Part shown: positions 1 through 41,821 of the stretch, in pieces
Layout: each line of letters opens with the position of its first letter
How positions within the stretch are numbered: the first letter of the stretch is position 1
DNA from: an uncultured Opitutia bacterium
Lineage (GTDB): Bacteria; Verrucomicrobiota; Verrucomicrobiia; Opitutales; Opitutaceae
NCBI GenBank assembly: GCA_903861185.1
Contig: CAIOTK010000506.1
Location: 1 to 41,821, forward strand
Direction: 5' to 3'
Length of the DNA: 41,821 bases
The notes under the pieces: model-generated
What the model was told of the DNA's origin: nothing
The model's database searches: none
The model's input: only the letters and a program-made list of their open reading frames with translations
Program-made: the position numbers and the translations under genes

Positions 1-1296
1 CAACCCGGCCGGGGTCTCGAAAAGCACGTAACTGCCGTGGGCCACCCCGACGTAACGCCACGACGGCGCTACCCGTGGTCCGGCCTCAGGCACCGCAACG
101 GGGACGGGCGCGGCAGGTGCCGGCGCGGAGAGTGGCGCGCCTTCCAAGGCAGGCCGAGACGACGGGGGCTCCGGCACCAGCGGGCGCGCGAAAGCGACCG
201 GGGTGCTCCGCACCAGAGGCCACGAACCACCAGCGGCAGAGTCAGACTGGGGAGCCGCGGCCGGTAGTTCCCTCGGGGCGGGGCCACCGACGGGCGCGGA
301 CGGATCGGTAAGCTCCCGCAGTCGCGCGAGGATCGAGCGGATCACGAAGCTCCGCACCTGCGGTTCGCTGCGGAAGCGCACCTCACGCTTCGCCGGGTGC
401 ACGTTGACGTCCACCGCCGCGGGATCGCAGCGGAGGAACACAAACGCGAGCGGGTAACGGCCGCGCGGCACAGATTCGTGATAACTCTCGATCAGCGCGT
501 AATTCAGGGTCCGGCTGTCGACGGGACGCCCGTTCACGAACACGAGCATCTCGTGCCGGGTCGGCCGCCCCACCCCGGGACGCCCGACCAAACCTTCGAG
601 GCGGAGGCCCGGTTCCTCCACCGCGATCGGCACGGCTAGCGCCGCCAGTTGTCGACCAAAGATTTCCCCGACCCGATCCGCCAAGGTGCGGCACTCGGGC
701 GAACGGAAGACGACCCGGCCATCCTCGACCAGCGTAAAGGCCGTGGCTGGGCACGCCAGCGCGTAGAGCCGGACGCAATGGATGATGTGCGCCGCCTCCG
801 TTGCGTCCGTCTTGAGGAACTTCCGCCGCGCGGGCACCGAGTTAAAGAGGTGGGCGACCTCAATCGAAGTGCCCGGAGCCCGCCCGCAGTCACGCACGTG
901 CAGGAGACGCCCCCCGTTGACGAGCACCTCGGTACCCGCGGGGTCGTCCGCGGTCCGGGTCTGGAGGGTGAAACGAGAGACGCTGGCGATCGAAGGCAGG
1001 GCCTCCCCGCGGAAGCCGTAGCTCGCGAGCCGGTCGAGGTCATCCGCCGCGGCAATCTTGCTCGTGGCGTGACGCTCGAGGGCCAGCAGGGCGTCGTCCC
1101 GACTCATCCCGTGGCCGTTGTCCTCCACCCGCATCAGCGCGCGCCCGCCCTGCCGAAATTCGACCGCAATCCGCGTGGCCCCGGCGTCGAGGGCGTTTTC
1201 GACCAACTCCTTGACCACGGCCGCCGGGCGTTCGATGACCTCGCCCGCGGCGATCTGGTTCGCCACGCGGTCGGGAAGGATGCGGACTTTGGCCAT
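1..1296 (-). CDS. mutL: DNA mismatch repair protein MutL (partial, C-terminus beyond window)
   Basis: The frame is open from the ATG at 1296 to the left edge, giving 432 residues. MutL couples mismatch recognition by MutS to strand incision and excision. The N-terminal GHKL ATPase is complete: the ENALDAGA helix with the catalytic Glu, the DNGHGM ATP-lid motif and GFRGEAL, written here as [11 protein letters not shown]. The transducer domain follows and ends near [14 protein letters not shown] proline/alanine-rich linker of about 80 residues leads to [18 protein letters not shown], the usual opening of the C-terminal dimerisation domain, so the gene is cut only by the window edge. It lies 33 bp downstream of the MFS transporter gene on the same strand and is probably co-transcribed with it. 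The start is supported by the typical [20 protein letters not shown] opening. Confidence 0.97.
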
Positions 1297-1329
1297 CAGC
1301 GCCCTTGCTCGGCGTTCTCCGCCCCGGCG

Positions 1330-2736
1330 TCAACCCCGCGGAGGCCCTTCGGCCGGCGGCGCGTCCGGCCGCGACGGCGGCCCGCGGTGGTCGACGAGGC
1401 TCGCCAAGTAGGTCATCGCGCGGAAGGGACGCAGGATGGCGTTGCCGATGAGCAGCGGTTCCACCGGGTGGCCACGGTCCTCCGGCAGTCGCGCGATGAG
1501 TTGCGAGAGCACCAGCGAGCCCCCCACCACAGTCAGGAAAAAGAGCTGAAAGACGGCGGGATCGATGCCCCGGCCGCCCTCCGCCTTCAGCACAAGCCCC
1601 CACAAGATCGGCGAGAGGCCGCCGAGAACCGCGGTGAACGCTCCGTGGATGGAGACCGCTAGGGTACGATCTCGCTCCCCGGTGGTTTTGGGGAGGTATT
1701 GGAGGTTTGCCATCACCCAAACCGCCGCCGCGAGGCCGAGCAGGAAGTAAGAGATGAGCAGCGCGGGGATCCCGCCGGTGCCCCACTCCAGGAAGACCCA
1801 CCAGTAACCCGCGACGACCGCGTAGAGCCCAAGCGCGAGCAGGAAGAAGGGTCTCGCTCCCAGTTCATCGATCCGCCGCCGCAGGACCCAGGCCGCCGCC
1901 ATCACCCCAGCATACCGCGCCACCTCGAAGACCATAATCTGCGCCGTGGACAATCCCGGTCCGACCTTCAGGTAATACGCCGCGAATGGCGGCAGGGGCG
2001 TAACGATCGCGGCCCCCGCCCCCGCCAGCCACACGTACTTCCGGAATACCGACGGAGCGAACAGGTGTCGCGGCGTATCCCGCAGGACCTCGCGCAAGCT
2101 CACGGGCGCCGGCCGCGGCGCATCCGGCAATTGGCGCAGGGAAAAATAGCTGACGAAGGCCCCGGTCAGCGCGATGAGGTACTGGATCAGCAGCGCCCAG
2201 TAAACGGGCAGCAACGCGAAGAGGCCGGCGCAGGCGAGGAGCGTTCCCACGCTCGCCACCGCAGAGGCGAACTGGTCGCTCCCGAAATAGCGCCCGCGGA
2301 CCCGCTCCGGCAGGATCGCGTAAAACCAGGAGATGCCCGACGCTGCTCCGATCGAGCGGAATAGGCAGAAAAGAAAAACACTCCACACCAGCGCGTCCAC
2401 CATCCACGGCTGCGGCCCGCGAAGCGCCAGCGCCGCGAGTACCGCGGGGACTGCGAGGAACACGGCCCGCGTCCGCCACCCGCCGAGCATTACCGCCTTG
2501 AAGCCGTACCGCGGCAACAACGCGGTCGAGAGGATCTGTACCGGCGTAAGGACGAAGACGAAGGAATAGGCCAGCCCGACTTGGAACGGCGTCGCCCCCA
2601 GTTCCTCCGCGAAGAGAACCATCGGCGTGCCAATGCCGATCTGCCACGCGATGGCGTTGAAAAATGCAAAGACGAGTCCGGGCCGGAACGGCGCCAGTTC
2701 CGGATCGGACCGTACAGTGGGAAACAGCGCGCGCAT
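1330..2736 (-). CDS. MFS transporter
   Basis: A 468-residue polytopic membrane protein with about twelve hydrophobic segments, typical of the major facilitator superfamily. A charged loop carrying an ERVRGRYFG stretch resembles the conserved cytoplasmic loop of MFS members, and the middle of the protein has a longer hydrophilic loop (PRPAPVSLREVLRDTP region). The C-terminus is a proline/arginine-rich cytoplasmic tail. The substrate cannot be told from sequence. A GTG lies one codon before the ATG at 2736; the ATG is preferred. The gene sits 74 bp after argH and 33 bp before mutL on the same strand. Neither neighbour suggests a substrate, so the arrangement may simply reflect dense packing. 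Confidence 0.85.
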   Translation of the reverse strand: MRALFPTVRSDPELAPFRPGLVFAFFNAIAWQIGIGTPMVLFAEELGATPFQVGLAYSFVFVLTPVQILSTALLPRYGFKAVMLGGWRTRAVFLAVPAVLAALALRGPQPWMVDALVWSVFLFCLFRSIGAASGISWFYAILPERVRGRYFGSDQFASAVASVGTLLACAGLFALLPVYWALLIQYLIALTGAFVSYFSLRQLPDAPRPAPVSLREVLRDTPRHLFAPSVFRKYVWLAGAGAAIVTPLPPFAAYYLKVGPGLSTAQIMVFEVARYAGVMAAAWVLRRRIDELGARPFFLLALGLYAVVAGYWWVFLEWGTGGIPALLISYFLLGLAAAVWVMANLQYLPKTTGERDRTLAVSIHGAFTAVLGGLSPILWGLVLKAEGGRGIDPAVFQLFFLTVVGGSLVLSQLIARLPEDRGHPVEPLLIGNAILRPFRAMTYLASLVDHRGPPSRPDAPPAEGPPRG

Positions 2737-2813
2737 CACGCGCCGGCCGCGGCCGGTTCACCTCGCCGCCTCACCGCCCCTTTACGGCGCGGTCGCCTGC
2801 ACGCCCCGCGCAC

Positions 2814-4214
2814 TTAACGGAGCTCCCGGCGCCAGTGCGCCAGCTGGCGGGCCACTTGGGCCGGTCCCGGCATTCCGGTGCCCCGGCGCTTGGCCATCGC
2901 CCGCCGCAGGTCGAACACGGTCGCCCAATCGGCGCCAAAACCGGCGTGCACCGCGCGCACGTCCGAGGTGGGCAGCCGGTCGAGAGCCACGCCGGCCTTC
3001 TCCGCCAGCCGGACGACCGCACCGACCGCGTGGTGCGCCTCGCGAAACGGCACGCCGCGCTCCACCAAGTAGTCCGCGAGGTCGGTCGCCAGCAGCGCCG
3101 GGTCCGCCACCGCCGCGGCGCACTGGTCCGCCCGGACGCGCAGACCAGCCAAGGTCCCGGCCAGCACTTCCGCGCAGAGAGCGGCCTGGTCGAAGGTGTC
3201 GAATACCGGTGGCTTATCCTCCTGCAGGTCGCGGTTGTAGGTCAGCGGCAGCCCCTTCGCGAGCGTGAGCAGGGTCTGCAGGTTGCCTTGGAGCCGCGCT
3301 GCCTTGCCCCGCAGCAGCTCGCAGGAATCCGGATTCTTCTTCTGGGGCATCAACGACGAGCCGGTGCAGAAAGCGTCCGGCAGGTCGACGAATCTAAACT
3401 CCGCGCTCGCCCACAAGATTAGGTCCTCGGCGATGCGTGAGAGGTGCACCCCGAAGACGGCACCCGCCGCCGCGAAATCAAGGAACAGGTCGCGGTCGGC
3501 CACGGTGTCCATTGAGTTGCGCGTCACGCGCGGCTTCCCCTTGGCGTCGACGAACCCGAGCGCCCGCGCGGTGAATTCGCGGTCGATCGGCAGCGTAGTA
3601 CCCGCGATAGCCCCGGCCCCCAGCGGGCACCAGTTGGCCCGCTCCGCCACGTCGCCGAGCCGCCCGTGGTCCCGATCCAGCATCTCCATCCACGCCAGCA
3701 GGTGGTGGGCGAACAGCACCGGCTGCGCCCGCTGCAAGTGAGTGTAGCCGGGGATCAGCACCTCTCGATTCGCCTCCGCCAAGCCGAGCAGCGCCCGCTG
3801 CGCCCCACGGATTCTGGCCCGCAACTCGCTGCAGGCGTGCTTGAAAAATAGCCGCATGTCCGTCGCCACTTGGTCGTTGCGGCTCCGCGCGGTATGCAGC
3901 TTGGCCGCGGCCGGCACCCGCTTGGTCAGGGCCTGCTCGATGTTCATATGGACATCCTCCAGTCGGGTGTCCCAAGTGAAATGGCCAGCCGCGATCTCCC
4001 GCCCAATCGCGTCGAGACCGCGGTGAATCGCGGCTCGTTCCCGTTGCGTGATCAACCCAACGTGCGCCAGCATCGCCGCGTGGGCCTGGCTACCCTGGAT
4101 GTCGAAGGGCGCGAGGCGGCGGTCGAACGAGACGGACTCGCTAAAACGCAGCATCAGCTCGGCGGGACCGGCGGTGAACCGCCCGCCCCAAGTGGCGTGG
4201 GATGGCTTGGCCAT
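2814..4214 (-). CDS. argH: Argininosuccinate lyase
   Basis: A full-length 466-residue ArgH, the last enzyme of arginine biosynthesis, which cleaves argininosuccinate to arginine and fumarate in the cytoplasm. The fumarase/aspartase superfamily signature [12 protein letters not shown], with the catalytic serine on its flexible loop, is intact. [12 protein letters not shown] and the TGYTHLQ-type element ([12 protein letters not shown]) are present, as is the N-terminal WGGRF motif. Length is as expected for the family (about 460). The ATG at 4214 gives the canonical opening just before WGGRF. It is first in an argH-MFS-mutL run on the minus strand and diverges from the small secreted protein at 4312. 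No other arginine genes are nearby. Confidence 0.97.
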
Positions 4215-4311
4215 GAGGGACAGGTGATGCGCGCCGCCGCGGCGCCCTGCAACGCGAAACCGGGCCGCTCCGCCCTTGCTCCGCCCCCGTCTGCGCGACC
4301 ACCGTCGCGGG

Positions 4312-4797
4312 ATGCGCCTCCGGCTGCGCCCCGCTCTCCCAGTCCTCGTCCTGCTGCTGCTCGGTGCGCCCGCCGGAGCCGCCGCCGGGCTCCCCTTACG
4401 CGCTGAGATCGAGCCGGCTTGGACGTCAATCTACGTTGGGGCCGTGACGCTCCGTACAACCGAGTTCGTCCGGGGCACGGAGGGTGCCTTCAGGGCCACC
4501 TATACCGCGCGCGTAATCCCCTACTTCCCCGCCAATGAAGCGGGCGCAATCGCGATTGTGGTGCCCGATGCGGACCTAATCCGCCTCCAGGCGGGCGAAC
4601 CCGTGGACTTCCAGGGCTCCGCCCGCAACGAGCACGGCGAGGATCGCACCGTATCGGGCCGCGCCACCCCGGTGGACGCCCATCACGGCCGCCTTAAGGT
4701 CCGAGTGCGCGTCTCACCCCGGATCGAGCTCATCTTCAACACGACCTACCGCTTCCCCGCGGCGGCGCCCACCCGCGTCACGCCCACTGAAAAGTGA
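4312..4797 (+). CDS. Secreted protein of unknown function
   Basis: A 161-residue protein that I do not recognise. It begins [18 protein letters not shown], a clear Sec signal peptide with likely cleavage after an Ala-rich stretch (GAAAG). The mature part, about 135 residues, is rich in beta-strand-type residues, and the C-terminal segment around [21 protein letters not shown] is predicted to be beta. No cysteines or catalytic motif stand out. An upstream in-frame TTG at 4276 would extend it by 12 arginine-rich residues, but the ATG at 4312 places the signal peptide correctly. The gene is divergent from argH. Its 3' end overlaps the convergent OsmC-family gene by 20 bp. Probably periplasmic; the function is open. 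Confidence 0.7.
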
Positions 4798-5185
4798 TCG
4801 GCGCGTCGATGTCCGGGTGCAGGCTGCGGTGCACGGGACAGGCCCGGGCCGCGCCCATCAGCGGTTGCGCGGCGGGATGATCTGCAGGCAACGGCACCTT
4901 TACCTCGGTCACCAGCCGTCCGATCCGCCTCGGCAGGTCGGGCGCCATCTCCTTGCGCACGGTAAAGCTTAGCCCCCGCAACTCGACACCGTGCTTGCGC
5001 GCCGCGATCGCCATCGTGGTCGCGATGCAGGTGCCAAGCGCGGTCGCGACGAGGTCCGTCGGAGAAAAGGCCTCACCCTGCCCTTGGTTGTCGCGCGGGG
5101 CGTCGGTGTGGAGCACGGATCCGGAGGGTCCGTGCCGCACGCTGCAGTGAAGGTTGCCTTGGTAACGCCCAGTGATCTCGACCAT
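4778..5185 (-). CDS. OsmC family protein
   Basis: A 135-residue OsmC/Ohr-superfamily protein. These proteins reduce organic hydroperoxides with two cysteines, and many members have other or unknown roles. Both expected cysteines are present: one in TALGTCIATTMA after the SPTDLVATAL segment, the second in ARACPVHRSL. Starting at the internal ATG (5185, MVEITGRYQG) gives the usual family length. A longer frame reaching 5287 would add 34 unconserved, arginine-rich residues. The sequence is closer to the short general OsmC-like branch than to Ohr. It converges on the preceding secreted-protein gene with a 20-bp overlap of their 3' ends. Cytoplasmic; a peroxide-defence role is inferred from family only. 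Confidence 0.88.
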   Translation of the reverse strand: MVEITGRYQGNLHCSVRHGPSGSVLHTDAPRDNQGQGEAFSPTDLVATALGTCIATTMAIAARKHGVELRGLSFTVRKEMAPDLPRRIGRLVTEVKVPLPADHPAAQPLMGAARACPVHRSLHPDIDAPITFQWA

Positions 5186-5308
5186 CCCGGAAACCTCAGC
5201 AAACTCTTGCGGCGCCGCAATCCCAAGGTCGCGCGCCCGGCGGGAAGGTGCGGAAAATATTTCCCAGCGGGCACCTCTCCGATTCAACTGATCCCAGCCT
5301 CCCTTAAA

Positions 5309-6028
5309 ATGCGCCTACTCCCCGCCCTCCTCCACCTTCTTGCCGGCAGTTTCCTGCTGACCGCCGCCGCCCTCGCCGCCGCGAACCCACCCGCAGCCAA
5401 GACGAAGGCACCGAACCCGGTGCTCGCGCCCATCGCGGACGCACCTGGCCTGCCCCGTGTGCTGCTGATCGGTGATTCGATCTCTATGGGCTACACGCTC
5501 CCCGTGCGTACGCGGCTGGACGGCAAGGCGAACGTGCACCGGCCGCCCGTGAACTGCGGCGACACCGCGCGCGGCGTGGCCTCTCTGGACCAATGGCTCG
5601 GCGCCGGCCGCTGGGACGTGATCCACTTCAACTTCGGCCTCCACGATCTGAAATACCTCGACGCCAAGGGTCAGCTCGCCGCCCCCGCGCAGGGGCGCCA
5701 AGTGCACTCGCCTGCTCAGTACGAGGCAAACCTGCGGGCAATCGTGGCACGGCTGCAGCGGACCGGGGCGCGCCTCGTGTTCGCGACAACTACGCCCGTT
5801 CCAGCGGGCAGCCAAGGCCGCGTGGCGGATGACGCCGCGCGCTACAACGCCGTTGCCCTCCGGGTGATGCGCGAGCTCGGGGTTGCCCTCAACGACCTCC
5901 ACGCGGTGGCCGCCGCGGATCTCGCCGCGTTGCAGCGGCCGGCAAACGTGCACTTCACCGACGCCGGGAGCGCGCGCCTCGCCGAAGCAGTCGCCGCGCG
6001 AATCACGGCGCTCCTGCCCGCGCGCTAA
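5309..6028 (+). CDS. Secreted SGNH/GDSL-family hydrolase
   Basis: A 239-residue secreted hydrolase. The N-terminus (MRLLPALLHLLAGSFLL, then an Ala-rich cleavage region) is a signal peptide. The SGNH blocks are visible: the nucleophilic serine in LLIGDSISMGYT, a block III-like FNFGLHDLKYL with His where many members have Asn-Asp, and the C-terminal catalytic Asp/His pair in NVHFTDAGSARLAE. This matches the GDSL-like lipase/acylhydrolase families common in Verrucomicrobiota, where they often deacetylate or de-esterify glycans. The open frame extends upstream to 4991, but the ATG at 5309 gives the signal peptide and avoids antisense overlap with the OsmC gene. The next element is tRNA-Arg on the opposite strand. 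The true substrate is unknown. Confidence 0.85.
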   Translation: MRLLPALLHLLAGSFLLTAAALAAANPPAAKTKAPNPVLAPIADAPGLPRVLLIGDSISMGYTLPVRTRLDGKANVHRPPVNCGDTARGVASLDQWLGAGRWDVIHFNFGLHDLKYLDAKGQLAAPAQGRQVHSPAQYEANLRAIVARLQRTGARLVFATTTPVPAGSQGRVADDAARYNAVALRVMRELGVALNDLHAVAAADLAALQRPANVHFTDAGSARLAEAVAARITALLPAR

Positions 6029-6050
6029 GGTTCCCTCAAGGGAATGGGCT

Positions 6051-6127
6051 TGGCGCGGTGACCGGGACTCGAACCCGGGACCGACGGTTTAGAAAACCGT
6101 TGCTCTATCCGGCTGAGCTATCACCGC
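6051..6127 (-). tRNA. tRNA-Arg (anticodon TCT)
   Basis: A 77-nt cloverleaf on the minus strand. The acceptor stem GCGGTGA pairs with TCACCGC, followed by discriminator G and an encoded CCA. The D arm is GCTC/GAGC. The anticodon stem ACGGT/ACCGT carries loop TTTCTAA, so the anticodon is TCT (reads AGA/AGG arginine codons). The T arm is CCGGG/CCCGG with loop TTCGAGT. All stems pair. It is divergent from tRNA-Asp. Confidence 0.97.
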
Positions 6128-6140
6128 GGAAGCCGCGGAA

Positions 6141-6169
6141 GTGGTACGGTGATGGGATTTCGCGGACAA
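6141..6169 (-). promoter_or_regulatory. Candidate sigma-70 promoter of tRNA-Arg
   Basis: On the minus strand, TTGTCC (6169-6164) and TACCAC (6146-6141) are separated by exactly 17 bp. The predicted transcription start would fall about 6-8 nt upstream of the mature tRNA. The boxes match consensus at only 4/6 and 3/6, so this is a weak call. Confidence 0.35.
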
Positions 6170-6183
6170 GGGGAAAACCACGC

Positions 6184-6211
6184 TTGACTCACCCCGGGCG
6201 AAACCTACCGT
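6184..6211 (+). promoter_or_regulatory. Candidate sigma-70 promoter of tRNA-Asp
   Basis: TTGACT (6184-6189, 5/6 match to the -35 consensus) is followed after 16 bp by TACCGT (6206-6211, 3/6). The expected start lies about 15 nt before the tRNA. The location and good -35 box support it; the -10 box is poor. Confidence 0.4.
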
Positions 6212-6232
6212 CCGCGCTCTTTCCCGGTCAAC

Positions 6233-6309
6233 GGGGTGGTAGCTCAGCTGGTTAGAGCGTCTGCCTGTCACGCAGAAGGTCGCGGGTTCGAGTCCCGTCC
6301 ATCCCGCCA
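6233..6309 (+). tRNA. tRNA-Asp (anticodon GTC)
   Basis: A 77-nt cloverleaf. Acceptor GGGGTGG/CCATCCC (one G-U pair), discriminator G and encoded CCA. The D arm is GCTC/GAGC. The anticodon stem TCTGC/GCAGA carries loop CTGTCAC, giving anticodon GTC. The T arm is GCGGG/CCCGT (one G-U pair) with loop TTCGAGT. The sequence closely resembles bacterial tRNA-Asp. Confidence 0.98.
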
Positions 6310-6315
6310 ATTTTG

Positions 6316-6353
6316 AAACGCCGAACCCTCTAGGGGTCGGCGTTTTGCTTTTT
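6316..6353 (+). terminator. Intrinsic terminator after tRNA-Asp
   Basis: Stem 6318-6328 (ACGCCGAACCC) pairs with 6333-6343 (GGGGTCGGCGT) across a 4-nt loop with a single A/G mismatch, and is followed directly by TTTGCTTTTT. It starts nine bases after the tRNA CCA. A textbook rho-independent terminator for the tRNA-Asp transcript. Confidence 0.9.
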
Positions 6354-6383
6354 CGGCGTGCCTGCGAGTCTCCGGCAGCCAAC

Positions 6384-9300
6384 TCACGGTCCGAGCAGGA
6401 ACGCCAGCAGGTCGTGGAAATCGCGGTCCGCGAGCGCGGTCTCGAAGACCGCCGGCATCGCCGAAGCCGCCGACGGCTCGAGCCGCGCGATCTCCCCGCT
6501 CGCGATCCGGAAATCCCGCCCCGTCACCGGGTCCGCCAAGGTCACGCCCCCTGCGTCCCGCCGAGGATTGAAGCCAGAACGGACCTCCCCGTCGCGCAGC
6601 GTCACGGAGGCCATCCGGAACAGCGGATCCACGTTCCGGCCGGGGTCCAGGATGTCCTCCACCACCCGCCCCAGCCCGCGCGCTGTCAGCCCGTCTAGGC
6701 TGGGTCCGACGCTCCCGCCGGCATCGCCGCGCCGGTGGCAGGCCGCGCAGTGGGCCGCGAAGACCTCTGCGCCGCGCCGCGGGTCCCGCTTGGCCTCGCC
6801 GTGGGCCCCGACCAGGGCGGCGATCACGGCATCGAGCCGCGCATCTTCGCCCGGCAGGTCCCGGGTCAGCTCCGCGACCCGCGCCCGGACGCCCGCGGAA
6901 CGACGCTCGAGGGAGGGCGCCAACCGGCTGTGGCGCAGCAAACTCGCGGGCGCCCTGCCGTCTCCCACCAAGGCCACCAGCGCGGCAGCGCCTTCCTCGG
7001 ACTGCGCTAACCCTCCGGCCAAGATGATCGCGAGATCAGTGCCAGCGGCCGACAGTGACGCGGCTAGGGCGCTCCGGGCAGTGGCCCCCGCCGGGATCTT
7101 CGCCAACCGCTCTGCTGCCGCCCGTCGTACCGGGAGTCCGGCGCCCGTGGTCAGGATCCGCGCGAGCGCCGCCTCCCCCTCCGCATCCAGATCAAAGGCC
7201 TCCAGCGCCGCCTGACGCAGCGCGGCCGGCGACTTGGAATCCAACGCGCGCGCCCGCAGCGGAGCGTTCTTGGCGGGCAAAGGCAGGGGCTTGAGGGTTT
7301 GCGCCGCCCGCCTGGAAACGGCCGGATCCTCCGCGGCCAGGGCGCCGAGCAACGTGCGCTCGAGCCAGCCTGAAACCGCGGCCGGCCAACTGGCGAGTTC
7401 CTGGCCGGCCGCAGCCGCCAATCCCTCGGCCAGCGCCAAACGCTGTTCCAGCGGCGTGCCGTCAAGCCTGCGGATGAGGGCCTCCACCGCGGTGGCGTTG
7501 CCCGGCCCCAGCTGCCGCACCGCGTGCCGCGCGAACTCCCCCGCCCGCGGCCCGGTCACGCCAAATCGTTCAAGATGGGCGATGAGGAATTCCGCCGCTG
7601 CCGGAGTCGCGACCGCGACCGCCACGTCGGCCAACCGGACGGCATCCTCCGGGCGAGCCGCCAACTCCTGCAGCTGCTCCCGGGTAGCAACGGCCACGTG
7701 CTCCTTAAGCGCCAACCGGAGCGCGTAAACCAGCAGCGCATCCGTCTCTGGCGCACGCGCGAGCATCGAGAGGAGCAGCGGCGCCTGCCACGGCTGGGGG
7801 TGTCGCGCGAACACCTCAGCCGCCGCTCGCCACACGTGCCCGGCATTCACCCGGGCGAGAAGGGTGCGGAACGGTTCGACTGCCGCCGGCCCCGGGGGCC
7901 CGCGGAGCAGCATCGCGCGGAGGCTCGCGAGCGCGGCCTCGTCATCCGCCGCGCGCGACGCCTCAAGCGCAGCCAAAAGCCCCGCCTCGTCGACCGTCCC
8001 CAACCGCTCCCGGAGAAATGCCACGGGCAGCGCAGCCCCCGGCGGCAGGGGAACGGTGAGCGCCGCGAGGGCGGCCTGCGCCTCTCCCGGCGCCACGCGA
8101 CCCGCCAACTCACCCGCCGCCAGTGTCCGCACGGCGAGATTCGGATCCCGAAGCGCCGCGACCAGCGCGGACGCAGCGGCCTGCGCAAGGTCGGGCAACG
8201 CCGGCGGCGGAACCGTGGCGTCCTCGCCCCGCCAGTACACGCGCCAGATCCGTCCGTGGGTTCGATTCCGCGCGGGATGCGTAAGCGGCACCTCGTAGTG
8301 GCCGATGATCGGATTATAGAAGTCCGCGATCCAGAGCGCTCCGTCCGGGCCCAACACGACTTGTACCGGCCGGAAGGCGGGATCGTCGCAGGAGAGGAAG
8401 TCCGCCTGCCGGACCGCCTTAGGCGTCGACCCCGTCCAATCCAAGCGGGCGCGATTCAGGCGGCGCGTGACGGGATTCCCGTTAAACACGTTGCCCCGGT
8501 ACTCCTCCGGAAACTGCGCGGCGGCGTACACGGCGATCCCCGCGATCGCGCTCGAGCCGTGGCTGTCGAGCGTGATGGGCGGGGCGAAGCCGAGGCCATC
8601 GTGCTGGCGGTTGATCCCCTCGTAAAACCCTCCGCGGAGGAGTAGGTAAACCGGCTTGGAGTGGGAGTCCGCGGTGTAGACGTCGCCGCGAGCGTCGAAG
8701 GCGAGGCCGAACGGGTTGGTCTGGCCGTGGGCCCACGGCTCGAGGCGCGACCCATCCGCCCGGAAGCGGAACGTGTTGCCGCTCTCGAGCTTGGTCACGC
8801 GGCCGGAGCGGTCCCGGATCTCGCTGCGGTTCGCGAAGCCGTGCGTGGCATAGATCCAGCCGTCGGGCCAGGGAGTGAAGCTGGACGCCATCCCGTGGGT
8901 GTCTTTGAAGCCAAAGCCGTCGTAGAGCAGCTCTCGGCGATCGGCCCGACCGTCACCATCGGTGTCCTCGAATCGCCAAATGCCAGGAATCGAGTGCGCA
9001 ATGACCGCGGCTCCGCGCGCCCCGGGCGACCGCGGTAGGGGTGTCACGCCCACTGGGATGTTTAGGCCGTCGGCGAATACCTCCGTACGTCGCGCGCGCC
9101 CGGTATTCGGATCAAAGTCGGAGAGTACAAGCAGTTGGTCGCGCGCCTGGGTTGCGGGCTCGGGAGGCCGGACCAAGCCACGAAACGCCAGCTGGTTATC
9201 GTCCCAGTCGCGCGCAAAGTCCGCAATCGGCTGGCCGCGGGCGTCCGTCCGCGCCGGCCAAGGGTAATGCGAGGTGGTGGTCACCCACAGGCGACCGGCG

Positions 9301-9515
9301 GCGTCGAAGGCAAGATTGAGGGGCTTACCGAGCTCCGGCTCCGCCGCGACGAGCTGGATCGCGAAGCCGGGCGGGAGGTGAAACAGGCCTTGTTGCTCCG
9401 CTCCGGGACGCATCCGAGCGTTCGGCGCATCGCCGCGCTGCGCCAAGAGCGTAGGCGCGAAAACCACCACACTCAGGATCAAGGCGGGGGTACGCAGGCG
9501 GCGGCAGGAGGACAT
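6384..9515 (-). CDS. PVC-type heme-binding CxxCH protein with N-terminal beta-propeller dehydrogenase-like domain
   Basis: A 1043-residue secreted protein. A signal peptide (LILSVVVFAPTLLAQ) is followed by a propeller-like domain of the PVC 'membrane-bound dehydrogenase' type (about residues 40-420, with FHLPPGFAIQLVAAEPEL, DAAGRLWVTT and GPDGALWIADFYNPIIGHYE). The middle (about 430-890) is a long Ala/Leu-rich helical stretch suggestive of HEAT-like repeats. The C-terminus carries a c-type heme site CAACH at 923-927 within the typical FAAHCAACHRRGDAGGSVGPSLDGL-like context. Proteins of this architecture are expanded in Verrucomicrobiota and Planctomycetota and are thought to be periplasmic oxidoreductases for sugars or other carbon compounds; the substrate is unknown. 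It is a single gene, divergent from TonB-dependent receptor 1 across 244 bp, so the two could be co-regulated. Confidence 0.92.
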   Translation of the reverse strand: MSSCRRLRTPALILSVVVFAPTLLAQRGDAPNARMRPGAEQQGLFHLPPGFAIQLVAAEPELGKPLNLAFDAAGRLWVTTTSHYPWPARTDARGQPIADFARDWDDNQLAFRGLVRPPEPATQARDQLLVLSDFDPNTGRARRTEVFADGLNIPVGVTPLPRSPGARGAAVIAHSIPGIWRFEDTDGDGRADRRELLYDGFGFKDTHGMASSFTPWPDGWIYATHGFANRSEIRDRSGRVTKLESGNTFRFRADGSRLEPWAHGQTNPFGLAFDARGDVYTADSHSKPVYLLLRGGFYEGINRQHDGLGFAPPITLDSHGSSAIAGIAVYAAAQFPEEYRGNVFNGNPVTRRLNRARLDWTGSTPKAVRQADFLSCDDPAFRPVQVVLGPDGALWIADFYNPIIGHYEVPLTHPARNRTHGRIWRVYWRGEDATVPPPALPDLAQAAASALVAALRDPNLAVRTLAAGELAGRVAPGEAQAALAALTVPLPPGAALPVAFLRERLGTVDEAGLLAALEASRAADDEAALASLRAMLLRGPPGPAAVEPFRTLLARVNAGHVWRAAAEVFARHPQPWQAPLLLSMLARAPETDALLVYALRLALKEHVAVATREQLQELAARPEDAVRLADVAVAVATPAAAEFLIAHLERFGVTGPRAGEFARHAVRQLGPGNATAVEALIRRLDGTPLEQRLALAEGLAAAAGQELASWPAAVSGWLERTLLGALAAEDPAVSRRAAQTLKPLPLPAKNAPLRARALDSKSPAALRQAALEAFDLDAEGEAALARILTTGAGLPVRRAAAERLAKIPAGATARSALAASLSAAGTDLAIILAGGLAQSEEGAAALVALVGDGRAPASLLRHSRLAPSLERRSAGVRARVAELTRDLPGEDARLDAVIAALVGAHGEAKRDPRRGAEVFAAHCAACHRRGDAGGSVGPSLDGLTARGLGRVVEDILDPGRNVDPLFRMASVTLRDGEVRSGFNPRRDAGGVTLADPVTGRDFRIASGEIARLEPSAASAMPAVFETALADRDFHDLLAFLLGP

Positions 9516-9759
9516 CGGGGGCTCCGGAAGTCAGGGGTTTACCAAGGGAGGCGCCGGCCCCACCTGAGGTCAACGCCGACGAGGCCGTCGACGCCCTTGT
9601 ACGTGACCCGAGGTAGCCGGGTCTGGGCGCGCCCGCTCCTCGTGGCTACGACCGCGCAGGTCGACGCTGGTTGGACCCGCGCAACACTTTTACCGCAGCC
9701 GCGTCTGGTCACGCGACGACGGCCTTGCCACGCCGACGCGCCTTCTTACCGATCCCACC
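9516..9759. other. Divergent intergenic region between heme protein and TonB receptor 1
   Basis: 244 bp without a supported gene. It must hold the promoters of both divergent genes, but I could not identify convincing -35/-10 pairs or an operator palindrome. Confidence 0.4.
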
Positions 9760-12516
9760 ATGCCTACCCCGCACCGCGCCCACCGCATCCTAGCCGGCCT
9801 CCTCGCCGCCGCCCCCCTCCTGCGTTCGGCGGAGCCCACACCGGTCCCATCGCCCTCCGAGGTGGTGACGCTCTCGCCATTCACGGTGGCGGACACCGAC
9901 GACAAGTCCTGGCAGGCTACGACGACCCTGATCGGCAGCCGGACCAACCAAGAATTGCTGAAGGTGCCGGTAAACGTCGATGTGATCACCTCAGAGTTCA
10001 TGCGCGACCTCGGCGCATTCAGCCTCGATGACGCGGCGCGCTTCGTCGCGGGCGTCGATGTCACCCCGCGGCTCGAGTCGCGCAATGACGAGCGCGTGAA
10101 CTACCGGGGCCTCAGCACGGGCGGCATCTCCCGCAACTTCTTCACTTGGTACGTCCCCTCGGACGCCTACAACGTCGAGCGCTACGACTTCGCTAAGGGC
10201 TCGAACTCGCTGATGTTCGGCGACTCCTCGCCCGGCGGACAGGCCACCGTCTACACCAAGAAGGCGCGCGCGCGGAACGCTACTGAGCTGTTCGCCAGCT
10301 ACGGTTCCTACGAGACCTTCCGCTTCCAGCTCGATGCGAACCGCCGGCTGCACGACAAGGTCTTCCTGCGCGTGAACCTCGCCAATCGGCGGAACCGAAC
10401 TTACGTCCGCGGCACCAATGACGTCTTCCGGGCCGGCCACCTCGCGCTGACCTACGAGCCCTTCAAGACCACCACCCTCCGGGTGGAAGCAGAGCGCGGC
10501 GCCACCTACCGGATGCGCGCCGACAGCGCCTTAGCCATCAACGACGTGGCGGCTGCCGGACGCGGGTTCAGCACGAACAACCAGTGGTACGTAACCTCCG
10601 ACGGGGAGATCATCCAGCGGACCCTGACGAACCCGCCGCTCGCGATCGACCGCAGCGGCCCGACGGGCAACCAAGTGTCCCTGCTGCAGGGTCAGACCCA
10701 GGCCGTGCGCCTCCCCAACGGCACCTTCCGCACCTTCAGTGGCTTCGACCAATATTCCAACATGCTGGGGGCAGTGGACTACAACAATCGCATCTTCAAC
10801 GTCGCCAACTTCACGATCGAGCAGCGCATCGGGAAACTTTCCCTCGAGTTCGCCTACAACCAGCAGTTCCAGCACGAAGATCGGAACGACAACTCCTTCG
10901 GCACCAGCCAGACGCCGCCCGTGCTCAGCGTGGACGGCGCCGGGCGGCCCTACATCGACGCGGCCTTCGGCGGCGCCGCCTTCAAGGTCTTCGGTAACGT
11001 GGTCAAGGCCGGCCGGCTCGCGGCCGTGTACCCCTTCGACTTCGGTCGCCTCGGCAAGCAACTCTTGGTCGTCACTGCGCTGCAGCAGAAGGACCTGAAG
11101 CTCTCCGAGCGCTTCGGTCTCTACAACTCGGCTGCGCCCGGGCTCGCGGTCAACAATGGCCTCCGGCTCCGCGCCTACCTCGACGACCCCGCCTTCGGCT
11201 CGGAAAAGTTCTTCGATCAGTTCCTCGTGCCCAACCTGCCAGTCACCGCGGACTTCAAACCAGCCTTTTACCACAGCACGACAGTCACGGGCCCCTTCGT
11301 CGACATCCGCTATGCGCGCACCCAGACGGCCTCGCTCTCCGGCGAGTACTTCAAGGGGCGCGTCAACACGCTGGTCGGCGTCAGCTGGAACGCCCTCACC
11401 CGCAAGATCCCGAAGGAGTCGGCCTACGCGACCGACGCCCGCGGCATCTTCGTGCACCCGGGGATGCCCCACGAGAACCCCTCAGCCTACGAGTATGACC
11501 CGCGCTTCAACCTCTCCGCGCAGAGCAAGATGGCGGGGCTGACGGTGGAGGCGTGGCGCGGCGAGGCTGCACGCGTGGTCGCGATTGCCTCGCATTCCGA
11601 ATCCTTCAACTGGCAATCCCGCCAAGTGTTCTACGGCCCGGATATCGGGCCCGTGCGCGGCAAGACCAAGGAGGTCGGTCTCCGGCTTGAACTGCCCCGG
11701 CGCCTCACGGCGACGGTCTCGTTCTACGACACCAAACGGGTGAACGCCGCCTATGCGTGGAATCCCGACGTGCTCAGCCTCACCCAGCTCGAGGACCTGA
11801 TTAACCCGAACAATATCCCGCCGAGCGACCCGCGCTACCTCGAGGTAGTCAACGGCCTTAACAACGAACGCCGGACGGTGAACTCGAACGAGCAATCGCG
11901 CGGCGTGGAGTTCACGCTGCAGAGCCAGCGCTGGCTGGGTCTGCAGTCGCGGATCTCGTTCTCCGCGAACCGCGTCCGGGCGCAAGCGGACTTCTCCCGG
12001 TTCCGCGCCTACCTCACCGCAGCGGAGGAGCGCACCACCGCCGCCAACGCGCCCGGCGGAGACCGCACCCTCGCCGAGCAGCCAGCCGTGCTCGCGAATG
12101 CCCGCAATGTGCTCACCTCGAACACGCTGACGGACGAGGTCGCCGGCCGCCGCAGCGTGCCCTACACCGGTAGCTTTGTCCTCGACTATCAAGTTCCCCG
12201 CGTCCGCGGCTTCCGCGTGGGGCTCAACGGCGTCTTCACCCCGGACTACAATGTCTACATCCGTGAGGGCCAGCCCTACCAAGCCGGGGCCTCCTTCCCC
12301 CTCAACGCGTACCTGATGTACGACCGGCGGATCCTGCAGCGTTACCAGACTACATTCCGTCTGGGGCTGAACAACGTTTACGACGTGATGGTCGGGGACG
12401 GGCGCTACCGCGTGACGGGCGCCACCTCATTTAGCACGACCCAAAACCGCCCGAACTACATCTACCGCTACGCGGAACCGACCACTTGGTCCTTCAGTGT
12501 CACGACGCGCCTCTGA
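9760..12516 (+). CDS. TonB-dependent receptor 1 (Opitutaceae VTLSPF type)
   Basis: A 918-residue outer-membrane receptor. A signal peptide (ILAGLLAAAPLLRSAEP) is followed by the motif EVVTLSPFTV, which stands where a TonB box is expected. A plug domain follows (about residues 60-170; KVPVNVDVITSEFMRDLG, KGSNSLMFGDSSPGGQATVYTKKA), then a 22-strand-type barrel ending with the aromatic C-terminal strand TTWSFSVTTRL. Such receptors import siderophores, vitamins or oligosaccharides across the outer membrane with energy from TonB-ExbBD. The ligand is not evident: no SusD partner or sigma/anti-sigma pair is adjacent. It ends 14 bp from the convergent CNNM-family gene. Receptor 2 at the right edge is a clear paralogue with the same VTLSPF and WYVPSD-YNVER elements. 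Confidence 0.93.
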   Translation: MPTPHRAHRILAGLLAAAPLLRSAEPTPVPSPSEVVTLSPFTVADTDDKSWQATTTLIGSRTNQELLKVPVNVDVITSEFMRDLGAFSLDDAARFVAGVDVTPRLESRNDERVNYRGLSTGGISRNFFTWYVPSDAYNVERYDFAKGSNSLMFGDSSPGGQATVYTKKARARNATELFASYGSYETFRFQLDANRRLHDKVFLRVNLANRRNRTYVRGTNDVFRAGHLALTYEPFKTTTLRVEAERGATYRMRADSALAINDVAAAGRGFSTNNQWYVTSDGEIIQRTLTNPPLAIDRSGPTGNQVSLLQGQTQAVRLPNGTFRTFSGFDQYSNMLGAVDYNNRIFNVANFTIEQRIGKLSLEFAYNQQFQHEDRNDNSFGTSQTPPVLSVDGAGRPYIDAAFGGAAFKVFGNVVKAGRLAAVYPFDFGRLGKQLLVVTALQQKDLKLSERFGLYNSAAPGLAVNNGLRLRAYLDDPAFGSEKFFDQFLVPNLPVTADFKPAFYHSTTVTGPFVDIRYARTQTASLSGEYFKGRVNTLVGVSWNALTRKIPKESAYATDARGIFVHPGMPHENPSAYEYDPRFNLSAQSKMAGLTVEAWRGEAARVVAIASHSESFNWQSRQVFYGPDIGPVRGKTKEVGLRLELPRRLTATVSFYDTKRVNAAYAWNPDVLSLTQLEDLINPNNIPPSDPRYLEVVNGLNNERRTVNSNEQSRGVEFTLQSQRWLGLQSRISFSANRVRAQADFSRFRAYLTAAEERTTAANAPGGDRTLAEQPAVLANARNVLTSNTLTDEVAGRRSVPYTGSFVLDYQVPRVRGFRVGLNGVFTPDYNVYIREGQPYQAGASFPLNAYLMYDRRILQRYQTTFRLGLNNVYDVMVGDGRYRVTGATSFSTTQNRPNYIYRYAEPTTWSFSVTTRL

Positions 12517-12530
12517 CCGGCGCACGGTAA

Positions 12531-13862
12531 TCAGGCCGGCCGCGCGGGAGTGGCGGCCGGCGGAACCGGCACCGCGCGGCTGACGAGCACCTTGTCCACC
12601 CGATGGCGGTCCATATCCACTACCTCGCAGCGCCACCCGCCCCACTCAAAAGTTTCACCCGTCCGCGGAATGCGGCCGAGCCGGTCCAGCACGAAACCGC
12701 CCACCGTCTCAAAGCTCTCGGCCGCTTCGCCCGGGAGCTCCGGCAGCGCGAGCCGGGCGCGGAAATCCCTCACGGTCATACTGCCGTCCACCAGCCACGA
12801 GCCGTCCTCGCGCTGCGTCGCCTCGGGCGCCCGCCGGTCCCCCGGCTCCGGCAGGTCACCGACGATCGCCTCCATCACATCGATGAGCGTGACGAGACCC
12901 TGTACGCTGCCGAACTCGTCCGTGACCAGAGCCTGGTGCTTTCCCGTCTTCTTGAAGGCCTCTAGGAGCTGGATCGCGTTGATCGAGATCGGCACGAACA
13001 GGGGCGCCTGGAGGTGGTGCCGGATGCTGTTCGGCAAACCCGCCGCCGCGTTGGCCCAGAGCGCCTTCACGCTCACCATCCCGAGCACGTTATCCCGCGT
13101 GCCCTCGTAGACCGGAAAAAGCGAGTGTCCGCTGGCGACGATCTTGCGCCAGTTCACCTCGTCGGTGTCGTCGACGTCGAGCCACACAATGCGCGTGCGG
13201 CGCGTCATGATCTCCGTAACCGGTCTTTCATCGAGTCGCAGCACCCCTTCGACCATCGCCCGCTCCGCCCGGTGGAAGACCCCAGCGCTGGCGCCCTGCT
13301 CGATCATATGCGTGACCTCCTCCGCAGAAGGCGGGGCGTCCACCTCGCGCCCCAGCCCGAACGCCTTCAGCACGAGGTTCGTGGAGACCGTCAGCAGCCA
13401 GACAAACGGCGCGGCCACCCGTGCCAAACCAGTCATCGGCCGCGCCACCAGCATCGCCCGACCCTCGGGGTTGCTCAGGGCGACCCGCTTCGGGACCAGC
13501 TCGCCGATGACGAGGGAGAAGTACGTGATGGCCCCGACCACAAGCAGGATGGCGACGGGCTCCGCGTAGGGCGCGAGCACGGGGACCCGCCCCACGAAGG
13601 GCGCAAGTTTGCCCGAAAGGGTGACGCCACCGAGGGCGCCGGCCAAAATTCCCACCAGCGTAATGCCGATCTGCACCGTCGAAAGAAAGCGCTCCGGCGA
13701 TTGGGCTAGCGCCAGTGCGGCCCGCGCTCGCACCGATCCCTCGTCCGCCAGCTTCTTCAGTCGCGCCTTGCGTGCAGAGACGACTGCGATCTCCGCCATC
13801 GCGAAGACGCCGTTCAGCAGCAGCAGCAGGAATAGGATGAGGATCTCGACCAGGAAATGCAT
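12531..13862 (-). CDS. CNNM/CorC-family membrane protein (DUF21-CBS-CorC/HlyC)
   Basis: A 443-residue protein of the 'hemolysin C family'. The N-terminal CNNM (DUF21) transmembrane domain (about 1-200) has the recognisable NGVFAMAEIAVVSARKARL, ERFLSTVQIGITLVGILAG and FGELVPKR-like (IGELVPKRVAL) elements. A CBS pair follows (about 210-335, with ITEIMTRRTRI-like and LVTDEFGSVQGLVTLIDVMEAIVG-like segments). The C-terminal CorC/HlyC domain (about 350-435) contains the GGFVLDRLGRIPRTGE stretch. The family has been linked to magnesium or cobalt efflux and resistance; the ion here is not known. A 9-bp perfect inverted repeat (12535-12543/12553-12561) lies within the last codons, which also form the space between this gene and the convergent TonB receptor. 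Confidence 0.92.
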   Translation of the reverse strand: MHFLVEILILFLLLLLNGVFAMAEIAVVSARKARLKKLADEGSVRARAALALAQSPERFLSTVQIGITLVGILAGALGGVTLSGKLAPFVGRVPVLAPYAEPVAILLVVGAITYFSLVIGELVPKRVALSNPEGRAMLVARPMTGLARVAAPFVWLLTVSTNLVLKAFGLGREVDAPPSAEEVTHMIEQGASAGVFHRAERAMVEGVLRLDERPVTEIMTRRTRIVWLDVDDTDEVNWRKIVASGHSLFPVYEGTRDNVLGMVSVKALWANAAAGLPNSIRHHLQAPLFVPISINAIQLLEAFKKTGKHQALVTDEFGSVQGLVTLIDVMEAIVGDLPEPGDRRAPEATQREDGSWLVDGSMTVRDFRARLALPELPGEAAESFETVGGFVLDRLGRIPRTGETFEWGGWRCEVVDMDRHRVDKVLVSRAVPVPPAATPARPA

Positions 13863-13997
13863 TAGGCGGGCCGCGCCTCCCCGGATCCGATGTATCCCGG
13901 CCTCAACAGCAAGATGGGTTTACGATGAAAGCGGCAGGACGACGGCACCGCGGGACGTTGGCCGGCCCCTCCCGGCTGTCAAACCGCCGACCAGTCC

Positions 13998-14777
13998 TCA
14001 GGGCTGAGCGAGGAAGGTCTGCAGTCCCGCGAGGTCGTCGGCACCGATCACGTCTACACCGGCGGCGCGAAGTTCGCTCCACGCTGCGGGAGTGTCCGGC
14101 ACGTTCCAGAATCGCAGGCGCCGGCCCCGCGCGTGTGCCCGGGCCACCCAATCGCGGAGGTTGCGCCGCACCTCCTCCGGCATCGGGCCAGTCCAGCTCC
14201 AAGGCGAGAAGGTGCGCCAGTTTTCGCTGATCCAAGGGATGAGCGTCGCAGGCAATGGGGAATCAAGATGGGCTCGGCGCCCATCCATCGCGACCAGCCG
14301 CCGCGGCGCGACACGCAACGCCGCCTCGTCTCGGTTACCGGACAGGATCACCGTGACCGCCCGGCGGGTTTCCCGTCCCTCCTCAAACTCGGTGAGCATC
14401 GCGGCGTAGTCCGCCAGCGCGGCCGCCACCGCTGCGTACGTCGGTGCCGCCGCAGACTTCACATCGACGAGCAGGACGAAATTGGCTTGGCCGGGGTGCA
14501 CCGTGCCACCCCCCGCCCGGACCCGCGCCTGCAGGGGCTCGAGGTACAAGGTCCGCAGGTCGCGGCCGGGCCGGACGTCCCGTCGGTCGTGGGCGACCAG
14601 TAACTCGCCGTCCACCAGCCACACGTCCGCCTCGACGCTGCCGAAGCCCCGGTCGAGGGCGTCGAGCAGCGGGCGCGGATGTTCATAATCGTTATGGGCG
14701 TGGGCGACCGGCGGGCGGGGCTCCACCGCATGCGCAACCCACCCCAAAATGAAGACGAAGAGCAGAAGCGGGCGCAT
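13998..14777 (-). CDS. Secreted PI-PLC/glycerophosphodiester phosphodiesterase-like protein
   Basis: A 259-residue exported protein of the PI-PLC-like TIM-barrel phosphodiesterase superfamily (AIM6-like branch). After the signal peptide (MRPLLLFVFILGWVAHAVE), the GDPD-like catalytic pattern is visible: His in VAHAHNDYEH, the acidic pair in FGSVEADVWLVDGELLVAHD with a following His, and FVLLVDVKS. The C-terminal strands RRLRFWNVPDTPAAW and GVDVIGADDL fit the barrel's last repeats. The ATG at 14777 is chosen because it opens the signal peptide; the frame continues to 14963 with 62 unconserved arginine-rich residues. Possible substrates are phosphodiesters of lipids or teichoic-type polymers (inferred from the superfamily). 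Divergent from galK. Confidence 0.82.
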   Translation of the reverse strand: MRPLLLFVFILGWVAHAVEPRPPVAHAHNDYEHPRPLLDALDRGFGSVEADVWLVDGELLVAHDRRDVRPGRDLRTLYLEPLQARVRAGGGTVHPGQANFVLLVDVKSAAAPTYAAVAAALADYAAMLTEFEEGRETRRAVTVILSGNRDEAALRVAPRRLVAMDGRRAHLDSPLPATLIPWISENWRTFSPWSWTGPMPEEVRRNLRDWVARAHARGRRLRFWNVPDTPAAWSELRAAGVDVIGADDLAGLQTFLAQP

Positions 14778-14881
14778 CGACCTAGCCTGCGCCGCGTCGG
14801 TCCGCGGCGGCAAGTCCGGCGCGATTTCCCTTGTGGCCGGGAAGCGACGAACCGGATGCTGCCGCGGCCTGCAGGCCACCG

Positions 14882-16063
14882 ATGTCCTCCCCTGCCCTGC
14901 CCTCCCTCTCCGACCGATTTGCCGTCCGATTTGGTGCCGCGCCCGCTCTCCGCGTACGGGCACCGGGCCGCGTGAATCTGATCGGTGAACACGTCGACTA
15001 CGTCGGGGGCCTAGTACTACCCGTGGCCATTGACCGAGCGATTTGCGCTGCGGCCTCGACCAACGGCCGCAACGTGCTGCGCCTCGTCTCCGAGGCGGCG
15101 GGGATCGCGCCCGTGGAGGTACCGCTGGTCGATCTAGGGCCGCGCACCGGATCCGATGGCTGGCTCAACTACGTACTCGGAGTCCTCGCGCAGTACCGGG
15201 AACTCGGTTGGACGGTGCCCGGTTTCGACGCCCTTTTTTCCGGCGATTTGCCCCTCGGTGCTGGCCTCAGCAGTAGCGCGGCGCTCGAGACCGCCACCGC
15301 CCTGCTCCTCGAGGGCCTCACTGGGCGAGGCTTGGATCCAATCGAACGGGCCCGCCTCTGCCAGCAGGCGGAACACCGGCACGCGGGCGTCCCCTGCGGC
15401 CTGATGGACCAACTGGCCGTGGGCGCCGGCCGCGCGGGACACGCTCTGCTCATCGATTGCCGCGACCTCCGGGTGACCCCGGTGCCGCTGCCTCCGGACT
15501 GGTCGATCATCGTGGCGGATACCCGCGTGAAGCACACCCTCGCCGACGGGGAATATCGCCGCCGGCGCGAGGATTGCGAGGCGGCGGCGCGCGCGCTGGG
15601 AGTTCCCACGCTGCGCGACGTGAGCCTAGAGCTGCTGGCCGCAAACGCCTTCCGGCTCGATGAACGCCTCGCGCGCCGCGCCCGGCACGCCGTGACCGAG
15701 ATCGCGCGGGTTCCAGCGTTTGTGGCGGCGGCCGCCGCCGGCGATGCGACCGCGGCCGGCACTTTGCTGCGCGCCAGCCACCTCTCACTGCGCGACGACT
15801 TCGACGTGAGCTGCCCCGAGTTGGACGCCCTAGCGGAGGCGGCATGGCGGGCCGGCTCGGAGCTCGGCGTGATCGGGGCGCGGATGACCGGCGGCGGTTT
15901 CGGCGGCGCGACCGTCACCCTGGTCCGCCGCGGGCGGGAGGCGGAGCTCGCGCGGCATCTGGAAGTCGACTTTGCCGGCCGCTTCGGCCACATCCCCTCG
16001 GTCTTCGTCACCCGCCCCGCGGGCGCGGCGGAGATCATGCCCCCGGACTACCCCGCCCCATGA
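14882..16063 (+). CDS. galK: Galactokinase
   Basis: A 393-residue GHMP kinase. It phosphorylates galactose to galactose-1-phosphate, the first committed step of the Leloir pathway. The galactokinase signature is present as GRVNLIGEHVDYVGG, followed by the ATP-binding GHMP motif LPLGAGLSSSAALE and the C-terminal motif GARMTGGGFGGATV. The catalytic Asp lies in CGLMDQLAV. The start at 14882 (MSSPALPSLSDRF) gives a normal length. The frame extends upstream to 14831, but the added residues look non-coding. Its stop overlaps the start of the sodium/solute symporter as ATGA (16060-16063), so the two are translationally coupled and the kinase probably traps the sugar the symporter brings in. galT and galE are not in the window. 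Confidence 0.96.
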   Translation: MSSPALPSLSDRFAVRFGAAPALRVRAPGRVNLIGEHVDYVGGLVLPVAIDRAICAAASTNGRNVLRLVSEAAGIAPVEVPLVDLGPRTGSDGWLNYVLGVLAQYRELGWTVPGFDALFSGDLPLGAGLSSSAALETATALLLEGLTGRGLDPIERARLCQQAEHRHAGVPCGLMDQLAVGAGRAGHALLIDCRDLRVTPVPLPPDWSIIVADTRVKHTLADGEYRRRREDCEAAARALGVPTLRDVSLELLAANAFRLDERLARRARHAVTEIARVPAFVAAAAAGDATAAGTLLRASHLSLRDDFDVSCPELDALAEAAWRAGSELGVIGARMTGGGFGGATVTLVRRGREAELARHLEVDFAGRFGHIPSVFVTRPAGAAEIMPPDYPAP

Positions 16064-17664
16064 CCCTCCTCACGTTCCTCTTTTTCACCGGCCTCGTCGG
16101 GTTCCTAACCTGGCTCCTGACGCGGGGCGACGACCACCGGACCACGACCGGTTACTTTCTCGCGGGCCGAACGCTGACCGGCGGGTACATCGCGGGTTCG
16201 CTGCTGTTGACGAACATCTCCACCGAGCAGCTCGTGGGCCTCAACGGCGCTGCGTTCACCGACGGTCTCGCCGTGATGGCGTGGGAGGTGATCGCGGCCA
16301 CGGCGCTGGTCGTGATGGCACTGTATTTCCTACCGCGATTCCTCCGCAGCGGCATCACCACCGTGCCCGAGTTCCTCGAGACAAGGTTCGCCGGGCACAC
16401 CCGCGCCATCACCACGGTCATCTTCATCGTAGCCTATGCAGTAATCCTGCTGCCCATCATTCTTTACACCGGCGCCACCGGCCTGATGGGCATTCTCGAC
16501 CTGCACGCGATCACAGGGATTCAAGACGTGACCACTCTGCGCTGGGTCACGGTGTGGTTCATCGGCATTGTTGGCTCGCTCTATGCGATCTTCGGCGGCC
16601 TTCGCTCGGTAGCGGTCTCGGATACCCTAAACGGATTCGGTCTGCTCGTGGGCGGCGTGCTCATCACTTGGTTCGGCCTGCAGGCCGTGAACGGCGAGGG
16701 GGCCTTAGCGGCACTGCGGGACCTGCGCGCCGCACACCCGGAGAAGTTCAATTCCCTTGGCGGCGCGACTTCCTCCGTACCCTGGCACACGCTCCTTAGT
16801 GGGGTACTGCTGCTGAATCTGTTCTATTGGACGACCAATCAGCAGATCATCCAACGCGCGCTCGCCGCGCGGAGCCTGCGCGAGGGTCAGCGCGGCGTGT
16901 TGCTGGCAGGCTTTTTCAAGGTGCTGGCCCCACTCGTGCTCGTCCTGCCGGGGATCATTGCGTTCCACCTATATGCCAAGCAGGGACTAAAGCCCGACGA
17001 CGCCTACGGCACACTGGTGAGCCGCGTCCTGCCGCCCTGGCTGACCGGTTTCTTCGCCGCGGTGATCGCAGGGGCCATCCTGAGCTCTTTCAATTCGGTG
17101 CTTAATTCCACCGCGACCCTCTTCTGCCTCGGTTTCCACCGAGTGGGAGCGGGCGGTGCGGCGGCCGAGGACGCGCGGGTGATCCGTCGCGGCAAGGTGG
17201 TCGGCACTGTGGTGGCGGTCTTCGCGATGATCGCGGCCCCGCTATTGGCCGGGCAGGACAGCATTTTCGGGTACCTGCAACGAATGAACGCACTGTACTT
17301 CATCCCGATCTTTGCCGTGGTGCTCGCCGGATTCCTCTTCCGCCGGGCACCCGCGTGGGCCGCGAGCACCGCGCTCGTCGCTGGCTGCGGCATCCTGCTC
17401 CTCGGCTATTTCGTCCCGCCTTTCTCCGGTTGGGCTGCGCAACTGAACGGATTCCACTTCATCGGCCTGGTTTTCCTCGCTCTGATGCTATTTCAGTTCC
17501 TCGCCGGGGTCGTTGCGCCACGGACGGAGCCGTGGGAACACCGCGCATCCGGCGACGTCGATCTCACCCCTTGGCGCTGGGCCAAACCTGTCGGCTACGG
17601 ACTCGTCGCTTTCGTGGCCCTGCTGTATCTCTCCTTCGCGGACTTCTCGGTTCTCTCCCGCTAG
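16060..17664 (+). CDS. Sodium/solute symporter (SSS family), probable galactose/glucose transporter
   Basis: A 534-residue inner-membrane protein with about fourteen hydrophobic segments, of the SLC5/SSS family. The LLLTNISTEQLVGLNG segment near the end of the first core helix corresponds to the ANISAEQFIGMSG sugar- and sodium-site region of the Vibrio galactose transporter vSGLT. Length is close to vSGLT (543). The start at 16060 overlaps the galK stop (ATGA). A longer frame from 15844 lies inside galK and is not used. Coupling to galactokinase makes galactose (or a related hexose) the most likely substrate, symported with sodium; this is inference from context plus the site motif. The next gene, a sialate O-acetylesterase-like enzyme, follows after 13 bp. 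Confidence 0.93.
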   Translation: MTLLTFLFFTGLVGFLTWLLTRGDDHRTTTGYFLAGRTLTGGYIAGSLLLTNISTEQLVGLNGAAFTDGLAVMAWEVIAATALVVMALYFLPRFLRSGITTVPEFLETRFAGHTRAITTVIFIVAYAVILLPIILYTGATGLMGILDLHAITGIQDVTTLRWVTVWFIGIVGSLYAIFGGLRSVAVSDTLNGFGLLVGGVLITWFGLQAVNGEGALAALRDLRAAHPEKFNSLGGATSSVPWHTLLSGVLLLNLFYWTTNQQIIQRALAARSLREGQRGVLLAGFFKVLAPLVLVLPGIIAFHLYAKQGLKPDDAYGTLVSRVLPPWLTGFFAAVIAGAILSSFNSVLNSTATLFCLGFHRVGAGGAAAEDARVIRRGKVVGTVVAVFAMIAAPLLAGQDSIFGYLQRMNALYFIPIFAVVLAGFLFRRAPAWAASTALVAGCGILLLGYFVPPFSGWAAQLNGFHFIGLVFLALMLFQFLAGVVAPRTEPWEHRASGDVDLTPWRWAKPVGYGLVAFVALLYLSFADFSVLSR

Positions 17665-17677
17665 AACCCTACCGCCC

Positions 17678-19201
17678 GTGCCCTGCCTCGCCCGCTATTT
17701 GCTGCTCCTAGCGTTGGCGACACCCCCCCTGATCCGCGCCGAAGTGCGGCTCGGCACGCCCTTCCAAGATCACGCTGTGCTCCAGCGCGAACGGCCGGTG
17801 CGGATTTGGGGCTGGGCCCACCCCGGAGAACGCGTGCGCGTCACCTTGGGGGAACTGCCACCCAGCATGACCAACGCGGATCCCACTGGGCGCTGGGACG
17901 TCACGCTCCCGGCGCTGCCCGCCAGCCTCGCCCCGCGCACCCTCTCGGCGGAAGGCAGCACCCGCGCCTTCGCCCGGGACGTGCTGGTCGGCGAGGTCTG
18001 GCTGGCCGCGGGGCAATCCAACATGGAATGGCGCCTGAAATCCGCCACCGCCGGCGAGGCCGACCAAGCGGCCGCTGACTTCCCCGCCATCCGACAGCTC
18101 AAGGTGGCCCGCAACCCCCGGAGCGAGCGGCAGACCGAGGCGGCCGCCGCGTGGAGCGTCTGTTCCCCCTCGACCGCCGGGGACTTCTCGGCCGTCGGCT
18201 TTCACTTCGCCCGGGAGCTGTGGCTGGCGCTGCGTGTTCCCATAGGGTTGATCAACTGCTCGCACGGCAACAGCGCGGTCGAGGGTTGGATGAGCCGCGA
18301 GGCACTCGCGGCGGATCCCGCCTTCCGAGGGGTGGCGGACCGTTGGAACGAGGTACTGGCGCGTTACCCCGCCGCGCGTGAACGCCACGAGGCAGCGCTG
18401 CAGCGTTGGGACAAGGAGGCGGCGGCCGCGCGCGCCCGCGGCGCGAGCCCGCCGAACCGTCCCGCGGCCCCTATTGGTCCTGGTCATCACCAAGAGCCCG
18501 CGGCGCTCTTCAACGGGATGATCGCGCCGGTTTTGCCCTACGCGTTACGCGGGTTCCTCTGGTACCAAGGAGAGGGCAACGCGCGCCGCGCGGGCGAGTA
18601 CGAGCGCCTTTTTTCCGCCTTAATCGGGCAGTGGCGGCACGACTTCCAGGCCGCGGATGCGCCCTTCTTTTGGGTCCAACTTCCCGGCCTTGGTCGGATG
18701 CCGCCCACGACCACGCCCGATGACTGGGTGGCACTACGCGCCGCGCAGACTGCCACTTTGGCCCTGCCCGCGACCGGCCAGGCAGTGACGATCGACGTGG
18801 GGGATCCGGCAGACATTCATCCGCTACGGAAGCGCGAGGTCGGCGAGCGATTGGCCCGCTTGGCGCGGCGCCGCGTGTACGGGGAATCCATCCTAGACGA
18901 AGGGCCCAGCCCGAAGTGGGTTCAAAGGAGCGGCGCTTTCGTGGAGATAGAGTTCGTCCACGCAGCGGGCGGGTTACGGATGGGGGGCGCGCCCGACCGC
19001 GCCTTCGAACTGGCGGGGCCAGAGGGTCGGTTCGCGGCCGCCACGGAGATCGTGATGATCGCCGAAAACCGACTGCGATTATCCGCTCCGGGAGTCGATC
19101 GACCCGCGCACGTCCGCCACGCGTGGCAGGCACTCCCCGCCGGCTGGTTGCTAAACGCCTCAGGTCTGCCGACCCCGCCCTTCTCGCTCCCAGTGGACTG
19201 A
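17678..19201 (+). CDS. Sialate O-acetylesterase-like secreted esterase
   Basis: A 507-residue secreted SGNH-type esterase. The GTG at 17678 gives the signal peptide (VPCLARYLLLLALATPPLIRA); the frame is open further upstream to 17513, but that part overlaps the symporter gene. Diagnostic motifs of the sialate O-acetylesterase family are present: EVWLAAGQSNMEW with the nucleophilic Ser, GFLWYQGEGNA, and the catalytic Asp-x-His in GDPADIHPLRKREVGERL. In Verrucomicrobiota and Bacteroidota these enzymes often deacetylate plant or algal glycans (for example acetylated xylan) rather than sialic acid. Co-orientation with the symporter and galK suggests one unit that deacetylates a glycan, imports the freed hexose and phosphorylates it. 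The substrate is inferred. Confidence 0.9.
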   Translation: MPCLARYLLLLALATPPLIRAEVRLGTPFQDHAVLQRERPVRIWGWAHPGERVRVTLGELPPSMTNADPTGRWDVTLPALPASLAPRTLSAEGSTRAFARDVLVGEVWLAAGQSNMEWRLKSATAGEADQAAADFPAIRQLKVARNPRSERQTEAAAAWSVCSPSTAGDFSAVGFHFARELWLALRVPIGLINCSHGNSAVEGWMSREALAADPAFRGVADRWNEVLARYPAARERHEAALQRWDKEAAAARARGASPPNRPAAPIGPGHHQEPAALFNGMIAPVLPYALRGFLWYQGEGNARRAGEYERLFSALIGQWRHDFQAADAPFFWVQLPGLGRMPPTTTPDDWVALRAAQTATLALPATGQAVTIDVGDPADIHPLRKREVGERLARLARRRVYGESILDEGPSPKWVQRSGAFVEIEFVHAAGGLRMGGAPDRAFELAGPEGRFAAATEIVMIAENRLRLSAPGVDRPAHVRHAWQALPAGWLLNASGLPTPPFSLPVD

Positions 19202-19226
19202 CCGCCACGGGCGTATTCAGCCGGGC

Positions 19227-20123
19227 TCAGTGTCCGCCCTGCAGGAACGCTTGGATCCGCGGGACGAGCTCCTCGCGCGCGTCTTCCAGCACGTAATGGC
19301 CGGCGTCCGCGAGCCGGTTCACGGCGGCCCGCGGGAAGAGCTCCCGCCAACGCGCCAAGAAGGTGTCGTCGAAGCAGAAATCCTTCCCACCCCAGTTAAT
19401 CTCCATCGGATGATCGCGCAGCCGTGCGAGGCCCGCCTCCACCGCGACCAGCGCCGCCCAGCTCGGGTGCGAAGGAGCCAGCGGGATATCGCGGACAAAC
19501 CCGTGCACCGCGGCGCGATCGGCCCAAGTCTGGTAGGGCCACAGATAGCCGCGGCCCACCTCTCGCGACAACGGCCGACGATGCACCGCCATCCATGTAG
19601 CCGGCCACGCGAACCCATTGGCTCCGCGAACCAGCAGCGCACCCAACCCCGGCACGCGGCACAGGGCGATCCGCGCGGGTATCCGTCGCGAACGGAACGC
19701 GGCGGTGTTGAGTACCACTATTCGCCCCACCCTTGCCGGATTCCGTCCGGCCCAACCCATCCCGATCGCCCCACCCCAGTCGTGCACGACCAGATGCACC
19801 CGACGCAGGCCCAGCGCGTCCACGAGACCCGCTAAGTCCTCGATCCGCCGCGCCAGCGGCCGCGGACCGCCCGGGGTGAGATCCGAAAGGCCCATCCCCA
19901 GGTGGTCGGGCACAATGCAGCGCAGTCCGGGCGCCAGAGCCCGCACGAGGTGCCGGTAGTAATAGGACCACGTCGGGTTGCCGTGGACCATCAGCACCGC
20001 CTCGTCCCCGCGCGGGCCTTCATCGAGGTAACTCAGCGCGTGGCCGTCGGCCGTGCGGTGGCGGCGCGGGGTGAACGGGTATTCGGCCCGCAGCCAGTCG
20101 GGAAGCGCGGCCGGGCTCACCAT
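19227..20123 (-). CDS. oleB: OleB-type alpha/beta hydrolase (beta-lactone decarboxylase)
   Basis: A 298-residue alpha/beta hydrolase of the haloalkane-dehalogenase superfamily. The oxyanion element HGNPTWS (47-53), nucleophile Asp115 in VVHDWGG and catalytic His276 in DAGHYVLEDA are present. Beyond these shared motifs it carries the extended OleB pattern: VLNTAAF, VRGANGFA, LWPYQTW, FVRDIPL and NWGGKDFCFDD. OleB decarboxylates the cis-beta-lactone made by OleC to give a cis-olefin, the last step of head-to-head hydrocarbon synthesis. Its ATG overlaps the end of oleA by 7 bp, so it is translationally coupled to it and is the last gene of the eight-gene operon. No OleC or OleD follows; the next gene is convergent. 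A true dehalogenase is less likely given the neighbour. Confidence 0.9.
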   Translation of the reverse strand: MVSPAALPDWLRAEYPFTPRRHRTADGHALSYLDEGPRGDEAVLMVHGNPTWSYYYRHLVRALAPGLRCIVPDHLGMGLSDLTPGGPRPLARRIEDLAGLVDALGLRRVHLVVHDWGGAIGMGWAGRNPARVGRIVVLNTAAFRSRRIPARIALCRVPGLGALLVRGANGFAWPATWMAVHRRPLSREVGRGYLWPYQTWADRAAVHGFVRDIPLAPSHPSWAALVAVEAGLARLRDHPMEINWGGKDFCFDDTFLARWRELFPRAAVNRLADAGHYVLEDAREELVPRIQAFLQGGH

Positions 20124-21142
20124 TCGAGCGCGAGCATCAGGCAGTTGAGGCCGCTCCCGATGCCGAGGAGGGCAACGCGATCCCCGTCGCGCACGGCGCC
20201 GGCTTCGACCGCCGCCGCGAGCGTGGCGGGCAGTGCGGCAGAGCCGGTGTTACCTAGGGTCTCGAACGTGGAGAAGTCGCGGGCGAGGTCGAGGCCGAGG
20301 GCCTCGTAGAGGCGGCGGCGATGGACCGAGCCGACCTGATGGCAGATGATGCGATCGAACGCGCCCCCCTGGGCGGCCGAAAACTCGCGCCACGTCTCGC
20401 GGGCCAGTTCGACGCCGGCCACCAGCAATTCCTCGGAGTCGGTCTGCATCGCCAGCGCCTCGCGACCGTGGTGATCACCCTGGCAGAGCGCGTTGTGATG
20501 CGTGGCGGCCCGGGCCACGCCGCCAAGCAGGCGGTGCGGCCGGCCGGTGACGAGAGAACGGTGGCAAACGACGGCAGCCACGGCGGCCGACCCGATCGTG
20601 AGGTTGGCGAAGTACGGCTTGATCTCCTGGCGCGAGAGCCCGGGGGCGTTGAGCGTCCGCAGCGTTTCCTCCACCAGCGGCCGGCCATTCTCACCCGCGG
20701 CGACCAGCGCGCAACGAATCTGGCCCGACTGGATCATCGCGGCCGCGACGGTCAACGCGTTGAGAAAGCCGAGGCAAGCGTTTGACAGGTCGAAGATCTG
20801 CGCCGAGTCGGGCAAACCGATGAGGCGATGGGCGAAGGCAGCCGTGGCAGGCTCCAGCATATCCCGGCTGACGGCAGCGTGGATAAAAAGTTCGACCTGG
20901 GCCGGGACGAGACCCGAGCGCGCGAGGGCCGCGCGGCCCGCAGCGGCGCTGGCGGCGGAAGCGCGGGTGCCAGGGGGCCACATCCGACGCGAGCGGATGC
21001 CCGTCATCAGTTCCAATCGGCCGGCGGGGAGGCGCAGTCGGGTGTAAAGTGGCTCCAGCCGCCGCTCGATCTCCGCAGAGGTCAGCTCCTCATCCGGCAG
21101 CGCAGTCGCCAGCGACTCCAGACAGACATCCGTGAAATTCAT
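20117..21142 (-). CDS. oleA: OleA-type thiolase (acyl-CoA/acyl-ACP head-to-head condensing enzyme)
   Basis: A 341-residue thiolase-superfamily protein. OleA condenses two activated fatty acids by non-decarboxylative Claisen condensation to a long beta-keto acid. The catalytic set is complete: Cys123 (SNACLGFLNA), His268 (CHQVGSVH), Asn298 (LGNTGSAALP), and, distinguishing OleA from FabH, Glu97 in SRDMLEPATA. The spacing Glu-Cys (26) and His-Asn (30) equals that of Xanthomonas OleA (117/143 and 285/315). The family-specific ending LLGIGSGLNC is present. The ATG at 21142 (MNFTDVCLESL) is 8 bp after the fabI stop; a frame extension to 21199 overlaps fabI and is rejected. Because it sits behind an ACP and type II fatty-acid enzymes, its acyl donors may be made by this same operon. 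Confidence 0.93.
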   Translation of the reverse strand: MNFTDVCLESLATALPDEELTSAEIERRLEPLYTRLRLPAGRLELMTGIRSRRMWPPGTRASAASAAAGRAALARSGLVPAQVELFIHAAVSRDMLEPATAAFAHRLIGLPDSAQIFDLSNACLGFLNALTVAAAMIQSGQIRCALVAAGENGRPLVEETLRTLNAPGLSRQEIKPYFANLTIGSAAVAAVVCHRSLVTGRPHRLLGGVARAATHHNALCQGDHHGREALAMQTDSEELLVAGVELARETWREFSAAQGGAFDRIICHQVGSVHRRRLYEALGLDLARDFSTFETLGNTGSAALPATLAAAVEAGAVRDGDRVALLGIGSGLNCLMLALEW

Positions 21143-21150
21143 TCCGGGAC

Positions 21151-21957
21151 TCACGGGCGCATCGCCAAACGGACCACGTCCTGATCGAACGTATTGCACG
21201 CTAAGCCGGCGTCGACGACCACGGTCGTGCCGTTAAGCCCGCTGCTGCGGGGGCTGAGCAGGAACGCGGCCACGTCGGCCACCTCCTGCGTCGCGACGCT
21301 CCGTTTCCGGAACGTCAGTTTTTCCGCGTAAAGGTAGCTTTCCAGGTAGCCGGGGATTCCCGCGGAGGAGCTTGTGCGGAGGGGGCCCGCCCCGACGACA
21401 TTGAAACGAACCGCGGAGTCGGCACTGAAGGACTTAGCAAGGAAACGCGCGCAGGACTCCAGCGCGGCCTTGATCGGGCCCATATAACCGTAGTTGGCAG
21501 GCGTGACCTGCAGCGACGAAATGCCGATCGTGACCACCGAGGCGTCGGACGCGAGGAGCGGCTTGAGCGCACGCGACAGCTCGACCAGCGAGAACGCGGA
21601 GATGGTGGTCGCCTGCAGGAAGTCGGCCCGGCTCGTCTCATGGAACGGCTTAAATCCCTCGCGGTAGTTGGCGAAGGCGATCGAGTGGACCACGCCGTGC
21701 AGCGGGCCGACGCCGGCAGCTTGCAACTCCACCGCGAGACGGGCGGCCGCGCCGTCCTCCTCCACGTCGCAAACGAAAGCCGTCCGGTCACCGAGGAGCG
21801 CTGCCAGCGACTGCCGGCGCGCGGCGGAGCGTACGCTATACACGACCCGCGCTCCCTGCTCCTCGAGGGTGCGCGCGATATGCCACGCGACGCTGCGCCG
21901 GTTGGCGATGCCGGTGACCAGCACCGTGCGGCCGGCCAGCTGCAGAAAATCGCTCAT
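21151..21957 (-). CDS. fabI: Enoyl-ACP reductase-like SDR (FabI type, variant active site)
   Basis: A 268-residue short-chain dehydrogenase of the FabI branch, expected to reduce enoyl-ACP with NAD(P)H. The FabI-type cofactor motif TGIANRRSVAW (15-25) replaces the GxxxGxG of other SDRs. Tyr156 and Lys163 (NYGYMGPIK) align exactly with E. coli FabI Tyr156/Lys163, and AGPLRTSSSAGIPGY matches the substrate-loop region. Position 146, normally the second conserved Tyr of FabI, is Ile here (TIGISSLQ). That makes it a divergent member whose substrate or reaction may differ. Start and stop overlap neighbours: ATGA with fabZ upstream, and only 8 bp to oleA downstream. It is part of the ketosynthase-ACP-FAD-FAD-fabZ-fabI-oleA-oleB operon. 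Confidence 0.85.
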   Translation of the reverse strand: MSDFLQLAGRTVLVTGIANRRSVAWHIARTLEEQGARVVYSVRSAARRQSLAALLGDRTAFVCDVEEDGAAARLAVELQAAGVGPLHGVVHSIAFANYREGFKPFHETSRADFLQATTISAFSLVELSRALKPLLASDASVVTIGISSLQVTPANYGYMGPIKAALESCARFLAKSFSADSAVRFNVVGAGPLRTSSSAGIPGYLESYLYAEKLTFRKRSVATQEVADVAAFLLSPRSSGLNGTTVVVDAGLACNTFDQDVVRLAMRP

Positions 21958-22406
21958 GAGGCGGGGGCGCTCGCTGGGGCCTTCCAGGCGACGGCGAATT
22001 CGAGCGAAAGGATGCGCACGCCGTCTTCACGCCGGATCGATCCCGCGAGCATCGTGAAACCGCCGAGGGCATCCTTCTCCTTTACCTCCAGCAGAACCCG
22101 GTCCCCCGGGTATACCGGATGGCGAAATCGCACCTCGGAAATCTTCGCGATGAGCGGCAGCCCCTCGCCGGGGGCCGCGCCGGCCTCTCGCGCCTTAAGG
22201 GCCATATAGCAGGCGGCCGCCTGGAACACGGCCTCGCACAGCAGCACCCCGGGGGTGATGGGCGCGCCCGGATAGTGCCCCTTGTAGAAATCCTCCTCCG
22301 CCCGCCACGTCCGGCGAGCCACTAGGGTGCCGGGCCCCCGGCTGACGATCTCGTCGACAAACAGGAACGGGGGCCGGTGCGGGATCAGGTCGGTGACGGC
22401 GGTCAT
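21954..22406 (-). CDS. fabZ: 3-hydroxyacyl-ACP dehydratase (FabZ type)
   Basis: A 150-residue hot-dog-fold dehydratase. It would convert 3-hydroxyacyl-ACP to trans-2-enoyl-ACP. The opening [14 protein letters not shown] is the FabZ hallmark. Catalytic His44 ([15 protein letters not shown]) and Glu58 ([10 protein letters not shown]) are 14 residues apart, as in characterised FabZ. Length is normal (about 145-155). The start overlaps the stop of the second FAD oxidoreductase as ATGA (22403-22406), and its own stop overlaps the fabI start as ATGA (21954-21957), so all three are translationally coupled. No ketoreductase (FabG) is present in the operon, so one from central metabolism would be needed to supply its substrate. 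Confidence 0.93.
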
Positions 22407-23848
22407 AACGCGGCGGCACGCTTTTCCGCGTGGAGAGCCTTGTCGATCCTGTTCGCCACAATGACCCCGTAGTTGATCGTGCCGAGCCAGCCGGACATAA
22501 TAATTCCGACGGAACCGGCGTGGAAGAGGCCCGGCAGCTGGTCTGGCAGGTCCATCGAGACCTTCAGCCCCTCAAATTTGGTGCCGAACGAGGTGCCCGC
22601 CCAGTGGGTCGTATAGCGTTCGATGGTCCGCGGCGTGGCCGCCTCACGCCAGTCGATCTTCGCCCGGACGTCGGGGATGTAGCGCTCGAGCGCAGTGATC
22701 GACTCCTCAATAAGGCGCTCCTTGGCGCGGGCATACTCCGGATCGGGGAGACCCTGCCAGTCCTCGTGGCGGGCGTTGAGGGAAACCACAATCGCGTAGC
22801 GGTCGGCCCCGGGGCGGGTGTCCGGGTAGTAGACCGAGAAAGTGCGACTGGTGGTATCGAAAGCGGTCAGCTCGCCGCTGCTGAAGCGGGGCGCGGCCGA
22901 GGTGAACACGAGGTCGCCGATGTGTGGAATGGATTCTCCGCGGCGGATGCCGAGGTAAACCTGGCATGAGCTGGAGTTGACCCGCACCGCGCGGGCGGCC
23001 GCAAGGTAGTCGGGGGCGAGGTGCTCCTCGCCGGCGAGGCGGAACAGGGTCGTCTTGAGGTTGGCGTTGGAAAGGATGGCCTTCGCGCGGATCACCCGTC
23101 CGCCTCGGGCGACGATGCCGGCCGCGACTTTCCTCCCGTCGCGCTCCTCGACCAAGATGCGTTCCACGAGCACCTTCTTGCGCAGCTCGACCCCGTTGCG
23201 GCGGAGCTCGTCCACCATCTTCGCGATCAGCTGGTCGGAACCACCCCGGAAAGTATAGACTCCGGAGCCCATGAAGTTCGAGAAGACGATCCCGTAGGTG
23301 ATCGCAGGGTCCTCGGTAGTCGAGCCATTGGCGTAGGCAATGGGCTCCATCAGCAGCCGCTGCACATCATCCCGCCCGGGGAAGAAGCGGTTAAACATCT
23401 CCCCGGTGGTCTCGCGATGATCGTCGTAGAAGTTCATCCCCCGCAGGTGCTCGTAGAAGGCCTCAACCTGCGCCCGCGGGACCCCGAAAGACTCGACCAG
23501 CACGCGCGTATAATCGTCGCGCGTGAAAGTCGTGCGGACGTCCATCTGGGGATTAACGAAGCGGATGTCCCGCAAGGGCACGATCGCCTCAGCGATCTCC
23601 CGGGACCAATATTTACGGCAACTCTTAATCATCCCGCTGGGGAAACCGTGCAGGGAGATGTCGAAAATGTGACCGCCGCGGCGAGTGAACCAAGTAGCTA
23701 AGCCGCCGAACTGGTAGTGGTGCTCCAGCAGCAGCACGCGGTGGCCGGCCTTCGCAAGGACGTTCGCCCCGGTGAGGCCGCCCAAGCCGCTGCCGATCAC
23801 GATCACGTCGTATTCGTCCGCCACCCCCTTGAGCCAATCGTAAGCCAT
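22403..23848 (-). CDS. FAD-dependent oxidoreductase, phytoene desaturase/RetSat-like (second copy)
   Basis: A 481-residue flavoprotein of the CrtI/retinol-saturase-like amine oxidase superfamily. The N-terminal Rossmann motif [21 protein letters not shown] is followed by the acidic ribose-binding Glu ([11 protein letters not shown]). The C-terminal FAD motif reads [23 protein letters not shown]. CrtI-like enzymes insert, reduce or isomerise double bonds in polyenes; here the ACP, FabZ and FabI neighbours make a fatty-acyl chain a more likely substrate than a carotenoid. The ATG at 23848 ([15 protein letters not shown]) is used; an upstream extension to 24247 overlaps the previous gene. Its stop overlaps fabZ (ATGA). 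It is only distantly similar to the first copy, so the two probably do different steps. Confidence 0.85.
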
Positions 23849-23913
23849 GGATGGGGGAGAGCGTGGGTGGTCCGCGACGGGTTGCCAATCCCGCGCTGGG
23901 GAATTCGCGCAGG

Positions 23914-25344
23914 TCAGCCGCGCTGCAGGATATGGTGGTTGGCCATCGAGATGCCGCTCAGCATCGCGCCGACAATTCCGAGAAAGCCCTGATCCGTACC
24001 GCAGAGGTACACGTTGGGGGCGGCGGTAAGGCCCCGGCGATGCTTCATCCCCGAACCGTAGACCGCGCCCCGCTGGTGCCCGGTGAAGCGCGTGATGGTC
24101 CGCGGGGTGAACATATCGGTCGCCACGGTCACCGCCGCGAGCTCCGCATCCGACACCGGGGGCAGGAACCGCCGCGCGCTCGCCTGCACCACGCCAAACC
24201 ACTCCTGCTTCCGGGCACGGTACTCCGACTCCGGCCACGCCATCCAATCCTCGGGCCGCGCCAGAGAGGTCACGCGGAACCAGCCCTCGGCCAGCGCCTC
24301 GCCCGGTTCGTAAGCAAAGTTGTTCGGAAGGCAGATCACACCGCTGCGGACGTCCACCGGCGCCGACGGGCAGGCGTAATCGAAGCTCCGGCCTTCGTTG
24401 AAAAACACGATGGTGTCCCCGGACCAGCCCAGCGCAGCGGGGGGGCGGTCAAGGACGCAGATCGTCTCAACAAACGAGAGCCGCCCAGGCTCCGTCGGCC
24501 GGGGCGTCGGCAGCCCTCCAGCGGACAGCAGGGACTCGGTTTCCGGGGCACCGATTGAGGACAGGACGTGGTCCGCGGTAATCACCGCCCCGTCGTCGAG
24601 CTCGACCCCGGCAGCACGCCCCTCCCGGAGCACGATGCGGCGTACGCCACACTTCATCCGGCGTTCACCGCCGGCCTCCCGGTACTTCGCCAGCAGCACC
24701 CGCAGAATGCGACGCACGCCTTCGGCAGGGCGGGCGAAACCCTCGAGGAAGAGGGCTTTGAAGAGGATCACGAACTGGCTGAAGTCCATATCCCGCTCGG
24801 TCGGACTGCCGTAGAACATCACCGGGCAGAACAGCATATCCTCCAGCAGCGGATCCGTCAGGTGGCGACGAACCACCTCCCGGGCGGAGGTGGGGGCCGC
24901 GTCGAGGGAAACTTCGTCGTGGGCTCGGACCGCGGCGACAAGGGCGCGGAAGCCATCGATCTGCGCCGGGAAGGCACGGGCGACCTCGGCCTCGAGCACC
25001 TGGAAATCATTGGTGAAGCGCAGGTCCGCCGCCCCTGGGCCGAACGCAATACGCGAGCCGAGCTGCCCCCGCAGCGCGAACTCTTCGCGGTCGATGCGGA
25101 GCTGGCGGAGGAGCTTGGTAAGCGGCGTCCCCTTGACGCCTGGCGGCACGTAGTTGGTGAGCGCGTGGAGCCCGACGTCGTAGCGTCGCCCCTCTCGGCT
25201 ATAGAAACCGTTGAGCCCACCGACGGCGTTATGCCGCTCAAAGATACAGACCTGACGGCCGAAGTGGGCTAGGCGAATCCCGGCGGCGAGGCCCGCCATC
25301 CCCGCTCCGATGATGACCACGTCGTAGTGGGAGCGGGAGTTCAT
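23914..25344 (-). CDS. FAD-dependent oxidoreductase, phytoene desaturase-like (first copy)
   Basis: A 476-residue flavoprotein with N-terminal dinucleotide-binding motif [21 protein letters not shown] and the following ribose-binding Glu ([15 protein letters not shown]). The CrtI-like C-terminus reads [20 protein letters not shown]. The middle (about residues 120-330) is the variable substrate domain. The family catalyses desaturation, saturation or isomerisation of conjugated chains; no exact role can be assigned. The ATG at 25344 ([10 protein letters not shown]) is used; the frame runs to 25512, but that part overlaps the ACP gene. An intrinsic terminator-like hairpin ends only 15 bp before this start, so its expression may be lower than that of ketosynthase and ACP. 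The second FAD gene follows after 65 bp. Confidence 0.85.
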
Positions 25345-25359
25345 CAATGGATGGGCAGC

Positions 25360-25383
25360 AAAAAGCCGGGCCCACGGCCCGGC
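25360..25383 (-). terminator. Internal intrinsic terminator/attenuator between ACP and FAD oxidoreductase
   Basis: Read on the minus strand, a perfect 8-bp stem GCCGGGCC/GGCCCGGC with loop GTG is followed at once by TTTTTGC. It begins about 25 nt after the ACP stop and ends 15 nt before the next start codon. This is a standard rho-independent terminator shape placed inside an operon. Partial read-through would set more ketosynthase and ACP than downstream enzymes (inference). Confidence 0.75.
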
Positions 25384-25408
25384 CGGGAGAAGCGACGAAG
25401 GCGAAGAC

Positions 25409-25672
25409 TCAACCCTTGGCGGGCAACGCGTTGAACTTGGGCGTGAGGTACTCCGCGCAACTGTCGAGCGAGGCCAGCTGCAGGTAGTCCGCCTCCGGGA
25501 CCTCAATCCCATGGCGCTTGCGCAACTCCATAACGATATCGAGGAAGTCCATGCTATCGAGCTGGAGCTGGTCGCGAAGCCGGACCTCGGACTTGACGTT
25601 GGTCAAGTCCTCGTCGGGGGCGATGTCGGCGATGATGTCGAGCACCACCTTCTTGCAGTCGTCTTTGGTCAT
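25409..25672 (-). CDS. Acyl carrier protein
   Basis: An 87-residue acidic four-helix carrier protein. The phosphopantetheine attachment site is LDSMDFLDIV with Ser40; the usual DSL is DSM here. The flanking pattern (ADIAPDEDL... LRDQLQLDSMDF... FGI-like HGIEVPEADYLQLASL) is that of type II fatty acid/polyketide carriers. It is 18 bp after the ketosynthase stop, the classic FabF-ACP pairing, and ahead of the FAD enzymes. It is likely a dedicated carrier for this pathway rather than the housekeeping AcpP, which normally sits beside fabG/fabF. It would need a 4'-phosphopantetheinyl transferase encoded elsewhere. Expression may exceed that of the downstream genes because of the terminator that follows. 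Confidence 0.92.
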   Translation of the reverse strand: MTKDDCKKVVLDIIADIAPDEDLTNVKSEVRLRDQLQLDSMDFLDIVMELRKRHGIEVPEADYLQLASLDSCAEYLTPKFNALPAKG

Positions 25673-25690
25673 GGGCGCAGGGGCAGCGGA

Positions 25691-26929
25691 TTAGGGGACA
25701 AAGCGGCGAACAATCAATGTGGAATTTATCCCCAGCATACCGAACGAGTTGTTTAGGATCGTATCGACGTGCGCCACCTTCCGGGGCTGGTTGAGCACCA
25801 GGCCGGGGATCGCGCATTGGGGATCCAAGTCGTCCACGTTGATGGTGGGGTGGACCGTGAGGTCGTCGAAGCTGGGTAGGTTGCCAGCCAGTTCGAGCGC
25901 GCCGGCGGCCCCCATCGTGTGCCCAATGAAGCTCTTGGTGTTGTTGATGTGGGTGTCGGGGCAACCTTCGCCAAAGACGGCGCGGATCGCCTCGCACTCC
26001 TGGATGTCACCCAACGGGGTGGCGGTGGCGTGGGTGTTGACGAGGTGGATGCCGGCGGGAGCGAGGCCGGCGCGCGTCAGGGCGGCACGGACGCACTCGG
26101 CCTGACGCTGGGGGTTCGGCAGCACGTAATCGCTGGCGTCGCTATTCACGTGATAGCCGGCGATTTCCCCGTAGATTCGGGCGCCGCGGGCGCGGGCATC
26201 CTCGAGGCGCTCCAAGGTATAGAGGCAGCCCCCCTCGGAAATCACGATACCATTACGGGCCTTGTCGAAGGGCCGCGAGGCGCGCGCAGGCTCAGCGTGG
26301 GTGGCGAGGGCGTTCTGCGACTTAAAGCCCGCGAAGATACCGAAGGTATGGATGCTCTCGCTCACCCCGCCGCAGAGCGCGAAGTCCACTTCCCCCAAGC
26401 GGAGCATCTGGGTGGCGTGGATCAGTCCCATATTCCCCGCAGCGCAGGCAGCGCCAATCGTGTAGGCGGGGCCGGTGGTGCCAAGGTTCAGCGAGGTCTC
26501 CCCGGCGGGGTTGTTCGCGACCGTCCGGGGGTTATGGTAGTGGGACCAAAACTTGGTGTCGTAGTTGAACTTGGAGATGTTGTAGACCTCGTTCTCCGTC
26601 TCGACGTTACCGTGCTCGGTGCAGCCGATGTAGATCCCTACGCGATCCTTCCGCAAAGCGTCTAGGCTGACGCCGGCATCGGCAAGTGCCTCCCGGGCAC
26701 AGTAGATCGAGATGCTGCCGGCCCGGGTTCCCACCCGCAGCTCCTTCTTCTTCTGGTACCGCAGGGCGTCGTAGTGACAGACCCCGGCTAGCTGGCTGCC
26801 CATATAGCGGACGTCGATCCGCTCGATCCCGGCAACGCCGGTCAACAGATGCCGACGGAATTCAGGCAGCGAATTGCCGTTCGGGGCGGTCAGACCGACG
26901 CCGGTGATGACGATGCGGGAGAGCTGCAT
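25691..26929 (-). CDS. fabF: 3-oxoacyl-ACP synthase (FabF/KAS II type)
   Basis: A 412-residue beta-ketoacyl synthase that elongates acyl-ACP with malonyl-ACP. The Cys-His-His triad is intact: Cys162 in GAACAAGNMGL, His in VNTHATATPLGD and His in NTKSFIGHTMGAAGALE. The start (ATG at 26929, MQLSRIVITGVGLTAPNG) matches family usage; a longer frame to 27109 has an unrelated arginine-rich head. Sequence around the gate and loops (for example KARNGIVISEGGCLYTLE) differs from housekeeping FabF, which suggests a specialised ketosynthase with its own ACP. It is the first gene of the eight-gene operon and lies opposite a small membrane protein gene across a 268-bp divergent region containing an inverted repeat. 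Confidence 0.92.
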   Translation of the reverse strand: MQLSRIVITGVGLTAPNGNSLPEFRRHLLTGVAGIERIDVRYMGSQLAGVCHYDALRYQKKKELRVGTRAGSISIYCAREALADAGVSLDALRKDRVGIYIGCTEHGNVETENEVYNISKFNYDTKFWSHYHNPRTVANNPAGETSLNLGTTGPAYTIGAACAAGNMGLIHATQMLRLGEVDFALCGGVSESIHTFGIFAGFKSQNALATHAEPARASRPFDKARNGIVISEGGCLYTLERLEDARARGARIYGEIAGYHVNSDASDYVLPNPQRQAECVRAALTRAGLAPAGIHLVNTHATATPLGDIQECEAIRAVFGEGCPDTHINNTKSFIGHTMGAAGALELAGNLPSFDDLTVHPTINVDDLDPQCAIPGLVLNQPRKVAHVDTILNNSFGMLGINSTLIVRRFVP

Positions 26930-26945
26930 ACTGGGCGAGCGAGGA

Positions 26946-26973
26946 GCGGTACCCAAGCGGCGGGCGAACGCAA
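26946..26973 (-). promoter_or_regulatory. Candidate promoter of the fatty-acyl/ole operon
   Basis: On the minus strand TTGCGT (26973-26968) and TACCGC (26951-26946) are 16 bp apart, just upstream of the ketosynthase start. The -10 box is a poor match and the leader would be only about 10 nt. The TACC-type -10 resembles the boxes proposed for the two tRNA genes. Confidence 0.25.
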
Positions 26974-27053
26974 CCCCGGCTTGCCCAGTAGGCCCGAATT
27001 CTGGGGCTAAGCCGAGGTCGCGCCGACCACGCGGGGGACCCAAGGTGGTGGCG

Positions 27054-27131
27054 AAGGGTCGGGCCAACGAAGCCGCCGGGCGGCCCGGGAAATTCCCCGG
27101 CGCCGGCATCCCCCGGCGTGGCCCGACCCTT
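27054..27131. repeat. 12-bp perfect inverted repeat in divergent regulatory region
   Basis: AAGGGTCGGGCC at 27054-27065 is repeated as its exact reverse complement at 27120-27131, 54 bp apart. The spacer contains a near-palindrome CCGGGAAATTCCCCGG (14 of 16 positions symmetric). It lies between the ketosynthase operon (minus) and the small membrane protein gene (plus), so it could be an operator pair or a long stem; which one is not decidable from sequence. Confidence 0.5.
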
Positions 27132-27197
27132 TCCCTTTCCCCGGCGGGGCTGAATTTTCCGTGGACAACCCGCCGCGCGCCCCTTCACCGTCCCGGA

Positions 27198-27449
27198 ATG
27201 GCCCAGCAGGATCCGCAGGAACAAAAGTTCACCACTCCCGGCAGCCTCGTCGTCGACGCCGTACTGTCGCTCGGCTTCTTTGCCTTCCTGTACAACGTGG
27301 TCTCGCCGCACGTGCCCTCGAATGACAAGGGGATGATCGTGCTCTGGTCTGCCCTGACGGCCGCCTGTATGACCGGAACGTTCTGGCTCTGCATCCAGAT
27401 GTTCCGCGTTGTTCTCCGCGCCCAGCGCGCGGCCAAGCGCGGCCGCTGA
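27198..27449 (+). CDS. Small two-helix membrane protein, unknown
   Basis: An 83-residue protein that I do not recognise. After a polar start (MAQQDPQEQKFTTPGS) come two hydrophobic segments, about residues 17-37 (LVVDAVLSLGFFAFLYNVVS) and 47-69 (MIVLWSALTAACMTGTFWLC), joined by a short polar loop. The tail is basic (RAQRAAKRGR). This is the shape of a small inner-membrane hairpin protein with both ends inside. The ATG at 27198 is used; the open frame continues upstream to 26874, across the inverted repeat and into the opposite gene, which is not credible. It is divergent from the ketosynthase operon and followed after 65 bp by a lipoprotein gene. Confidence 0.7.
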   Translation: MAQQDPQEQKFTTPGSLVVDAVLSLGFFAFLYNVVSPHVPSNDKGMIVLWSALTAACMTGTFWLCIQMFRVVLRAQRAAKRGR

Positions 27450-27514
27450 GGCCCCTAAGCTGGGACGGTTCGAGTTGCGCGCGGGACGGACCCCGCTACG
27501 ATCCGCGCGTACCG

Positions 27515-28261
27515 ATGAAAGCCGCCCCGCAGTTCCCTGCCCTCCGCTGGACGGGCCACGGTCCGGCCAAGGGTCTCGTGCTGCTGTTCGCGCTCTTCGC
27601 GGCGGGTTGCGCCACGACCCACGAGCTGAAGGTCGACGCAATCGCCAAGCCCAAGTCGGAAAACGCGATCTCGTACGAGATCCGCAACAAGAACCCTTTG
27701 GTGGCCGATGATTCGCTGCGCTACAAGGAAGCGGCGAATCTGGTTAAGACCGGCCTCTCCGGCCGCGGGCTCTATGAGGCACCGGGGAACGTGAAGGCCG
27801 ATATGGTGATCGACCTCGACTACGGCGTAGGCCCGCCGCAGGTGCGCCGCGAGACGGTGTCCGAGCCGGTCTACATCACGCTGCCGGGCCAGATCCGCAC
27901 CGAGCGCGTGCAGGTGGGCACGGACTCGCAGGGCCGCCCCGTCTACCAGACCATCACGGTGCAGGATCCGCCCACGACGGAATTCGCGGGGTTCCGCGAG
28001 TATATGGTGACCGTGGTGGTGTACGAGAAGTACCTCCGGCTCACCGCCCGCGAGAACAAGGAACCAGTCGAGGGGCAGCCCCCGGTCGAGGTCTGGACCC
28101 TCGACATTACCAGCGAGGGCGAGAGTAAGGACATCCGTAAGCACCTGCCCATCCTCGTGGCCGCTAGCATCGATTTTGTCGGCAAGGACACGCAGGGCCA
28201 GAAGAAGATCCGCATCAAGGACAACGCCAGTGACATCGCCTTCGTGAAGAAGGGGATGTGA
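27515..28261 (+). CDS. Lipoprotein of unknown function
   Basis: A 248-residue putative lipoprotein. A signal sequence with lipobox (LLFALFAAGC, lipid-modified Cys near residue 32) precedes a soluble domain. It contains repeated conserved-looking beta segments: ADMVIDLDYGVGPPQVR, EPVYITLPGQIRTERVQVG, YMVTVVVYEKYLRLTA, VEVWTLDITSEGES. I cannot place it in a named family with confidence. Residues 195-245 are lysine-rich and basic. It is likely anchored to a membrane facing the periplasm. Downstream a 6-bp stem hairpin (GGCCCT/AGGGCC, 28266-28281) without a T-run separates it from the convergent LRR fragment. It may form a short unit with the small membrane protein upstream. Confidence 0.72.
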   Translation: MKAAPQFPALRWTGHGPAKGLVLLFALFAAGCATTHELKVDAIAKPKSENAISYEIRNKNPLVADDSLRYKEAANLVKTGLSGRGLYEAPGNVKADMVIDLDYGVGPPQVRRETVSEPVYITLPGQIRTERVQVGTDSQGRPVYQTITVQDPPTTEFAGFREYMVTVVVYEKYLRLTARENKEPVEGQPPVEVWTLDITSEGESKDIRKHLPILVAASIDFVGKDTQGQKKIRIKDNASDIAFVKKGM

Positions 28262-28285
28262 GGCGGGCCCTGGTGAGGGCCGGAG

Positions 28286-28534
28286 CTAGTTCGTGCGGTA
28301 AAACGGATTCGTTAACTTGAAGGCGCGCGCGATCCAGCCAGCGTCCACCGCGGAATTGGTAAGGTTGAGTGCCTCGAGGCGCGGCAGACCGGCCAAAGCC
28401 GCCACCCCCTGACCGGTGACCTTCGTGCAACTAAGGTCGAGCGAACGCAGGGCGGTCGAGCGCCCGATAGAGGCGAGGCCCGCATCGGTGACTGGGGTGC
28501 GAGCGAGTTCCACCTCCTCGATCAAGTCGGCCAC
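28286..28534 (-). pseudogene. Leucine-rich-repeat fragment downstream of DUF1501 gene
   Basis: An 82-codon frame with at least two leucine-rich repeats of the 'T-x-VTD-AGL' type: ELARTPVTDAGLASIG, LRSLDLSCTKVTGQGVAAL and LEALNLTNSAVDAGWIARA. The frame has no ATG. The first possible start is GTG at 28534, yet the LRR-like reading continues upstream without a stop to 28579, directly abutting the TGA of the DUF1501 gene in the same frame. LRR tails of this kind usually belong to much larger PVC cytochrome or kinase-like proteins, so this is probably the remnant of such a gene. A genuine small protein from the GTG cannot be excluded. Confidence 0.5.
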
Positions 28535-28579
28535 CGGCGTAAGCCGCGCGAGGAAGGCGGTCGGTACCGCCCACCGCGG

Positions 28580-30052
28580 TCAGGCTAAAATACCGCGGAC
28601 CACCTTCGCCGGCACCACGCCCGTGAGGCGCTGGTCCAGTCCCTGGAACCGGAAGCCGAAGCGCTCGTGGTCGATCCCCATCAGGTGGAGGATAGTCGCG
28701 TGCAAGTCGCGGATGTGCACCGGATCGCGGACCACGTTGTAGGACATCTCGTCCGTCTCGCCGTGGACCGTGCCGCCCTTGATGCCGCCCCCAGCCAGCC
28801 AGAGGGAGAAGCAACGCGGGTGGTGATCGCGACCGTAATTAGTTTCCGTCAGCGTACCCTGACAGTAAACCGTACGGCCGAATTCCCCGCCAAAGATGAC
28901 CAGGGTGTCCTCCAGCATCCCGCGCTGCTTCAGGTCCTGCACCAGACCCCAGCAGGCCTGATCAACATCCTTACACTGCGCGGCGAGGTCGCGGGGCAGG
29001 CTGGCATGCTGGTCCCAGCCGCGGTGGAAGATCTGCACGAATCGCACGCCCCGCTCGACGAGGCGGCGGGCCATGAGGGCGGAAGACGCGAAGCTGCCGC
29101 GGACCCGCGCCTCCTCGCCATAGAGCGCATAGGTTGCGTCCGGCTCGCGCGTGAGGTCTGCCAGCTCCGGGATGCTGGCCTGCATCCGGAACGCCATTTC
29201 GTACTGCTGGGTGCGGGTCTGGATCTCCGGATCACCGATCGCCTCGTAGCTCCGGCGATTGAGCTGCTCGAGGCCGTCGAGCATCTCGCGGCGCAATTCC
29301 CGCGGGATGCCCGGCGCGTCGTTAAGGTACAACACGGGGTCCCCCGCCGAACGGAAGGACACCCCCGCGTGGCGGCCAGGCAGGAAGCCGGAGCCCCAAA
29401 GGCGGGCGGAGATCGCCTGCACATTGGAAAAGGGGCTGGTGTGCTTCGCGTGCAGCACGACAAACGAGGGCAGATCCTGATTGAGCGAGCCGAGACCGTA
29501 CGAGAGCCAAGAACCCAGTGACGCCTTCCCGTTCTGCATCGAGCCGGTGTAGACCAACTGATTGGCCGGCTCGTGGTTAATGGCGTCGGTCTGCATCGAG
29601 CGAATGATGCAAAGGTCGTCCGTCATCCGCGCAGTATAGGGCAGCAGTTCGCTGATCCACGCGCCCCCTTGTCCGTGCTGCGCGAACTTAAACCGCGAGG
29701 GGGCCAGCGGAAAGGCAGCCTGTCGGGCGGTCATCCCCGTGAGACGCTCACCCTGGGTCCCAAGCCAGTCCTTGAGGTCCTCCTTGAAGCGCGCCTCAAG
29801 CCCGGGCTTATAGTCGAAAAGGTCGAGCTGGGACGGCGCGCCGATGAGCGAGATGTAGATGGCTCGCTTGGCCCGGGGCGCGATCCGCCAAGGCTCAGCC
29901 AGAGAAGGGGCAGCGCCCAACCTTGAGCCGAGGAGCGAGGACAAGGCCGCCACGCCGAGCCCGGTGCCCGAACGGCGGAAAAACTGACGGCGCGTGACCG
30001 CCGCATTGTAAGCGGAAAAGGTGTCGTGCCAGGCGGAAGGGAGGAGGGTCAT
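28580..30052 (-). CDS. DUF1501 protein (Tat-exported, sulfatase-fold)
   Basis: A 490-residue protein with a twin-arginine signal (TRRQFFRRSGTGLGVAALSSLLGSRLG) after a short N-terminal extension. The family has an alkaline phosphatase/sulfatase-like fold: GAPSQLDLFDYKP near the N-terminus, SMQTDAINHEPANQ, FIFGGEFGRT-like (VIFGGEFGRTVYC), GRDHHPRCFSLWLAGGGIKGG and the HLMGIDHERF ending. DUF1501 genes regularly follow PSD1/DUF1553 cytochrome genes in Planctomycetota and Verrucomicrobiota, and the two are presumed to form a periplasmic unit for degrading a carbon substrate; no biochemical role is established that I can name. It starts 10 bp after the PSD1 gene, clearly in one operon. The C-terminus (VVRGILA) is typical and intact. 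Confidence 0.92.
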   Translation of the reverse strand: MTLLPSAWHDTFSAYNAAVTRRQFFRRSGTGLGVAALSSLLGSRLGAAPSLAEPWRIAPRAKRAIYISLIGAPSQLDLFDYKPGLEARFKEDLKDWLGTQGERLTGMTARQAAFPLAPSRFKFAQHGQGGAWISELLPYTARMTDDLCIIRSMQTDAINHEPANQLVYTGSMQNGKASLGSWLSYGLGSLNQDLPSFVVLHAKHTSPFSNVQAISARLWGSGFLPGRHAGVSFRSAGDPVLYLNDAPGIPRELRREMLDGLEQLNRRSYEAIGDPEIQTRTQQYEMAFRMQASIPELADLTREPDATYALYGEEARVRGSFASSALMARRLVERGVRFVQIFHRGWDQHASLPRDLAAQCKDVDQACWGLVQDLKQRGMLEDTLVIFGGEFGRTVYCQGTLTETNYGRDHHPRCFSLWLAGGGIKGGTVHGETDEMSYNVVRDPVHIRDLHATILHLMGIDHERFGFRFQGLDQRLTGVVPAKVVRGILA

Positions 30053-30062
30053 GGCGCGGGGG

Positions 30063-33000
30063 TCACTTGCAGAGGGATTCGTCGAGATTGAATACCTGAC
30101 TGGCGACCAGGGTCCACGCCGCCAACTCCGGTGCGGAGGCCCCGGCCGGCGCCGCCGAAGAACCGACCGCCAGCAGAGCCGCCGCGGCCGCGGGCTCGCG
30201 GGTGTAGCGCGCTAGCGCCGCCTCGAAGGTGCGGCGGACGATACCCCGTTCCTCCGGCGCCAAGCGTCGCGCCAGCAGCGGCAACGTGACCGCGTCGAGG
30301 CGTCCGTCGAAAGCGTTGGCCCCCGCCAGCGCCCGGGCCGCCAGTTGCCGCGAGGCCTCAATAAAGAGCGGGTCATTAAGCGTGACCAGCGCCTGCAGCG
30401 GCGTATTGGTGCGGTCGCGGCGGACGCAGGCCACCTCGCGACTGGGCGCGTTGAGGATGTCCATCGCCGGCGGCGGCGCGGTGCGTTTCCACAGCGTGTA
30501 CAACGACCGCCGATATAGGCCGTCGCCCGTGTCCGCCTGATAATAGCGAGTGGTCGACTCCTTCATCGCCACCTCCTCCCAGATTCCCTCCGGCTGGTAC
30601 GGTCGCACAGGCGGGCCACCCAGCCGGCTGACCAGCAGCCCGGACGCCGCGAGGGCCTGATCGCGGATCTGCTCCGCATCGAGCCGGAAACGTGGGCCGC
30701 GCGCCAGCAGGCGGTTACCCGGATCACGTTCCAACAGCGCAGGCGTGACCGCAGCGGACTGGCGGTAGGTGGCGCTGGTGACGAGCAGTCGCGTCATCGC
30801 CCGATGATCCCAGCCGGAGTCAATGAAGCGCCGCGCCAGCCAGTCGAGCAGTTCGGGGTGCGACGGACGGGCTCCGGTGACGCCGAAGTCGCCGGCTGAC
30901 TCGACGAGACCCGTGCCAAAGAGGTGTTGCCAGAGCCGGTTCATGGTCACACGGGCCGGCAGCGGGTTCGCCGGATCCACCAACCAGCGGGCGAGACCGA
31001 GCCGGTTGCGCGGCGCACCCTCTGGTAGGGGCGGGAGTACGGCCGGGGTATTGGCGCCGACCTTTTCACCGGGCTGGCTGTACTCTCCCCGGTTCAGGAT
31101 ATGCGCGAAGGGCTCGGAGTCCTTCTTCTCCTCCATCACCAAAGTGAGGCCGCCGCGGGCGCGCAGCCCATCCGCCTCGGCCAGCAAGGGCCGGAGCCGC
31201 GCGGCGATGGCCAAGGTCGGACCATCGACCGCAGCGAGATAATGACGCCGCAGGGAGCGGCGATGCGCGGGGGTGCGCTCCGCCGGCACCACCTCCAGGG
31301 CCGCGAAGGCCTCCAGTTCGTCCGTAAATTCCTTCAGGTCCGCCGCGAGATAACCCCGCCGGGAGACCCGAAGATCCTGTGCCCAGACGCGGCCGCCAGT
31401 GATGCCCTCCCAAGTTCCAACGCCCGCCCGCGCGCCAAGGCGAAGCCCTTCGCCGGGGCGGATATCCGTGGGCAGGAACGCCGAGACACTGGAGTTCACC
31501 ACCATCTTGCCGTCGACGAACACCTCTACCGTCCGGCTGCGCAGCGCCGTGGTGTCGAAGCTCACCAGCACGTGACGCCACGCCCCGGGGGCAAGCGCGC
31601 CACCAACGTTGCGGACCTGCACGCGGCCAGTACCATCGGCGATGAATAGGCCAACCTTACCGTCCTCTAGGAACACCTCCCAGCCCGGACCCTTCTCCCC
31701 GGCGGACCGACTGGAGAACAAAGGACCGGAGGGCTTCCCCTCAACGCGCACGAAAGCCCCGGTGCTGCTGGACTCGCCCCGCAGCCACGGCACCGGCGGG
31801 CCGGCCAGCCGATCCGCCCGTCCAATCTCCGGCGCGAGGCCGTAGGGCCCCGCCACGGCGTCCGGGGTGCCCTCAGCGGCGACCAGCGGCTCGTGCCGCC
31901 GCACCGCGTGATCGGCGGGCGGGACGGCGAGACGCGGGGATTGATCGAGCCAAGCCTTGAAGTCCGCTTCGGCGGCCGTCGCCCGGCTCTTCTCCTCCTC
32001 GCGCATTCCCTTTAGCAGCGCCTGCAGTTCCGACCAGCGGGCCTCGTCGCCGGCGGCCGGCACGAATAGGGTCGGCGGCGTGTCGTGGCGATTACCATCC
32101 ATCGCTGGCATGGTATTGTTCCGGAAGAAGGCAGCGAAGGCGTAGAAGTCCTTGGCCGAAACGGGGTCAAACTTGTGGTCGTGGCAGGCGGCGCAGCCGA
32201 GGGTCAGGCCCAACCAGACCGTAGCGACCGTCTCCACCCGATCCTTCGCGTAGATCGCTTCGTACTCCTCAGCGATCGCCCCGCCCTCGCTCGTGGTCGG
32301 AAGACACCGGTTGAAGCCGGAGGCCACCTGCTGCGCTAACGTGGCACCCGGGAGCAGATCCCCCGCCACCTGCTCTATTGTGAACCGGTCAAAGGGCAGG
32401 TTGTCGCGGAAAGCGCGGATCACCCAGTCCCGGTACGGCCAAATGGAGCGGTAATTATCGATATGGATGCCGTGGGTGTCCGCGTACCGCACTGCGTCGA
32501 GCCACTGCCGGGCAAAATGCTCCGCGGACGCCCCGGAGCCGAGCATCCGGTCCACCGCGCGCTCATACGCTCCCGGAGCTCGGTCCGCGAGGAAGGCAGC
32601 CAGTTCAGCCGGCGTGGGCGGTAGGCCGGTCAGATCGAGCGCGGCGCGGCGCAGGAGCCGGGCCGGGGTCTCCTCCGCCGAAGGACGTAGCCCCTCCCGC
32701 TCCAGCCGCTGGGCGATGAAGGCATCGACCGGATTCCGACCTCCACTGGAATTAGCCGAAGCGGCCGCACCCGCCGACCGGACCGGCAGGAAGGCCCAGT
32801 GTTCCTCGTAGCGCGCGCCCTCCGCGATCCAGCGTTCCAACAGCGCGATCTCCTCCGGACGCACCGTCTTGTGGGACTCCGGCGGCGGCATGACCTCCTC
32901 CGGATCCTTCGACTTGAGACGCTCGATCAGCGGACTCCGCGCCGGGTCGCCCGGCACAATCGCGGGCTCCAAATCACCGTCCCCGCGTGGCTTGGTGGCG

Positions 33001-33188
33001 AACTCCGCCCGATCGAGGCGCAGCTTGGCCTTGCGGGTCGAAGAGTCGGGGCCGTGGCAGAGGAAGCAGTTCTCGGCCAGAATCGGCTGGATCTGGTCGT
33101 TGTAGCTGACCGGCGGCGCAGAGGCGGCCCCAGCGCTCAGGGGAACAAACGCGGCCACGGCCGCCAGGAGACGGAGGGGGAAAGCCAT
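30063..33188 (-). CDS. PSD1/PSCyt1/PSCyt2 cytochrome protein (DUF1549/DUF1553) with LamG-like insert
   Basis: A 1041-residue exported PVC protein. The signal peptide (MAFPLRLLAAVAAFVPLSAG) is followed by a PSCyt1 heme domain with Cys41-x-x-Cys44-His45 (ENCFLCHGPDSS) and its MPPPESH element. The PSCyt2/DUF1549 domain (about 150-370, with FAREQWLDAVRYADT-like, DHKFDPVSAKDFYAF) comes next. The middle (about 450-620) is a concanavalin/LamG-like domain (WRHVLVSFDTT, VEVFVDGKMVV), suggesting carbohydrate binding. The C-terminal PSD1/DUF1553 domain has LARWLVDPANPLPARVTMNRLWQ-like and FGVTGARPSHPELLDWLA stretches. The ATG at 33188 opens the signal peptide; the frame reaches 33227. It is the middle gene of NHL-PSD1-DUF1501. 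A periplasmic oxidative role on a glycan is inferred. Confidence 0.93.
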   Translation of the reverse strand: MAFPLRLLAAVAAFVPLSAGAASAPPVSYNDQIQPILAENCFLCHGPDSSTRKAKLRLDRAEFATKPRGDGDLEPAIVPGDPARSPLIERLKSKDPEEVMPPPESHKTVRPEEIALLERWIAEGARYEEHWAFLPVRSAGAAASANSSGGRNPVDAFIAQRLEREGLRPSAEETPARLLRRAALDLTGLPPTPAELAAFLADRAPGAYERAVDRMLGSGASAEHFARQWLDAVRYADTHGIHIDNYRSIWPYRDWVIRAFRDNLPFDRFTIEQVAGDLLPGATLAQQVASGFNRCLPTTSEGGAIAEEYEAIYAKDRVETVATVWLGLTLGCAACHDHKFDPVSAKDFYAFAAFFRNNTMPAMDGNRHDTPPTLFVPAAGDEARWSELQALLKGMREEEKSRATAAEADFKAWLDQSPRLAVPPADHAVRRHEPLVAAEGTPDAVAGPYGLAPEIGRADRLAGPPVPWLRGESSSTGAFVRVEGKPSGPLFSSRSAGEKGPGWEVFLEDGKVGLFIADGTGRVQVRNVGGALAPGAWRHVLVSFDTTALRSRTVEVFVDGKMVVNSSVSAFLPTDIRPGEGLRLGARAGVGTWEGITGGRVWAQDLRVSRRGYLAADLKEFTDELEAFAALEVVPAERTPAHRRSLRRHYLAAVDGPTLAIAARLRPLLAEADGLRARGGLTLVMEEKKDSEPFAHILNRGEYSQPGEKVGANTPAVLPPLPEGAPRNRLGLARWLVDPANPLPARVTMNRLWQHLFGTGLVESAGDFGVTGARPSHPELLDWLARRFIDSGWDHRAMTRLLVTSATYRQSAAVTPALLERDPGNRLLARGPRFRLDAEQIRDQALAASGLLVSRLGGPPVRPYQPEGIWEEVAMKESTTRYYQADTGDGLYRRSLYTLWKRTAPPPAMDILNAPSREVACVRRDRTNTPLQALVTLNDPLFIEASRQLAARALAGANAFDGRLDAVTLPLLARRLAPEERGIVRRTFEAALARYTREPAAAAALLAVGSSAAPAGASAPELAAWTLVASQVFNLDESLCK

Positions 33189-33268
33189 CGGGGACCCCAA
33201 TGCAGCGCCCGCTCCGTCGCGCGCCAAGCCAAATTGGCCGGAAACTGCGGAAGCTTATCCAGCCAAGC

Positions 33269-33302
33269 GGCCCCCCCACCGCGACTCGGCGCGGGGGAGG
33301 CC
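33269..33302 (-). other. GC-rich imperfect hairpin between NHL and PSD1 genes
   Basis: Arms GGCCCCCCCACCGCG and GGCGCGGGGGAGGCC pair over most positions with several mismatches. It starts 16 nt after the NHL gene stop (minus direction) and has no T-run. It may stabilise the 3' end or slow transcription; it is not a standard terminator. Confidence 0.3.
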
Positions 33303-33318
33303 AAACCAGTACCGGGTA

Positions 33319-34374
33319 TTAGCGGCCCGCCACCCGCGCGAGCTTCGTCACCCGGCCGGCAAAGTTCCAGTCCTGCACGAACAGGTTGCCCGCGGCGTCA
33401 AACGAGACCCCGTGCGGAGCGATGAAGATGCCGTCGCGCCAGTGCTCGGGTGCGAGCTTGAACTGGGCCCATTGCTTTTGGTCGGGGTTGTCGCCCAGGG
33501 TGGCGACGACCGCACCGGACTTGTCCACGATCGCGACCCGACCCTCAAGCTCGGCCACCGCGACAAAATCCCCGTGGATGGAGGCGGCGCAGGGCCGGCG
33601 CAGGCCAGTGGTGACGACCCCTAGCCATTTGCCTTCCAAGTCGGTGTGCACGAGCCGGCGGTTCTCCCGGTCAGAGATCAGCAGCCGAGGCGCACCAAAC
33701 CGGGTGTCGAGCGCGATGCCGTGGCAGGTCTTGAACTGGTTCTCCCCTTCCCCACGCGTGCCGATCGTCTTCAGGTAACGGCGGTCCGGGCTGTAAACGT
33801 GGACCACGCTGGCGCCGTAGCCGTCCGCCACGTAGATGCGTCCGTCCGGTCCGACGGTGACCGCCGTGGGACGGAAGGCGGTGGCCTTGCCCTTCGGATC
33901 AGCCGGCTGATTGTAGAACCCGCTCTCCTTCGGCATCCCCAGGGTCCACTCCGCCTTTCCATCCAAATCGAGCTTCACGATCTGGGGGCCCTTGACGTGC
34001 GCAGCGTAGATAAACTCCCGCCCACCCTCGCGGCGGATCATCATCCCGTGGATGCCGCTGAACTCGGGCGCGATCGAACGCAGGTAGCGACCCGAGGCTT
34101 CAAAGACCAGAATGCCCGTCTTGTCCGCATCGGTGGAGACGTAGATGCGTCCGGCCGCATCCACCACGATGCCGCCGTGCGTCGGCCCAAGGGAGACCCC
34201 GGCAGGAACCTGGGCCCAGCCGCCGGCGACCTGGAAACGCCAGTTGCCGGAGCCGAGCGGGGCGGAAGGCAGCGGGGTGGCGCTCACCTGCCCGAGCGGC
34301 AGCGCGAGGTCGATGTGAGCGTGGACGGCCGCGGGCAGCGCCACGGCGAGCAGGAGGAGGGAACGGGGGTACAC
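33319..34374 (-). CDS. Secreted NHL-repeat/six-bladed beta-propeller protein
   Basis: A 351-residue exported beta-propeller. The GTG at 34374 opens a signal peptide (VYPRSLLLLAVALPAAVHAH); the frame reaches 34455 but would add a proline/arginine-rich leader. Repeated blade motifs are clear: GGIVVDAAGRIYVST, AVTVGPDGRIYVADGYG, HGIALDTRFGAPRLLISDRENRR and HGVSFDAAGNLFVQDWN. These match NHL-type repeats as found in 6-bladed propellers and peptidyl-alpha-hydroxyglycine alpha-amidating-lyase-like proteins. A single KTCHG occurs but is not a heme motif. Function is unknown, probably periplasmic binding or a lyase. It leads the NHL-PSD1-DUF1501 group (130 bp before PSD1) and is divergent from hflX. 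Confidence 0.85.
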   Translation of the reverse strand: MYPRSLLLLAVALPAAVHAHIDLALPLGQVSATPLPSAPLGSGNWRFQVAGGWAQVPAGVSLGPTHGGIVVDAAGRIYVSTDADKTGILVFEASGRYLRSIAPEFSGIHGMMIRREGGREFIYAAHVKGPQIVKLDLDGKAEWTLGMPKESGFYNQPADPKGKATAFRPTAVTVGPDGRIYVADGYGASVVHVYSPDRRYLKTIGTRGEGENQFKTCHGIALDTRFGAPRLLISDRENRRLVHTDLEGKWLGVVTTGLRRPCAASIHGDFVAVAELEGRVAIVDKSGAVVATLGDNPDQKQWAQFKLAPEHWRDGIFIAPHGVSFDAAGNLFVQDWNFAGRVTKLARVAGR

Positions 34375-34472
34375 GCTCCGACCCAAACGGCCGCCGTCGC
34401 GGCCGTCAAGCGGGCGGACGGCTGGCCGGTTGACGCGCCGGGCAAGCCGGCCCACGTTGCCCGACCCGCCCG

Positions 34473-35747
34473 ATGGCCGACTTCCTCACCGACAAACCCG
34501 CGAAACTGGAACGCGCCTTCCTCGTGGGCGTACAAACCCCGGAAATGGCCGCGGGCGAGGCAGCCGAGCTGCTCGCGGAGCTGCGCGAATTGGTGGAGAA
34601 CCTCCGCATCCAGGTCGCCCGCGCCGAGCTGGTGAACCTGCGCCGCGCCACCCCTGCCCTGCTGCTCGGTTCCGGCAAGGCCGAGGAACTCGTCGCCCTA
34701 GCCAAGGCGGAGGGGGCGGACGTGATCGTCTTCGATGAGGAACTCTCCCCCGCCCAACAGCGCAACTGGGAGGAACTCTCCGGCCTCGCGGTCATTGACC
34801 GCCAGGAAGTCATTCTCGAGATCTTTGCCGACCGCGCACACACCCGCGAGGCCATCCTGCAAGTGGCACTCGCGCGGATGGAGTATTCCCTGCCTCGTCT
34901 AACCCGCGCCTGGACCCACCTCTCCCGGCAACGCGGCAAGGGCGCGATGGGCGGCGAGGGCGAGACCCAGCTAGAGCAGGATCGCCGCATCGTGCGCGAT
35001 CGGATCACCCACCTGAAGGCGGAACTCGCCGCCGTCGTGCGCCAGCGCGATGTCCAGCGCCGCCGGCGGCAGCGCGTGCCCGTGCCGACCTGCGCGATTG
35101 TCGGCTACACCAACGCCGGGAAATCAACCCTCCTCAACACCTTGACTGGAGCCCACGTCCTCGCGGCCGACAAGCTCTTCGCGACTCTCGATCCCACCAC
35201 CCGCCAGCTAGCGCTCCGCGGCAACCAGAAGCTGCTCGTCACCGACACGGTCGGCTTCATCCGCCGTTTGCCCCACGGGCTGATCGAGGCCTTCAAGGCG
35301 ACCCTCGAGGAGGTCGTCATCGCCGACTTCCTGATCCACGTGCTGGACGTGACTAGCCCCCACTTCGAGCACCACCACGCGACCACCCTTGGGGTCCTCG
35401 CGGAGCTCGGGGCCGCCAGCCGGCCGATCATCACCGTGTTCAATAAGGTCGATGCCGCCACCCCGGCGATGCTGGCCCGCGCCCGACAGCTGGAGCCCGG
35501 CGCGCTGCGGGTGAGCGCCCGCTCCCGGGAGGGGCTCGAGACGTTGGAGGAACGCTGCCTCGAACGCATCGCCGAGGCGCACGCCGTCACCGAACTGCTG
35601 ATCCCCCATTCCCGCTACGACGTCATCGCCCGCCTCCACGCGGTGGGCCACGTGCAGAGCGAGGAACAGCTGGATGACGGCGTACGCCTTATTGGCCGCT
35701 ATCCGCCGGCGCAGGCCGCATTCTTCGCCCCATTCGTCGTACCTTAA
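34473..35747 (+). CDS. hflX: GTPase HflX
   Basis: A 424-residue HflX, a ribosome-binding GTPase that splits stalled or hibernating 70S ribosomes, notably under heat stress. The N-terminal HflX domain ends in the diagnostic GEGETQLEQDRR element preceded by HLSRQRGKGAMGG. The G domain shows P-loop GYTNAGKSTLLN, the G2/switch I region ATLDPTTRQL, G3 DTVGFIRRLP and G4 NKVD; SARS is the G5-like motif. Length is normal (410-440). It is divergent from the NHL gene (98 bp) and its stop is 7 bp from the stop of the convergent Na/Pi-like gene. The usual hfq or hflK/C partners are absent, as is common outside proteobacteria. Confidence 0.97.
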   Translation: MADFLTDKPAKLERAFLVGVQTPEMAAGEAAELLAELRELVENLRIQVARAELVNLRRATPALLLGSGKAEELVALAKAEGADVIVFDEELSPAQQRNWEELSGLAVIDRQEVILEIFADRAHTREAILQVALARMEYSLPRLTRAWTHLSRQRGKGAMGGEGETQLEQDRRIVRDRITHLKAELAAVVRQRDVQRRRRQRVPVPTCAIVGYTNAGKSTLLNTLTGAHVLAADKLFATLDPTTRQLALRGNQKLLVTDTVGFIRRLPHGLIEAFKATLEEVVIADFLIHVLDVTSPHFEHHHATTLGVLAELGAASRPIITVFNKVDAATPAMLARARQLEPGALRVSARSREGLETLEERCLERIAEAHAVTELLIPHSRYDVIARLHAVGHVQSEEQLDDGVRLIGRYPPAQAAFFAPFVVP

Positions 35748-35754
35748 CGGCCGC

Positions 35755-37359
35755 TCATTCCGCCCCCGCCGCCCCGTCCTCGGCCAGCCGGCGAAGCAGC
35801 CAAAGACACTTCTCGAAGTGGAGCGTCGCATCGACGAGATGCTCGGTGTTAGCGGCCTGACCACCCCGTTCGAGAAGCGACTGGCGAACCTGCTCCATCA
35901 GAGCCCCGCGCTCCCCAGAGATCTTTCGGAGCGTGCGCCGATCTTCCTCGGTCGAACGCGGGCCGAGAGCCTCCGCGGCCACCCCGAGCACCGCGTGCAA
36001 TCCCTGCACTAGCCTTTCGATCCGCGCCGGCCGTTCCGCCGCGGGTAGCGCGGCCACATCCTGCGCGAAGCTGTGCAGGGACGTGTGCAGCGCGCGCAGC
36101 AAAGCGAGCCGGGTGCGGAGCCGTACCAGCGTCTCTAGGTCCCCAGCCGAGGGCTCCGCGCGCAGCGCCGCAGCTAGGCAACGCTCCAGGGCCCCGAGGA
36201 TCACCGTGCTGCCGGCGTGCCGACGGGCCAGACCGAAGGGCTCCGGCGAGCGTTCCTCCGGAGCCAAAACTTCGTCGAGATAGTGCGGGAGGAATCCGGC
36301 GAGCCGGGCGGACTCCAGCTGGCACAGCATCAGCGCGCCGGCCGCATCCCGCACCTCGCCGTTCGGCACGTGGGCGGGACGCAACGCCGCCGGCTCCTCG
36401 CCGGATGGGTCCGGTAACCATCGGCTCGCCCGCGCCGCTAGGCCCTGACCGGCCACCTCACCTACGAGGGCGATTACCACCTGCGAGACGAGATAAACCA
36501 AACCCGCTTGCAGGCTCAGATTGTCCGCCAGCGCGGGCAGCACCGTCAACAGCAGTGGCCACTCGGTCTGCACCTCGATCAGATGCAGAGCAACGAGGAG
36601 CGCGGTGCCAATCGCCCGGACCCCCGCGCCCGCCACAACTAGCCGCCGAGTGGACAGATCCATCGAGCCCGCGACCGCGAGCCGACCCAAACCCGTGCCT
36701 AGGCTCGCACCGTAAATCACGGCTGCCACCGGCGCCAAGCCGAGCAACCCCGCCTGGACCAACGGTAGCAACAGCACGGTGGCCACCTGCGCTGATTGAA
36801 GCAGCCCGCCGGAGATCACGCCCAACCCAAAGGCCAACGCAAAGCTGCCTCCCGCCATCACCAGCGCCGCGGCCACCCGCGGATCCGCCTTCAAGCCACC
36901 CACGGCGGTCTTGAGCAACCCCACCCCGAAAAGGATTAATGCCAGCCCCAGCAATGCATAAAGCGCCGGCCGCAAACCAGCGCGCCGATCCGCCTGCAAC
37001 AGCAGCGCGCACCCCACTAGGCCGAAGAGAAGGAATGCCATCAACCGCAGATCGATCGCCGCCGCCAAGACCAGCAGGGAGGTACCCACGCTCGACCACG
37101 GCAGCAGCGGCATGGCCTGCCCCAGCGTCGCCGCCCCGGCGGACACCAGCCCAGCCGCCGCAAACGTCACCGCACCCGCCGACTGCGTGAAGGCACCCGA
37201 GAGCATCCCCACCATCTGGGGCATTACCGGACGATCCAAGGTCGCGGCAATCCACGCGCGGACGCGCCCGCTCGCGAGTTGCTGCACCTCACCTCCCACC
37301 ATCCGCAAGCCGGTAAACAAGAGCCCCATCCCCGCAAAGGCTGTAATCCAATCCTGCAT
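35755..37359 (-). CDS. Na/Pi-cotransporter-like membrane protein with PhoU-like C-terminus
   Basis: A 534-residue protein. The N-terminal half (about 1-310) has two repeated membrane units like the NptA/PNaS family, and the C-terminal part (about 330-530) is a helical PhoU-like cytoplasmic domain. The inverted-repeat signature QSSSATT of genuine sodium/phosphate carriers is altered in both halves: SGAFTQSAGAVT (59-65 for QSAGAVT) and SGGLLQSAQVAT. The GAN-G-T elements are also changed (WSSVGTSL, GASLGTGL). It may therefore transport another anion or act in signalling. A GTG precedes the chosen ATG by one codon. It is convergent with hflX (7 bp apart) and divergent from the sigma-factor gene. 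Confidence 0.83.
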   Translation of the reverse strand: MQDWITAFAGMGLLFTGLRMVGGEVQQLASGRVRAWIAATLDRPVMPQMVGMLSGAFTQSAGAVTFAAAGLVSAGAATLGQAMPLLPWSSVGTSLLVLAAAIDLRLMAFLLFGLVGCALLLQADRRAGLRPALYALLGLALILFGVGLLKTAVGGLKADPRVAAALVMAGGSFALAFGLGVISGGLLQSAQVATVLLLPLVQAGLLGLAPVAAVIYGASLGTGLGRLAVAGSMDLSTRRLVVAGAGVRAIGTALLVALHLIEVQTEWPLLLTVLPALADNLSLQAGLVYLVSQVVIALVGEVAGQGLAARASRWLPDPSGEEPAALRPAHVPNGEVRDAAGALMLCQLESARLAGFLPHYLDEVLAPEERSPEPFGLARRHAGSTVILGALERCLAAALRAEPSAGDLETLVRLRTRLALLRALHTSLHSFAQDVAALPAAERPARIERLVQGLHAVLGVAAEALGPRSTEEDRRTLRKISGERGALMEQVRQSLLERGGQAANTEHLVDATLHFEKCLWLLRRLAEDGAAGAE

Positions 37360-37672
37360 CACGGGTACGCTTCAACAGCGCGCTGATACCGTCGAGCTGA
37401 TTGACAACTAATAGGTTACAAGCGCGTGACATCCACTCGCCAAGCCTCCGCGTGCCTTTCGGAAGACGCTGCTCAACGACGTGTCAAGTGGGACAAATCG
37501 CCCGCGCTGGTTCCATCTCCGGCACCGCACACGCGCCAAACTGTCCCGAAATTTCGAGCGCCGGGCGCATCCTACCCACGAATCCGCCCGTACCACTCTG
37601 GAACGCAGCCTGCTGGGCACGGTAAAATCCACCGCTTCCCGCTCTTTCGGTCTCTCAACCTCCATTCCCGCT
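37360..37672. other. Divergent intergenic region upstream of the sigma factor gene
   Basis: A 313-bp stretch without a supported gene. The plus-strand frame of the sigma gene is open back to 37481, but the extra 64 residues are compositionally unlike protein (Ser/Thr/Arg/His) and have no counterpart in the family, so it is treated as leader. A TTGACA sits at 37401-37406 without a matching -10 box. A better candidate promoter lies at 37599-37628. Confidence 0.45.
37599..37628 (+). promoter_or_regulatory. Candidate promoter of the sigma factor gene
   Basis: TAAAAT (37623-37628, 5/6 match to the -10 consensus) stands out in very GC-rich surroundings. TGGAAC (37599-37604) lies 18 bp upstream as a weak -35. 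Transcription would begin near 37635, leaving a leader of about 38 nt. Confidence 0.35.
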
Positions 37673-38761
37673 ATGCCCACGAAGCACAAGACGTCCCGTT
37701 CCCTCGGTGCCACGGATGATTCGGCCGGCACTGAGTCCTCAACCTCCACGACCACGCTGACTGCCCCCGCGCAGGATGCTCCGCCCTCCTTTCTCGAACG
37801 CAACGAAAGCGCCCCGGCCGCCCCGATCCCGCACGGCGAACGCAGCAACCTCCAGCTCTACCTGCAGGAAATCGCCAAGACCCCTCTGCTGACGATCGAA
37901 GAAGAGGTCTCGCTCGCTCGCCGGATCCGCCGGGGCGACAAGGCGGCCCGCGACCATATGATTTCCGCGAACCTTCGCCTCGTCGTGAAGATCGCGATGG
38001 ACTACAAGGACTTCGGCCTGCCCTTGCTGGACCTGATCAGCGAGGGCAACATCGGCCTCGTGAAGGCCGTCGAACGCTTTGACCCCCGCAAGGGCGGCAA
38101 ACTTTCCACGTACGCCGCCTGGTGGATTAAGCAGTCGATCAAGCGCGCGTTGGCCAACCAAGGGAAGACGATCCGCCTCCCCGTCCATCTCGTGGACAAG
38201 ATCTCCAAGATGCGGCGGACCGCGATGCAGCTCACCGAACAACTGGGCCGCGAGCCGACCGACGAGGAGTTGGCGATCGAGCTCCAGGTGCCCACGGCCA
38301 AGGTGGCCCACCTGAAGTCCGTCAGCGTCCGCCCCGCCTCGCTCGATGCCCCCGTGGGCGAGGAGAGCGATTCGGCAACCTTCGGAGAGATTGTCGGCGA
38401 CGAGAACGCCCTCGATCCGCACGAGGGACTGCGCGAGAAGAACCTCACCCAGGACCTGCACGCGATGATCAACTCCCTCGATCCCCGCGAGGCGGAGATC
38501 ATCCGGCTCCGCTTCGGCCTAGAGGGCCGCGACGAGCTCACCCTCGAGGAGGTCGGCCGGCGCTTCAAAGTCACCCGTGAGCGCATCCGGCAGCTCGAAT
38601 ACCTCGCCCTCAACAAGATGCGCCGTGCGATGGCCCGGCACGAGTCCATCCGTACCGTCGACGAAATCGAGCAGGAGCACCGGCAGCGGGAGCGGATGGC
38701 CGTGATCCGCGAATTCGTGGAGAGCCGCGCCGCGAAGCCGGGCAAGCCTGGGCGGAACTGA
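37673..38761 (+). CDS. RNA polymerase sigma factor, sigma-70 family (RpoD/RpoS-like)
   Basis: A 362-residue sigma-70 factor. After a low-complexity Ser/Thr-rich head of about 50 residues, region 1.2 (NLQLYLQEIAKTPLLTIEEEVSLARRI) is followed by region 2 with the core-binding and -10 recognition helices (DLISEGNIGLVKAVERFDP, AAWWIKQSIKRAL). Region 3 (IRLPVHLVDKISKMRR, EQLGREPTDEELA) and region 4 with the -35 helix-turn-helix (LTLEEVGRRFKVTRERIRQLE) complete it. Region 1.1 and the long non-conserved insert of large RpoD proteins are missing, so it is either a compact primary factor or a group 2 (stationary-phase type) factor; the latter seems more likely. The ATG at 37673 (MPTKHKTSRSLG) is chosen over the open upstream frame. 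It is single, and ends 9 bp before a strong hairpin. Confidence 0.93.
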   Translation: MPTKHKTSRSLGATDDSAGTESSTSTTTLTAPAQDAPPSFLERNESAPAAPIPHGERSNLQLYLQEIAKTPLLTIEEEVSLARRIRRGDKAARDHMISANLRLVVKIAMDYKDFGLPLLDLISEGNIGLVKAVERFDPRKGGKLSTYAAWWIKQSIKRALANQGKTIRLPVHLVDKISKMRRTAMQLTEQLGREPTDEELAIELQVPTAKVAHLKSVSVRPASLDAPVGEESDSATFGEIVGDENALDPHEGLREKNLTQDLHAMINSLDPREAEIIRLRFGLEGRDELTLEEVGRRFKVTRERIRQLEYLALNKMRRAMARHESIRTVDEIEQEHRQRERMAVIREFVESRAAKPGKPGRN

Positions 38762-38770
38762 TCCCATTCC

Positions 38771-38803
38771 AATGCCGCGGTCCCGCATCGGGGCCGCGGC
38801 ATT
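38771..38803 (+). terminator. Strong hairpin terminator after the sigma factor gene
   Basis: A 14-bp stem (AATGCCGCGGTCCC with GGGGCCGCGGCATT, one G-T pair) and a 5-nt loop, followed by CTCCTTT. It sits 9 bp after the sigma-factor stop and 25 bp from the stop of the convergent DUF1080 gene, so it may serve both. The T-run is short. Confidence 0.7.
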
Positions 38804-38828
38804 CTCCTTTCAGGCTCCCTCCGCCCGA

Positions 38829-39629
38829 TTAGGGCAGCGGGCGCACCCAGATATTACGCAAGCGCACGGGCGGTTCGTTCTTGTGGTCCTGGAACCGCAG
38901 GGAGGCCTTCTCGGGGAACATCCCCGTCCACGACGTCGCCTTCTTGTGGAGCGTCGGGCCCATAATGGTGGTGTTGTTCTGCACCAAGATTCCATTGACG
39001 AACGTCGTGATGCGCGCCGGCTCGATCACCTTGCCGTCCTTCAGCTTCGGGGCCGTGAAGACAATGTCGTAGGTCTGCCACTCGCCGGCCTTGCGCACCG
39101 CGTTCACCAGCGGCGGGGTCTGGCCATAGACTGACCCAGCCATCCCGTCGGCATAGGTCGGGTTATTGTCGCAGTCGAGAATCTGGCTCTCGTAGCGATC
39201 CATAAAGAAGACGCCGCCATTACCCTTCTTCTGGGAATTGCCCTTGGTGTGCGGCTCACTCTTCCATTCTAGGTGCAGCTGGCAGCTGGCAAACTCTAGG
39301 TGCGTCCAGCAATCGCCGCCGTCCACCAGCAGTTCGCCATTCTCGATCTTCCACGGGGACGGGTGCTTGCCCGGGACGTCCTTCTTCTTCGCATAGAATT
39401 GGGCGGTACTGGTGCCGTCGAACAGGACGATGGCGTCGGAGGGCGCGCTCCCAGGCCGAACGCCCGGAGTGACGACCGGGGGAGCCGGACGCGCGATATC
39501 GTGGACTTTCCAGTTGGTGCCTGGAATCAGGGGCGTGTCATCGTAGCCCACCGGGTGGGGCTTGTTGTCGGCGGCGGCCGCTAGGGCAACGACCGGAAAG
39601 CAGAGGGTAAGGAGCAGGAGGGTCTTCAT
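38829..39629 (-). CDS. Secreted DUF1080 (3-keto-disaccharide hydrolase-like) protein
   Basis: A 266-residue exported protein with signal peptide MKTLLLLTLCFPVVALAA. The single concanavalin-like DUF1080 domain shows IVLFDGTSTAQF, WKIENGELLVDGG, the GNGGVFFMDRYESQILDC core, WQTYDIVFTAPK and the RLRNIWVRPL ending. DUF1080 proteins are abundant in Verrucomicrobiota, Planctomycetota and Bacteroidota; some members hydrolyse 3-keto-glycosides. Catalytic residues cannot be confirmed here. The ATG at 39629 begins the signal peptide; the frame reaches 39671. It lies 50 bp after uxuA on the same strand, and the pair points to uptake and breakdown of uronic-acid-containing sugars (inference). Confidence 0.9.
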   Translation of the reverse strand: MKTLLLLTLCFPVVALAAAADNKPHPVGYDDTPLIPGTNWKVHDIARPAPPVVTPGVRPGSAPSDAIVLFDGTSTAQFYAKKKDVPGKHPSPWKIENGELLVDGGDCWTHLEFASCQLHLEWKSEPHTKGNSQKKGNGGVFFMDRYESQILDCDNNPTYADGMAGSVYGQTPPLVNAVRKAGEWQTYDIVFTAPKLKDGKVIEPARITTFVNGILVQNNTTIMGPTLHKKATSWTGMFPEKASLRFQDHKNEPPVRLRNIWVRPLP

Positions 39630-39679
39630 AAGCAACGGCGGCAGCACGGACGGGATTGGCGTATTTTGCACGACGGAAA

Positions 39680-40879
39680 TCAGCCGGCCGCCGCGTGGGC
39701 CAGTCCCCTTTGTAAGCCCCGCAGTTCCGCGAGCCCCCGGAGCCGGCCGATCAACGGATAACCGGGGCAGGCCGGCGCCGGCCGACGGAAATCATCGAGC
39801 ATCCGGTGCCCGTGGTCCGGCCGGAACGAGATCCTCCAGTCGGGCCGGCCCTCCGTGCGCCGCCGCGCCTGTTCCTTTAGTAGGGCGGCAACAACCGGGG
39901 CCAAGTCCACATCTCCCTCCAGGTGTCCGGACTCGTGAAACGCGCCCCCCAGCTCCCGGGTGACGCTCCGCAGGTGGGCGGCGTGGATCCGCGGGCCGAG
40001 CTGGCGCACGAGGCCCGGTAGATCCGTTTCGGGCCGCACCCCCAAAGAGCCCGTGCAAAAGCAGACGCCGTTGGCCGGGGAGGCCGCAAGGCCGACGATC
40101 GATTCGAGGTCCGCGGCCGTGGAAACGATGCGTGGCAGCCCGAGGATCGGAAAGGGCGGGTCGTCCGGATGAATCGCCAGCCTTACCCCAGCAGCCTCCG
40201 CCGCCGGCAAGACGGCCTCCAGAAAGGCCGCCAAATGCCGCCGCAGACCTTCCGGCCCCACCTCGGCGTGGCGCGCCAGCATCGCGCGCAGGTCATCCAA
40301 GGAAAGCCCGAGCCGGACGCCCGGGAAAAGGTCCAAGGTCTGGCGGGTCAGGGCCTCCTGGCCCACGGCGCCCAGCTCGCGCCAACCGCAGGCCGCTTGC
40401 TCAAGCACTTGCGGGCTCCAGTCCCGCTCCGCCCCCGTGCGACGCAAGGCGTGGACATCGAAGGCGGCGAACCGCCAGGGCTCGTAGCGGAGGGCCTCGC
40501 GGCCATCCGGGAGCAAATAAGCCAGATCCGTGCGCACCCAATCGAGCACCGGCATGAAATTGTAAACGACGACGCGGATCCCGGCGGCACCGAGGCGCGC
40601 GAGCGTCGTGCGGTAGTTCTCTAGGTGCCGCGCGCACTCCCCCGTGCCCGTCTTGATCGCCTCCGAGACCGGCACCGACTCCACCACGTCCCAGCTCAGC
40701 CCGGCCGCGGCGACGGTGTCCTGTCGGGCCCGGATCGCGGCCGCCGGCCACGCTTCGCCGGCGGGAACATCGTGCAAGGCAGAATAGACCACCGTGGCGC
40801 CGGTCTGGCGGATCTCGCCTAGGGAAACCGAATCGCCCGGCCCAAACCACCGCATCGCCTCCGCCATCAGATTGTTCAT
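39680..40879 (-). CDS. uxuA: Mannonate dehydratase
   Basis: A 399-residue UxuA, which dehydrates D-mannonate to 2-keto-3-deoxygluconate in the glucuronate pathway. Metal- and substrate-binding motifs are visible: HPDDPPFPILGLPRIV, GVCFCTGSLG, IHAAHLRSVTRE and FRPDHGHRMLDD. Length matches the family (E. coli 394). An ATG four codons in (MAEAMRWFG) is an alternative start. It lies upstream of the DUF1080 gene on the same strand and is divergent from TonB-dependent receptor 2 (143 bp), which suggests a uronate/glycan utilisation locus extending to the right. uxaC, uxuB and kdgK are not in the window. Confidence 0.96.
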   Translation of the reverse strand: MNNLMAEAMRWFGPGDSVSLGEIRQTGATVVYSALHDVPAGEAWPAAAIRARQDTVAAAGLSWDVVESVPVSEAIKTGTGECARHLENYRTTLARLGAAGIRVVVYNFMPVLDWVRTDLAYLLPDGREALRYEPWRFAAFDVHALRRTGAERDWSPQVLEQAACGWRELGAVGQEALTRQTLDLFPGVRLGLSLDDLRAMLARHAEVGPEGLRRHLAAFLEAVLPAAEAAGVRLAIHPDDPPFPILGLPRIVSTAADLESIVGLAASPANGVCFCTGSLGVRPETDLPGLVRQLGPRIHAAHLRSVTRELGGAFHESGHLEGDVDLAPVVAALLKEQARRRTEGRPDWRISFRPDHGHRMLDDFRRPAPACPGYPLIGRLRGLAELRGLQRGLAHAAAG

Positions 40880-41022
40880 CCCCCGATGCCCTGCCCGAGG
40901 CCGGGGGCCGATTCAATCCCGTACCCGCTGCCCGTCCAACCTGCGAATGACGCTTTGCAAATCCGGATTACAGGTTCTTCATCCTTCCCACACCTGACAC
41001 CCCGCCACCCTGCGCCCTCCCT

Positions 41023-41821
41023 ATGCCCCTAGCCGCTCTCCGTCCGCTGCCTGCGCTCCTGTGCGCGGGCCTCATCCTGCAATCTGCCGCCGTCCTCGCG
41101 CAGACCCGACCCGCCGCTCCGGCGACCCCGCCCGCGCGGGAGGAAACCGTCACCCTCTCCCCTTTCATCATCGCGACGGAGCGGGAGACCGGCTGGTCCG
41201 CCAACGAGACGCTCTCTGCTACCCGCACCAAGCAGGCGCTCAAGGATGTGCCAGTGAACATCGACGCGATCACGGCCGATTTCATTGAGGACCTAGGTCT
41301 GTACACGGCGGACGAAGTGGCGAACTTCGTGGCCAACGCCTACGCCCCGCCGACGCTGGAGAACGATAACCAGAGCGGCGCGATCGCCTTCCGCGGCCTC
41401 TCGGGCTCCACCGCCACGCGCAACTACTTCCGCTGGTACGTACCCAGCGATACCTACAACGTCGAGCGGATCGACTTCGGCAAGGGCTCCAATTCGCTCA
41501 TCTTCGGCGATGTCGAGCCGGGTGGCCAAGCCTCGGTCTTCACCAAGCGGGCCATTATGAAGACGTTCGGCACGCTCTTCGCCGCCTACAACAGCGACGG
41601 CGCCTACCGCTTCCAGCTCGATTACAACCGGAAGCTGCGCGACGGGCTCGCTCTCCGGCTGAACGCCGTGCGCCGCCAAGAGCGGACCTTCCAGGATGCC
41701 TCGACCTACCAACTGGAGGGGGAAACTCTCACCACCACCTGGCAGCCGCTGCCGCAAACCCTCATCCGCCTCGAGTACGAGCGGGGGGACTTCGAAAACG
41801 TCCGCGGCTTCGGCGGGGTGA
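41023..41821 (+). CDS. TonB-dependent receptor 2 (partial, cut by window edge)
   Basis: The first 266 residues of an outer-membrane receptor; the frame is still open at the right edge. The signal peptide (LPALLCAGLILQSAAVLAQ) is followed by ETVTLSPFIIAT, the same motif as in receptor 1 at the place of a TonB box. The plug domain is complete (DVPVNIDAITADFIEDLG, IAFRGLSGSTATRNYFRWYVPSD, NVERIDFGKGSNSLIFGD, EPGGQASVFTKRA) and the barrel begins (FGTLFAAYNSDGAYRFQLDYN). It is a clear paralogue of receptor 1. Divergent from uxuA, so the ligand may be a uronate-containing oligosaccharide; this is inferred from position only. Confidence 0.93.
   Translation, partial: MPLAALRPLPALLCAGLILQSAAVLAQTRPAAPATPPAREETVTLSPFIIATERETGWSANETLSATRTKQALKDVPVNIDAITADFIEDLGLYTADEVANFVANAYAPPTLENDNQSGAIAFRGLSGSTATRNYFRWYVPSDTYNVERIDFGKGSNSLIFGDVEPGGQASVFTKRAIMKTFGTLFAAYNSDGAYRFQLDYNRKLRDGLALRLNAVRRQERTFQDASTYQLEGETLTTTWQPLPQTLIRLEYERGDFENVRGFGGV

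Follow-up and report, generated by a model that had tools for sequence, protein, structure and literature searches.

Organization of the operon

Genes at the locus were assigned by open reading frame (ORF) and family-model searches. The window, a single stretch of DNA of 41,821 nucleotides, contains an operon of eight co-directional genes on the minus strand in the order FabF, ACP, CrtI2, CrtI1, FabZ, FabI-like, OleA, OleB, with oleB as its final gene (Table 1). Gaps between successive genes from FabF to OleB are 18, 64, 65, −4, −4, 8 and −7 bp, the last being a 7 bp overlap of oleA and oleB; spacing of this kind would be expected for a single transcript. Scans for promoters and terminators gave nothing above chance. 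The esterase gene that follows is convergent with oleB and the two stop codons are 25 bp apart; position 19202 is the first intergenic base and not the end of oleB, which lies at 19227. An earlier note on this DNA had described oleB as closing the operon ahead of a convergent esterase, and both the ORF coordinates and the PF03629 match agree with that description. It had also described oleC and oleD as missing from the operon, and neither is among the eight genes identified.

The start of oleA was placed at 21142, the ORF list having a longer form to 21199, and the start of CrtI1 was chosen from the sequence MAYDWLKGV, which is conserved among relatives. The true start of the esterase lies further 3′ than the ORF given. 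Some relatives carry an extra DUF3300 gene between CrtI2 and CrtI1 (L142:8457-9914), and in several the gene upstream of the operon FabF is divergent and encodes a GalE-like epimerase (L073:2542-3534, L142:4258-5247, L134:5656-6648).

Table 1. Coordinates of the operon genes and the convergent esterase gene in the window
Gene or product	Position	Strand	Assignment and supporting models
oleB	19227..20123	-	298 aa; alpha/beta hydrolase of haloalkane-dehalogenase type, predicted beta-lactone decarboxylase; PF00561 and HLD models
oleA	20117..21142	-	head-to-head condensing thiolase; NF006720
FabI-like enoyl-ACP reductase	21151..21957	-	PF13561 and FabI models; catalytic Y156/K163 present
FabZ-like 3-hydroxyacyl-ACP dehydratase	21954..22406	-	PF07977, NF000582
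CrtI1, CrtI/carotenoid-isomerase-type FAD oxidoreductase	22403..23848	-	best matches TIGR02730/TIGR02733/TIGR02734, sub-threshold
CrtI2, second CrtI/CrtD-type FAD oxidoreductase	23914..25344	-	PF01593, TIGR02730
Dedicated acyl carrier protein (ACP)	25409..25672	-	PF00550; DSM phosphopantetheine site
FabF-type ketosynthase	25691..26929	-	intact Cys-His-His; TIGR03150, 310 bits
SASA-type esterase	17513..19201	+	PF03629; convergent, outside the system, marks the operon end

Assignment of OleA and OleB

OleA scored 430 bits on NF006720 against a cut-off of 285 and aligned over its full length with the Xanthomonas OleA structures 3fk5 and 3row (residues 3-341). The published signature EPxx[AS]x(14,18)DxxNACL, which takes in the partner-subunit Glu and the catalytic Cys (PMC7158056), is present at residue 97. 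Residues E97, P98, C123, H268 and N298 were invariant in 67/67 homologues. This is the sole such protein in the genome, and no OleA was found on plasmids.

The nucleophile D115, acid D248 and base H276 of OleB, together with N49 and W116, were invariant in all 67 of its 67 homologues. The predicted fold matches that of the subfamily III haloalkane dehalogenase 8ooh with a TM score of 0.82. The family-model scan gave no dedicated OleB model for the oleB product. Its predicted activity is decarboxylation of a cis-3,4-dialkyl-beta-lactone to a cis-olefin.

Fatty-acid synthesis and CrtI-type genes

Catalytic motifs are kept in the ketosynthase, ACP, dehydratase and enoyl reductase of the operon. 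FabF contains AACAAG, NTHAT and GHTMG, the ACP has its DSM motif within a sequence of 93% mean column conservation, and Y156/K163 of the FabI-like enzyme are invariant among homologues. The predicted fold of CrtI1 (pLDDT 76.8, moderate confidence) resembles carotene/phytoene desaturases and flavin amine oxidases, the top match being the carotene desaturase 4rep with a TM score of 0.69.

Related loci were collected using CrtI1 as the query and the best 80 were listed, all of Opitutales/Opitutaceae type by record title and including the cultured Opitutaceae bacterium EW11 and IMCC26134. The full eight-gene order was found in 30 of these 80 and the order CrtI1-FabZ-FabI-OleA-OleB in 50, most of the others being truncated at a contig end or rearranged. 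In addition, 57 genomes of the order were searched and tallied for OleA, OleB, OleC, OleD and CrtI1; the relatives compared are non-independent samples.

The simplest reading of the operon is that the acyl chain used by OleA would be supplied by the fatty-acid synthesis (FAS) and CrtI-type enzymes encoded with it, with FabF, ACP, FabZ, FabI and the two CrtI-type enzymes making the chain that OleA would condense. This chain is probably unusual and, by analogy, perhaps polyunsaturated. A role of these genes in feeding OleA is favoured by the retention of CrtI1 in step with OleC even in genomes where it is unlinked from oleA. A different explanation, that the FAS and CrtI genes are mere neighbours unrelated to the Ole pathway, with a polyene or membrane lipid of their own as product, is suggested by the 18 genomes in which CrtI1 is unlinked from oleA, lying more than 10 kb away on the same contig in 5 and on a different contig in 13, by the use of ordinary acyl-CoA as OleA substrate in known systems and by the presence in the operon of its own ACP. 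The conserved gene order, with genes overlapping or nearly so, argues against it, as does the absence of CrtI1 exactly where OleC is absent (near-complete genomes: 41 with both, 4 with neither, 0 discordant), and we regard it as rather unlikely.

Location of oleC and oleD

Across the 57 genomes, both oleA and oleB are found in 49, side by side in 46 of them, and both oleC and oleD in 48, side by side in 33. The genes oleA and oleC are both present in 49/57 genomes and are less than 10 kb apart in none; only 5 genomes have them on one contig, at separations of 25 kb, 26 kb, 1.8 Mb, 2.2 Mb and 3.2 Mb. No OleC or OleD relative of at least 40% identity was found in the best 80 related loci listed, with up to 10 kb of flank. 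Four genomes from four families (G040, G042, G043 and G051; 93-98% complete) have no OleA, OleC, OleD or CrtI1 and have either no OleB relatives or weak ones only. Fisher p values for genomes at least 90% complete, which ignore phylogeny and serve as a guide only, were 3e-5 for OleA-OleC and 7e-6 for CrtI1-OleC. Two genomes have partial sets: G053 (95% complete) has OleC, OleD and CrtI1 and lacks OleA and OleB, which may reflect assembly loss or a real partial loss, and G009 (89% complete) has OleC and OleD and lacks OleA, OleB and CrtI1, gaps that may be due to assembly loss.

The metagenome-assembled genome (MAG) to which the window belongs comprises 514 contigs totalling 4.02 Mb and is 93.9% complete. 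An N-terminal oleC fragment of 117 codons is located on contig C249 (L064:1-351), behind which lies a ribonuclease D gene. The fragment has a start codon and its frame is open to the last base of the contig. It scored 110 bits over 112 model positions, with PRK09274 and two NCBIfam olefin beta-lactone synthetase models as best matches. It is identical to the intact OleC of the close relative G007 at 113/118 positions (96%) and is 73% identical to OleC of another genus relative. The order RNase D-oleC is common to this genome, G007, G009 and several more genus members.

The closest relatives, G007 and G014, carry an intact oleC followed directly by oleD at a locus separate from oleAB. The score of G007 OleC on NF006754 was 613.6 bits, against a cut-off of 478. 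OleD of the same genome matched NF042422 best, over the full length, at 349 bits, below the cut-off of 580 of this Xanthomonas-type model. OleD and OleC do not reach the cut-offs set for the NCBIfam models specific to Xanthomonas/Shewanella.

oleD was not recovered in the fragmented MAG by searching PF01073 matches or with a bona fide OleD query. The best PF01073 match (contig C396) reads as a sugar-nucleotide epimerase beside a GlgC-like gene, and the candidates found with the OleD query had at most 35% identity, so none was accepted. In some genus members oleD is flanked by an rRNA methyltransferase gene; the copy of that gene in this genome (contig C314) adjoins a MoaA-like gene and therefore the oleD-flanking neighbourhood does not transfer. 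In the sister genome G021 (73% complete), oleC likewise extends no further than its first ~118 codons (L065:2717-3070, contig C116), and there is no oleD. Contigs C249 and C116 both break within oleC, at about codon 117-121, and the near-identical break points may mark a sequence that resists assembly.

These data bear out one proposal of the earlier note, that oleC and oleD are encoded elsewhere, through the oleC fragment of the genome itself, the intact oleCD of G007 and G014 and the separation of oleA from oleC throughout the order. The note had added that an intact oleCD pair elsewhere in the genome would make this an ordinary split pathway; such a pair is present in the two relatives, and in the MAG itself oleC stops short at the end of a contig and no oleD was recovered. 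We conclude that oleB very probably ends the operon because the Ole pathway is encoded order-wide as two loci, oleA-oleB and oleC-oleD. The missing oleC and oleD are an ordinary split pathway combined with an assembly gap, in which the remainder of the oleC of this genome sits, and an operon with oleAB and without oleCD does not amount to new chemistry.

The halt of oleC at 117 codons and the failure to find oleD in a MAG that is 93.9% complete, repeated in G021, could also be read as a variant route in which oleC is a real remnant, oleD has been lost, OleA together with the operon reductases yields a ketone or some other product, and OleB has a different substrate. Both oleC fragments reach the final bases of their contigs in open frame, and were thus cut by assembly and not by a stop codon; in addition, G007 and G014 carry the intact pair and OleB retains all its catalytic residues, which makes this route very improbable. 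A route fed by the operon ketosynthase or reductase, and a ketone end product with another role for OleB, both raised in the earlier note, are unneeded.

The identification of oleB as such rests on predicted fold, residues and genomic context. In its fold and in key features OleB is said to lie close to the haloalkane dehalogenases, as reportedly found by Christenson and colleagues in 2017. That the hydrolase is instead a haloalkane dehalogenase or generic esterase merely located after oleA is scarcely credible, for although the curated models and structures that match it best are those of haloalkane dehalogenases, this likeness is to be expected of OleB because published work places OleB beside that family, and the gene adjoins oleA in 46/49 genomes of many families and is missing together with oleA, oleC and oleD in near-complete genomes.

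Proposed pathway

The Ole reaction steps are those of the literature; what was observed here is which genes are present, how they are split and co-occur, and that the catalytic residues are kept. In the two-locus pathway, OleA from this locus would condense a pair of fatty-acyl chains head to head into a 2-alkyl-3-ketoacid. The ketone would be reduced by OleD and the beta-lactone closed by OleC, both encoded at the other locus. OleB from this locus would then decarboxylate the lactone to a long-chain internal olefin.

Comparison with known systems

The OleA, OleB, OleC and OleD proteins are homologous to those of the oleABCD systems known from Xanthomonas, Shewanella and Micrococcus (PMC7064751, PMC7158056), and they show the catalytic residues and match the family models to be expected of them. 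In published oleABCD surveys oleB, oleC and oleD lie near oleA, whereas here oleAB and oleCD are split and oleAB is joined to an operon of type II fatty-acid synthesis (FASII) and CrtI genes. Unclustered ole matches were discarded or uncounted in those surveys (PMC7064751, PMC7158056), and surveys demanding oleB, oleC and oleD within a few kb of oleA would miss an entire bacterial order. The occurrence of ole genes in Opitutae is already known: OleA was found there (PMC7064751), and oleABCD was described as a class-specific trait of freshwater Opitutae MAGs and called one operon (PMC5673642). The latter genomes are of the same lineage, and the MAG Tous-C8FEB among them carries the same operon (L093, CrtI1 97% identical); in contrast to the single operon of that account, in none of the 49 genomes here did oleA and oleC lie within 10 kb. 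No description of the two-locus arrangement or of its tie to FASII/CrtI genes was found in the literature examined, which did not cover a 2010 survey, and an earlier description may exist.

The dedicated fatty-acid genes are the less ordinary feature of the operon and are worth following. A dedicated fatty-acid assembly line likewise stands beside the ole genes in the pfa-ole system (Shewanella; PMC4882568), and in Geobacter bemidjiensis the pfa genes stand in tandem with the ole genes (PMC4882568). That system is a megasynthase, whereas the present operon encodes discrete FASII enzymes and CrtI-type flavoproteins. PfaA was rejected as the source of a polyunsaturated chain, no TIGR02813 match above cut-off being found in the genome. 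Several large ORFs with polyketide synthase (PKS) ketosynthase matches, apparently modular polyketide synthases, are present on contigs C169, C398, C361, C363 and C92 of this MAG.

How polyunsaturated hydrocarbons are made without Pfa has been a question since Desulfotalea, in which no known PUFA genes occur, was found to make C31:8 and C31:9 hydrocarbons; its FASII clusters include phytoene-desaturase-like genes (PMC2649909). The anammox genes kuste3604-3608 bring together FabZ, FabF and a phytoene-desaturase-like protein that does not desaturate phytoene (PMC4790861). ACP, FabF, FabZ and phytoene-desaturase-like flavoproteins are common to the operon, the anammox 'ladderane' candidate clusters and their syntenic counterparts in Desulfotalea (PMC2649909, PMC4790861). 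The likeness is one of gene content, and the operon differs in having oleA and oleB and no radical SAM gene: among the components of a ladderane-type cluster, FASII and CrtI-like genes are present, and no match to the radical SAM family was found among the eight operon products.

The link of oleAB to FASII/CrtI genes, which is conserved across Opitutaceae, provides a compact candidate for polyunsaturated hydrocarbon synthesis without a Pfa synthase. Tentatively, and with some doubt, the operon may be a Pfa-independent line in which the CrtI flavoproteins would desaturate or isomerise acyl-ACP and OleA would lead the chain to a long-chain polyunsaturated hydrocarbon; such operons would then also be the Verrucomicrobia clusters that genome miners call 'ladderane'. 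Clusters so named are well represented in Verrucomicrobia (PMC7298704), and the operon may be one source of those calls.

Follow-up and report, generated by a model that had tools for sequence, protein, structure and literature searches.

Gene content of the locus

The stretch of DNA analysed here, referred to as the window, is 41,821 nucleotides long and comes from an uncultured Opitutia bacterium of the Opitutaceae. Its minus strand carries a cluster of eight genes, listed with the basis of each assignment:

25691..26929, minus strand: ketosynthase KS, FabF-like (Pfam PF00109/PF02801)
25409..25672, minus strand: acyl carrier protein ACP (Pfam PF00550)
23914..25344, minus strand: FAD1, flavin amine-oxidase or phytoene-desaturase-like (Pfam PF01593)
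22403..23848, minus strand: FAD2, second flavin amine-oxidase or desaturase-like (domain search)
21954..22406, minus strand: FabZ/FabA-like dehydratase (Pfam PF07977)
21151..21957, minus strand: FabI-like enoyl reductase of the SDR type (domain searches)
20117..21142, minus strand: ketoacyl synthase III, OleA-like (NCBIfam PRK09258, above cut-off)
19227..20123, minus strand: alpha/beta hydrolase, haloalkane-dehalogenase-like (domain searches)

We take PRK09258 to represent the OleA group and the hydrolase at 19227..20123 to be OleB-like; neither OleC nor OleD was seen beside the cluster (26929-19227). As a whole, the cluster resembles ladderane-candidate and polyunsaturated-hydrocarbon clusters. 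The ladderane-candidate FASII clusters of anammox bacteria, as described in the portions of PMC2649909 and PMC4790861 available to us, likewise keep FabF, ACP, FabZ and phytoene-desaturase-like genes together; unlike them, the eight genes here include no SAM radical gene, and OleA- and OleB-like genes follow. The term "terminator" does not occur in the available portion of PMC2649909, on the anammox clusters.

Matches to FAD1 were found in 53 of the 57 genomes searched, and KS, ACP and FAD1 lay collinear on the same strand in 41 of 46 loci examined. For several genomes (G002, G028, G091 and G096 among them), the best matching piece of FAD1 reached only to about residue 275-285, and for G002 and G028 a second matching piece was listed, which gives the possible look of an insertion near residue 275-285. 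Between FAD1 and FAD2, one relative (L037) carries a sugar-isomerase-like gene (7484-8350, PF01261), so the two modules are separable, and in another (L039) FAD1 lies 2.2 kb from FAD2.

A terminator-like hairpin between ACP and FAD1

The gap between ACP and FAD1 holds three features:

25365..25383, minus strand: terminator hairpin, 8 G/C pairs, loop GTG (fold and family comparison)
25360..25364, minus strand: T tract of the terminator, five T (sequence and T conservation)
25345..25359, minus strand: 15-nt stretch from the T tract to the FAD1 start, too small for a promoter

On the minus strand, positions 25383-25360 read GCCGGGCC-GTG-GGCCCGGC-TTTTT, which is exactly the 8-bp GC-only stem, 3-nt loop and five Ts that an earlier sequence-only reading had described. 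A ninth pair (G-T) is possible, and the predicted stability of the hairpin is -18.6 kcal/mol. The element lies outside coding sequence, about 24 nt (24-25) from the ACP stop, with the ACP end at 25409. The FAD1 ATG at 25344 follows the T run by 15 nt, as the same reading had it; this start is well fixed, as the N-terminus of FAD1 aligns in relatives, and in the fold of the window sequence the start codon stays outside the hairpin pairing. Read on the plus strand, the same site has an A run before the stem and no T run after it. The stable, GC-rich, short-loop stem, the T tract on the same strand, the position behind a stop codon and the strand specificity of the class are all features of an intrinsic terminator. 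As in other intrinsic (Rho-independent) terminators, the GC-rich stem with its 3-nt loop is followed directly by the T tract some 24 nt past a stop codon on the sense strand; unlike the usual case, the hairpin sits inside a conserved gene trio and against the next start codon.

Taken alone, the window does not single the element out. A generic scan of 10 kb was unremarkable (4 terminator-like sites versus 6.2 expected), and the fold of an 81-nt stretch gave a z of -1.1, ordinary for GC-rich DNA. A search of Rfam returned no family at threshold, the best match scoring 19.1 bits against a cut-off of 46.6; a known RNA family was therefore rejected, the one sub-threshold match (SorX, E 0.076) being taken as chance. 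In the window's own genome (a 4.02-Mb assembly) the exact element occurs once, even when up to 3 mismatches are allowed, and hence is no dispersed repeat.

Conservation of the element across relatives

We searched ACP-FAD1 gaps of at least 15 nt with a fixed rule (one hairpin at least as stable as -11 kcal/mol, followed by a T-rich tail) and drew expectations from 100 dinucleotide shuffles per gap. In the first genome set, from which L068 and L070 were dropped for overlapping gaps, a terminator was found in 26 of 39 gaps versus 4.01 expected. For the held-out set we added 40 genomes from the family, each from a different genus, and 34 of them had a usable gap; the six loci dropped had no ACP upstream, and one of these six lay at a contig end. 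In these genomes, which were new but included genera already represented in the first set (g2, g3, g4, g7 and g10), the terminator was present in 26 of 34 gaps versus 3.27 expected, and 23 hairpins lay within 45 nt of the ACP stop versus 1.87 expected.

Among the five closest species, no difference occurs in the stem arms and the T tail (22/22 positions invariant). By comparison, the 24 nt before the stem are 59% pairwise identical with 6/24 positions invariant, and the third codon positions of FAD1 are 68% pairwise identical. The loop sequence differs, being GTG in the window and GCA in the remaining four species. Across 44 distinct hairpins, the stem pairs vary by swaps among G-C, C-G and A-T. 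It is this comparison, the enrichment in gaps together with the invariant stem and T tail, and not a fold of a single sequence, that places the hairpin above chance, and we rejected chance as its explanation.

The other junctions of the cluster were searched at a laxer -8 kcal/mol. No terminator was found at KS-ACP (0/41), FAD2-FabZ (0/14), FabZ-FabI (0/14), FabI-OleA (0/14) or OleA-OleB (0/12), nor between FAD1 and FAD2 in the five closest species, where this gap measures 65 nt (0/5). Among all FAD1-FAD2 gaps, 4 of 18 had one, in one gap of 232 nt and three of 925-1103 nt.

We also counted how often such elements occur between genes in general. Within 400 kb of a genome from the same genus, 233 same-strand gaps held 25 rule-passing sites in sense and 3 in antisense orientation, a count that excluded gaps longer than 400 nt (8 of 241 same-strand gaps). 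This bias toward the sense strand indicates that such elements mark gene ends in the lineage. Among gaps of 60-99 nt, sense sites were present in 6 of 33 in the same-genus genome and in 2 of 10 in the sampled part of the window's own genome, the window site being one of the two; antisense sites were absent from both. A short same-strand gap carrying such an element is therefore uncommon in this lineage.

Supply of FAD1 downstream of the element

We consider it probable, from these comparisons and those below, that the element is a leaky intrinsic terminator that keeps KS-ACP above FAD1, with FAD1 supplied by read-through. The chief rival holds that an ordinary, near-complete terminator ends a KS-ACP unit and that FAD1 is a separate unit with a promoter that we failed to recognise. 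Across 47 loci, the hairpin keeps a nearly fixed distance to the ACP stop (median 24 nt, IQR 22-27), whereas the spacing between T run and FAD1 start is variable (median 44 nt, IQR 16-117, range 1-330). The hairpin is thus an element of the ACP 3' end rather than of a FAD1 leader, which would show the opposite pattern. The observed spacing fits a separate FAD1 unit, as do the inverted repeats and the up to 330 nt of sequence by which many relatives separate FAD1 from the terminator, and the separability of FAD1 and FAD2.

Promoter-like elements were found at two other places on the minus strand:

26946..26973, minus strand: promoter-like element upstream of KS, TTGCGT-N16-TACCGC (family form TTGC..-N16-TAGCGA)
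23860..23888, minus strand: promoter-like element upstream of FAD2, TTGGCA-N17-CACGCT (conservation of the FAD1-FAD2 gap)

The KS element of the window is a weaker variant of the family form. That form, TTGC..-N16-TA(GCGA), was found 43-55 nt before the aligned KS start in 22 of 24 family loci (chance 0.015 per locus); the two loci without it, L051 and L059, are counted in the 24 and also in the 63 FAD1 gaps described below. In held-out genomes it was present in 16 of 20 versus 0.66 expected. In four genomes (G008, G011, G017 and G030) the full form, with 0-1 mismatch, occurs once per genome, at KS, and elsewhere in them matches with 2 mismatches are as frequent as those of a reversed control. 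This suggests a dedicated sigma factor or regulator. The FAD2 element, TTGGCA-N16-18-CAC, was found 38-40 nt before the FAD2 start in 9 of 18 loci, including L039. It lies in a conserved block of the FAD1-FAD2 gap (23860-23910, minus strand), which in some species also contains an AATCCC/GGGATT inverted repeat. The TTGGCA-N17-CACGCT sequence likely serves the genes from FAD2 to OleB as promoter or operator.

Neither type exceeds chance before FAD1. In 63 FAD1 gaps, the KS type was found once, the FAD2 type not at all and a loose sigma-70 form once, versus 0.93, 0.07 and 1.33 expected, which speaks against a separate unit. The KS element is single-copy in the genomes searched for it and no general promoter motif, so its absence at FAD1 leaves room for promoters of other types. 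A sigma-70 consensus scan found no minus-strand promoter anywhere in the region, and hence this method is too insensitive here.

Another argument against a separate FAD1 unit comes from compact gaps. In 13 loci, the window included, that fall on several branches of the tree, the T run and the ATG are 7-19 nt apart; five loci whose start codons are uncertain (L059, L113, L131, L142 and L150) were excluded from this count. Such a stretch is too short for a transcription start site of the ordinary sort, and RNA polymerase would therefore have to pass the terminator to make FAD1 mRNA, at least in these loci. The -10 box of sigma-70 promoters needs an A, and in the four closest relatives the stretch from T run to ATG is without any A. 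Judged from the sequences, FAD1 in the window and in several other lineages begins too soon after the terminator for an ordinary promoter to fit in between. The order KS-ACP-FAD1, kept in most loci as described above, also argues against separate units. On the other side, a stem of -18.6 kcal/mol followed by five T might let hardly any transcription pass, and about half of the loci with a terminator have room (median 44 nt, up to 330) in which a promoter of an unrecognised type could lie. Weighing these points, we regard a separately transcribed FAD1 as unlikely.

The sequence-only reading had treated the cluster as one operon. That frame needs correcting for the genes from FAD2 to OleB, which have a conserved promoter-like element of their own. 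As these would start separately, the terminator would mainly set FAD1 against KS-ACP.

Other roles for the hairpin

A terminator in the path of FAD1 transcription could also be regulated, as an attenuator whose setting, and with it the transcription of FAD1, depends on an alternative upstream structure, a protein or an RNA signal. Condition-dependent read-through is known inside E. coli operons, as reported in the available part of PMC6131387. The 24 nt before the stem, where such a structure would be sought, are poorly conserved in the five closest species, the Rfam search found no family at threshold, and the element keeps its distance to the ACP stop and not to FAD1, which is the reverse of an attenuator or riboswitch leader. 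Regulated attenuation, which the sequence-only reading had offered as a second role, is thus improbable.

A hairpin at the 3' end of an mRNA also blocks exonucleases, and the element could be a stabiliser or processing stem of the KS-ACP message and no terminator. When no T tail is demanded, some stem lies within 45 nt of the ACP stop in 55 of 60 family gaps, as a stabiliser would have it. However, at least four T occur among the eight nucleotides after the stem in 44 of these 55 gaps and before the stem in 8 of 55, with a mean of 5.29 T in 8 nt after the hairpin and 2.05 before. A T tail that is conserved with the stem, stands on one side only and does not vary among the five closest species points to termination rather than to simple protection of the RNA's end, and we give the stabiliser very little credence.

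Masking of the FAD1 translation start, suggested by the 15 nt to the start codon in the window, has a negligible chance of being right, because that distance ranges over 1-330 nt in the 47 loci, the start codon lies outside the hairpin, and a Shine-Dalgarno signal is not above shuffles in the lineage (23/293 versus 26; 5/104 versus 7). The distance pattern, the unconserved upstream flank and the lack of a Shine-Dalgarno signal together disfavour both attenuation and start masking.

Distribution of the element on the tree

We mapped the terminator on a tree built from KS, ACP and the first 100 residues of FAD1. Within the family clade, 45 of 64 loci have it. The remaining 19 are without a terminator within 50 nt of the ACP stop, and their gap is short in some (L123, L141) and long in others (L039, L047, L048, L132, L133). 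The element is thus patchy in the family, and many relatives manage without it. Among 11 order-level loci outside the family clade, nine have no terminator and six have a gap of 19-40 nt; the only two with a terminator (L064 and L065) show a form unlike that of the family. Over the whole tree the terminator label requires 19 changes versus 22.8 in shuffles, with 21 of 500 shuffles as low, and is therefore weakly clustered. A trait that comes and goes in this way is favoured and not indispensable.

Many long ACP-FAD1 gaps hold inverted repeats that seemingly arrived behind the terminator. In L034, L035, L036 and L038 these repeats are long, of several types, and placed around the terminator and before FAD1, as if the gap were a landing site for small repeat elements.

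Discussion

The family comparison indicates that the hairpin and its T tail are selected, strand-specific and tied to the ACP stop. In the leaky-terminator reading, transcription would start at the conserved promoter-like element upstream of KS and, for most RNA polymerases, end at the T tract, yielding a KS-ACP mRNA. The remaining polymerases would continue into FAD1, for which no promoter was recognised, and the FAD2-FabZ-FabI-OleA-OleB block would start from the separate element in the FAD1-FAD2 gap. The outcome would be more ketosynthase and carrier protein than FAD1. The cap after ketosynthase and ACP that was first proposed from the letters of the window is supported by the conservation, the strand bias, the T tail and the fixed distance to the ACP stop, and a high ACP level would be its consequence. 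We infer termination in the cell, its leakiness and the benefit of the protein ratio from sequence comparison.

The mechanism is of a known kind, that of leaky internal terminators. In the rpsU-dnaG-rpoD operon of E. coli, a leaky internal terminator stands just before a gene needed in lower amount. The arrangement here likewise places a terminator before the next gene; the rpsU-dnaG-rpoD genes are unrelated, and the upstream product here is an acyl carrier protein. As a rule, it is RNA sequencing of a single model strain that brings internal terminators to light.

According to the part of PMC6131387 available to us, read-through is common in E. coli even where a terminator looks strong; it is at least 5% at 75% of terminator sites and has no correlation with hairpin energy. 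Internal terminators of Methanococcus (ioTTS) lower the genes behind them, as stated in the available part of PMC10450193. Both the E. coli operon variants (PMC6131387) and the Methanococcus ioTTS (PMC10450193) are, in these portions, same-strand internal terminators that lower downstream relative to upstream genes, as proposed here. Those cases were measured on RNA, whereas the present one is deduced from sequence and conserved over a family at one junction. Our literature search found nothing on a terminator at this junction, nor on termination in the Opitutaceae.

The locus offers a probable internal terminator that is visible by comparative genomics alone, across about thirty genera and at one junction, with the other junctions of the cluster as the control. 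It also provides a testable case of a carrier-protein surplus set by termination. More tentatively, the arrangement may be a family-wide dosage device of an uncharacterised lipid pathway, in which a dedicated, single-copy promoter element for KS-ACP is combined with a selected leaky terminator that sets FAD1, possibly in a condition-dependent manner. In the leaky-terminator reading, the cluster also splits into three expression modules, KS-ACP, FAD1 and FAD2 to OleB, a division that may be useful for expressing the lipid pathway.
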